Source: a virus | Virus record (IMG/VR): IMGVR_UViG_3300034062_000407 | Location: 1-29,916 of that record | Direction: 5' to 3' (one strand) | DNA length: 29,916 bases | Part shown: positions 1 to 29,916 of the stretch, piece after piece | How the letters are laid out: each line of letters opens with the position of its first letter | How positions within the stretch are numbered: position 1 is the first letter of the stretch | Notes under the pieces: generated by a model | The model's database searches: none | Seen by the model: the letters and a program-made list of their open reading frames with translations, nothing else | Told to the model about the DNA's origin: nothing | Position numbers and translations under genes: made by a program

Positions 1-524
1 CCCGCAATTCCCGCCTCCGCTTGGAGTTGTTGGCGTGGGCCACAATCCAAATTCTGTCTCTTTTATGTTTAGCTCCAACATCGGAAGCTCCCAGCACTCC
101 CCAGTTCGCATCGAACCCCATTTGGGCAAGGTCGCACAATACTCTGTCGAGTCCTCGAATAGTGAGCATTGGTGAGTTCTCAATGAATGCGTATTCTGGT
201 CGTACTTCGCAAATGATCCTTGCCATTTCTCTCCAGAGTCCTGATCGTTCTCCATTAAGTCCTGCACCTTTTCCTGCCGCAGACAAGTCTTGACAAGGGA
301 AGCCTCCTGAGATGACATCAACTTTTCCTGCCCAAGGCTTTCCATCGAATGTGCAGATGTCGTCCCAGATAGGGAATCTAGGTAAGAATCCATCAGCTTG
401 CCTTTGCAGTAAAACTCTGCGTGGGTAATCTTCGATTTCAACGGCACACACAGTTCTCCATCCGAGCAAATGTCCTGCAAGTATCCCCCCCCCCCCCCCC
501 CGCAAATAATGCCAACTCATTCAT
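1..524 (-). CDS. C5 DNA-cytosine methyltransferase, out of frame at a poly-G tract, 3' end at window edge
   Basis: Read leftward from the ATG at 524-522, the protein begins MNELALFAGGGGG. With the 17 G residues as written the frame then closes at a TGA at 440-438. Dropping one G restores a continuous frame to base 1: ILAGHLLGWRTVCAVEIEDY (SAM-binding motif I region), GGFPCQDLS (motif IV with the catalytic Cys), IENSP (motif VI, normally ENV) and KRDRIWIV (motif VIII). This is a typical phage Dcm-like enzyme transferring a methyl group from SAM to C5 of cytosine, perhaps protecting phage DNA. Target-recognition and motif IX/X regions are not in the window. The start codon overlaps the stop of the preceding gene (ATGA). 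Either the tract is a phase-variable switch, the gene is broken, or the homopolymer length is an assembly error. Confidence 0.85.
485..501. repeat. 17-base homopolymer (poly-C on +, poly-G in the methyltransferase)
   Basis: An uninterrupted run of 17 C on the + strand. On the coding strand it encodes the Gly-rich loop of methyltransferase motif I. Sixteen bases would keep the frame and give the family-length loop AGGGGGILAG; seventeen does not. Confidence 0.95.
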
Positions 525-922
525 GCACCGCCTTTTAATTTTGCAATTTTTGCTCGTATATTTTCTGGCATTGGTACAGCCTTTTTACTGTCTTGCTCGA
601 TCTTGACCAGTGCAGGGTCTTTTAAGGTCTTTGGCTTGATCTCTGGAATCTCAGCCCCATCCCATCGCTGTTGATTTAAATAAACCTTGGGTGCGGGTAT
701 GAATGCCCCATTGTCTTGAAGCCACTGAGCAGTGGTGGCCATCCATTGAATGTGTTTCAGGATAATGTGCTTTTGGCTGAAATAATAGGACTCAACCCAT
801 TTTTTCTTGCAAGCAGACTTTTCACCTTTTCGGACACATTTTGGATAAGCGATCCAGAATTCCTCAAAACCCTCGTCTGTCAGTGAAGTTCCTTTTGGTT
901 GTTCATACCCAAATAAGTCCAT
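521..922 (-). CDS. phage replication-protein-like (DnaT/O C-terminal-like) protein
   Basis: A 133-residue protein starting at MDLFGYEQ; the start is chosen because AAAGGAAAAG lies just upstream of this ATG. An upstream in-frame TTG at 952 would add ten residues. The core FEEFWIAYPKCVRKGEK and the later FIPAPKVYLNQQRWDG form a pattern I know from the C-terminal part of phage replication initiators (O/DnaT-like proteins), where it follows a DNA-binding domain. Here it stands alone, without an N-terminal helix-turn-helix or helicase-loader part. The tail is Lys-rich. Its stop overlaps the methyltransferase start, so the two are probably translationally coupled. A role in replication is inferred from the motif only. 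Confidence 0.7.
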   Translation of the reverse strand: MDLFGYEQPKGTSLTDEGFEEFWIAYPKCVRKGEKSACKKKWVESYYFSQKHIILKHIQWMATTAQWLQDNGAFIPAPKVYLNQQRWDGAEIPEIKPKTLKDPALVKIEQDSKKAVPMPENIRAKIAKLKGGA

Positions 923-1200
923 GCTCTTTTCCTTTAGCCATAGTTTCTCCAAGGGTGGATAGATGGCTGTTTCTATCCTGACCTCTCCAGACTTTTAATG
1001 ATGTATTACCTAAAAAGTCCCAAGTGCGCTTGACGGGTTAATTCGCTTATACATTTGGCCTTGTTACCACCGATGAACCAAATGCTTTACCAGTCGCTCA
1101 ACCAACGCTGGTCGCCTTTTGCTCTGGGGTGTACAGAGTGCGGTGTTTTCTTCCAAGCCATCCATGCAAATGCGCTTCTATCGTGTGGAGTACGGCCTCC
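923..1200. other. intergenic stretch with no supported gene
   Basis: Short open frames exist on both strands, but none has a ribosome binding site or recognisable product. A 7-bp inverted repeat CATTTGG/CCAAATG (about 1050-1083) spans a 19-base loop without a T-run. Leftward transcripts from the 1368-1397 promoter would cross this region only if they read through the terminator at 1201. Confidence 0.5.
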
Positions 1201-1325
1201 AAAAACAAAAACCCCTCAAATAACTCTGGTGGTCTTGGCTCTTGGCGAGAGCAACAGCAAACGAATGACGCTAATCAAAAGTTCACTTGCCGTCTGACAA
1301 GACCGCCACAGGTATCTGAGGGGTT
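1201..1325 (-). terminator. strong intrinsic terminator closing the structured RNA
   Basis: On the minus strand AACCCCTCA (1325-1317) pairs with TGAGGGGTT (1218-1210), extended inward by about 19 more mostly paired positions. It is followed at once by TTTTTGTTTTT down to 1201. The T-run exists only on this strand, which sets the orientation. Confidence 0.7.
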
Positions 1326-1361
1326 CTTTAATTAGCGTCAATCGTCTGATGCCACTCAGAC
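1201..1361 (-). ncRNA. candidate structured leader / small RNA, about 161 nt
   Basis: The predicted transcript runs leftward from about 1361, one helix turn after a TATAAT box, to a U-rich end at 1201. It starts with a hairpin (CGTCTGA/TCAGACG, 1343-1349 with 1356-1362). It then folds as a 28-position long stem (1298-1325 with 1210-1237) with only three mismatches and one G-U pair as RNA. A small GCTCT/AGAGC hairpin (1238-1252) sits in the loop. A 10-base pairing, ATTAGCGTCA (1331-1340) with TGACGCTAAT (1266-1275), crosses the long stem, so a pseudoknot or alternative fold is possible. No family I recognise. The layout resembles the lambda late leader (6S RNA); that function is inferred. Confidence 0.6.
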
Positions 1362-1367
1362 GCTTTG

Positions 1368-1397
1368 ATTATAAGCATACTTTTTTTAATCTTGCAA
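1368..1397 (-). promoter_or_regulatory. sigma70-like leftward promoter
   Basis: A perfect -10 TATAAT (1373-1368) is preceded by an 18-base spacer and TTGCAA (1397-1392; four of six matches to TTGACA). The spacer contains a 7-base A run. It lies just past, and slightly inside, the 3' end of the winged-helix gene. The predicted start is at about 1361, immediately at the first hairpin. It is the best promoter-like sequence I found and would feed the leftward late genes. Confidence 0.6.
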
Positions 1398-1745
1398 GAA
1401 TTTGCGTTTGTCACCAAATCTGGATGGATATTTTAGGAAATCATAAGCCCCCCTCCTGAACACCCGCGACTTCAGTTCATCGCCCTCATATATGCCAACA
1501 CCCACCCATGATGGGGCTTTGACCTTTACCCTGCTGTCATGGATTGCCTCTCGGCCACTCTGGGTCAAGTGCCATTCCTCACCGATCTCGACCACCAGCC
1601 CGAGCCTCTGCATATCGTCCAAATATCGGACAAAGTGGATTGATAACTGAGAATTCACAGTGTCCATGTTGGTGAATGATCGGCTTGTTCTACCGCCTCC
1701 AGCCAAGCGAACAAGAAGGGTTTTGTGGCCATGTGAGAGTTTCAT
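1386..1745 (-). CDS. small winged-helix-like phage protein, possible regulator
   Basis: A 119-residue basic protein. The N-terminal half (FVRYLDDMQRLGLVVEIGEE, then WHLTQSGREAIHD) has the look of a winged-helix domain: a helix, a two-strand wing and a 'LTQSGREAI' helix as in MarR-type proteins. The C-terminal part (GIYEGDELKSRVFRRGAYDF, then PSRFGDKRKF) follows a pattern seen in small uncharacterised phage proteins. Its start overlaps the stop of the Cys-rich gene (ATGA) and no separate ribosome binding site is seen, so it is probably translationally coupled. It lies directly upstream of the promoter/terminator element, making it a candidate for regulating it. DNA binding is inferred, not shown. 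Confidence 0.6.
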   Translation of the reverse strand: MKLSHGHKTLLVRLAGGGRTSRSFTNMDTVNSQLSIHFVRYLDDMQRLGLVVEIGEEWHLTQSGREAIHDSRVKVKAPSWVGVGIYEGDELKSRVFRRGAYDFLKYPSRFGDKRKFLQD

Positions 1746-1939
1746 TTTTTGTTTGCGATAAAGGTTTTAGAGATAAATTCTTTTTGGCAGCGTGACTGGC
1801 TCACCATTTGAGCCTCGTAAAGAGTAGAACAGTCAGAGCAGGGTGAGCAGACCTCTTTTGAGACTTTTGCCCAATATTGCCACTCCAGAAAGATTTTCCT
1901 GTCTGGAAAGCAGTGAGGATAGAACTTTTCATGGAACAT
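1742..1939 (-). CDS. small Cys-rich, putative zinc-binding protein
   Basis: A 65-residue protein with Cys at 10, 31, 34, 37 and 51. The block VCSPCSDCSTLYEAQMVSQS, followed by RCQ, matches a pattern (CxxCxxxxxxxM....RC) I associate with small phage zinc-ribbon-like proteins of unknown role. It is the first gene of the leftward unit after the divergent region and is coupled by ATGA to the winged-helix gene. No convincing Shine-Dalgarno is visible upstream, so the exact start is uncertain. Metal binding is inferred from Cys spacing. Confidence 0.6.
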   Translation of the reverse strand: MFHEKFYPHCFPDRKIFLEWQYWAKVSKEVCSPCSDCSTLYEAQMVSQSRCQKEFISKTFIANKK

Positions 1940-2055
1940 TTGCCATTGTTGCTTTTTTTTAACAATTTTGCAGATATTTATCTAATTCTTTGAAAAAGTG
2001 TGTGTAAAATCATTTATGCGCTGAAATCACTCAGCCATAACAAGGAGAACTGCAA
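1940..2055. promoter_or_regulatory. divergent intergenic region with candidate promoters both ways
   Basis: The leftward regulatory genes and the rightward recombination operon start from this AT-rich 116-base region. Rightward, TTGAAA at about 1991 is a good -35, but the matching -10 (TTTATG at 17 bases) is poor. Leftward, TTTACA with a TTAGAT-like box 17 bases on is equally weak. AAGGAG at 2042-2047 is a clear ribosome binding site for the rightward gene. I cannot place the promoters exactly. Confidence 0.4.
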
Positions 2056-2319
2056 ATGAACAAACCTCAATTCACTTTTAATCTGATCGAGAAATTCGAT
2101 CCAAAAACTTATAACTCAACTTGGTCAATCGTCAATGATGATGGCGAAAGATTTGAATCTTTTGCTGACCATGAAGGAGAGAAGGCATTTGAAGTTTGGA
2201 TGTCTTATTTGTCTGAAGAAGAAAAAGCGCAATATCTTGATTATGTTGCAGACTGTGATGCTGCTGACGCAGTTTGGCATGAGCAACAAAAAGAGCGTTT
2301 GCACTTTTCATTTAACTAA
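2056..2319 (+). CDS. hypothetical acidic protein, first gene of rightward operon
   Basis: An 87-residue acidic protein with AAGGAG nine bases ahead of the ATG. No motif I recognise. It is predicted to be soluble and mostly helical in its second half (EVWMSYLSEEEKAQYLDYVA), with many Asp, Glu and aromatic residues. It heads the operon that carries annealing protein, exonuclease and SSB. Acidic first genes of early phage operons often bind host proteins, but nothing here proves that. A weak AGGGG/CCCCT hairpin (2325-2340) separates it from the next gene. Confidence 0.6.
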   Translation: MNKPQFTFNLIEKFDPKTYNSTWSIVNDDGERFESFADHEGEKAFEVWMSYLSEEEKAQYLDYVADCDAADAVWHEQQKERLHFSFN

Positions 2320-2357
2320 ATCAAAGGGGCTTAATCCCCTATTAACTGGAGAACTAC

Positions 2358-2516
2358 ATGAACACTCGTTTCCTTCGCCATGTGCGAAAAATCTTTGCTA
2401 CTTATGACGCACCCCCAGAAACGATCAGGTCTTATCAAAGACAGTGGGTCAGATCAGTGCGTCAACTTGGAGACAAGTGGCTGGTGGCTAAACAAATCAA
2501 AAGGATTGAACAATGA
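2358..2516 (+). CDS. small basic protein (52 aa)
   Basis: MNTRFLRHVRKIFATYDAPP opens a 52-residue, Arg/Lys-rich protein of unknown function. Support comes from a good ribosome binding site (GGAG, seven bases before the ATG) and an ATGA overlap with the ERF gene (ATG 2513, stop 2514-2516). The leader TGGAGAACTACATGAA is nearly repeated at the gene starting at 4123. The basic, amphipathic composition (QRQWVRSVRQLGDKW) could fit nucleic-acid binding, but that is a guess. Confidence 0.65.
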   Translation: MNTRFLRHVRKIFATYDAPPETIRSYQRQWVRSVRQLGDKWLVAKQIKRIEQ

Positions 2517-3070
2517 AACTCATCGCCACAGCATTGGTAAAGGCTCAAATGCGCTTTGCACCAGCACTCAAGACCTCGACCAATCCGCACTTCAAAAACA
2601 AATATGCAAACCTTGCCGCTTGCGTTGAAGCCGTTATCGACTCACTCAACTCAAATGGAATCGCCCTTGTTCAGCAGACCCATGAGCATCCAAATGGCAT
2701 TCTGGTCGAGACTGTGTTTCTGCATGAGTCTGGTGAAATGCTCAACTGTGGAAAGTTATTCTTTCCAGCACAAAAGAATGATCCTCAAGGGTTTATGGCT
2801 TGCCTGACTTATGGCCGCAGAGCGTCTTTAATGGCCGCCTGTGGCATTGCACCAGAGGACGATGATGGCAACACAGCCAGTCGCACAAAAGAGCCTGTAA
2901 GAGAGCCAGTCAAAGAAACCAAGATTCCACCAGCAATCTCAGATCAGCGTTTGCTTGCAGCCATTTCAAAGATCAAGTCTGGTGAGTACACCACCGACAA
3001 ACTCAGGGCTTCATTCAGGCTTACTGGTGAGCAAAATGAGAAACTGATCTCGGAGTTGTCCAATGCTTAA
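2513..3070 (+). CDS. ERF-family single-strand annealing protein
   Basis: A 185-residue protein of the ERF superfamily, which anneals complementary single strands in phage homologous recombination. Diagnostic stretches are NPHFKNKYANLAACVEAV (residues 24-41), the central beta region GILVETVFLHESGEMLNC, and DPQGFMACLTYGRRASLMAA with CGIAPEDDDGN after it (90-120). A charged linker and a small helical C-terminal tail (about 140-185) follow. Such proteins work with a 5'-3' exonuclease and SSB; both follow directly. The gene overlaps its downstream exonuclease neighbour by 8 bases, consistent with coupled translation and a physical complex. Confidence 0.88.
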   Translation: MKLIATALVKAQMRFAPALKTSTNPHFKNKYANLAACVEAVIDSLNSNGIALVQQTHEHPNGILVETVFLHESGEMLNCGKLFFPAQKNDPQGFMACLTYGRRASLMAACGIAPEDDDGNTASRTKEPVREPVKETKIPPAISDQRLLAAISKIKSGEYTTDKLRASFRLTGEQNEKLISELSNA

Positions 3071-3695
3071 ATTCAGAGCATCGAGCCTGTCTCAGATAAT
3101 GACCGACCCAAAAGGCAAGGGTGAATTGTCTGTCGGTGCAAAGACTTTCATTGCCAAGCAAGCCAAAGAATTTGTTTATGGCTTTGATGAAAAGATTTCC
3201 TCAAAGTACATGGACAAAGGAATTCAAGTTGAGGATCAGTCAATTGAACTTCTTAACTCGGTTTTGTTCACCAGTTACCAAAAGAACATCGAGCGAAAGG
3301 ACAATGACTGGATTACTGGTGAGTGCGACATATTCACTGGAGACTCAATCATTGACATCAAGTCCTCATGGTCGCTGACCACCTTTCCAGCCTTGGCCGA
3401 GCAAGGTGAAGACAAAGATTATGAGTGGCAACTAAGGGCTTATATGTGGCTCTGGAATGTTGACAAAGCCTCGATTGCATATTGCCTTGTCTCGACCCCA
3501 GAGGACTTGATTAAGTATGAGGACGCAAGCCTTCACCAAGTCGATCACATCGCGCCTGAACTCAGAGTCACCCGAGTCTTTTATGAGAGGGATAAAACCC
3601 TTGAGGACAAGATCAAAGTGAAGGTGGAAGCCGCCCGAGAGTATTACCAACAAATCATAAACCAAATCGCTAAAGAGCATCAAGGAGAAAATTAA
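3063..3695 (+). CDS. PD-(D/E)XK (YqaJ/lambda-exo-like) exonuclease
   Basis: A 210-residue nuclease. The active site is readable: Glu57 in GIQVEDQSIEL, Asp89 in TGECDIF, then D98-I-K100 in IIDIKSSW, and the helical QxxxY motif in YEWQLRAYMWLW (Gln123, Tyr127). This is the fold of lambda exonuclease and YqaJ-type phage recombinases, which chew 5' ends to expose 3' single strands for the annealing protein. GGAG lies seven bases before the ATG, inside the end of the ERF gene. The downstream ssb begins immediately after its stop. The role in recombination or in concatemer formation before packaging is inferred from family and context. Confidence 0.88.
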   Translation: MLKFRASSLSQIMTDPKGKGELSVGAKTFIAKQAKEFVYGFDEKISSKYMDKGIQVEDQSIELLNSVLFTSYQKNIERKDNDWITGECDIFTGDSIIDIKSSWSLTTFPALAEQGEDKDYEWQLRAYMWLWNVDKASIAYCLVSTPEDLIKYEDASLHQVDHIAPELRVTRVFYERDKTLEDKIKVKVEAAREYYQQIINQIAKEHQGEN

Positions 3696-4109
3696 ATGGC
3701 TTCAGTAAATAAAACAATTTTGATCGGTGCAGTTGGCCGTGACCCAGAGGTGCGATATTCGCAGTCAGGAAAAGCAATCGCAAACCTTAGCATTGCAACC
3801 AGTCAGAAACGCAAGGACAAGCAGACTGGTGAGTACATTGAAGACACTCAATGGCATCGGCTCAAATTCTTTGACAAACTCGCTGAGATTGTTGGTGAGT
3901 ATGTCAAGAAAGGCTCGACCATTTATGTTGAGGGTCAAATTAAATATGGCAAGTTTACAAACAAGGATGGGATGGAAATCTCAACTGTGGATATTGTTTG
4001 TAATGAAATGACCATTCTGAGCAAAGCAAAAGATCAAAAAGATCAACCAGCAGAAAAGCCAAAGCAAGCGTTACCAGAATTTGATGATGACTTAGACCTG
4101 CCTTTTTAA
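3696..4109 (+). CDS. ssb: single-stranded DNA-binding protein
   Basis: A 137-residue SSB. Residues 1-105 form the OB fold with family landmarks NKTILIGAVGRDPEVRY, ANLSIATSQ, TQWHRLKFFDKLAEIVGEYV and GSTIYVEGQIKYGKFTNKDG. A short, Lys/Pro-rich linker leads to the acidic tip DDDLDLPF, which in bacterial SSBs docks recombination and replication proteins. AAGGAG precedes the start. It coats single strands made by the exonuclease. The complete acidic tip suggests it can also recruit host SSB partners. Confidence 0.96.
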   Translation: MASVNKTILIGAVGRDPEVRYSQSGKAIANLSIATSQKRKDKQTGEYIEDTQWHRLKFFDKLAEIVGEYVKKGSTIYVEGQIKYGKFTNKDGMEISTVDIVCNEMTILSKAKDQKDQPAEKPKQALPEFDDDLDLPF

Positions 4110-4122
4110 CTTGGAGAACTAC

Positions 4123-4413
4123 ATGAAAACAGCAGGAATCGAGAGAGTTTGGAAAAACGCTGGCACTTGGTCAGATCAAGCCATGAATTTGCTTTTGAGT
4201 TTCTCAGCAAGGCAAAGAGAGGAATTCACAATGGAAGACTTCAGAAACTATGCTTCCATGCGTTATTTGCCAGAGCCACACCATGACAACTGTTGGGGTG
4301 CGTTGTTCAATGTGGCAGCAAAGCAATTTGTCATCAAGCCAACTGGCAACATGGTTGTTGCTGGCCGAGCAAAGGCTCATGGTCGCATGATTAGGACTTG
4401 GGTGAGGGCTTAA
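4123..4413 (+). CDS. hypothetical phage protein, last gene of rightward operon
   Basis: A 96-residue protein beginning MKTAGIERVWKNAGTWSDQA. This ATG is preferred over an in-frame TTG at 4111 because GGAG lies seven bases upstream. The pattern (N-terminal helices, EEFTMEDFRNYA, LPEPHHDNCWGALFNVAAKQ, then a TG-turn and HGRMIRTWVR) is shared by small proteins in the recombination regions of proteobacterial phages. It may be a small winged-helix fold, but I know no function. Its TAA overlaps the stop of the convergent lysin gene. Confidence 0.65.
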   Translation: MKTAGIERVWKNAGTWSDQAMNLLLSFSARQREEFTMEDFRNYASMRYLPEPHHDNCWGALFNVAAKQFVIKPTGNMVVAGRAKAHGRMIRTWVRA

Positions 4414-5006
4414 CGCTTCAGGATGGCCAAGGCTTCCTCAATGTGCTTAATTCGATCCTCAAGACCGATAAAGCCACCATTGATTTTCTTGGTCATTCCT
4501 TTGTAGTCTCTGGCATCCGCAAACTGGTTGAGTTTGTGGGTGTCCCAAAACCATCCCGCAGTCAAGATCGCATATTGTGGAGTGGCCACCAAGTCTGGCT
4601 CAAGCACAAAATCAACTCCCAAAGCCTGACCAGCGTGATAGTAGTTGGCATGGCCAGTCAACTGAATGCAACCTCTCCCGCGAAACCTCCAGCCATCGTC
4701 AGAAGCCTCGTCCCTGTTGCCCATCCGAGCACTGTAAACAACATTTGCGATCATCCGAGGATTGCGCTGACAGGCTTGAGCCTTGGCCGCATCAAATCGC
4801 TTTGGCCAAATCTTTTGAAGTGCCTCAGCCCGATAATTTAAATTCTCAACCAAGAACTTAAAACCACCACTCTCATGGGAGACTTGGCCAATGAAGCAAG
4901 CCTGTCTGATAGGGCTTGAAATATCAAATCTGTCAAAGGTGGCATTTAATGGATCGAGCCATTGCTCACCAATGTGCATTTGTCGGAGTTGTTCAGGACT
5001 TACCAT
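4410..5006 (-). CDS. endolysin, glycoside hydrolase family 19
   Basis: A 198-residue GH19 chitinase-like lysin that cleaves peptidoglycan glycan strands at the end of infection. Seen: FIGQVSHESGGFKFLVENLN with the likely catalytic Glu45 and Glu54, and DDGWRFRGRGCIQLTGHANY (about 104-122), the family substrate-groove signature. No signal peptide or SAR segment is visible, so export should need a holin. The start lies 14 bases inside the end of Rz, an unusual order (spanins upstream of the lysin). A GAGAG purine run precedes the ATG. Last gene of the leftward unit. Confidence 0.93.
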   Translation of the reverse strand: MVSPEQLRQMHIGEQWLDPLNATFDRFDISSPIRQACFIGQVSHESGGFKFLVENLNYRAEALQKIWPKRFDAAKAQACQRNPRMIANVVYSARMGNRDEASDDGWRFRGRGCIQLTGHANYYHAGQALGVDFVLEPDLVATPQYAILTAGWFWDTHKLNQFADARDYKGMTKKINGGFIGLEDRIKHIEEALAILKR

Positions 5007-5526
5007 TTATCAATTCTCTCATTTGATTGTAAGAATCCACGCAAGCATTAAGAGCCGCAGTGTTGCGATCACCCTGAGCCACTATTTCCGCAATGGCTGC
5101 GAGGGTTTCTCTGTCGGCTTCGCTTGCTCTGTCGGCTTCGCTTGCTCTGTCGGAATCAGAAGTTGAGTCAGCCTGTCTGTCAGGTTGACTGGTTGCTTTT
5201 GAATCTGCGCTGGCAATGGTGGGATTTGTGGTGGTTGATGGACAACTTGCGGAGGGGAAGCGCACCCGACCAGCGCGAATGGCACGATCCAGAGCAGTTT
5301 GTTTTTGATTGACAACATTTGTGGCCTCCAATAATTTGGTTGAGTTTTGATTAAGTTTCTCATTTAACAGTTGCTCAGTTTTGCGAGATTCCTCGTTCTT
5401 TTTGGCAATGGCAATCTTCATGTCATCGTCACGCTCGATCCAGCCGTAATGGTGGCCAACTCGATAAGTCCCAAAAAGGGAAATTAGAACACCAACGATT
5501 AACCAAGGAAGTGGGATTGGTAGCAT
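4993..5526 (-). CDS. Rz: Rz-like inner-membrane spanin
   Basis: A 177-residue type II membrane protein. One N-terminal membrane segment (PIPLPWLIVGVLISLFGTYR) is followed by a long charged coiled-coil-like periplasmic part (IAIAKKNEESRKTEQLLNEK onward), a low-complexity Ser/Asp/Ala region with a tandem DRASEA repeat, and a helical end. This is the i-spanin architecture, which with Rz1 fuses inner and outer membranes during lysis. Rz1 is wholly encoded inside it in another frame, the classic arrangement. Its ATG overlaps the preceding stop (TAATG). Confidence 0.88.
   Translation of the reverse strand: MLPIPLPWLIVGVLISLFGTYRVGHHYGWIERDDDMKIAIAKKNEESRKTEQLLNEKLNQNSTKLLEATNVVNQKQTALDRAIRAGRVRFPSASCPSTTTNPTIASADSKATSQPDRQADSTSDSDRASEADRASEADRETLAAIAEIVAQGDRNTAALNACVDSYNQMRELINGKS
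5082..5318 (-). CDS. Rz1: Rz1-like outer-membrane spanin lipoprotein, nested in Rz
   Basis: A 78-residue lipoprotein in an alternative frame of Rz. The start at 5318 is fixed by GGAGG seven bases upstream; a longer version from 5363 lacks this. MLSIKNKLLWIVPFALVGC is a signal peptide with lipobox LVGC (Cys19), followed by a Pro-rich segment (SPPQVVHQPPQIPPLPAQ) as in known o-spanins. The C-terminus contains tandem TEQAKP repeats, made by the same 18-base DNA repeat that gives DRASEA in Rz. It pairs with Rz across the periplasm. Confidence 0.9.
   Translation of the reverse strand: MLSIKNKLLWIVPFALVGCASPPQVVHQPPQIPPLPAQIQKQPVNLTDRLTQLLIPTEQAKPTEQAKPTEKPSQPLRK
5111..5153. repeat. 18-bp tandem repeat, 2.4 copies
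   Basis: Unit CTGTCGGCTTCGCTTGCT at 5111-5128 and 5129-5146, then CTGTCGG. Being a multiple of three, it preserves both overlapping frames, adding six residues to each of Rz (DRASEA) and Rz1 (TEQAKP). Confidence 0.95.
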
Positions 5527-6065
5527 TACTCAGCCTCTTTTCTTGCATTGGCCAAAAGTTCTCTCTCATCATCATCCTCAAGGTGGTCTGGAGGTGTGGT
5601 CGGTGGTGGTGGTGGAGTCCAAGACTCATCCAGTTCTGGGTTTTTCCAGACAGGCATTGCACCGAAAGGTTGGCTTGGCAAACCATAAGCCGATTGAGGT
5701 GGTGCATAGTTTGAGCCATATTGTTGGCCATAACCGCCTTGAAAGCCTCCCATCGGCTGACACATAGGTTGCATTGATTGAGGTTGATTTGGAGTCCCAA
5801 AAGCCTTTGCAGCCGCACCAGCAGCCCTTTTGGTCATCACTCCACCAATACCGCCAACAATCAGCAAAACAATGTCGTTAAGCATCTTTGTGTAAGCCTG
5901 ATCTATTGGAGCCATGCTCTTGATTGGTTGAGTCACAAATGTCACTGAGTAAAGCAAAGCAATGACAATGAAACACAAAATGCAAGTGACAACAATGACA
6001 ACAAAGCCCCAAACTCGGACTTCAAATTCTTCAGTTGTTAGGTTTGGCTTCTGGCTGTTGGACAT
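5526..6065 (-). CDS. two-segment membrane protein with Pro/Gly-rich tail, holin-like candidate
   Basis: A 179-residue protein, start MSNSQKPNLTTEEFEVRVWG chosen because AAAGG sits seven bases upstream of this ATG. It has two membrane segments: WGFVVIVVTCILCFIVIALL and, after a loop, MLNDIVLLIVGGIGGVMTKR. A soluble tail follows, rich in Gln, Gly, Pro and Tyr (GGFQGGYGQQYGSNYAPPQS), then a poly-Pro stretch and an acidic end. The position just before Rz and the topology fit a holin or holin accessory, but the long tail is unusual. Function is inferred from context. Confidence 0.6.
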   Translation of the reverse strand: MSNSQKPNLTTEEFEVRVWGFVVIVVTCILCFIVIALLYSVTFVTQPIKSMAPIDQAYTKMLNDIVLLIVGGIGGVMTKRAAGAAAKAFGTPNQPQSMQPMCQPMGGFQGGYGQQYGSNYAPPQSAYGLPSQPFGAMPVWKNPELDESWTPPPPPTTPPDHLEDDDERELLANARKEAE

Positions 6066-6243
6066 CGTTAACCTTTTTTTCAAGAATTGGTGCGACCAAA
6101 TACTCTGGACAAGTTTGGGTGAATAAGCATCGAGGTTTCTGACATTCTGGCTCAGTGAACTTGTCTGGGTCTTGACATTTATACCGATAAACATCTTTGC
6201 AACCAGTCAGCATCAAAAGAGCAATTGCGATCAGATATTTCAT
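6031..6243 (-). CDS. small Cys-rich lipoprotein
   Basis: A 70-residue protein with a short signal peptide and lipobox (MKYLIAIALLMLTGC, acylated Cys15). The mature part has further cysteines (YKCQDP, PECQKPRCLF, QTCPEY), which may form disulfides in the periplasm. Its start overlaps the preceding stop (ATGA) and its end overlaps the next gene by 35 bases. It sits within the lysis cassette although the true Rz1 is nested in Rz, so this is a second lipoprotein of unknown role. Confidence 0.7.
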   Translation of the reverse strand: MKYLIAIALLMLTGCKDVYRYKCQDPDKFTEPECQKPRCLFTQTCPEYLVAPILEKKVNDVQQPEAKPNN

Positions 6244-6410
6244 GCTTTGATGTCCACCGCTTTAGCCCATTGAGTTTTGATCTCTTGAACTCTTTGTTGC
6301 TGTTCGGCCTGTCTGGTTAACTCTGCCAAACGCTTCATATTCTGTTGATGGATCACTCGGTGAGCCTCTGACAACATCTGAGCATTCTGTTGATAAGTGG
6401 TGATTCTCAT
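6240..6410 (-). CDS. small helical protein (56 aa)
   Basis: Starts MRITTYQQNAQMLSEAHRVI and is Gln/Arg-rich and helical throughout (LAELTRQAEQQQRVQEIKTQ), possibly a short coiled coil, with no membrane segment. It is supported by AGGA just before the start and ATGA overlaps on both sides: with the 51-residue gene upstream and the lipoprotein downstream. Function unknown. Confidence 0.65.
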   Translation of the reverse strand: MRITTYQQNAQMLSEAHRVIHQQNMKRLAELTRQAEQQQRVQEIKTQWAKAVDIKA

Positions 6411-6562
6411 TTTCCTAGACCAACCTTTCCAAGCAGTAAATTAACGATCCGATCCGAGAGATCATCGGGCAAAAAGCGCAGAAAACCAAGCAGCCATAAA
6501 GCCACTACACCATAAACGAATATCTTTAGGCAGAGGTCAAACGTCTTCTGATACTCGTTCAT
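6407..6562 (-). CDS. small one-segment membrane protein (51 aa)
   Basis: MNEYQKTFDLCLKIFVYGVV begins a 51-residue protein whose residues about 10-30 form one hydrophobic helix (LKIFVYGVVALWLLGFLRFL). A short amphipathic tail follows (DDLSDRIVNLLLGKVG). The ATG follows an AAGGTT and poly-A stretch. The start lies 26 bases inside the 36-residue gene and the end couples by ATGA to the next gene. It is probably part of the lysis membrane-protein set; a holin or antiholin role is possible but unproven. Confidence 0.6.
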   Translation of the reverse strand: MNEYQKTFDLCLKIFVYGVVALWLLGFLRFLPDDLSDRIVNLLLGKVGLGK

Positions 6563-6647
6563 TTTTTTTTAACCTTGGATAAACAACTATCCAAAAAAAA
6601 TAGTTAAAAGGTACAGCAAACCAAAGAACTATATCAATCCAAGTCAT
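6537..6647 (-). CDS. membrane micro-protein (36 aa)
   Basis: Sequence begins MTWIDIVLWFAVPFNYFFWI: one strongly hydrophobic helix followed by a charged tail (RLKKNERVSEDV). Support: AAGGTG upstream, an ATGA overlap with the stop of the 164-residue gene, and an overlap into the next gene. The frame contains runs of T (8) and A (9), so it is sensitive to homopolymer errors. Function unknown. Confidence 0.5.
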   Translation of the reverse strand: MTWIDIVLWFAVPFNYFFWIVVYPRLKKNERVSEDV

Positions 6648-7138
6648 CTTCCACACCTTCTGGTGGTTTCACAAAACTCCATCAATTCATAAATTCCAAT
6701 TGCCACCAAAAAGAGGACAAACGCCACCCCACCAATGATGATGGCCAATTCATTCATCTCTTGTTCTTTTTGTTTAGCCTTTTTCTCTGCCTTCTCTAAA
6801 GACCTCAGTTCCCTTGCATCATCGATGTCCATTTGTGCTTGACGTTCTTTGATCTTATTCCACGTCAAAATCTGGCCAGAGGTCATAAATAGCATCTTCA
6901 ATTCTTCTTCAAAGGCTCTCGCTTGCTCAAGGGCCATCTCGATTTGAAGTGCCTGACCCATGTTTGAGCCTTTGTTTTTTTTTGCCTCAAGCAAGGCTTT
7001 GGTGCAAGTAGCCTTGGCATCGAACATCTTACCGATCATCGGTGCAAGCGAGCCAAGATCGTTGGCCACCTTGCTGGCCTTCTTGACCATGCTAATCGCG
7101 GATTGGATACCCGCTAGAGCCGTGATGGGATCGATCAT
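6644..7138 (-). CDS. phage protein with coiled coil and C-terminal membrane anchor
   Basis: A 164-residue protein. The N-terminus MIDPITALAGIQSAISMVKK and the following helical region, then a long charged coiled coil (RELRSLEKAEKKAKQKEQEM), end in one membrane segment (LAIIIGGVAFVLFLVAIGIY). I recognise this architecture from many uncultured marine and freshwater phages, where it lies between tail fibre and lysis genes and has no known function. Coupled to both neighbours by overlaps. A tail-anchored protein in the inner membrane is the simplest reading. Confidence 0.7.
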   Translation of the reverse strand: MIDPITALAGIQSAISMVKKASKVANDLGSLAPMIGKMFDAKATCTKALLEAKKNKGSNMGQALQIEMALEQARAFEEELKMLFMTSGQILTWNKIKERQAQMDIDDARELRSLEKAEKKAKQKEQEMNELAIIIGGVAFVLFLVAIGIYELMEFCETTRRCGR

Positions 7139-7287
7139 TTTCTCTCAACCTTTTGCCACTCAAGACACACTACTTTTCGGTTATAGACATCACCTGTCCA
7201 CGCCCATCTCACACATCTGTATTCAGTTTTATCTTTACTAGATGCCACCAATGTAAACAATATTGATGACATCAACAACCATTTCAC
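7135..7287 (-). CDS. small secreted or membrane protein, GTG start
   Basis: A 50-residue protein. The GTG at 7287 is chosen because it overlaps the previous stop as GTGA; an internal ATG (7272) or an upstream TTG (7335) are less likely. The hydrophobic N-terminus (VKWLLMSSILFTLVASS) looks like a signal or anchor, followed by EYRCVRWAWTGDVYNRKVVC and LEWQKVERK with two cysteines that could form a disulfide. Similar short proteins occur in the same place in aquatic phages; function unknown. Confidence 0.6.
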   Translation of the reverse strand: MKWLLMSSILFTLVASSKDKTEYRCVRWAWTGDVYNRKVVCLEWQKVERK

Positions 7288-7376
7288 AAGATGACCCAAG
7301 CAATGATGTAAAAACACCAAATGACAGTCAGACAAAACAGGACTGCGCTAGTTAAAGCAACAGCCCAATCTTTCAT
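7284..7376 (-). CDS. 30-residue membrane micro-protein
   Basis: MKDWAVALTSAVLFCLTVIW starts this peptide, which is almost entirely one membrane helix. Evidence is positional: its ATG overlaps the holin-like stop as ATGA and its TGA overlaps the next GTG. No Shine-Dalgarno is seen, so translation would depend on coupling. Possibly a holin partner. Confidence 0.5.
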   Translation of the reverse strand: MKDWAVALTSAVLFCLTVIWCFYIIAWVIL

Positions 7377-7558
7377 TTTTTCAAATCTTTGTAGATTGAC
7401 CAGAGTTTGTGGCCAATTAGCAAGACTGTATAAATCAGAGTCGCCCAAAGCACCAACTCGCTGACTTGAACCCCGAGGACAGTCGCAAGTGAAACAGTCG
7501 CAGGAGGAGCAACCTTGGCCACAATTGCTGTGGTGGTTTCTGCATGAGTTTGAGTCAT
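7373..7558 (-). CDS. probable small holin (T7 gp17.5-like)
   Basis: A 61-residue protein. After a polar N-terminus (MTQTHAETTTAIVAKVAPPA) comes VSLATVLGVQVSELVLWATL and IYTVLLIGHKLWSIYKDLKK: one hydrophobic helix with a Lys-rich cytoplasmic end. The pattern (VS-LxxxLG-xxxWxxxLIYTxxxIGxK) resembles the class II holin of T7. Holins gate release of a signal-less lysin such as the GH19 enzyme here. GAGG lies about ten bases upstream and the start couples by ATGA to the preceding gene. The 5526-6065 protein is the competing holin candidate. Confidence 0.6.
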   Translation of the reverse strand: MTQTHAETTTAIVAKVAPPATVSLATVLGVQVSELVLWATLIYTVLLIGHKLWSIYKDLKK

Positions 7559-7830
7559 CGCTCTTGAACCTCAATTGTGAGAGTTCTGTCTTCAGTCCGA
7601 GTCGGATTGTTTGTGGTCACAATTCGGTTTGTCAGACGATAAGTCTTCCCAGCAGTGCCACCAGACACCCAGACCACACTCGATGTGGCTGTCTTTGCAG
7701 AGGTGTTGATTGTGATGGAGTCAGGATTGAGCCAAGTTGAGGTGTTTATTTCCTCAGACTCAGAAAGCCAGTCTGACCAATCAAAACTGTAATCCAAAAC
7801 CGCATTGGGGTCTTTAATAAAATCAGCCAT
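7555..7830 (-). CDS. fibre-tail adaptor-like protein (Gp77-type)
   Basis: A 91-residue protein. The start MADFIKDPNAVLDYSFDWSD is preferred because GGAG lies about eight bases before this ATG; an upstream ATG at 7854 would add eight residues. DPNAVLDYSFDWSDWL, STWLNPDSITI, VVWVSGGTAGKTYRLTNRI and TLTIEVQER form an all-beta domain pattern that I associate with phage fibre-tail adaptor proteins of the Gp77 type. It begins 8 bases inside the end of the repetitive fibre-like gene. A structural role at the tail tip is likely. Confidence 0.7.
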   Translation of the reverse strand: MADFIKDPNAVLDYSFDWSDWLSESEEINTSTWLNPDSITINTSAKTATSSVVWVSGGTAGKTYRLTNRIVTTNNPTRTEDRTLTIEVQER

Positions 7831-8599
7831 TTGAAACTCTCCAAATTTCGCCATCGTTGCCCATATATAACACCCGAGATTCTAAAGGAACATAGATTTC
7901 TCTGATTTCCTCATAGACATAAAGTCTTCGAGCCTCTGGTGCAGTTGATACCGCATAAGCAGAAACCTCTGGAACAACAGCAGTTGCAGTGGCAATCTGG
8001 ACTTGAATCAGGGCTGTGGCTGTCAGGGAAACAGTAGGAACAACCGAGCCGACAGTGTTCACATTGGCATAAGCGTTGCCATTGCCATAAGCACTGGCTT
8101 GTGGAGCAGTTGTTGACTCAGTTGAGATTCCAACTTGAATCAGAGCGTCAGCCGTAACCGAGAAAACTGGTGCATTTGCTGCCACAGTGCCGATCAGGGC
8201 AGAAGCAACCGCAAAACCCACCGCAGACGCACTAGGAGCGTTTGCAATGACTGTTTCAATGCTTGCTTGAGCAGTAGCACCACCAGTGGCAGAAAAGCCT
8301 AAAACGCTTGCTGTGACAGTTCCAATTGCTGATTGAGCCGTTGCATCAGCAAAGACAGAAACAGCAGGAGCAGAAGTCGTGACAGTTGCAACAAGTGCTG
8401 TGGTGTTTGCGTCACCAGTCGCAGTGACATTTGGTGCAGTTACAGCGTCAGTCGAAATTGCGACTTGGACTAATGCACCACCAGTGGCATTAGCCGAAAT
8501 CGCAGAAACTGAAACAGATGGAATAGACGCACTGGCAGTCGCATCAAGACCCGCAAAGGTACTGAATGGAAACTCTCCAAATGCGTGAATTCCGAACAT
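7823..8599 (-). CDS. repetitive beta-rich fibre-like structural protein
   Basis: A 258-residue protein. The N-terminus MFGIHAFGEFPFSTFAG is typical of small phage tail or fibre proteins. The body has about nine imperfect 20-22-residue repeats of Ala/Val/Thr/Ser, with recurring ALIQVQIST and AxSVxA units, predicted as beta strands. The C-terminus REIYVPLESRVLYMGNDGEI, then WRVSNG, is a different, non-repetitive domain. Its ATG overlaps the preceding stop (TAATG). Likely a virion fibre or decoration; receptor binding is unproven. Confidence 0.65.
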   Translation of the reverse strand: MFGIHAFGEFPFSTFAGLDATASASIPSVSVSAISANATGGALVQVAISTDAVTAPNVTATGDANTTALVATVTTSAPAVSVFADATAQSAIGTVTASVLGFSATGGATAQASIETVIANAPSASAVGFAVASALIGTVAANAPVFSVTADALIQVGISTESTTAPQASAYGNGNAYANVNTVGSVVPTVSLTATALIQVQIATATAVVPEVSAYAVSTAPEARRLYVYEEIREIYVPLESRVLYMGNDGEIWRVSNG

Positions 8600-8745
8600 T
8601 ACTCAGCCTTTTGTTCTGGTTTTAATTGAGAATCTGCTTGCTCTTTGATTTTGACGATCAAAGGCCACACACCACTTGATGATGGCAGTTGTCCCAAAGT
8701 TTGTAAAACAAAATTGATTTCATTGACATCTAATTCTAAATTCAT
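8599..8745 (-). CDS. small conserved phage protein (48 aa)
   Basis: Starts MNLELDVNEINFVLQTLGQL, continuing PSSSGVWPLIVKIKEQAD. GGAG lies six bases upstream of the ATG, which overlaps the previous stop (ATGA); its own stop overlaps the next start. Short proteins of this pattern lie among tail genes in aquatic phages. No function is known to me; a chaperone-like helper is possible. Confidence 0.65.
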   Translation of the reverse strand: MNLELDVNEINFVLQTLGQLPSSSGVWPLIVKIKEQADSQLKPEQKAE

Positions 8746-9062
8746 GCTGCGCTCCAAGGCAAAGGTTGTGAAGATGGGCTTACTGGTGGAGTAATCATTG
8801 AGTCAATCTGACCCTGCACACACGCTTGTGCGCTTGCAATAGCAGACTCAGGAATCCAACCAATCACGATTGCTTCTGTGAGGTCAGCATAAGGAGTTAT
8901 TGCACCCTCTTGGTCAGCAGAATTAAATTGAGTATTGCCACCGATAGAGGCAGTGTTAGTGCCGTCTACGCCAGTGACTTGATACAGCACGTTAACAACG
9001 TAATCTGGCTCTGGGGTATTGAGCGTGTACATTGAGGTAATGGTAGTGGTAAATGTCGTCAT
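8742..9062 (-). CDS. conserved phage protein near tail fibre (DUF7936-like)
   Basis: A 106-residue protein. NVLYQVTGVDGTNTASIGGN, a beta region, is followed by ITPYADLTEAIVIGWIPESA and a helix ending in a Pro/Ser-rich tail. It matches small phage proteins (pattern TVSGVDG...FTPYxxLTxxxVIGW...) found beside fibre genes. AAGGAAACCAAA precedes the start. It probably has a virion or tail-assembly role; no activity is indicated. Confidence 0.65.
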   Translation of the reverse strand: MTTFTTTITSMYTLNTPEPDYVVNVLYQVTGVDGTNTASIGGNTQFNSADQEGAITPYADLTEAIVIGWIPESAIASAQACVQGQIDSMITPPVSPSSQPLPWSAA

Positions 9063-9076
9063 TTTGGTTTCCTTAA

Positions 9077-9565
9077 TTAACCATGATTGGCAAATTGTCC
9101 GTGTGCCGTTTCACGCCATAACTCCATAAACTCCTGCGCCAGTTCTTTTGTTTCAAACCCGCCAACAGTTTTGAGTTTCTTGTTTGTTCGCAATGAACAA
9201 GTCCAGTTTTTATCTTTTTTGGGCTTACACACGCCTTTAATACCTGACGTATTGTGGCATGGCAGTCTAGCGTTTCTGGCATTTTCAGCCCTACTAGCCA
9301 AGCGTAGATTTTCAATCCGATTGTCTTCACGATTGCCATTAATGTGGTCTACATACTTTGGCAAATGCCCATAGTGATACAGGAACACTAGGCGGTGCTT
9401 CAAGTACATAGAGCCTTTGATGACCACACGCCAATACGAATCTTTGGTGTTTCTATAACCCGCAACAGTTCCGCATACAGCCAAGTTGGGCGGTCTTGCT
9501 TTCCAATGCAAATCTCCATCCCTGTATTCAAACAGGGCTTGGACTGTTTCTTGAGTTAATGTCAT
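9077..9565 (-). CDS. HNH homing endonuclease with AP2-like DNA-binding domain
   Basis: A 162-residue protein. The HNH core is HRLVFLYHYGHLPKYVDHIN followed by GNREDNRIENLRLASRAENA: first His before the strand, DHINGN and the N...NLR helix, as in HNH_3 enzymes. The C-terminal SGIKGVCKPKKDKNWTCSLR, then TVGGFETKELAQEF, is an AP2-like beta-sheet domain that reads the target. No Shine-Dalgarno is seen and it interrupts an otherwise well-ordered run of fibre-associated genes, consistent with a free-standing homing endonuclease inserted between genes. Confidence 0.9.
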   Translation of the reverse strand: MTLTQETVQALFEYRDGDLHWKARPPNLAVCGTVAGYRNTKDSYWRVVIKGSMYLKHRLVFLYHYGHLPKYVDHINGNREDNRIENLRLASRAENARNARLPCHNTSGIKGVCKPKKDKNWTCSLRTNKKLKTVGGFETKELAQEFMELWRETAHGQFANHG

Positions 9566-9567
9566 GT

Positions 9568-9816
9568 TTAAACAGTTTGAGCCGCTATTTGGGCTTGATA
9601 AGCCGCAATCACTTCAGCAGTCCAGACTGTATTGCAAATAGCAACAACATTAGTGGGAACGCCAGTTAAGTCTTGTGCTGGTGTTAGGCTTGAACGATGG
9701 TAGGTTTTACTTAACTCTTTGCCATCCTCCATAATGCGAGTTGCCTCACGATACAGAACGATGCCGTTTTCGGTTACTGTGATTTGGTCAACAGTTGTGG
9801 TTTTGGTAAGTGACAT
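9568..9816 (-). CDS. small conserved phage protein after tail fibre
   Basis: An 82-residue protein. KTTTVDQITVTENGIVLYRE and ATRIMEDGKELSKTYHRSSL form a beta-rich front; LTPAQDLTG and VVAICNTVWTAEVIAAYQAQ form the helical end. The pattern recurs directly downstream of fibre genes in many aquatic phages. AAAGGA precedes the start. It may be a fibre-assembly helper or a minor virion protein; no function is established to my knowledge. Confidence 0.65.
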   Translation of the reverse strand: MSLTKTTTVDQITVTENGIVLYREATRIMEDGKELSKTYHRSSLTPAQDLTGVPTNVVAICNTVWTAEVIAAYQAQIAAQTV

Positions 9817-9839
9817 GATTTTCCTTTGGTTAGTGTCCG

Positions 9840-9859
9840 ACCTGATAATCCAATCAGGT
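9840..9859. repeat. inverted repeat between tail fibre and next gene
   Basis: ACCTGAT and ATCAGGT form a 7-bp stem with a six-base loop. No T-run follows on either strand, so it is not a clear intrinsic terminator. It may be an mRNA-processing or stability hairpin. Confidence 0.5.
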
Positions 9860-9874
9860 TAATAAACTTTGTGG

Positions 9875-12800
9875 TTAAGCGGCAATGTAGTTAAATGAAA
9901 CATAAAACTGGTCGCCTGTAGCAAGGGTGCTTGCGTCTATAACGACCTCTACTACATTTTGGTTTTCATATATATTTACTGCCCTTACTGCGGCTTTTAC
10001 ACTAAATGCTGTTCCACCACGACCAGCGTATTCATCTAAATCAGCGGTTGTAAAGGGTAAATTTCCAATTTGAACAGCAGTGCCAACAGCACTGGCAACG
10101 CTTGCTACTTCTAAAAGACCTTGCACATAAACAACCCTTCCAATTTTTGTGTATGCAAGCCTATCTACAACAGAATATAAAGTGATTGTTCCTGATGTCG
10201 ATGGGGCAACCGTTGCTGTAAACAACCCCTCCTCATAGTCATCCAACGTATTAGCGTTTGATGATGCGTTTTGAGTTGCGGGGAACTGAATCTGACCAAA
10301 AGGCAAAACAACTGTTCCACTTTCCAACACCTCAAACAACTTGTTGTTGTTGTCAATGCTTCGCTGGTTTGTGCCAACAGTAAACGATTCTCCTGTGTTG
10401 TTATTATCGCAGTCAATGTTAATACGAATTGAGCCACCATTGTTTATCACCATATTGTTGGATGACGAATTTTCAAGTCTTTCGCCCAACCAAAAAATAT
10501 TGCCACCGCTAGTGTTGTCAATTTGGAGTTTTGGATTCCCATCCCCATCAGACAGCACGATGTAGTTGCTTGCTGTGCGAATGTCTAGGCCACCTTGGTT
10601 GCCGTTGTAGCCGCCAAGGATAGTATTGTCGGAGCCAGTGGTCATGGCAAAACCAGCACCGTAACCAGTAACACTATTACTTCCCACAAAAGTGTTTCCA
10701 CTTCCTGTCGTGGCGTTGTAACCAGCAACGTGTCCTACAAATGTATTTGAACTGCCTGTTGTACTAATTCCAGCCGCCCTACCAATATATGTGCAATATG
10801 AGCCACTAACATTTAATAAGCCCGCTGTTTCGCCCACAAAAGTGTTAAATGTGCCTGTTTGGTTTGTATACCCAGCCTGATAACCTACAGCAGTGTTGGA
10901 AGATGCTGTGGTGTTGTTTAATAAAGCAGAGCCTCCAACCGCCACATTATAATTTCCAGATGTATTGTAGCCAGCACGATAACCAAGATATGTCCCTTGG
11001 TCGCCACTTGCAGTAGCACCATTTGCGTAACCAGCTTGGTATCCTACGGCAGTAACACCGCCATTAGTTGCATTGCTATAACCAGCTTGAGTACCAACAA
11101 AGACATTAAATGATTGAAGATTACTGTATCCAGCTTGATAACCTATGGCAGTATTGTCTGATGCTGTGGTGTTGGCTTGGAGTGCGCCAAATCCAAATGC
11201 CGAGTTGTAAGAACCCGAACTATTTGCGCCTAATGCAACAACGCCTACTGCGGTATTAGCCGCACCTGAAGTAAATAAATTAAGTGCGCTACGACCTACC
11301 GCCGTGTTGTATTCGCCAGTTGATGCACCAGAAACACCTCGACCAGCATTTGTTCCTACAAATGTTCCGTAATTTCCCGTTACAAAATAAGCCGCTTGAT
11401 AGCCAAAGGCATCTATACCAGTCCCAACCGTGTTTGAGTAAGCCGCCTGATAACCTACAGCAGTATTGTTAGATGCTGTGGTGTTAGAATAGAGGGATAA
11501 AGCACCTACCGCCGTGTTAGTTGTTCCCGTTGTGGTCGCTCCAAGCGAGTCTTCACCAATGGCTACGTTGTAAGTGCTTGTGGCTGTAGTTACATTGAAC
11601 GCATCTAATGCCCTAACACCAATAGCAATGTTTGAATATGCACCAGTGTTTGATATGAATGCTTGGTAGCCAATTGCCGTGTTATTACCGCCTGTGGTGT
11701 TGTAGTAACCCGCTTGATAACCTATAGCAGTATTGCTAGTTCCTGTGGTGTTGTTATAGAAAGTTTGATTGCCAACAGCCGTATTGTTAGATGCTGTGGA
11801 GTTGGAGTAAAGGGCTTCCTTGCCGACTGCAACATTAGATGCGCCAGAACTATTGGTATAAAGTGCGCCATAGCCTAATGCGGAATTGTAATTTGCGGTA
11901 TTAAAATTAAGTGAACTATCGCCAATTGCCACATTGCCAACCGCACTTGTTGCAGTCGTTAATGTAGATTGCCCAACCGCCACATTGTTATATCCTGTCG
12001 TCAAAGCCAACAACGCATTACCTCCAATAGCGGTGTTATACCCAATGGAACCGCTATATGCTGTTAATGCTTGATAGCCAACTGCCGTTAAATATGGGCC
12101 TGTGTTTGATGTTGAAATAGCACTTACACCTACCGCAGTATTGGTAGACACACCACCACCACCACGACCAACAGTTACGCCTTGAACAGTAATGTCATTA
12201 GCAAGTGCATTAGATGAAGCACCCAATGCAATAGCAGTACCGCCAATAGTGATAGAACTGTTTACCAAACCCGCATTAGGCAAGCCTGTAGCGTTTGTCA
12301 AGGTAACACTAGAGGGTGTTCCAAGGGCGGGAGTTACTAAGGTAGGAGATGTAGCAAAGACCAATGAGCCTGTGCCTGTTTCATCTGTTACCGCAGCAAG
12401 CAGGTTGGCAGAACTTGGAGTTCCAAGGAAAGTCGCAACACCAGTTCCCAAGGATGTGATGCCAGTTCCACCATTAGCGACTGGAAGTGTTCCATTGACA
12501 CCAGCAGTCAATGAGACTGTGTTCTTTTCCCATAGGCTTGTGCTTGCGTTATAGACAAGGGTTTGGCCAGTGGTGGGAGACTGTGCCGAGACATTGTGCA
12601 ACTCATCCATCTCATAGCCGTTTTGCACTTTGACAAACAACTTTCCCTGAGATGGGTGAGCGCGTTCCACAATAGCCACGTAAACCATATGATTTGGTGC
12701 ATAAGGCTTTGTCGCAGTCAATGTGCCAGCCGTTGTCGGGCTTAGATATAACTGCTGTCCATCTGTATAAGCAGAAGTGTCAATGTTAATTACTAAGCCA

Positions 12801-13387
12801 ATGACAGTCACATAACCATTTGAGTTGTTTGCCAAATCAGAGGTTATCAAGCCCAATGTTTGAGCAGAGGTTGAGTCACCTGTGGCCAGTGCTTTTGAGA
12901 CAGTTGAATTTTGACCAGTTGATCCAGAGATATAAACAGCAGTCCCTTTGGTCAAAGTCGCACCAGTCGTGTTTCTGACTGCTGCCAAAAGTGTCGATGC
13001 TGGTGAAGCCTCAGAAACCGCCAGATCAAAGATGCTTCCATTCCTAGAAACAACAATGCTCGCGTCAGTTGATGTGATGTCAGAAACCGCCTTGTCAGCA
13101 GGGTAAGTGACAAAGACTTCTTTTGTGCCAGCCGCAAATGAAACTTTAGCGTCTGCATTGCTGGACTGCAAAACAGTTGTCCGAGCAAGCGTCAGGCCAT
13201 CATTCGACAATGTGCCAAGACCGACCTCCCAATCAGCACCATCCGCGACTGAATAATAAGTGGTGTTGTTTGCACCGACAGAAACCGAAAAGGTCTGAAA
13301 ACCAGTGATCGCCCCACCAAGGGCAAAATCACTCGTTCCAGTGGTGGTTGTTGATTCCTTAACGCGATCAGCAAGGATTAAAGCCAT
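9875..13387 (-). CDS. large repeat-rich tail fibre (1170 aa)
   Basis: The start MALILADRVKESTTTTGTSD is set by GGAGG six bases upstream; a GTG 18 bases earlier would include that site. Residues 1-110 match the N-terminal attachment module of aquatic phage fibres (GTLSNDGLTLARTTVLQSSN). A beta-rich shaft follows with TGxxxVxNGGTGxTS-type elements. About 530 residues of NTAVGYQAGYSN-like repeats come next, resembling YadA/trimeric-autotransporter head repeats and suggesting a trimeric beta-roll. The C-terminus (NTLDDYEEGLFTATVAP to the end) is a compact beta domain seen at fibre tips. It probably recognises the host surface. Confidence 0.85.
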   Translation of the reverse strand: MALILADRVKESTTTTGTSDFALGGAITGFQTFSVSVGANNTTYYSVADGADWEVGLGTLSNDGLTLARTTVLQSSNADAKVSFAAGTKEVFVTYPADKAVSDITSTDASIVVSRNGSIFDLAVSEASPASTLLAAVRNTTGATLTKGTAVYISGSTGQNSTVSKALATGDSTSAQTLGLITSDLANNSNGYVTVIGLVINIDTSAYTDGQQLYLSPTTAGTLTATKPYAPNHMVYVAIVERAHPSQGKLFVKVQNGYEMDELHNVSAQSPTTGQTLVYNASTSLWEKNTVSLTAGVNGTLPVANGGTGITSLGTGVATFLGTPSSANLLAAVTDETGTGSLVFATSPTLVTPALGTPSSVTLTNATGLPNAGLVNSSITIGGTAIALGASSNALANDITVQGVTVGRGGGGVSTNTAVGVSAISTSNTGPYLTAVGYQALTAYSGSIGYNTAIGGNALLALTTGYNNVAVGQSTLTTATSAVGNVAIGDSSLNFNTANYNSALGYGALYTNSSGASNVAVGKEALYSNSTASNNTAVGNQTFYNNTTGTSNTAIGYQAGYYNTTGGNNTAIGYQAFISNTGAYSNIAIGVRALDAFNVTTATSTYNVAIGEDSLGATTTGTTNTAVGALSLYSNTTASNNTAVGYQAAYSNTVGTGIDAFGYQAAYFVTGNYGTFVGTNAGRGVSGASTGEYNTAVGRSALNLFTSGAANTAVGVVALGANSSGSYNSAFGFGALQANTTASDNTAIGYQAGYSNLQSFNVFVGTQAGYSNATNGGVTAVGYQAGYANGATASGDQGTYLGYRAGYNTSGNYNVAVGGSALLNNTTASSNTAVGYQAGYTNQTGTFNTFVGETAGLLNVSGSYCTYIGRAAGISTTGSSNTFVGHVAGYNATTGSGNTFVGSNSVTGYGAGFAMTTGSDNTILGGYNGNQGGLDIRTASNYIVLSDGDGNPKLQIDNTSGGNIFWLGERLENSSSNNMVINNGGSIRINIDCDNNNTGESFTVGTNQRSIDNNNKLFEVLESGTVVLPFGQIQFPATQNASSNANTLDDYEEGLFTATVAPSTSGTITLYSVVDRLAYTKIGRVVYVQGLLEVASVASAVGTAVQIGNLPFTTADLDEYAGRGGTAFSVKAAVRAVNIYENQNVVEVVIDASTLATGDQFYVSFNYIAA
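10585..12170. repeat. long degenerate repeat array inside the tail fibre gene
   Basis: The coding strand repeats units of roughly 60-75 bases that encode N-TA-(V/I)-GYQAGY-(x)n. On the + strand the phrase 'ccagcttgataacctacagcagt' recurs with variations. Unit length varies in multiples of three. Such arrays can gain or lose units by recombination and are prone to assembly collapse. Confidence 0.85.
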
Positions 13388-13396
13388 AGATAACCT

Positions 13397-13419
13397 CCGA
13401 GCCACCCTCGGTGGTGGCT
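13397..13419 (-). promoter_or_regulatory. two mutually exclusive hairpins at the tail fibre ribosome binding site
   Basis: In the leftward mRNA AGCCACC (13419-13413) can pair with GGTGGCT (13406-13400), leaving the GGAGG (13398-13394) free. Alternatively CCGAG (13411-13407) can pair with CTCGG (13401-13397), covering the first bases of GGAGG. A T-run lies before, not after, so this is not a terminator. A translational control role is inferred. Confidence 0.4.
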
Positions 13420-13426
13420 AAAAAAC

Positions 13427-13843
13427 TCAGTTTTGAATACGCAGTGGGGATGTGATGTCCACTGTAAATGTGCCGTTTGTAGAGATCACATTGCCAGCGA
13501 AATCAAGGTAAGCAACCAAATTGTCGGTTGAAGCAGTACCAGTGGTCTTATAGATCACAGCAGCAGCCGCAGTCAAAGTTGCTGAAGCCCAAGAGACATC
13601 CGCAAAGTTGATGTCAATTCGGTCATTGGCTGTGTCGTTGGTCACAGTCACAGCAGTGGAAACACCGCCCGAGGTGTAGCCAGTGCCACTGATCTCGTTG
13701 GTAACGTCAGAACGCTTTGTGTGCGTATCTTTGTTTGGGGTGTAACTGGATGTGACCAGAATGATCTTAAATGAGTTGGTGTCAAAATCAATCGCACCAG
13801 TTGCCATGTCATTCAAGGCTGAATTGTAGATTAGAGAGGCCAT
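13427..13843 (-). CDS. conserved phage structural protein near tail fibre
   Basis: A 138-residue beta-rich protein. DMATGAIDFDTNSFKIILVT, SSYTPNKDTHTKRSDVTNEI and SGTGYTSGG are landmarks of a family very common among fibre-region genes in aquatic and soil phages. ATLTAAAAVIYKTTGTASTD and a final beta segment complete it. AAAGGA precedes the start. I infer a virion protein at or near the tail tip; the biochemical role is unknown. Confidence 0.75.
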   Translation of the reverse strand: MASLIYNSALNDMATGAIDFDTNSFKIILVTSSYTPNKDTHTKRSDVTNEISGTGYTSGGVSTAVTVTNDTANDRIDINFADVSWASATLTAAAAVIYKTTGTASTDNLVAYLDFAGNVISTNGTFTVDITSPLRIQN

Positions 13844-13889
13844 TGTTGATTCCTTTCAGGATGGATTTTAGTGGAAACTAGAAACTTAA

Positions 13890-14156
13890 TCAATTTCGCA
13901 AAATGTCAATGAAATGCCACAAATCCGAGTTTCGGTAAGTTCCAGTCGGTTTGTCAGTTGCCCAAGCCTGTGGTGGGCCATTTAATTCTGTGTAGTTGTC
14001 GCCTTCAATCATATAAATTTCAAAGGCTTGAGGAACAATAAACTCGCCATTTTCATTGGTTTTGCCAACCATGACCATGACAGAGTGTGGAGGAATCTCC
14101 TCAATTGATTTGATTTCCTCAAAAACTTGCTGTGCAGGAATGTTGATTTCTCTCAT
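13890..14156 (-). CDS. hypothetical protein between J-like tip protein and structural gene
   Basis: An 88-residue acidic protein, MREINIPAQQVFEEIKSIEE at the start and DLWHFIDILRN at the end. No motif I recognise. Predicted mixed alpha/beta (HSVMVMVGKTNENGEF, FEIYMIEGDNYTEL). Its start lies three bases after the tail-tip gene stop, so it is co-transcribed and probably related to tail or fibre assembly. Confidence 0.6.
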   Translation of the reverse strand: MREINIPAQQVFEEIKSIEEIPPHSVMVMVGKTNENGEFIVPQAFEIYMIEGDNYTELNGPPQAWATDKPTGTYRNSDLWHFIDILRN

Positions 14157-14159
14157 ATT

Positions 14160-17100
14160 TTATGTCCATGCGGGTAAGTAAAGGGTTGTTCCATCAATTG
14201 TGATCTGAATCCAAACATTTGTTGAATTGCTTGCTGGTTTGTTTGAGCCGTTAAAAGTAGCAGTGGCCGAGCCTGTGACAGTGCCTTGGACAAATCTCAA
14301 AACATTAGTTCCACCCGATCCATTCAAACGATTGGCAGCATAAGCGTCAGTCCCAGAAGCAACAGTGGCAAATGCAGAGGCTTCCTGTCCGTCAAGTAAA
14401 TCAGCATTTAAGTTTGCAACAACTGTATTGTTGCTAATGCCAAATCTGCCAAAAGAATAAAGGCCAAACTCAGAACCGCCACCTCCTGAGGATGATGATC
14501 CAAAAACACCAGCCGCTTGTGATCCTGTACCCGCGCTAAGTCCTAAAACACCATTGCGAGTTGTTCCTGTGTGATTTGTATTTCCAAGGACTCCATGCCC
14601 TGTTCCATTGTTTGTCCCAGTGATTGCAGTGCCGTTATAGCCTGAAGCATTAGTAACATTAAGAGCCGCAATTGCAGACGCTCCATTGATGCTAGAGTTT
14701 GCATACAAACCACCAACACCAAGAATGCTGAAGATTGTGCCGCCTCCAGAGTCATAAACTTTTAAGTAAGAAGACGATGATTCATTAAGAATTACTCTAT
14801 TTCCAGAAGCCGCTGATTCAACTGTTCCTCTAAAAATACCATTGTTGAAAAATACATCTCCAGTGCTTCTTTTGATGTAATAACCAGCCGTTCCATATGT
14901 GCCAGAACTGCCAAAGATGGGAGGGTTTGAGCCGTTCCAATTGTCAGATCGAATGTCTTGAAAAATACTTGCAGCAGTTGGTGTTCCCCATTGAGTTTCA
15001 TTAGCAGGGATGCCGTTAACAGTTGTTGCGTTTGAATTAAATTGTCCAAATGAGTACCAAAGAACATTACCAACAGTCACACTTGGAGCCGTTAAAGACC
15101 AACCTGCTGGTGCAGTTGCTCCACTTGTATTTGCTGGAGTTGATGGAGCCGCAGAGGATTGACTTTGTTGAATAAATGCCGTTATCGAACTTATGCCATT
15201 GTCTCCGCTTGCAGCAGCCGCATCCGTTGTTGCGCTTGCACCAGTTGAGAATCCTGAAACATTGCGAGAAAAATCAACTGCTTTCAAAAAATAATATTTT
15301 GTTGTTGATGCTGGCAAACCAGATCGAGCAAATGTTGAACTAGAAACTTCACCAATCTTTGTGGCAGTCGCGGAATTATTTGTTGAGTTTTCCCAAATCT
15401 CGTTATAAAACCAATCAGCAGCCGTTGGATTAGTCCAAGACAATTGAATTGTTTTTGCAGAGCCAACAGCACTCAAACTTGTTGGGGCTGAAGGTGCAGT
15501 GGTGTCACCAGATAAGGTGTGATTGATCGTTGTCGAGAATGGGCCTTCTTTGTCAGAGAAAATTGCCCTGACTCGGATGTTATAGACCAAAGCAACATCT
15601 TGCTGGCCAGCATAGTCATAAACAGTTTGCGAGGTGAAAATTGATTGCCAAAGAGTGTCAGAAAAGAGTTTAAATTGCAACTCATAGCCTGTCACATAAG
15701 CAGATGAAACAGCAGTCCATGTAACCCGAACCCCAGGTAATATTGTCCCATCAGGAAGGCTTAAATTTTGATTAGTGGCTGTTAATCCAGTCGGTGCAGC
15801 CTGTGGTTGAATTAGCGTCAGACTGGTGTTTGGAGCGTTATCCTGAGCGTCTGAGGTTGACCAGTCATAAGCAGTCGAGTCTTCCTCTTTGAGAACCAGA
15901 TCAACTCCAATGTCCTCATTCAGTTTCCACTCCATGACCCTGAAATATTTGCCAGACCATCCCAGTTGAGCAATGGTCAAAGCCACCACATCGCCAGCAG
16001 TAATATTAAGACAAGTTGGCTTGCATGAAATGCTGACAACAATTCCTTGACGCGACTTCAAGAGGTTAATCTTTGCAAGCCTTTGAGCCTCAAGATAATT
16101 TGTCGTGAAGTTCAGATCGAGTTGAGCAGACAATTCCTCATTGCCATCTTGAGTCTTGAAAGTAGATGATGCAATCGCTGGATATTCTGTCGCTGAATAA
16201 AGTTTGTCTGCATCCGCAAACACTCCAGCCACTCGGTTAAATAGATTGGCTTTTTCATTAGCGCATGAGAGTTGAACATCGCCTCTCAAATCATCGACAG
16301 TGATTGTCTGAACAGGACTTGAGAACGCACCAACAATCAACTTATATTTGCCAGAGGAATAAATCAACATTCCAGCGCAAGTCGAGAGCATATCTTGCAA
16401 GACTTCCCGAGGACTCTTTGAGGTGTCAACCACGCCATTTAAGGTGTAGCGTTTCTGAGTGACAGCAGTTTTTACAGTGACAGTCTCATCACAGATATTT
16501 GCCGCAGCAATAAATGACGCTGAGTCGATCTCATCCGATGTGACCCGCATCCCATATTCGCTCATTATGTAATCGCGGATACAAAGGGCAGGGTTGTCAG
16601 ACCAAGCCGTTGTTGTCGATCTAGGGTCATAGACTAATTTGCCCTTGACCAAAGCCCTGACTGTTGGAATGCTGGTAAAGATGGATGTGTCGTATTGCAT
16701 CCTCACATAAACCGAGGAAATGCCAGTCAACTTGTGGCTCGATGTCCATTTGTTTGTCAGAGCCGCAGTCTCAGTCACCAGATCAGCATAAGCAGTGCCA
16801 CCAGTCAGTGAGTTTTGAATTCTGGCTTTTCCAGAATAGCGGCCACTTGAGACACTTCCAGAAACAGTGCCAACATCCTCGTCACCAAAATAAACCTTCT
16901 CAACCGATTGAATCTGGTGGTCTGCCAATCCAAAGACTGTGTGCAGATATTCGTTTGTTGAGCCTGTGGTGGCCGCATAGAACATCACACCACCGACTAG
17001 GCTTTGGCCATAGATCAGTTGCCTTGGGGCTGTGGATGACCTGACATTGATTGTTTGACCCTTGAGTTCATTGGCAGTGCTTCCACCAATCAGACCCATG

Positions 17101-17243
17101 CTCTGAGCCGCCTTTGTGGTCAGAACAAAAGAGCCAGCCCGAATAGCCGCCCTTAAAAAGATGGCTTCTTTGCCGATTGCAAAATAAGCAATTGCCTGTT
17201 CTGCAAGAAACTCACCAGCCAAATAGACTACCAGTTCAGCCAT
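14160..17243 (-). CDS. tail tip / host specificity protein J-like (1027 aa)
   Basis: The hydrophobic N-terminus (EFLAEQAIAYFAIGKEAIFL) leads into the tip-attachment module (NELKGQTINVRSSTAPRQLI, YGQSLVGG, EYLHTVFGLADHQIQSVEKV). A hub-like region follows (DPRSTTTAWSDNPALCIRDY, SPREVLQDMLSTCAGMLIYS). Two fibronectin-III-like domains come next (about 485-680; GVRVTWTAVSSAYVTGYELQ, YFLKAVDFSRNVSGFS). A C-terminal fibre-like region includes NLNADLLDGQEASAFA, a fibre-neck motif. This is the lambda gpJ architecture: it caps the tail tube and contacts the host. It follows the DUF6950-like gene without a gap. Confidence 0.9.
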   Translation of the reverse strand: MAELVVYLAGEFLAEQAIAYFAIGKEAIFLRAAIRAGSFVLTTKAAQSMGLIGGSTANELKGQTINVRSSTAPRQLIYGQSLVGGVMFYAATTGSTNEYLHTVFGLADHQIQSVEKVYFGDEDVGTVSGSVSSGRYSGKARIQNSLTGGTAYADLVTETAALTNKWTSSHKLTGISSVYVRMQYDTSIFTSIPTVRALVKGKLVYDPRSTTTAWSDNPALCIRDYIMSEYGMRVTSDEIDSASFIAAANICDETVTVKTAVTQKRYTLNGVVDTSKSPREVLQDMLSTCAGMLIYSSGKYKLIVGAFSSPVQTITVDDLRGDVQLSCANEKANLFNRVAGVFADADKLYSATEYPAIASSTFKTQDGNEELSAQLDLNFTTNYLEAQRLAKINLLKSRQGIVVSISCKPTCLNITAGDVVALTIAQLGWSGKYFRVMEWKLNEDIGVDLVLKEEDSTAYDWSTSDAQDNAPNTSLTLIQPQAAPTGLTATNQNLSLPDGTILPGVRVTWTAVSSAYVTGYELQFKLFSDTLWQSIFTSQTVYDYAGQQDVALVYNIRVRAIFSDKEGPFSTTINHTLSGDTTAPSAPTSLSAVGSAKTIQLSWTNPTAADWFYNEIWENSTNNSATATKIGEVSSSTFARSGLPASTTKYYFLKAVDFSRNVSGFSTGASATTDAAAASGDNGISSITAFIQQSQSSAAPSTPANTSGATAPAGWSLTAPSVTVGNVLWYSFGQFNSNATTVNGIPANETQWGTPTAASIFQDIRSDNWNGSNPPIFGSSGTYGTAGYYIKRSTGDVFFNNGIFRGTVESAASGNRVILNESSSSYLKVYDSGGGTIFSILGVGGLYANSSINGASAIAALNVTNASGYNGTAITGTNNGTGHGVLGNTNHTGTTRNGVLGLSAGTGSQAAGVFGSSSSGGGGSEFGLYSFGRFGISNNTVVANLNADLLDGQEASAFATVASGTDAYAANRLNGSGGTNVLRFVQGTVTGSATATFNGSNKPASNSTNVWIQITIDGTTLYLPAWT

Positions 17244-17636
17244 TTATATGCTCCAAGCCTTTTCACAATTGAGAGTCGGTTGCATGATGATGCCAGACTC
17301 GGCCACAAAAGCCGACAATTCGCCAACACAAACACCAAGCAATTCTCGCCCCTCATTCATTAAACAGACCACATCGCCCCTTTGAGCCAGCAGAACTGAC
17401 TTGGATTGACCAAAGTATTTGTCAGCCGCGCTTATCATTCCACCATGCTCACTCATTAACTCAGCAGCCCTTCTGGGTGTCTCATATTCAAAAAGACTGG
17501 TCAAGTCTTTATCTGAAATCTCTTTGACTGCCTTAATCGAAAACTGCCAACAGTCGTTTGTTCCCCATTCAAAAGGCAAATCCTTCTTTTGAACAATGTA
17601 GTCCTCAAGCAATCTAGGCCAGTTGTCTTTTCTCAT
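17244..17636 (-). CDS. DUF6950 / NlpC-P60-like tail protein
   Basis: A 130-residue protein. LPFEWGTNDCWQFSIKAVKE (about 20-40) contains the W-G-x-x-D-C motif of NlpC/P60-type cysteine peptidases, here in the shorter DUF6950-like form. A clear downstream catalytic His is not obvious, so activity is uncertain. The position between a minor tail protein and the J-like protein corresponds to lambda gpK, which is thought to process peptidoglycan or act in tip assembly. ATGA overlap upstream. Confidence 0.7.
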   Translation of the reverse strand: MRKDNWPRLLEDYIVQKKDLPFEWGTNDCWQFSIKAVKEISDKDLTSLFEYETPRRAAELMSEHGGMISAADKYFGQSKSVLLAQRGDVVCLMNEGRELLGVCVGELSAFVAESGIIMQPTLNCEKAWSI

Positions 17637-18262
17637 CTAAGCATTATTCCAGCAGTATCACCACCGACATTTGGATTGCCACCACCACCAGCATTTGCAC
17701 CAGTTGGATCAGTGCGACCCCAATTTATATCGATGTTCTCAATAGCCACCACATATTGAAGACCCTCGTCTGTGGCATCCCTGACTTGTTGCTCCTCATA
17801 AGTGAAGCGTTTGATCTTTGGCCTGTTGGCATCAATCATTTGATGCTCGATAGAAAGTGAGATGGTGGCTGTCTGGCCAAGACTGATTGACATCACATCC
17901 ATGCGACCAGTAAACATTAAAGCCGCAGCCACCAGATCGTGATTGGCATCGAGCAAGGCAAAATAAATCTTTGCTGCCCTTCCCTGATAATTCTCGCCCA
18001 AAGCAATTGCAATGTGGTTTGAGTCAATTCCAGAGAGTGTTAGGGTTAACCCTTTAGCCTCAAGATTGGATGTCTCAGAGATTGTGTCAATCCCGCCAAG
18101 CCCACCGACTGCCAAATAAGTGTTGCCACCATAGACAATCGACTTGCCACCATTTGTGTAGTAAATATGGCCAGAGGAAAAGTCAAGATCGACTAAAAAG
18201 CAAACTGTCAGATTGTCGTCTGTCAGAGCCGATGTGATGGCACTGGCAAGGCTTCGGGTCAT
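17633..18262 (-). CDS. minor tail protein (DUF2163-like / lambda L position)
   Basis: A 209-residue protein. FLVDLDFSSGHIYYTNGGKS, IVYGGNTYLAVGGLGGIDTI and LEAKGLTLTLSG give the pattern of phage minor tail proteins that lie before the NlpC/P60-like gene. It has a beta-rich core and a Gly/Asn-rich flexible end (GANAGGGGNPNVGGDTAG). Coupled to both neighbours by ATGA. Tail-tip assembly role inferred from order (tape measure, two minor proteins, K-like, J-like). Confidence 0.7.
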   Translation of the reverse strand: MTRSLASAITSALTDDNLTVCFLVDLDFSSGHIYYTNGGKSIVYGGNTYLAVGGLGGIDTISETSNLEAKGLTLTLSGIDSNHIAIALGENYQGRAAKIYFALLDANHDLVAAALMFTGRMDVMSISLGQTATISLSIEHQMIDANRPKIKRFTYEEQQVRDATDEGLQYVVAIENIDINWGRTDPTGANAGGGGNPNVGGDTAGIMLR

Positions 18263-18819
18263 ATCGCCTCCAAAAAGCCAGCAGAGACTGAATAAACGCC
18301 TTCCAGAGACTTATTGATTGCAACCGATGTGCCATCAAGTCGCATGATTGCTGAAGGGTTGTTGTAAGTCACAGAAGTCGATGCAGTTGGCTGAGTCCTG
18401 AATGGTGGCTCAATTGTGTAAACACTTGAAGCCTTACCAACAATCATCTTGACCTCGTAATTGGCAAACTGAATGAAGTCGCCAATTGACAGACTTGATG
18501 AGGAAAGAGTCGCAGTCGAGCCAGTGGAGGAACTCACAGTGATCGAGCCAGTGACAGTGCCGATTGGAGCAGTCTCACCGAATCTTGGCAAATAGACTGT
18601 GTTTGCCATACCGCGCATTTTGTAAAACAAAGCCTGAATCGGTGCGACCTCAGCCCTTGAAAGGTTGTTCCAAGCGACTGAGCAATACCATTTCGCACCA
18701 GCCAACTCGACTGTTTGAGACTGCTGGCTCAGAGGTGAGGTGAAAATCTGTGTGTTTGACCTCAACTCCCAAAGAGCCGACTGAGGTGTTTTGACACTAG
18801 GCCAAGCAAAGGTTGTCAT
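18259..18819 (-). CDS. minor tail protein (distal tail-like)
   Basis: A 186-residue protein directly after the tape measure. FAWPSVKTPQSALWELRSNT and the SRAEVAPIQALFYKMRGMAN segment, then YLPRFG, resemble tail-tip minor proteins that cap the tube behind the tape measure. The middle is a Ser/Thr-rich beta insert (TVSSSTGSTATLSSSSLSIG). ATGA overlaps on both sides. Function inferred mainly from gene order. Confidence 0.65.
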   Translation of the reverse strand: MTTFAWPSVKTPQSALWELRSNTQIFTSPLSQQSQTVELAGAKWYCSVAWNNLSRAEVAPIQALFYKMRGMANTVYLPRFGETAPIGTVTGSITVSSSTGSTATLSSSSLSIGDFIQFANYEVKMIVGKASSVYTIEPPFRTQPTASTSVTYNNPSAIMRLDGTSVAINKSLEGVYSVSAGFLEAI

Positions 18820-20780
18820 GCAAACGCTCCACCAGATTTCATTGATCTGTAAATTTCCGCTTTGGCTTGTTCTTTAGCCTGATTCATTGCAGCCATGATC
18901 GATGATCTATCAGTACGAGAGTCAATGTTGATGTTTTGAACAACAGTCACGCCACCGCCACCAAGTTTGTTATTTGGCACGATATTCCCAGAGCCATTAG
19001 GCACAAACAACTCAGGGCCACGCTCACCGACCATGTAAGGTGTATTGGATGAAACAGGGCCACCCAATGCCCTTGCACCAAAGCCTTTGAAAAAATCACC
19101 CAAGAAACTAACAGCAGGGTCGCTGATATTCTTTTTAATCAGCATCCTGAGAATGTCGCGCTGGATCGAGTTCACCATGTCAGTGAAGTTTAATTTGCCA
19201 GTCATAAACGCTTCAGTCAAAGTGCTGGTGAACTCATTGCCAAAGCCGTTGATTGCATCCATCAAAAGTTCAAGATCAGATTTGCCTTTGTCAGTAAACT
19301 TTTTAAGTTCCTCACTTGCCAAACCAACAGAGCGACTAAAGGTGTCAGGATCAATTAAGCCTTTACCAAGAACCATTTGCAGATTTTGAATTCTCTCGAT
19401 GTAGTTCTCAAGAGGTGTGCGAGTGTCCTCAAATATTTTCTTGATTGCATCGGCTTGCTCTTTGGCATCCTTGGTTATTTGCTCATCATATTTCTGCTGC
19501 TTAACATCATTCTCAAGTTTCTCTTTGTCAGCCTCAGTGATGTTTCTGATTAAGGCAAGGTAAGTCTCATAAGCCTTGATTTGCTCGTCAGTTGCACCCA
19601 ATCTGGCAAACTGAGCAACCTTCAGTGCGTCCTCACCATCGGTGAGTTTTGTGACCTGATCGATAACAGACAGATAAGAATCTCGAATCTTTAAAAGAGA
19701 CTTTTCTAATTCGTTGTCTTCTTTCTTTGCTTTCTCGCCACCCAAAGATGGCAATGGTTTTGCTGCACGTTTGTCAATTCCAAGCAATCGCCTATCCATG
19801 CCACTTGCTTCTCCTTGCCTTGGAGTTGCAAACATTTCATTTCTTTGAATTGCCTTTAAATAATTTAGACGATTTTGTAAGTGCTTGTTATATTCATCAA
19901 GAGAGGAAGTGTCAGCATTGGCTTTTTTATAACGCTCGATGGCAGCATTGTTTGAATCAATTTCATCTCTTACAGTTTTAAGATTTTCTTCTGTATTTTT
20001 GAAAGGGTTGATTGTTCCAAAATTTCTAAGGGCATCAAGGAAACCGCCCGAATACTTTATGCCCTCTTGAAACTCAACAATCATCTTGGAAAGTCCAACA
20101 AGCATCGGGTTGATGCCATCGACCAAGATAAGTTTTAATTGCTGATTGATTTTTGTGATGTTGTCATTGAAAGCCTCAGCATTCTTTGCAAAGTCATCAC
20201 CAAAACTTGCACCAAATTCTGTGATTCCTTGTTTGCCAGTATTCAGGAAAGGAATCAGATCAGCACCAGCCTTGCCAAACAAAGCCATTGCATATTGAGT
20301 CTTGGTCGCTCCATCGGCTGCACCACTGAATGCTCCCGCCACATCGCCAAGGATGTCAGCAGTTGGCCTGATATTGCCATTGGCATCTTTGACACTAATG
20401 CCGAGATTCTTAAATGCTTCTGATTGTTCTTTACTGCCAGAGGCCGCCTCTGCAATGCTTTTGTTTAATTTAACTAGAGCCGAGCCAAGTTGCTCGTTTG
20501 AGACACCAGCCAGATCAGCCGTGTTTGCCAATGATGATAATTCGCTGACCGCAATCCCTGTCTTTTGAGACAGTTTATTCATGTTGTCAGCACTGTCGAT
20601 CAAGCCCTTGATCTGAGCCGCGCTTCCAATGGCCGCCAAAACAGCAGTCAGACCAGCGATCTTGCCTGTCACCGCACCAACACTGGTACTTAGATCAGTA
20701 AGACCGCCTTTGACTGATTTGAAGGCCGCGCCAGTCCTGTCCTGAGCAACAATGTCAATGCTTACATCTTTACTTGCCAT
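18816..20780 (-). CDS. tail tape measure protein (654 aa)
   Basis: The N-terminal DVSIDIVAQDRTGAAFKSVK, the hydrophobic AAIGSAAQIKGLIDSADN and MNKLSQKTGIAVSELSSLAN are typical of tape measures. Helical regions follow, with a Lys/Asp/Glu-rich centre. The C-terminus carries GGPVSSNTPYMVGERGPELF, then VPNGSGNIVPN, the common end motif. It sets tail length; the family rule of about 0.15 nm per residue suggests a tail near 98 nm. Its start lies inside the end of the frameshifted GT frame, as in lambda. Confidence 0.93.
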   Translation of the reverse strand: MASKDVSIDIVAQDRTGAAFKSVKGGLTDLSTSVGAVTGKIAGLTAVLAAIGSAAQIKGLIDSADNMNKLSQKTGIAVSELSSLANTADLAGVSNEQLGSALVKLNKSIAEAASGSKEQSEAFKNLGISVKDANGNIRPTADILGDVAGAFSGAADGATKTQYAMALFGKAGADLIPFLNTGKQGITEFGASFGDDFAKNAEAFNDNITKINQQLKLILVDGINPMLVGLSKMIVEFQEGIKYSGGFLDALRNFGTINPFKNTEENLKTVRDEIDSNNAAIERYKKANADTSSLDEYNKHLQNRLNYLKAIQRNEMFATPRQGEASGMDRRLLGIDKRAAKPLPSLGGEKAKKEDNELEKSLLKIRDSYLSVIDQVTKLTDGEDALKVAQFARLGATDEQIKAYETYLALIRNITEADKEKLENDVKQQKYDEQITKDAKEQADAIKKIFEDTRTPLENYIERIQNLQMVLGKGLIDPDTFSRSVGLASEELKKFTDKGKSDLELLMDAINGFGNEFTSTLTEAFMTGKLNFTDMVNSIQRDILRMLIKKNISDPAVSFLGDFFKGFGARALGGPVSSNTPYMVGERGPELFVPNGSGNIVPNNKLGGGGVTVVQNINIDSRTDRSSIMAAMNQAKEQAKAEIYRSMKSGGAFA

Positions 20781-21254
20781 TGCTTCTCTCCGACTGAAAC
20801 TTAATCCAAACTTGCCATTCTAGGAACTCCTCAACAGACATTTCCTCGATCTCGCCAACTGTTTTGTGTAACTTCTCAGCAAGATAAAACATGAACTGTC
20901 GTTCAGGAGTCTCCCTTAGTTTTTTTCGAGTTCCTTGAAATCAACTCGCATGATTTCTGTTGAAACTCGCTCCAAAATTGAAGCATCAACCATGTTTCGC
21001 AAAACTGGCTTGTCCTCGATGGTGAAAATCTTTCCACCCTCTTTATCAAGGCACTTCATCACCAACAACTCAACCAGAGTGTCAGCTTCAGAGTTGCCCA
21101 ATCGAGTCACCGCCTGAAGTCTTGCTTTGTCTTTCAGTGTGAAAGGCTCAACATAAACGATCAGAGGGCCATTCTCGTCACCCCATTCAGGCACTTCAAT
21201 TGCCTTGATCTGGAGTGACTTGAAATGGGCTTTTGCCCGATCAATCGCGCTCAT
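20770..21254 (-). CDS. GT-like tail assembly chaperone, -1 frameshift product
   Basis: A predicted 161-residue fusion. The G frame reads DFKELEKN, then after the slippery A AAA AAC (20925-20919) a -1 shift continues LRETPERQFMFYLAEKLHKT, VGEIEEMSVEEFLEWQVWIK, FQSERSNGK to the TAA at 20772-20770. The T part is the short helical domain expected between the tail tube and tape measure (EEMSxEExLEW). Length, position and site match lambda G/GT, where the fusion binds the tape measure. The shift itself is inferred from sequence. Confidence 0.85.
20916..21254 (-). CDS. G-like tail assembly chaperone, unshifted product
   Basis: A 112-residue protein (MSAIDRAKAHFKSLQIKAIE at the start). The ATG at 21254 overlaps the tail tube stop (TGATG); a TTG one codon earlier is possible. 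IYVEPFTLKDKARL-type core (here IVYVEPFTLKDKARLQAV) and the VLRNMVDASILERVSTEIMR region fit tail chaperones of siphoviruses. The frame ends ELEKN-stop right after the slippery heptamer. The short form should outnumber the fusion and guide tube assembly. Confidence 0.85.
   Translation of the reverse strand: MSAIDRAKAHFKSLQIKAIEVPEWGDENGPLIVYVEPFTLKDKARLQAVTRLGNSEADTLVELLVMKCLDKEGGKIFTIEDKPVLRNMVDASILERVSTEIMRVDFKELEKN
20919..20925 (-). promoter_or_regulatory. -1 programmed frameshift slippery heptamer A AAA AAC
   Basis: In the G frame the codons read GAA AAA AAC TAA, so the heptamer is in the canonical X XXY YYZ phase. The -1 frame continues open for 49 codons. A TAA lies directly behind the site. 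No strong stem was found immediately downstream. Confidence 0.85.
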
Positions 21255-21643
21255 CAAGCTGCTGTGCTGAGAGTCAATGCACCAGTGCCTTGCAATGTGA
21301 TTGAAGCCTCAACCATGCCATCAAAAGATGAATTGATTGTCAGACCAGTCACAATGGCAGAGCCAGTGTAATATTTATCGCCAGCAGTTGCTCCCTCTGG
21401 GTAAGCAGAGAAAGTAACGCTTGCACCGACAGTCATGGCCATTTGGCCAGCGTCAGCCTCATCCCAAAACACATCAACTGAACCAGTGAAGGTTGTCAGT
21501 GAGGGTTTGTAGGTGCGAGCCGCATCGCCCATCGATGTGTCCTCTAATGTGTCAGCAGACTCGGAAATCGAGAAACTGCGAATCTCGCCAATGGTGTTTG
21601 CACCAACTTTGAGTGTACCTTCTGAACCAGTATGAGTAGCCAT
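21254..21643 (-). CDS. major tail tube protein
   Basis: A 129-residue protein. MATHTGSEGTLKVGANTIGE, RSFSISESADTLEDTSMGDA and TYKPSLTTFTGSVDVFWDEA are hallmarks of the tail tube family (lambda gpV N-domain-like). TINSSFDGMVEASITLQGTG closes the beta barrel. It forms the hexameric rings of the tail tube. AAAGGGG precedes the start. The order tube, G/GT, tape measure is canonical. No extra Ig-like domain is fused. Confidence 0.88.
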   Translation of the reverse strand: MATHTGSEGTLKVGANTIGEIRSFSISESADTLEDTSMGDAARTYKPSLTTFTGSVDVFWDEADAGQMAMTVGASVTFSAYPEGATAGDKYYTGSAIVTGLTINSSFDGMVEASITLQGTGALTLSTAA

Positions 21644-21679
21644 AATTAAGCCCCTTTCAAGTTTTACAATTTTGCCACA

Positions 21680-22123
21680 TTAAGCAGCAGATTCAACATC
21701 ATTTTCTCTTGTCGAGTAAGTTACCTCAACAGTGAAACGCCCAACACCCACCACTTGTTCTCCATCCCCTGAATAATCAGATTCAAAAGCGACTGTGTTG
21801 ATGTCCTTTGCCTTGCCACCAAGCGTGATATTCTGATAGAGGGCTTCCTCTACCTCAACCGCAATGGTGTCAATCGTATTATCAAAATTAGTGTTTGCCA
21901 TGACATAACACTCAACCATCACCTCTAAAACTCTCAACTGAGTTCTGGGTCTGGTCATTGTTTCATTTGTCGATGTCTCTGACTTTGTATAAACAATGAG
22001 TGCTGGCAGTTTGCCAGACTCAAATGGATAAACCCGAGACTTGAAAACCCGAGTGCCAGTCGTTGTCAGACCAGTCAAAGCAGTGACTACCGCATCCCTG
22101 ATTTGCTGCCGAACATGGCTCAT
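21680..22123 (-). CDS. tail terminator / gpU-like protein
   Basis: A 147-residue protein. MSHVRQQIRDAVVTALTGLT, FKSRVYPFESGKLPALIVYT and LEVMVECYVMANTNFDNTID give the pattern of tail terminators (lambda gpU), which cap the finished tube and join it to the head. The C-terminus is beta-rich (VGVGRFTVEVTYSTREND). Its ATG overlaps the previous stop (TAATG). Confidence 0.78.
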   Translation of the reverse strand: MSHVRQQIRDAVVTALTGLTTTGTRVFKSRVYPFESGKLPALIVYTKSETSTNETMTRPRTQLRVLEVMVECYVMANTNFDNTIDTIAVEVEEALYQNITLGGKAKDINTVAFESDYSGDGEQVVGVGRFTVEVTYSTRENDVESAA

Positions 22124-22425
22124 TATTGTTTCTCCAAAACTATCATTGTCATGCCAGTCCCATCGTCCTGAACAATTCTGGACTTATAACTAACTCTGGC
22201 AATCAGGAAAGCATCACCCTCAGTGCATGACTCCACATCCGAGGTGCGAACCATGAGTCTGGGTTGCTGAATAGCAAAGCCAACATCGCCACCAGTCTCG
22301 ACATCGATGAACTGGTTGTCAAAGATTCCTCGAATAGTCTTTGGGACTCCATTCTGGATTGTGTATTTCACATCAATCCCAAAGTCTTTCAAGTACATCA
22401 AGCGATCAGCAGCAGACTCATACAT
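22123..22425 (-). CDS. head-tail joining protein (lambda gpFII-like)
   Basis: A 100-residue protein. The start MYESAADRLMYLKDFGIDVK is preferred over an ATG 39 bases earlier because AAGG lies upstream and the overlap with the preceding gene is then only 8 bases. TIRGIFDNQFIDVETGGDVG, then FAIQQPRLMVRTSDVES and GDAFLIARVSYKSRIVQDDG, form the small beta-barrel pattern of gpFII, which docks the tail to the portal/gpW complex. Confidence 0.75.
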   Translation of the reverse strand: MYESAADRLMYLKDFGIDVKYTIQNGVPKTIRGIFDNQFIDVETGGDVGFAIQQPRLMVRTSDVESCTEGDAFLIARVSYKSRIVQDDGTGMTMIVLEKQ

Positions 22426-22636
22426 TCTTTTTTGGCCTTCCACGCTTAATGATTGGCATGGCATCCGATATTTCTAAACCAAGACTCTTATTCACCAGTG
22501 GAGTTTCAAAAGTATGCAAAACGCATCTCTCCATTTGAATAAGACTCTTGCCTTCTAAGTCAGGCAATTCCAAGACATCGCCCATTCGGGCTTTGCCTTG
22601 GGTTGTCATCGTATTACGAATGAAAAATAAATTCAT
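22418..22636 (-). CDS. small head-associated protein
   Basis: A 72-residue protein. GKARMGDVLELPDLEGKSLI, then QMERC, resembles a short domain (xxxGDVVELPxxEAKxLIxxGxA) found in phage head-completion regions. The basic tail is IIKRGRPKKNV. The start is not certain: no clear Shine-Dalgarno is seen and an internal ATG (residue 10) is possible. The stop lies inside the gpFII-like gene. Exact role unknown. Confidence 0.6.
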   Translation of the reverse strand: MNLFFIRNTMTTQGKARMGDVLELPDLEGKSLIQMERCVLHTFETPLVNKSLGLEISDAMPIIKRGRPKKNV

Positions 22637-22638
22637 GT

Positions 22639-23010
22639 TTAGCTGACGTATTGGTACTCACCAATCAACTCGACACCAATTTTGTAAGACGCTGTGCCAG
22701 CAACAGTGCAAACTGCTTTGACAAAACGCTTCATTTCATTTTTGTTGACGCTCAATTTCTGAACGCTGGCTGTGTTTCCAACTTCAGTAAACGCTGCACC
22801 AGTTACATCTGTGTAAGAACCACCAGAGGTGTCGCTGTGAGTCAACTTGACATTGCAAGTTGCACCAGCACCGCCAGCAGAACAATTAAGAATAACTGCC
22901 ACTTCGTTTGTGTATTGAAGCAAATCAACAGCAGAACCAGTAGTTGTCGCAGTGATTGTGTTTGAAGGAATCAATGCAACCAGTTGAGAATTATCGCCAT
23001 AATTAACCAT
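22639..23010 (-). CDS. structural protein, head decoration or connector candidate
   Basis: A 123-residue beta-rich protein. LVALIPSNTITATTTGSAVD, EVAVILNCSAGGAGATCNVK and LTHSDTSGGSYTDVTGAAFT form a sandwich-like pattern seen in small virion proteins that follow the capsid gene. KRFVKAVCTVAGTASYKIGV ends it. The gene sits just past the terminator behind the capsid gene, so it may be expressed less than the capsid. Decoration versus connector cannot be told from sequence. Confidence 0.6.
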   Translation of the reverse strand: MVNYGDNSQLVALIPSNTITATTTGSAVDLLQYTNEVAVILNCSAGGAGATCNVKLTHSDTSGGSYTDVTGAAFTEVGNTASVQKLSVNKNEMKRFVKAVCTVAGTASYKIGVELIGEYQYVS

Positions 23011-23020
23011 TTAAATCTCC

Positions 23021-23050
23021 AAAAAAGATGGTGGGGTTTTTAGCCCCACC
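23021..23050 (-). terminator. intrinsic terminator behind the capsid gene
   Basis: On the minus strand GGTGGGG (23050-23044) and CCCCACC (23036-23030) form a 7-bp GC-rich stem with loop CTAAAAA, followed by ATCTTTTTT. It sits between the capsid stop and the next gene and probably lowers transcription of the downstream genes. Confidence 0.8.
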
Positions 23051-23057
23051 TTGTCAA

Positions 23058-24155
23058 TTAAGCAATGTCAGCATCGCCATAGCAGAAGGAAACCGCATTG
23101 CGAACTGCAATGTCAGTGTCTTGCAACGCCACCACGCGCATTGTGCCGCTTGTGGAGTTGCTGTAAGGATCGACCATCAAATCCAAACCAGAGAAGAAAC
23201 CAATCAGCAAGTCAGCAAAGTTGCCAAAGAACACATCGCCAGCAGTCACTTGATTAGAAGTTTCTGTGCGATATCCGTTGACAGTATTGCCAGCTTCCCA
23301 AACAAACTGACCAGCAGATGTAGATGACTTTTCAGTTGTCTTCAATGCACCGCGTTGAGCAGGATTGAACAAATAAGTCATTGTTCCGATGTCAGCATTG
23401 TCGGTTGCAACCTCAGACTCCATTCCCACCAACTCAGCAAATGTTGGGTTTGTGGCTGCAAAGTCTTTGGTGTTGATGCCAGAAACCAACTTGATGCCTG
23501 TTGGCTGGTTGTTTGAACCAGTGCCATAAAGGGCAGCAGCGTCAATCGCCAAAGCAATCACAGTGGCCAAGTCTCTGCGAACCATGCTTTCAACGTCAAT
23601 TGATGACTGAATCATCAATTTGCGTGAAAAGTCAGTGTAAGCACCGACAGTCTTTGGAGACATTGTGACTTGAGCCAGAGTTTGTTGGCTCTCAGTAGGT
23701 GCGCCAGACTCAGCAACCCAATAAGCAGTGGCCGCGCCAGATTGCTTAGGAATTGCCACATTGCCAACCAGACCATTGAGAACTGTTGCACCAGCACGTT
23801 GAACAACTGAACGATTGCGGAGCATCTCGATGAAAGATGCAGCCAAAAGATCAGTTGCAACCAAGTTGCCACCAGCAGATGCAGTGCCGACTGTCAAGTC
23901 ACGTTTTGCATGGACAACTTCGTTTGGAACGAAAATGCCTTGAGCAGAGCGACCATAAGTCTTTTGAGCAGCATCAGAGACTTCACGCTCGAAAGCAGCA
24001 TTTGCCCATGCGCGTTTGTCTTGGGGATTAGCCATCGCATTGATTGCGCGAACAAATGAGAATTGACGAACTTCCTTCTGTGTCAAACCGACTTCGGCTT
24101 GGATAGGAGCGTCATAAGCGCGACTTTCAGTCGCCACAGTTGCAGAGTTTTCCAT
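23058..24155 (-). CDS. candidate internal product: free major capsid protein
   Basis: An in-frame ATG at 24155 (MENSATVATESRAYDAPIQA) is preceded by AAAGGAAAG seven bases upstream, encoding KERK. The resulting 365-residue protein starts shortly before the expected HK97-fold N-terminal region and has the length of a normal capsid protein. Making most capsid subunits this way would solve the stoichiometry problem of a protease fusion. Confidence 0.6.
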   Translation of the reverse strand: MENSATVATESRAYDAPIQAEVGLTQKEVRQFSFVRAINAMANPQDKRAWANAAFEREVSDAAQKTYGRSAQGIFVPNEVVHAKRDLTVGTASAGGNLVATDLLAASFIEMLRNRSVVQRAGATVLNGLVGNVAIPKQSGAATAYWVAESGAPTESQQTLAQVTMSPKTVGAYTDFSRKLMIQSSIDVESMVRRDLATVIALAIDAAALYGTGSNNQPTGIKLVSGINTKDFAATNPTFAELVGMESEVATDNADIGTMTYLFNPAQRGALKTTEKSSTSAGQFVWEAGNTVNGYRTETSNQVTAGDVFFGNFADLLIGFFSGLDLMVDPYSNSTSGTMRVVALQDTDIAVRNAVSFCYGDADIA

Positions 24156-24920
24156 TTTTCTTTCCTTTGGGGTTTCGGTTTCAGCGACTTGCGCTTCAAC
24201 CAAAGTTTCGGTAATTTGTGATGTTTCCATCACCGCTTCAGAGGTTGTTTCAGTTTCCATGCTTCGACCCACACCGACTGACACATCGGCTGGAATTGAA
24301 ACAATAGACACTTCAACTGGTCGCCAATTTGTTGCTCGATAAGTTTTGCCATCGTTCTCTTTTACCATCTTGGCAATTGAGTATCCAATGGAAACATTAC
24401 CGCGAATCAAATCCGCGACATCTCCGTAAACCTCTGAAGCCAGTGCGCTCTTACCGAAACGCACTGTCGCCCGCAACTTGCGAGCCGAGCCATCGAGACT
24501 TACAGATTCGATTACACCAATTTGACGCTCAGGATCGTGATCCATAAGCAATGGTGCGCGACCAGAGTTTAAGAAACTCAAGTCGATTGATTGGGGATTG
24601 TGGTCGAGGACTTCCTCGCCATAAGAGCGACCGACTGGCATCTCAGAGGAAATCGACATCGACACCCTGCGATCATCAACGCTTTCCACTCGGGCTTCCA
24701 TAGCGTCAGCGCGAGTCACTCGCTCACCAGACTTGCGATCTTCGGCAACATCAACGGACATTTCCATTGGTTGCTCAACTAGAGCGTTTTCTGCGCTTGA
24801 CTCTAGGTCGATTTGTGCAGCAGTGGCCATTTGCTCAGTTTGTGCCTCGATGATTTCAGCAACATCTTCAGTGTCAACGTGAATTGAAACACTGACCATT
24901 GCTCTTTCTTCGTCACTCAT
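23058..24920 (-). CDS. candidate internal product: protease plus capsid
   Basis: An in-frame ATG at 24920 (MSDEERAMVSVSIHVDTEDV) is preceded by AAAGGA, eight bases upstream, which itself encodes part of SERKI. It would give a 620-residue protein lacking the N-terminal and XkdF-like parts. Use of this start is inferred. Confidence 0.5.
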   Translation of the reverse strand: MSDEERAMVSVSIHVDTEDVAEIIEAQTEQMATAAQIDLESSAENALVEQPMEMSVDVAEDRKSGERVTRADAMEARVESVDDRRVSMSISSEMPVGRSYGEEVLDHNPQSIDLSFLNSGRAPLLMDHDPERQIGVIESVSLDGSARKLRATVRFGKSALASEVYGDVADLIRGNVSIGYSIAKMVKENDGKTYRATNWRPVEVSIVSIPADVSVGVGRSMETETTSEAVMETSQITETLVEAQVAETETPKERKMENSATVATESRAYDAPIQAEVGLTQKEVRQFSFVRAINAMANPQDKRAWANAAFEREVSDAAQKTYGRSAQGIFVPNEVVHAKRDLTVGTASAGGNLVATDLLAASFIEMLRNRSVVQRAGATVLNGLVGNVAIPKQSGAATAYWVAESGAPTESQQTLAQVTMSPKTVGAYTDFSRKLMIQSSIDVESMVRRDLATVIALAIDAAALYGTGSNNQPTGIKLVSGINTKDFAATNPTFAELVGMESEVATDNADIGTMTYLFNPAQRGALKTTEKSSTSAGQFVWEAGNTVNGYRTETSNQVTAGDVFFGNFADLLIGFFSGLDLMVDPYSNSTSGTMRVVALQDTDIAVRNAVSFCYGDADIA

Positions 24921-25493
24921 AATTTTCCTTTCGGATGCTTCTTCAAACAGTATTGGCTCAAAGTCATGTGATTTTAACCACGCTTTTGCTTCTTGAGTAG
25001 TGAAGCGAGTTTTGTCAAACCGAATCGCTTGGAGTTCAGAGACTCCATCTTTGATCCCATAAATAAAATCAATTCCTTCACCGCCTTCATTATTTTTTCG
25101 CGCAAATGAGTCATATTGTTCAGGGTCTTTCAGCCTTGCAGCGTGTTCATTTGGATAAGGTCTTGCGTCATCTAATGACCGATCACTTTTGATCTTTTCA
25201 TATTCACGCTCAGACCACGTTTTGCCAGCATCACCACCCCATAAAGCCCAAGCAATTCTGCCGTTTGATGGATAACCTTCCTCGCCAACTCTAAAGCCCT
25301 CAGCCTCTTTGTCAACCTCATGCCGAGCAAAGTAGCTGACCATTCTGCCAATTGTGTCGTCTGACAGATTCGCCCCATTCACAATGTCTCTGGCTCTGGC
25401 AATGCCAATCTCAGTGCCACCGCGACCAAACTCAGACCGCCAGTCAAGCCCCCTTTGGGCTTCCTCTTTCATGGCTTCATTCGCCACTGGCAT
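23058..25493 (-). CDS. fused N-terminal domain, prohead protease and HK97-type major capsid protein
   Basis: An 811-residue polyprotein; start MPVANEAMKEEAQRGLDWRS is set by GAGGTG just upstream. Residues 7-93 (EFGRGGTEIGIARARDIVNG to WALWGGDAGKTW) are a phage domain without known function. Residues 130-186 include QAIRFDKTRFTTQEAKAWLK, as in XkdF-like proteins. Residues about 283-412 are a prohead protease (LLMDHDPERQIGV with His319; GNVSIGYSI with Ser368). Residues about 447-811 are an HK97-fold capsid protein (GTASAGGNLVATDLLAASFI, YLFNPAQRGALKTTEKSS). No stop separates them, but two internal starts have good binding sites. The portal gene overlaps by 17 bases. Confidence 0.85.
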   Translation of the reverse strand: MPVANEAMKEEAQRGLDWRSEFGRGGTEIGIARARDIVNGANLSDDTIGRMVSYFARHEVDKEAEGFRVGEEGYPSNGRIAWALWGGDAGKTWSEREYEKIKSDRSLDDARPYPNEHAARLKDPEQYDSFARKNNEGGEGIDFIYGIKDGVSELQAIRFDKTRFTTQEAKAWLKSHDFEPILFEEASERKIMSDEERAMVSVSIHVDTEDVAEIIEAQTEQMATAAQIDLESSAENALVEQPMEMSVDVAEDRKSGERVTRADAMEARVESVDDRRVSMSISSEMPVGRSYGEEVLDHNPQSIDLSFLNSGRAPLLMDHDPERQIGVIESVSLDGSARKLRATVRFGKSALASEVYGDVADLIRGNVSIGYSIAKMVKENDGKTYRATNWRPVEVSIVSIPADVSVGVGRSMETETTSEAVMETSQITETLVEAQVAETETPKERKMENSATVATESRAYDAPIQAEVGLTQKEVRQFSFVRAINAMANPQDKRAWANAAFEREVSDAAQKTYGRSAQGIFVPNEVVHAKRDLTVGTASAGGNLVATDLLAASFIEMLRNRSVVQRAGATVLNGLVGNVAIPKQSGAATAYWVAESGAPTESQQTLAQVTMSPKTVGAYTDFSRKLMIQSSIDVESMVRRDLATVIALAIDAAALYGTGSNNQPTGIKLVSGINTKDFAATNPTFAELVGMESEVATDNADIGTMTYLFNPAQRGALKTTEKSSTSAGQFVWEAGNTVNGYRTETSNQVTAGDVFFGNFADLLIGFFSGLDLMVDPYSNSTSGTMRVVALQDTDIAVRNAVSFCYGDADIA
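24156..24170 (-). promoter_or_regulatory. internal ribosome binding site ahead of the capsid start
   Basis: The minus strand reads CCAAAGGAAAGAAAA directly before ATG. A near twin, CCGAAAGGAAAATT, precedes the ATG at 24920. Both encode ERK before the Met. Confidence 0.6.
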
Positions 25494-26934
25494 TTGACAC
25501 CTCAGCCTCAGTTGGAAGTTTGTCACCAAATGGCTCAAAAGCCAGTTTCAGACCATAGAAAGCAGCCAACTCTTTCTCAGCGTTAATTGCTGAGAAGGTT
25601 TCCTCGACATCCCGACCATATTGATTAGCCACATCTTGCATCGACAAAATGCCGTTTTTCATGCCGATGACAGCCGCATTCATCTCTTTCAATGGGTCAA
25701 CCCACTGGAAGCCCCGCGCCCTGAATATGGCCGCATCTGCAAACTTGTCAAATCGAGTTGATGGGATGTTAATCACACCATTCTCCATTACCGACATTAA
25801 GAACTCTCTGAAAACTGGCTCAACAAAGTGCTGAATGAGAATGTCCTGAACCATTTTCCACTGGTCACGATCCTCAAGAGTGCCTTGCCTGATCGATGAA
25901 TATGAGACACCTTCCAGATTGTTGGCCAAGGATGTGTAACTCACACCCAGACCTGAAGCGATACCGCGCAGAACCGCTTTCTCAAACTCAGCAAAAGCCC
26001 CTGTCGGATGGGTCGGATCGAACTGTTGGAAGTTCACGCCCTCTGGCAATTGGTGGAAAGTCCCAGGATCGGCTTGCATGATTGGCACGTTGTCAATCTT
26101 GTCATCAGCCGTGAAACCATCACCCTGTGGAGAGGTGAAAAAGCCCATTTTAGATGCACCAACCCGAGCCGCCACCAACTCGGCCTCTCGATAGCCGTTG
26201 AGCATTTTGAGGCTGGTTAAAACTGGCGCCATCCAAGGCACACCTCGGGTCTGCTGCGCTCGCTCACCAATAAAGCAGTGAATGATCCTGTCAGCAGGGA
26301 CTCGAATTCTTGGCTCAGAGAATGTCTGGCTGTATGCGTCAAAAGGATGTCGAGTCAGCAAGTGATAAGCAACTGGTCGCCCAAACTGGTCGAGTTCCAC
26401 ACTCATGCGGATTCGATTTCCATTTGGGAGGTTGTCGTTATAGTTCTCGTCCAAATAATCTGGCTCAAGAAACTCAAGGGCAAAATCAAACTTGTTTGGA
26501 TAGCGCACCTTGCGACACAAAACCTCGCCATCACGCACCAGAGACTCGACAAAGAATCTTTGAGCATCGACCCATGAATATTTGCCATCAACAGTGCAGA
26601 CACCAAGCCTAGACCATTGAGCGAAAGCATTCTCGATCTGATCGTTGCCAATGTTATCCATTGAGCCATTGTCGTTTCTGGCTTTGATCTGGACAGTCAC
26701 ACCGCGCTCACCGACCACATTTGACTTGGCCAGATTGATGAATCGCTTGGCATATTCATTGTTTCGCGTTAAATCCCGAGAGCGATCCCGCAAGATTCTT
26801 ATGGCTGGTCTGATTTCCTCGTCAGCAGATTTGGAGGATGAAATGAAGTCACTGAATAAGCGTCCAACATTCGCACCCGCATAACTGCGCTTTTTCAGAG
26901 GTTTCTTTCTGGAAAAGATGTCCATAATTCCCAT
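25477..26934 (-). CDS. portal protein (lambda gpB family)
   Basis: A 485-residue portal. IRPAIRILRDRSRDLTRNNE and YAKRFINLAKSNVVGERGVT open the family core. WVDAQRFFVESLVRDGEVLC, then GRPVAYHLLTRHPFDAYSQT and RIIHCFIGERAQQTRGVPWM, are the portal signatures, and GVSYTSLANNLEGVSYSSIR is the conserved stem/wing region. Twelve copies form the DNA channel at one capsid vertex. It is slightly shorter than lambda gpB and ends without the Ser-protease (gpC) gene, since the protease is in the downstream capsid fusion. Its ATG overlaps the previous stop (TAATG). Confidence 0.92.
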   Translation of the reverse strand: MGIMDIFSRKKPLKKRSYAGANVGRLFSDFISSSKSADEEIRPAIRILRDRSRDLTRNNEYAKRFINLAKSNVVGERGVTVQIKARNDNGSMDNIGNDQIENAFAQWSRLGVCTVDGKYSWVDAQRFFVESLVRDGEVLCRKVRYPNKFDFALEFLEPDYLDENYNDNLPNGNRIRMSVELDQFGRPVAYHLLTRHPFDAYSQTFSEPRIRVPADRIIHCFIGERAQQTRGVPWMAPVLTSLKMLNGYREAELVAARVGASKMGFFTSPQGDGFTADDKIDNVPIMQADPGTFHQLPEGVNFQQFDPTHPTGAFAEFEKAVLRGIASGLGVSYTSLANNLEGVSYSSIRQGTLEDRDQWKMVQDILIQHFVEPVFREFLMSVMENGVINIPSTRFDKFADAAIFRARGFQWVDPLKEMNAAVIGMKNGILSMQDVANQYGRDVEETFSAINAEKELAAFYGLKLAFEPFGDKLPTEAEVSNASGE

Positions 26935-27521
26935 TATCCGAACCTCACTTGAATTGTTGAACCAGTCGGTTTGCCTTTGGCAATATTCTCAGCAATCAAT
27001 TCTTTTTGACGCTCACGCTTGTAATAATCCCGAGCGTCTGTCAATTCTCTGAATGACATCTTTGAAAGACTGCGACCAGCAATTGAGTAACTTGAAACAT
27101 CTGAGTCAGCCCGACCAGACAAAATGCTTTCGATCTTGCCAATCATTATTTGAGCATGAGTTCTCAAATCAGCAGAAGTCAAATTCAAATCAGCGACAAT
27201 TTCCCAATAACCCTTGTCCACAGTGACCCGAGCCGAGTCAGAGTTGCGCTCGATGTCCGCTTGCCAGACATAACTTCCCTTGATGAAAGCCGCGCTTGTT
27301 GCGTTGGTTATGGTGGCCAGATAAGCAGTCCCACTGGTTGTCGCAGTGATATTGATCTCATCGTTTCCACCGCCCTGAATTCGGGCTGTATATTTGAGAG
27401 TGTAAAGTGATGGAGGGTAATCATCCCCAAGATCGGTGCGTTTCCATTGGAAAAAACTACCAATCACAATGTTTTCAGGCTCAGTCGTTGGAGCGTTGCT
27501 TGAGTCGAAAAGGTTAGCCAT
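26934..27521 (-). CDS. head-tail joining protein with gpW-like C-terminus
   Basis: A 195-residue protein. The front (about 1-115) is a beta domain (IVIGSFFQWKRTDLGDDYPP, SAAFIKGSYVWQADIERNSD). The last 60 residues (SDVSSYSIAGRSLSKMSFRE, LTDARDYYKRERQKELI) resemble lambda gpW, a small helical connector between portal and tail. Placement between terL and portal is where gpW lies in lambda. The beta front domain is an addition to gpW. Confidence 0.7.
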   Translation of the reverse strand: MANLFDSSNAPTTEPENIVIGSFFQWKRTDLGDDYPPSLYTLKYTARIQGGGNDEINITATTSGTAYLATITNATSAAFIKGSYVWQADIERNSDSARVTVDKGYWEIVADLNLTSADLRTHAQIMIGKIESILSGRADSDVSSYSIAGRSLSKMSFRELTDARDYYKRERQKELIAENIAKGKPTGSTIQVRFG

Positions 27522-27554
27522 CGGCCCCCCTAGTTTTACGGAATATAGCGCATT

Positions 27555-29402
27555 TTAACGCCAACCATTAACAAATGACGATTGTGGCTTTGCTCGACTG
27601 GTTGGTTTGGTTGTTTTAACAACCTCAGTCGCCTGTTTCCGCAATTCTGCCCTTTTTGCTAATGATGCCAGATTAACATTCAAAAGGGAAAGTGCTGCCA
27701 TTGCATACACCCGAACATCGAGTGCTTCGTTTCGAGTCCGAGTCTTCACAAACTCTCGCCTTGCAAAGCCTTTGTGATACCGAGTCGCTATTTTCTCAGC
27801 CGTTAACTGTTTGAAATATTCATCCTCTCGCCCGAAAGGAAAGTGGCAATAACCCGCGCCAGCCTCCTGAATCTTGAATCGAGAGAATAAAAGCAGTTTG
27901 ACAGTATCCACCCCAACTGGAAACAACTTGATCTTTCCAATGTTGTTCTTTGAAGGCTTGCCAACAATGGGCTTTCCCTCACCGCCAACACCCTTGATCG
28001 CAAATATGCGCTTTCCTTCTCTTGGGTGAACATATTTGTAAACTGCCTGAGTATTGTGGCCACCAGAGTCAATGCAAGTCGCTCTGACAATCATTTCCTC
28101 GCCTGACTCATGCTCATAAGTCTGAGCCAAGAATTCATCGAGGTCTTTCCAAATATGAGGTGCAGAAGGGTCGCCATAGAAGGTTTTGTAAGCAATAGAC
28201 CAAGATTCCTCGTCAAGACCCCATCCGACCACCTCGGCCTCCAGTCGATCATCCTGAACGTCAACTCCCGCAGTCAAAAGCAAAACATCATCGGGAATTG
28301 CGTCCCATTCCTCAGCCCTGTTTGACAGTGAGTAGTCATCGACTTGCTCACCCTCCTCCTCCCAAGTCTCGCCAAGATAAGTATTGACCCAAACCCTCAG
28401 AGTTGCTGGTTGTTTCTTGGCCTCAAGGAAATCTTGAACCCCATCGCACAGAGGATTCCAAGGAGAGTAAAGTGCAGACAAGTGAAACCCTGCCACCTTG
28501 CCTGTTGGCTTGCTTGCAATCCAGCGACCTTTTTTGATTGACCTTGCTCTTTGAGCGTCATCCCAAAGTGAGCCACATTCCTCGCAAACATATTTTGCTG
28601 TCTCAGGCTTGTCAGTTTCCCACTTGACCTGACCCCATTTCAGGGTTTGCTCATGTTGGCAGTCTGGACAATGAATGTGAAATCTTCTCTGATCGCTTTC
28701 CTCATAAGCCGCCTCGATGCGACTTGCACCTTTGTTGGTCGGAGTGGAGACAAGCAAAATTTTTCGATTCCAAAAGGTTGTTGCCCTTTTCTTGGCCAAA
28801 GACACTGGATCACCCTCTGAGCCAGCCGAGACAGGATAGCGATCAACCTCGTCACAGAAAACCACCCTCACTGGCCTCGATGCCAGACTCGATGGAGAGT
28901 TTGCACCGCAAGCAGTCACATGGCCACCAGCAAAGACTTTGTGCAGTGTCGTGTTGCCAGAGTCCCTCGATCTTGGGTCTTTGACTAAGCCAGCCAGAAT
29001 GGGTGTGTCTCTCAGCATTGGTGCAAGTCGGTCTTTGCTCCAAGTCTGAGCCATATCGAGAGTCGGCTGCACCACCAACATGGGGCTTGGGTCTTGAGAG
29101 ATAAAGAATCCAACCGCATTATTTAGAATCTCAGTCTTACCCACCTGAGCCGAGGACATCATCACCACAGTCTCAATGCTGTGGTCAGATAGCGCATTCA
29201 TCACGCCTCTTTGGTATTCAGCGCGAGAGGTGTTCCAGTTCCCCGCCTCAGCCGAGGACTCTGGACTCAATTTTCGATATTCATCAGCCCAATCCGAGAT
29301 TGTGAGTTTAGTTGGTGGCTTCAGTCGATTCCAAATCTGCTTCTGAATCGCCTTCTGCAAACTCTCCCTCTGGATTGCTCTGACCGATTCCTCTAATTTC
29401 AT
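27555..29402 (-). CDS. terL: terminase large subunit (GpA family)
   Basis: A 615-residue packaging motor. ATPase: Walker A SSAQVGKTE (83-91), Walker B VRVVFCDEVDRY (178-189) and the LLVSTPTN motif (216-223). A zinc ribbon with CPDC and CEEC (Cys245, 248, 273, 276) follows. The nuclease half begins at LLLTAGVDVQDDRLEAEVVG with Asp381 as a likely metal ligand. This type cuts concatemers at cos sites. The start is supported by GAGG six bases upstream and overlaps terS by 95 bases, an unusually long overlap. Confidence 0.95.
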   Translation of the reverse strand: MKLEESVRAIQRESLQKAIQKQIWNRLKPPTKLTISDWADEYRKLSPESSAEAGNWNTSRAEYQRGVMNALSDHSIETVVMMSSAQVGKTEILNNAVGFFISQDPSPMLVVQPTLDMAQTWSKDRLAPMLRDTPILAGLVKDPRSRDSGNTTLHKVFAGGHVTACGANSPSSLASRPVRVVFCDEVDRYPVSAGSEGDPVSLAKKRATTFWNRKILLVSTPTNKGASRIEAAYEESDQRRFHIHCPDCQHEQTLKWGQVKWETDKPETAKYVCEECGSLWDDAQRARSIKKGRWIASKPTGKVAGFHLSALYSPWNPLCDGVQDFLEAKKQPATLRVWVNTYLGETWEEEGEQVDDYSLSNRAEEWDAIPDDVLLLTAGVDVQDDRLEAEVVGWGLDEESWSIAYKTFYGDPSAPHIWKDLDEFLAQTYEHESGEEMIVRATCIDSGGHNTQAVYKYVHPREGKRIFAIKGVGGEGKPIVGKPSKNNIGKIKLFPVGVDTVKLLLFSRFKIQEAGAGYCHFPFGREDEYFKQLTAEKIATRYHKGFARREFVKTRTRNEALDVRVYAMAALSLLNVNLASLAKRAELRKQATEVVKTTKPTSRAKPQSSFVNGWR

Positions 29403-29844
29403 TCAATGCCTCGTTTATTGAGTCCTCTAATATGGACTTTATTTCCTGAACATTCTCGGCTGTGTATATTTGCGCTGCACACTTACTAGGGATTGAGATC
29501 ATTTTCGCCCTGAAGTTGGTTAATTGCTCACCAAAATCCTGAGCGACCTTATCAATCTCAACCAAAACCCCTTGCTCTTTCATCAATTCAAGTTCAGCCA
29601 GACCAGCCTCAGCCGCCATTTTTCTCCGCTTGGCTTCCTCTAAATCAATTGCGTCCTGATTGCCAATCAGATTCTCAACCTTCTTTTTCTCCATCCAAGC
29701 GACAACATCGCCTGTGATGAACTGTGAACCAAGTCTGCCCCTTCCACGCTTCAAAACAGGGAAGTCGTGAAGGTTTTGCATATCAGTGATCCACTTCTCA
29801 GAGCGACCAATGATCTCAGCAAGTTGCGTTTTGTTAACTATCAA
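29308..29844 (-). CDS. terS: terminase small subunit (Nu1-like), TTG start
   Basis: A 178-residue protein. The winged helix-turn-helix is at the N-terminus (MIVNKTQLAEIIGRSEKWIT, DMQNLHDFPVLKRGRG, FITGDVVAWM), as in Nu1-type DNA-recognition subunits. A helical middle (EEAKRRKMAAEAGLAELELM) mediates oligomerisation and an acidic tail follows. The TTG at 29844 is chosen because the family begins MIVNK and AAAGGATGAC lies just upstream; no nearby ATG is in frame. It marks the packaging start site for TerL. Confidence 0.88.
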   Translation of the reverse strand: MIVNKTQLAEIIGRSEKWITDMQNLHDFPVLKRGRGRLGSQFITGDVVAWMEKKKVENLIGNQDAIDLEEAKRRKMAAEAGLAELELMKEQGVLVEIDKVAQDFGEQLTNFRAKMISIPSKCAAQIYTAENVQEIKSILEDSINEALNEIRGIGQSNPEGEFAEGDSEADLESTEATN

Positions 29845-29868
29845 TTGTCATCCTTTGCCATGAAAACC

Positions 29869-29916
29869 GACAGTGTTAAATTCTGTCACTAGACGAAAGT
29901 CGCGGCGCGAATTACC
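29869..29916. other. possible cos-like / packaging region upstream of terS
   Basis: TCGCG-G-CGCGA (29900-29910) is a near-perfect palindrome in an otherwise AT-rich stretch, and GACAG/CTGTC (29869-29887) is a short inverted repeat beside it. In lambda-type phages the cohesive-end site lies just upstream of the small terminase gene. No cut site can be assigned from sequence alone. Confidence 0.35.

Follow-up and report, generated by a model that had tools for sequence, protein, structure and literature searches.

In phage lambda, the late promoter pR' is followed by a terminated 6S RNA, by the terminator tR', and then by an operon that needs read-through. Elsewhere in lambda, in the order cro, tR1, cII, and O, a terminator lies between the gene for the Cro regulator and the replication gene. 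RNA II of plasmids primes or activates the origin. The put RNA of phage HK022 binds the zinc-binding domain of the RNA polymerase β' subunit and suppresses termination without a phage protein. This RNA is about 70 nt long, has two stem-loops, and is located downstream of early promoters (PMC9378689). The adenovirus VA-I RNA has a pseudoknot in its central domain and sabotages a host sensor (PMC6599070). The large ornate bacterial RNAs GOLLD, ROOL, and OLE form multimers, and GOLLD is lake-derived (PMC12286853).

The locus analyzed here shares features with several of these systems. By sequence, it resembles lambda pR'/6S/tR' in having a promoter, a terminated RNA of roughly 150–200 nt, and an operon reached by read-through. 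It differs in that replication genes are driven in most relatives, no Q homologue was found, the RNA is pseudoknotted and highly conserved, and a second structured leader is located behind the terminator. As in the cro–tR1–cII–O region, it is often found behind a gene for a small Cro-like or winged-helix regulator and before a replication-initiation gene, with a terminator between them. Unlike in that region, the RNA here comes with a promoter of its own after the regulator gene, and neither a nut site nor an N protein was recognized, though without a systematic search. Similar to HK022 put, it has a structured RNA near an early promoter and before early genes, with no recognizable phage antiterminator protein; in contrast to put, with its two stem-loops, the RNA is about 160 nt long with a pseudoknot and a built-in terminator. 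VA-I is likewise of viral origin, non-coding, similar in size, and pseudoknotted, and it provides a model for a trans-acting decoy, but its sequence, virus, and polymerase are unrelated, and it has no operon behind it. GOLLD, ROOL, and OLE are likewise ornate and conserved, whereas the RNA described here has only about 160 nt.

The window, i.e., the whole stretch of DNA analyzed, is a complete virus record of 29,916 bases. Promoter, 5' hairpin, pseudoknot, and intrinsic terminator were found in one unit on the minus strand, at positions 1397–1204. The features of this unit and its neighbors are as follows.

1386–1745, minus strand: winged-helix-like protein, upstream; no Pfam or PHROG match
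1368–1397, minus strand: sigma70-type promoter, with TTGCAA at 1397–1392, an 18-nt spacer, and TATAAT at 1373–1368
1343–1362, minus strand: P1, 5' hairpin CGTCTG-AGTGGCAT-CAGACG (helix 1; 98.8% of cells paired; loop with invariant UGGC)
1331–1340, minus strand: P2a, 5' strand of the pseudoknot helix, TGACGCTAAT (second inverted repeat; covariation)
1298–1325, minus strand: P3a, 5' arm of the long terminator stem (repeat, fold, helices 3 and 4)
1282–1294, minus strand: P4a, 5' arm of the inner helix (helix 5 of the alignment)
1266–1275, minus strand: P2b, 3' strand of the pseudoknot helix, ATTAGCGTCA, within the apical loop of P4 (covariation)
1253–1265, minus strand: P4b, 3' arm of the inner helix (alignment); also complements the end of P1 (competing P2 extension)
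1238–1252, minus strand: P5, hairpin GCTCT-CGCCA-AGAGC, almost invariant
1210–1237, minus strand: P3b, 3' arm of the long terminator stem (repeat, fold, alignment)
1199–1211, minus strand: U-rich tract of the terminator (sequence; retained in the alignment)
1019–1195, minus strand: element B2, a second leader, non-coding and conserved, immediately after the terminator; no intervening promoter seen
521–952, minus strand: replication-initiation-like protein, first downstream gene (phrog_9474, E 8e-13; phrog_270, E 1.6e-12)
2–520, minus strand: C5 cytosine DNA methyltransferase, second downstream gene, cut by the record end

The promoter sequence TTGCAA-18-TATAAT has 10 of 12 consensus matches. 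The first 20 kb of the window contain 31 promoter-like sites, a number similar to that in shuffled sequences (27.6), so the case for this promoter rests on its conservation. In 106 relatives, a 64-nt stretch spanning the promoter scored 10.7 bits, versus 5.7 bits for shuffled sequences. The -10 hexamer was recognized in 109 of the 112 distinct copies and always ends 2–4 nt ahead of a fixed position at the base of P1. Since the -10 element keeps nearly the same spacing to this hairpin, transcription very likely yields a discrete RNA of about 160 nt with its start near 1361, and P1 would stand at its 5' end. The base of the terminator, AACCCC...GGGGTTTTTGTTTTT, covers about 1325–1199; the U-rich tract comes after GGGG, and the predicted 3' end is at about 1204–1199. 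The original prediction had named a TATAAT with a -35 element at 18 bases, a hairpin, a long stem, and a U-rich terminator. All of these were found, on the minus strand, and promoter, structured RNA, and terminator do form one unit, with a start near 1361 very likely. That a discrete structured RNA unit exists here is well supported and highly probable.

In the 106 relatives, no sigma70-like promoter was found in the 300 nt behind the terminator, where scores lay below those of shuffled sequences (5.96 versus 6.74). In the 200 nt before three upstream gene families, same-strand promoters likewise scored no better than shuffles; the scoring used an approximate E. coli matrix and covers sigma70-like sites only, and host sigma factors may differ. 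Since no such site was found behind the terminator or before the upstream genes, transcription of the operon must apparently pass through the terminator.

The folding energy of the RNA is -73.7 kcal/mol, compared with a mean of -45.8 for shuffled sequences (z = -6.9; 0 of 200 shuffles as good). As the original prediction held, the RNA is far more structured than termination requires. A repeat finder detected the long stem, with arms of 31 nt at 1298–1328 and 1207–1237 that are 84% complementary, as well as a second inverted repeat at 1255–1279 and 1327–1351, which the original prediction had overlooked. The arms of the second repeat interlock with those of the first, forming a pseudoknot that is invisible to nested folding. 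In total, the structure of this RNA class, herein referred to as A1, includes 50 pairs in six helices, and 95.9% of pair cells are retained in 41 aligned sequences. In this alignment, 17 pairs are changed on both sides, compared with 10.6 in shuffled sequences and 3–8 when partners are slid by 1–3 columns.

The predicted P2 pseudoknot is the best-supported helix of A1. Both sides vary in 8 of its 10 pairs in the 41-sequence alignment. All 99 distinct combinations of strands, comprising 69 different helix sequences, have at least 8 contiguous pairs, the longest run lying partly outside P2 proper in a few of them. Strands from the same phage pair over 10.6 bp on average, versus 7.1 bp when strands are exchanged between phages. 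Compensatory changes were the comparative check proposed with the original prediction, and they were found both in the 17 double-changed pairs and throughout P2. Helix 4 is invariant, as is nearly all of P5, so both are neutral on pairing. All covarying helices of the main fold are compatible in one structure.

The P1 loop UGGC and the P5 loop GCCA are retained in all 112 distinct copies and could form a kissing interaction. As both loops are invariant, covariation is silent on this putative contact, which is made more plausible by two copies in which the match reaches six bases (AUGCCA) and by the counterpart UGGCA/UGCCA in class A3 (see below). The only competing pairing found joins the end of P1 to the start of P4b, extending P2 at the expense of P1 and P4 and leaving the terminator untouched. 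Its columns 26/110 comprise 31 A-T, 5 T-A, and 5 T-T rows. This helix may reflect strand exchange during folding, for which the evidence is weak. The near-invariant core of the RNA is located in P5 and P3: GCTCTCGCCAAGAGCCAAGACC.

Two further RNA classes were found in place of A1. A scan for relatives of gene 521–952 gave 80 loci, and the RNA region is present in most of them, often with 75–90% identity. Among those with enough upstream sequence, 50 A1 and 16 A2 copies were called by pattern. The six remaining loci include three A1 copies missed by the pattern (L064, L071, and L078), two members of a third class, A3 (L053 and L055), and one locus with an A1 copy further upstream (L069). A2 occupies the same slot as A1 and shares little sequence with it. 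It is about 100 nt long, and the loop of its 5' hairpin pairs with a strand inside the terminator hairpin as a kissing loop. The paired strands differ between phages: GTAGGAA/TTCCTAC, GTGAGAA/TTCTCAC, GTGGAAA/TTTCCAC, GTAGTGGT/ACCACTAC, and GTAACGGT/ACCGTTAC. In total, 15 double-changed pairs were found over 11 A2 sequences. A3 is predicted to have the same order of helices as A1 with other sequences, its P2 being GCCAAGAG/CTCTTGGC; it seemingly comes from one phage type. Docking of the 5' end into the terminator hairpin may be the feature shared by the slot-1 classes.

The second slot, directly behind the terminator, is occupied by several types of structured leader, herein referred to as B. 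Since B begins at the end of the U-tract, its transcription implies read-through. By pattern, the 112 A1 copies are followed by 72 B1, 25 B2, and 8 B3 elements and by 7 others, of which by eye three are B1-like and one is B3-like. The window has type B2. Compensatory changes were found in 13 pairs of B1 (34 sequences) and in 13 pairs of B2 (a small set). A and B1 also occur together ahead of probable structural genes in another group of phages.

B1 elements (e.g., L065:856-1071:+, with about 75 similar loci) contain a direct repeat of 7–11 nt, with one copy inside and one at the 3' terminus. The two copies are alike within a phage and different between phages (mean common run 8.1, versus 5.2 when exchanged), and no consistent complementary partner of the variable repeat was found nearby. 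Further leaders unlike B1–B3 follow the same RNA in L179 and L188 (in both, directly behind A1) and in L150. Open reading frames antisense to the RNA and leader are present in the window (1055–1297 and 1129–1335, plus strand) and in L002 (4001–4360). The counterpart of the antisense frame in phage genome MW202484 is annotated as hypothetical protein UOF77725.1; such frames are probably a by-product of RNA conservation.

The genes behind the RNA were expected to be leftward late genes. The next genes in the window instead encode the replication-initiation-like protein, likely starting at ATG 922, and the C5 methyltransferase; the late genes do run leftward, beginning at the other end of the record, with the terminase small subunit from 29844. 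The window also contains a run of 17 C close to where the methyltransferase gene starts (485–501; poly-G on the coding strand, in a glycine-rich stretch); this run may represent either a slippage-prone switch or an artefact of sequencing. After removal of spurious frames, a replication-initiation homologue was found within 2.5 kb downstream in 100 of 129 distinct contexts. In another 8, the RNA is located behind the terminase large subunit gene (PHROG match), and large, probably structural, genes are next wherever the sequence continues; about half of the remaining contexts end early. Genes for RusA-like, methyltransferase, and HNH-like proteins come after, and recombination genes are opposite in direction. 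Gene names beyond PHROG and Pfam matches are our reading of the sequences. A tRNA gene (RF00005, 56.6 bits) was found at L222:1059-1130:+, in a record that has the RNA after a terminase gene.

The upstream gene varies among relatives: close relatives of the winged-helix gene 1386–1745 were found in few of the 80 loci. Its product, proposed earlier as the antitermination candidate, is therefore not a constant partner of the RNA. Roseobacter phages (e.g., CRP-811, 65%), whose early region is different from that of the window, have the terminases most similar to the one in the window. The latter is absent from the other 27 records with this RNA or its relatives. Thus, the RNA travels independently of that late module. 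As the original prediction held, no Q homologue is recognizable: the Q families PF06530 and PF03589 were found in none of the 28 records (the window and these 27), although an unrelated Q analogue may be present. An immunity RNA of temperate phages would be expected in phages with an integrase, but, serine integrases aside, the search for integrase PF00589 found it in 0 of the 28 records, which are possibly incomplete.

A 24-base piece of the core matched at least 120 stretches of viral contigs. A model of A1, R1, scores the window at 165 bits and finds a single place per record in 26 records, aside from mirror-strand echoes. Matches on the opposite strand (21–47 bits) occur because the RNA is nearly palindromic. 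Hence the R1 match of only 36 bits in the A3 record G003 is in itself no evidence; the helices of A3 are. In record G023, the two record ends overlap within its single A1 copy: its locus (L195) starts and ends inside A1, at 1–111 and 34215–34374. This overlap suggests that the genome, of about 34 kb, is complete and either circular or circularly permuted.

No credible match was found in Rfam 15 (4227 families) at curated or relaxed thresholds; the best sub-threshold match was a microRNA model (22.7 bits versus a cutoff of 76). No tRNA or tmRNA was found in the window. A 21-base piece of the core had no exact match among 84,980 prokaryote species, with one genome per species. The replication protein matched a single prokaryote genome, in a small contig that was binned with a Comamonadaceae MAG and has A2 and B2. 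No copy of the RNA was found in 301 genomes of the family of this MAG, a search that had no positive control in cellular genomes. The contig hints at a betaproteobacterial host, as far as binning can be relied on. Among phage records, the only match was element B2 in one Manatee Spring genome, MW202484, which has A2 in place of A1; stretches of A1–B1 and A1–B3 were unmatched. No description of this RNA was found in the literature covered, from which subscription journals are mostly absent. The predicted RNA is a common family in uncultured phages, present in no catalogue searched and with strong covariation support. Judged from the alignments, A1 constitutes a new RNA family with P1, the P2 pseudoknot, the P3 terminator stem, P4, and P5, with covariation. 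The term freshwater, as used below, is our reading of the sample context (a lake MAG and a spring phage) and not of viral-contig metadata.

We give about even credence to the reading in which the feature is a unit for a pseudoknotted phage RNA of about 160 nt and also a terminator-gated leader that drives the downstream operon by read-through. Host RNA polymerase would start at about 1361, and the nascent RNA would knot itself through the strand after P1 and the helix tip inside the terminator hairpin. Most transcripts would end near 1204, yielding a stable RNA, and a regulated fraction would continue past the terminator into leader B and the replication operon. The level of read-through would be set by the knotted 5' domain or by a partner bound to the near-invariant P5/P3 core. 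This reading is favored because the operon behind the RNA has no visible promoter, because A and B are found together even beside structural genes, and because the classes share slot layout and not sequence. Against it, none of the covarying helices is clearly an antiterminator incompatible with the terminator stem. Additionally, the single copy per record, the near-invariant P5/P3 core, and the protected 5' end would be just as expected of a trans-acting RNA. Such an RNA is the main, close rival, although we hold it to be true with clearly less than even probability. It would be an abundant and degradation-resistant small RNA with a host protein or RNA as its binding partner; it could, for example, divert a nuclease or a defence sensor as a decoy, or regulate host transcription. 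Its place before the operon would be incidental, and weak read-through would feed the operon. The discrete predicted 5' and 3' ends, the fit of all helices into one compact fold, and the near-invariant core beside a drifting yet paired P2, as in a binding platform, all argue for it. The same is true of the occurrence of this single-copy RNA in two different operon contexts and of the analogy with VA-I RNA, a saboteur of a host sensor (PMC6599070). The structured leader and the operon without a visible promoter of its own that generally come next argue the other way, and the presence of A2, with little shared sequence, in the same slot suggests that position matters.

The remaining explanations are less probable than either of these. 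In a self-acting antiterminator of the HK022 put type, the nascent fold would bind RNA polymerase, and its own and later terminators would be ignored. The structured RNA is indeed promoter-proximal and located before an operon, as put is downstream of early promoters (PMC9378689), and neither a Q homologue (28 records) nor a downstream promoter was found. This explanation is nevertheless improbable: put has about 70 nt and two stem-loops, the present RNA has a strong terminator at its end, and its fold gains the last arm only when RNA polymerase gets to that terminator. A transcript that primes or activates a nearby origin would account for the tight association with the replication-initiation gene (100 of 129 contexts). 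Eight contexts beside the terminase in a probable structural operon, several related operons without the replication-initiation gene, and the absence of direct-repeat families (iterons) at 900–1800 make such a role very improbable. The lambda-like late switch of the original prediction, in which a Q-type protein opens a tR'-like terminator behind a late promoter and a 6S-like RNA, stands in its layout of promoter, terminated RNA, and operon, and 8 of the 129 contexts do place the RNA between terminase and probable structural genes. As an account of the window it is unlikely, and the least probable of all these explanations, given the replication operon that comes next here and in most relatives, the lack of Q families, and the sharing of the RNA by phages without the window's terminase.

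A broader picture can be put forward tentatively. Freshwater phages may possess an interchangeable two-part RNA cassette, with at least three knotted self-terminating RNAs (A1, A2, and A3) in the first slot and at least three leaders (B1–B3), perhaps five, in the second. Such a cassette would provide a novel form of RNA-only control of operons, without a recognizable phage antiterminator protein, and would be movable between replication and structural operons. If the RNA gates the replication operon, central phage genes would be under the control of RNA folding, where lambda uses the proteins N and Q. If it is trans-acting, it would join the few known cases in which phages direct a stable RNA against their host. 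In both cases, the RNA ends, the knot, and the terminator offer precise tests.
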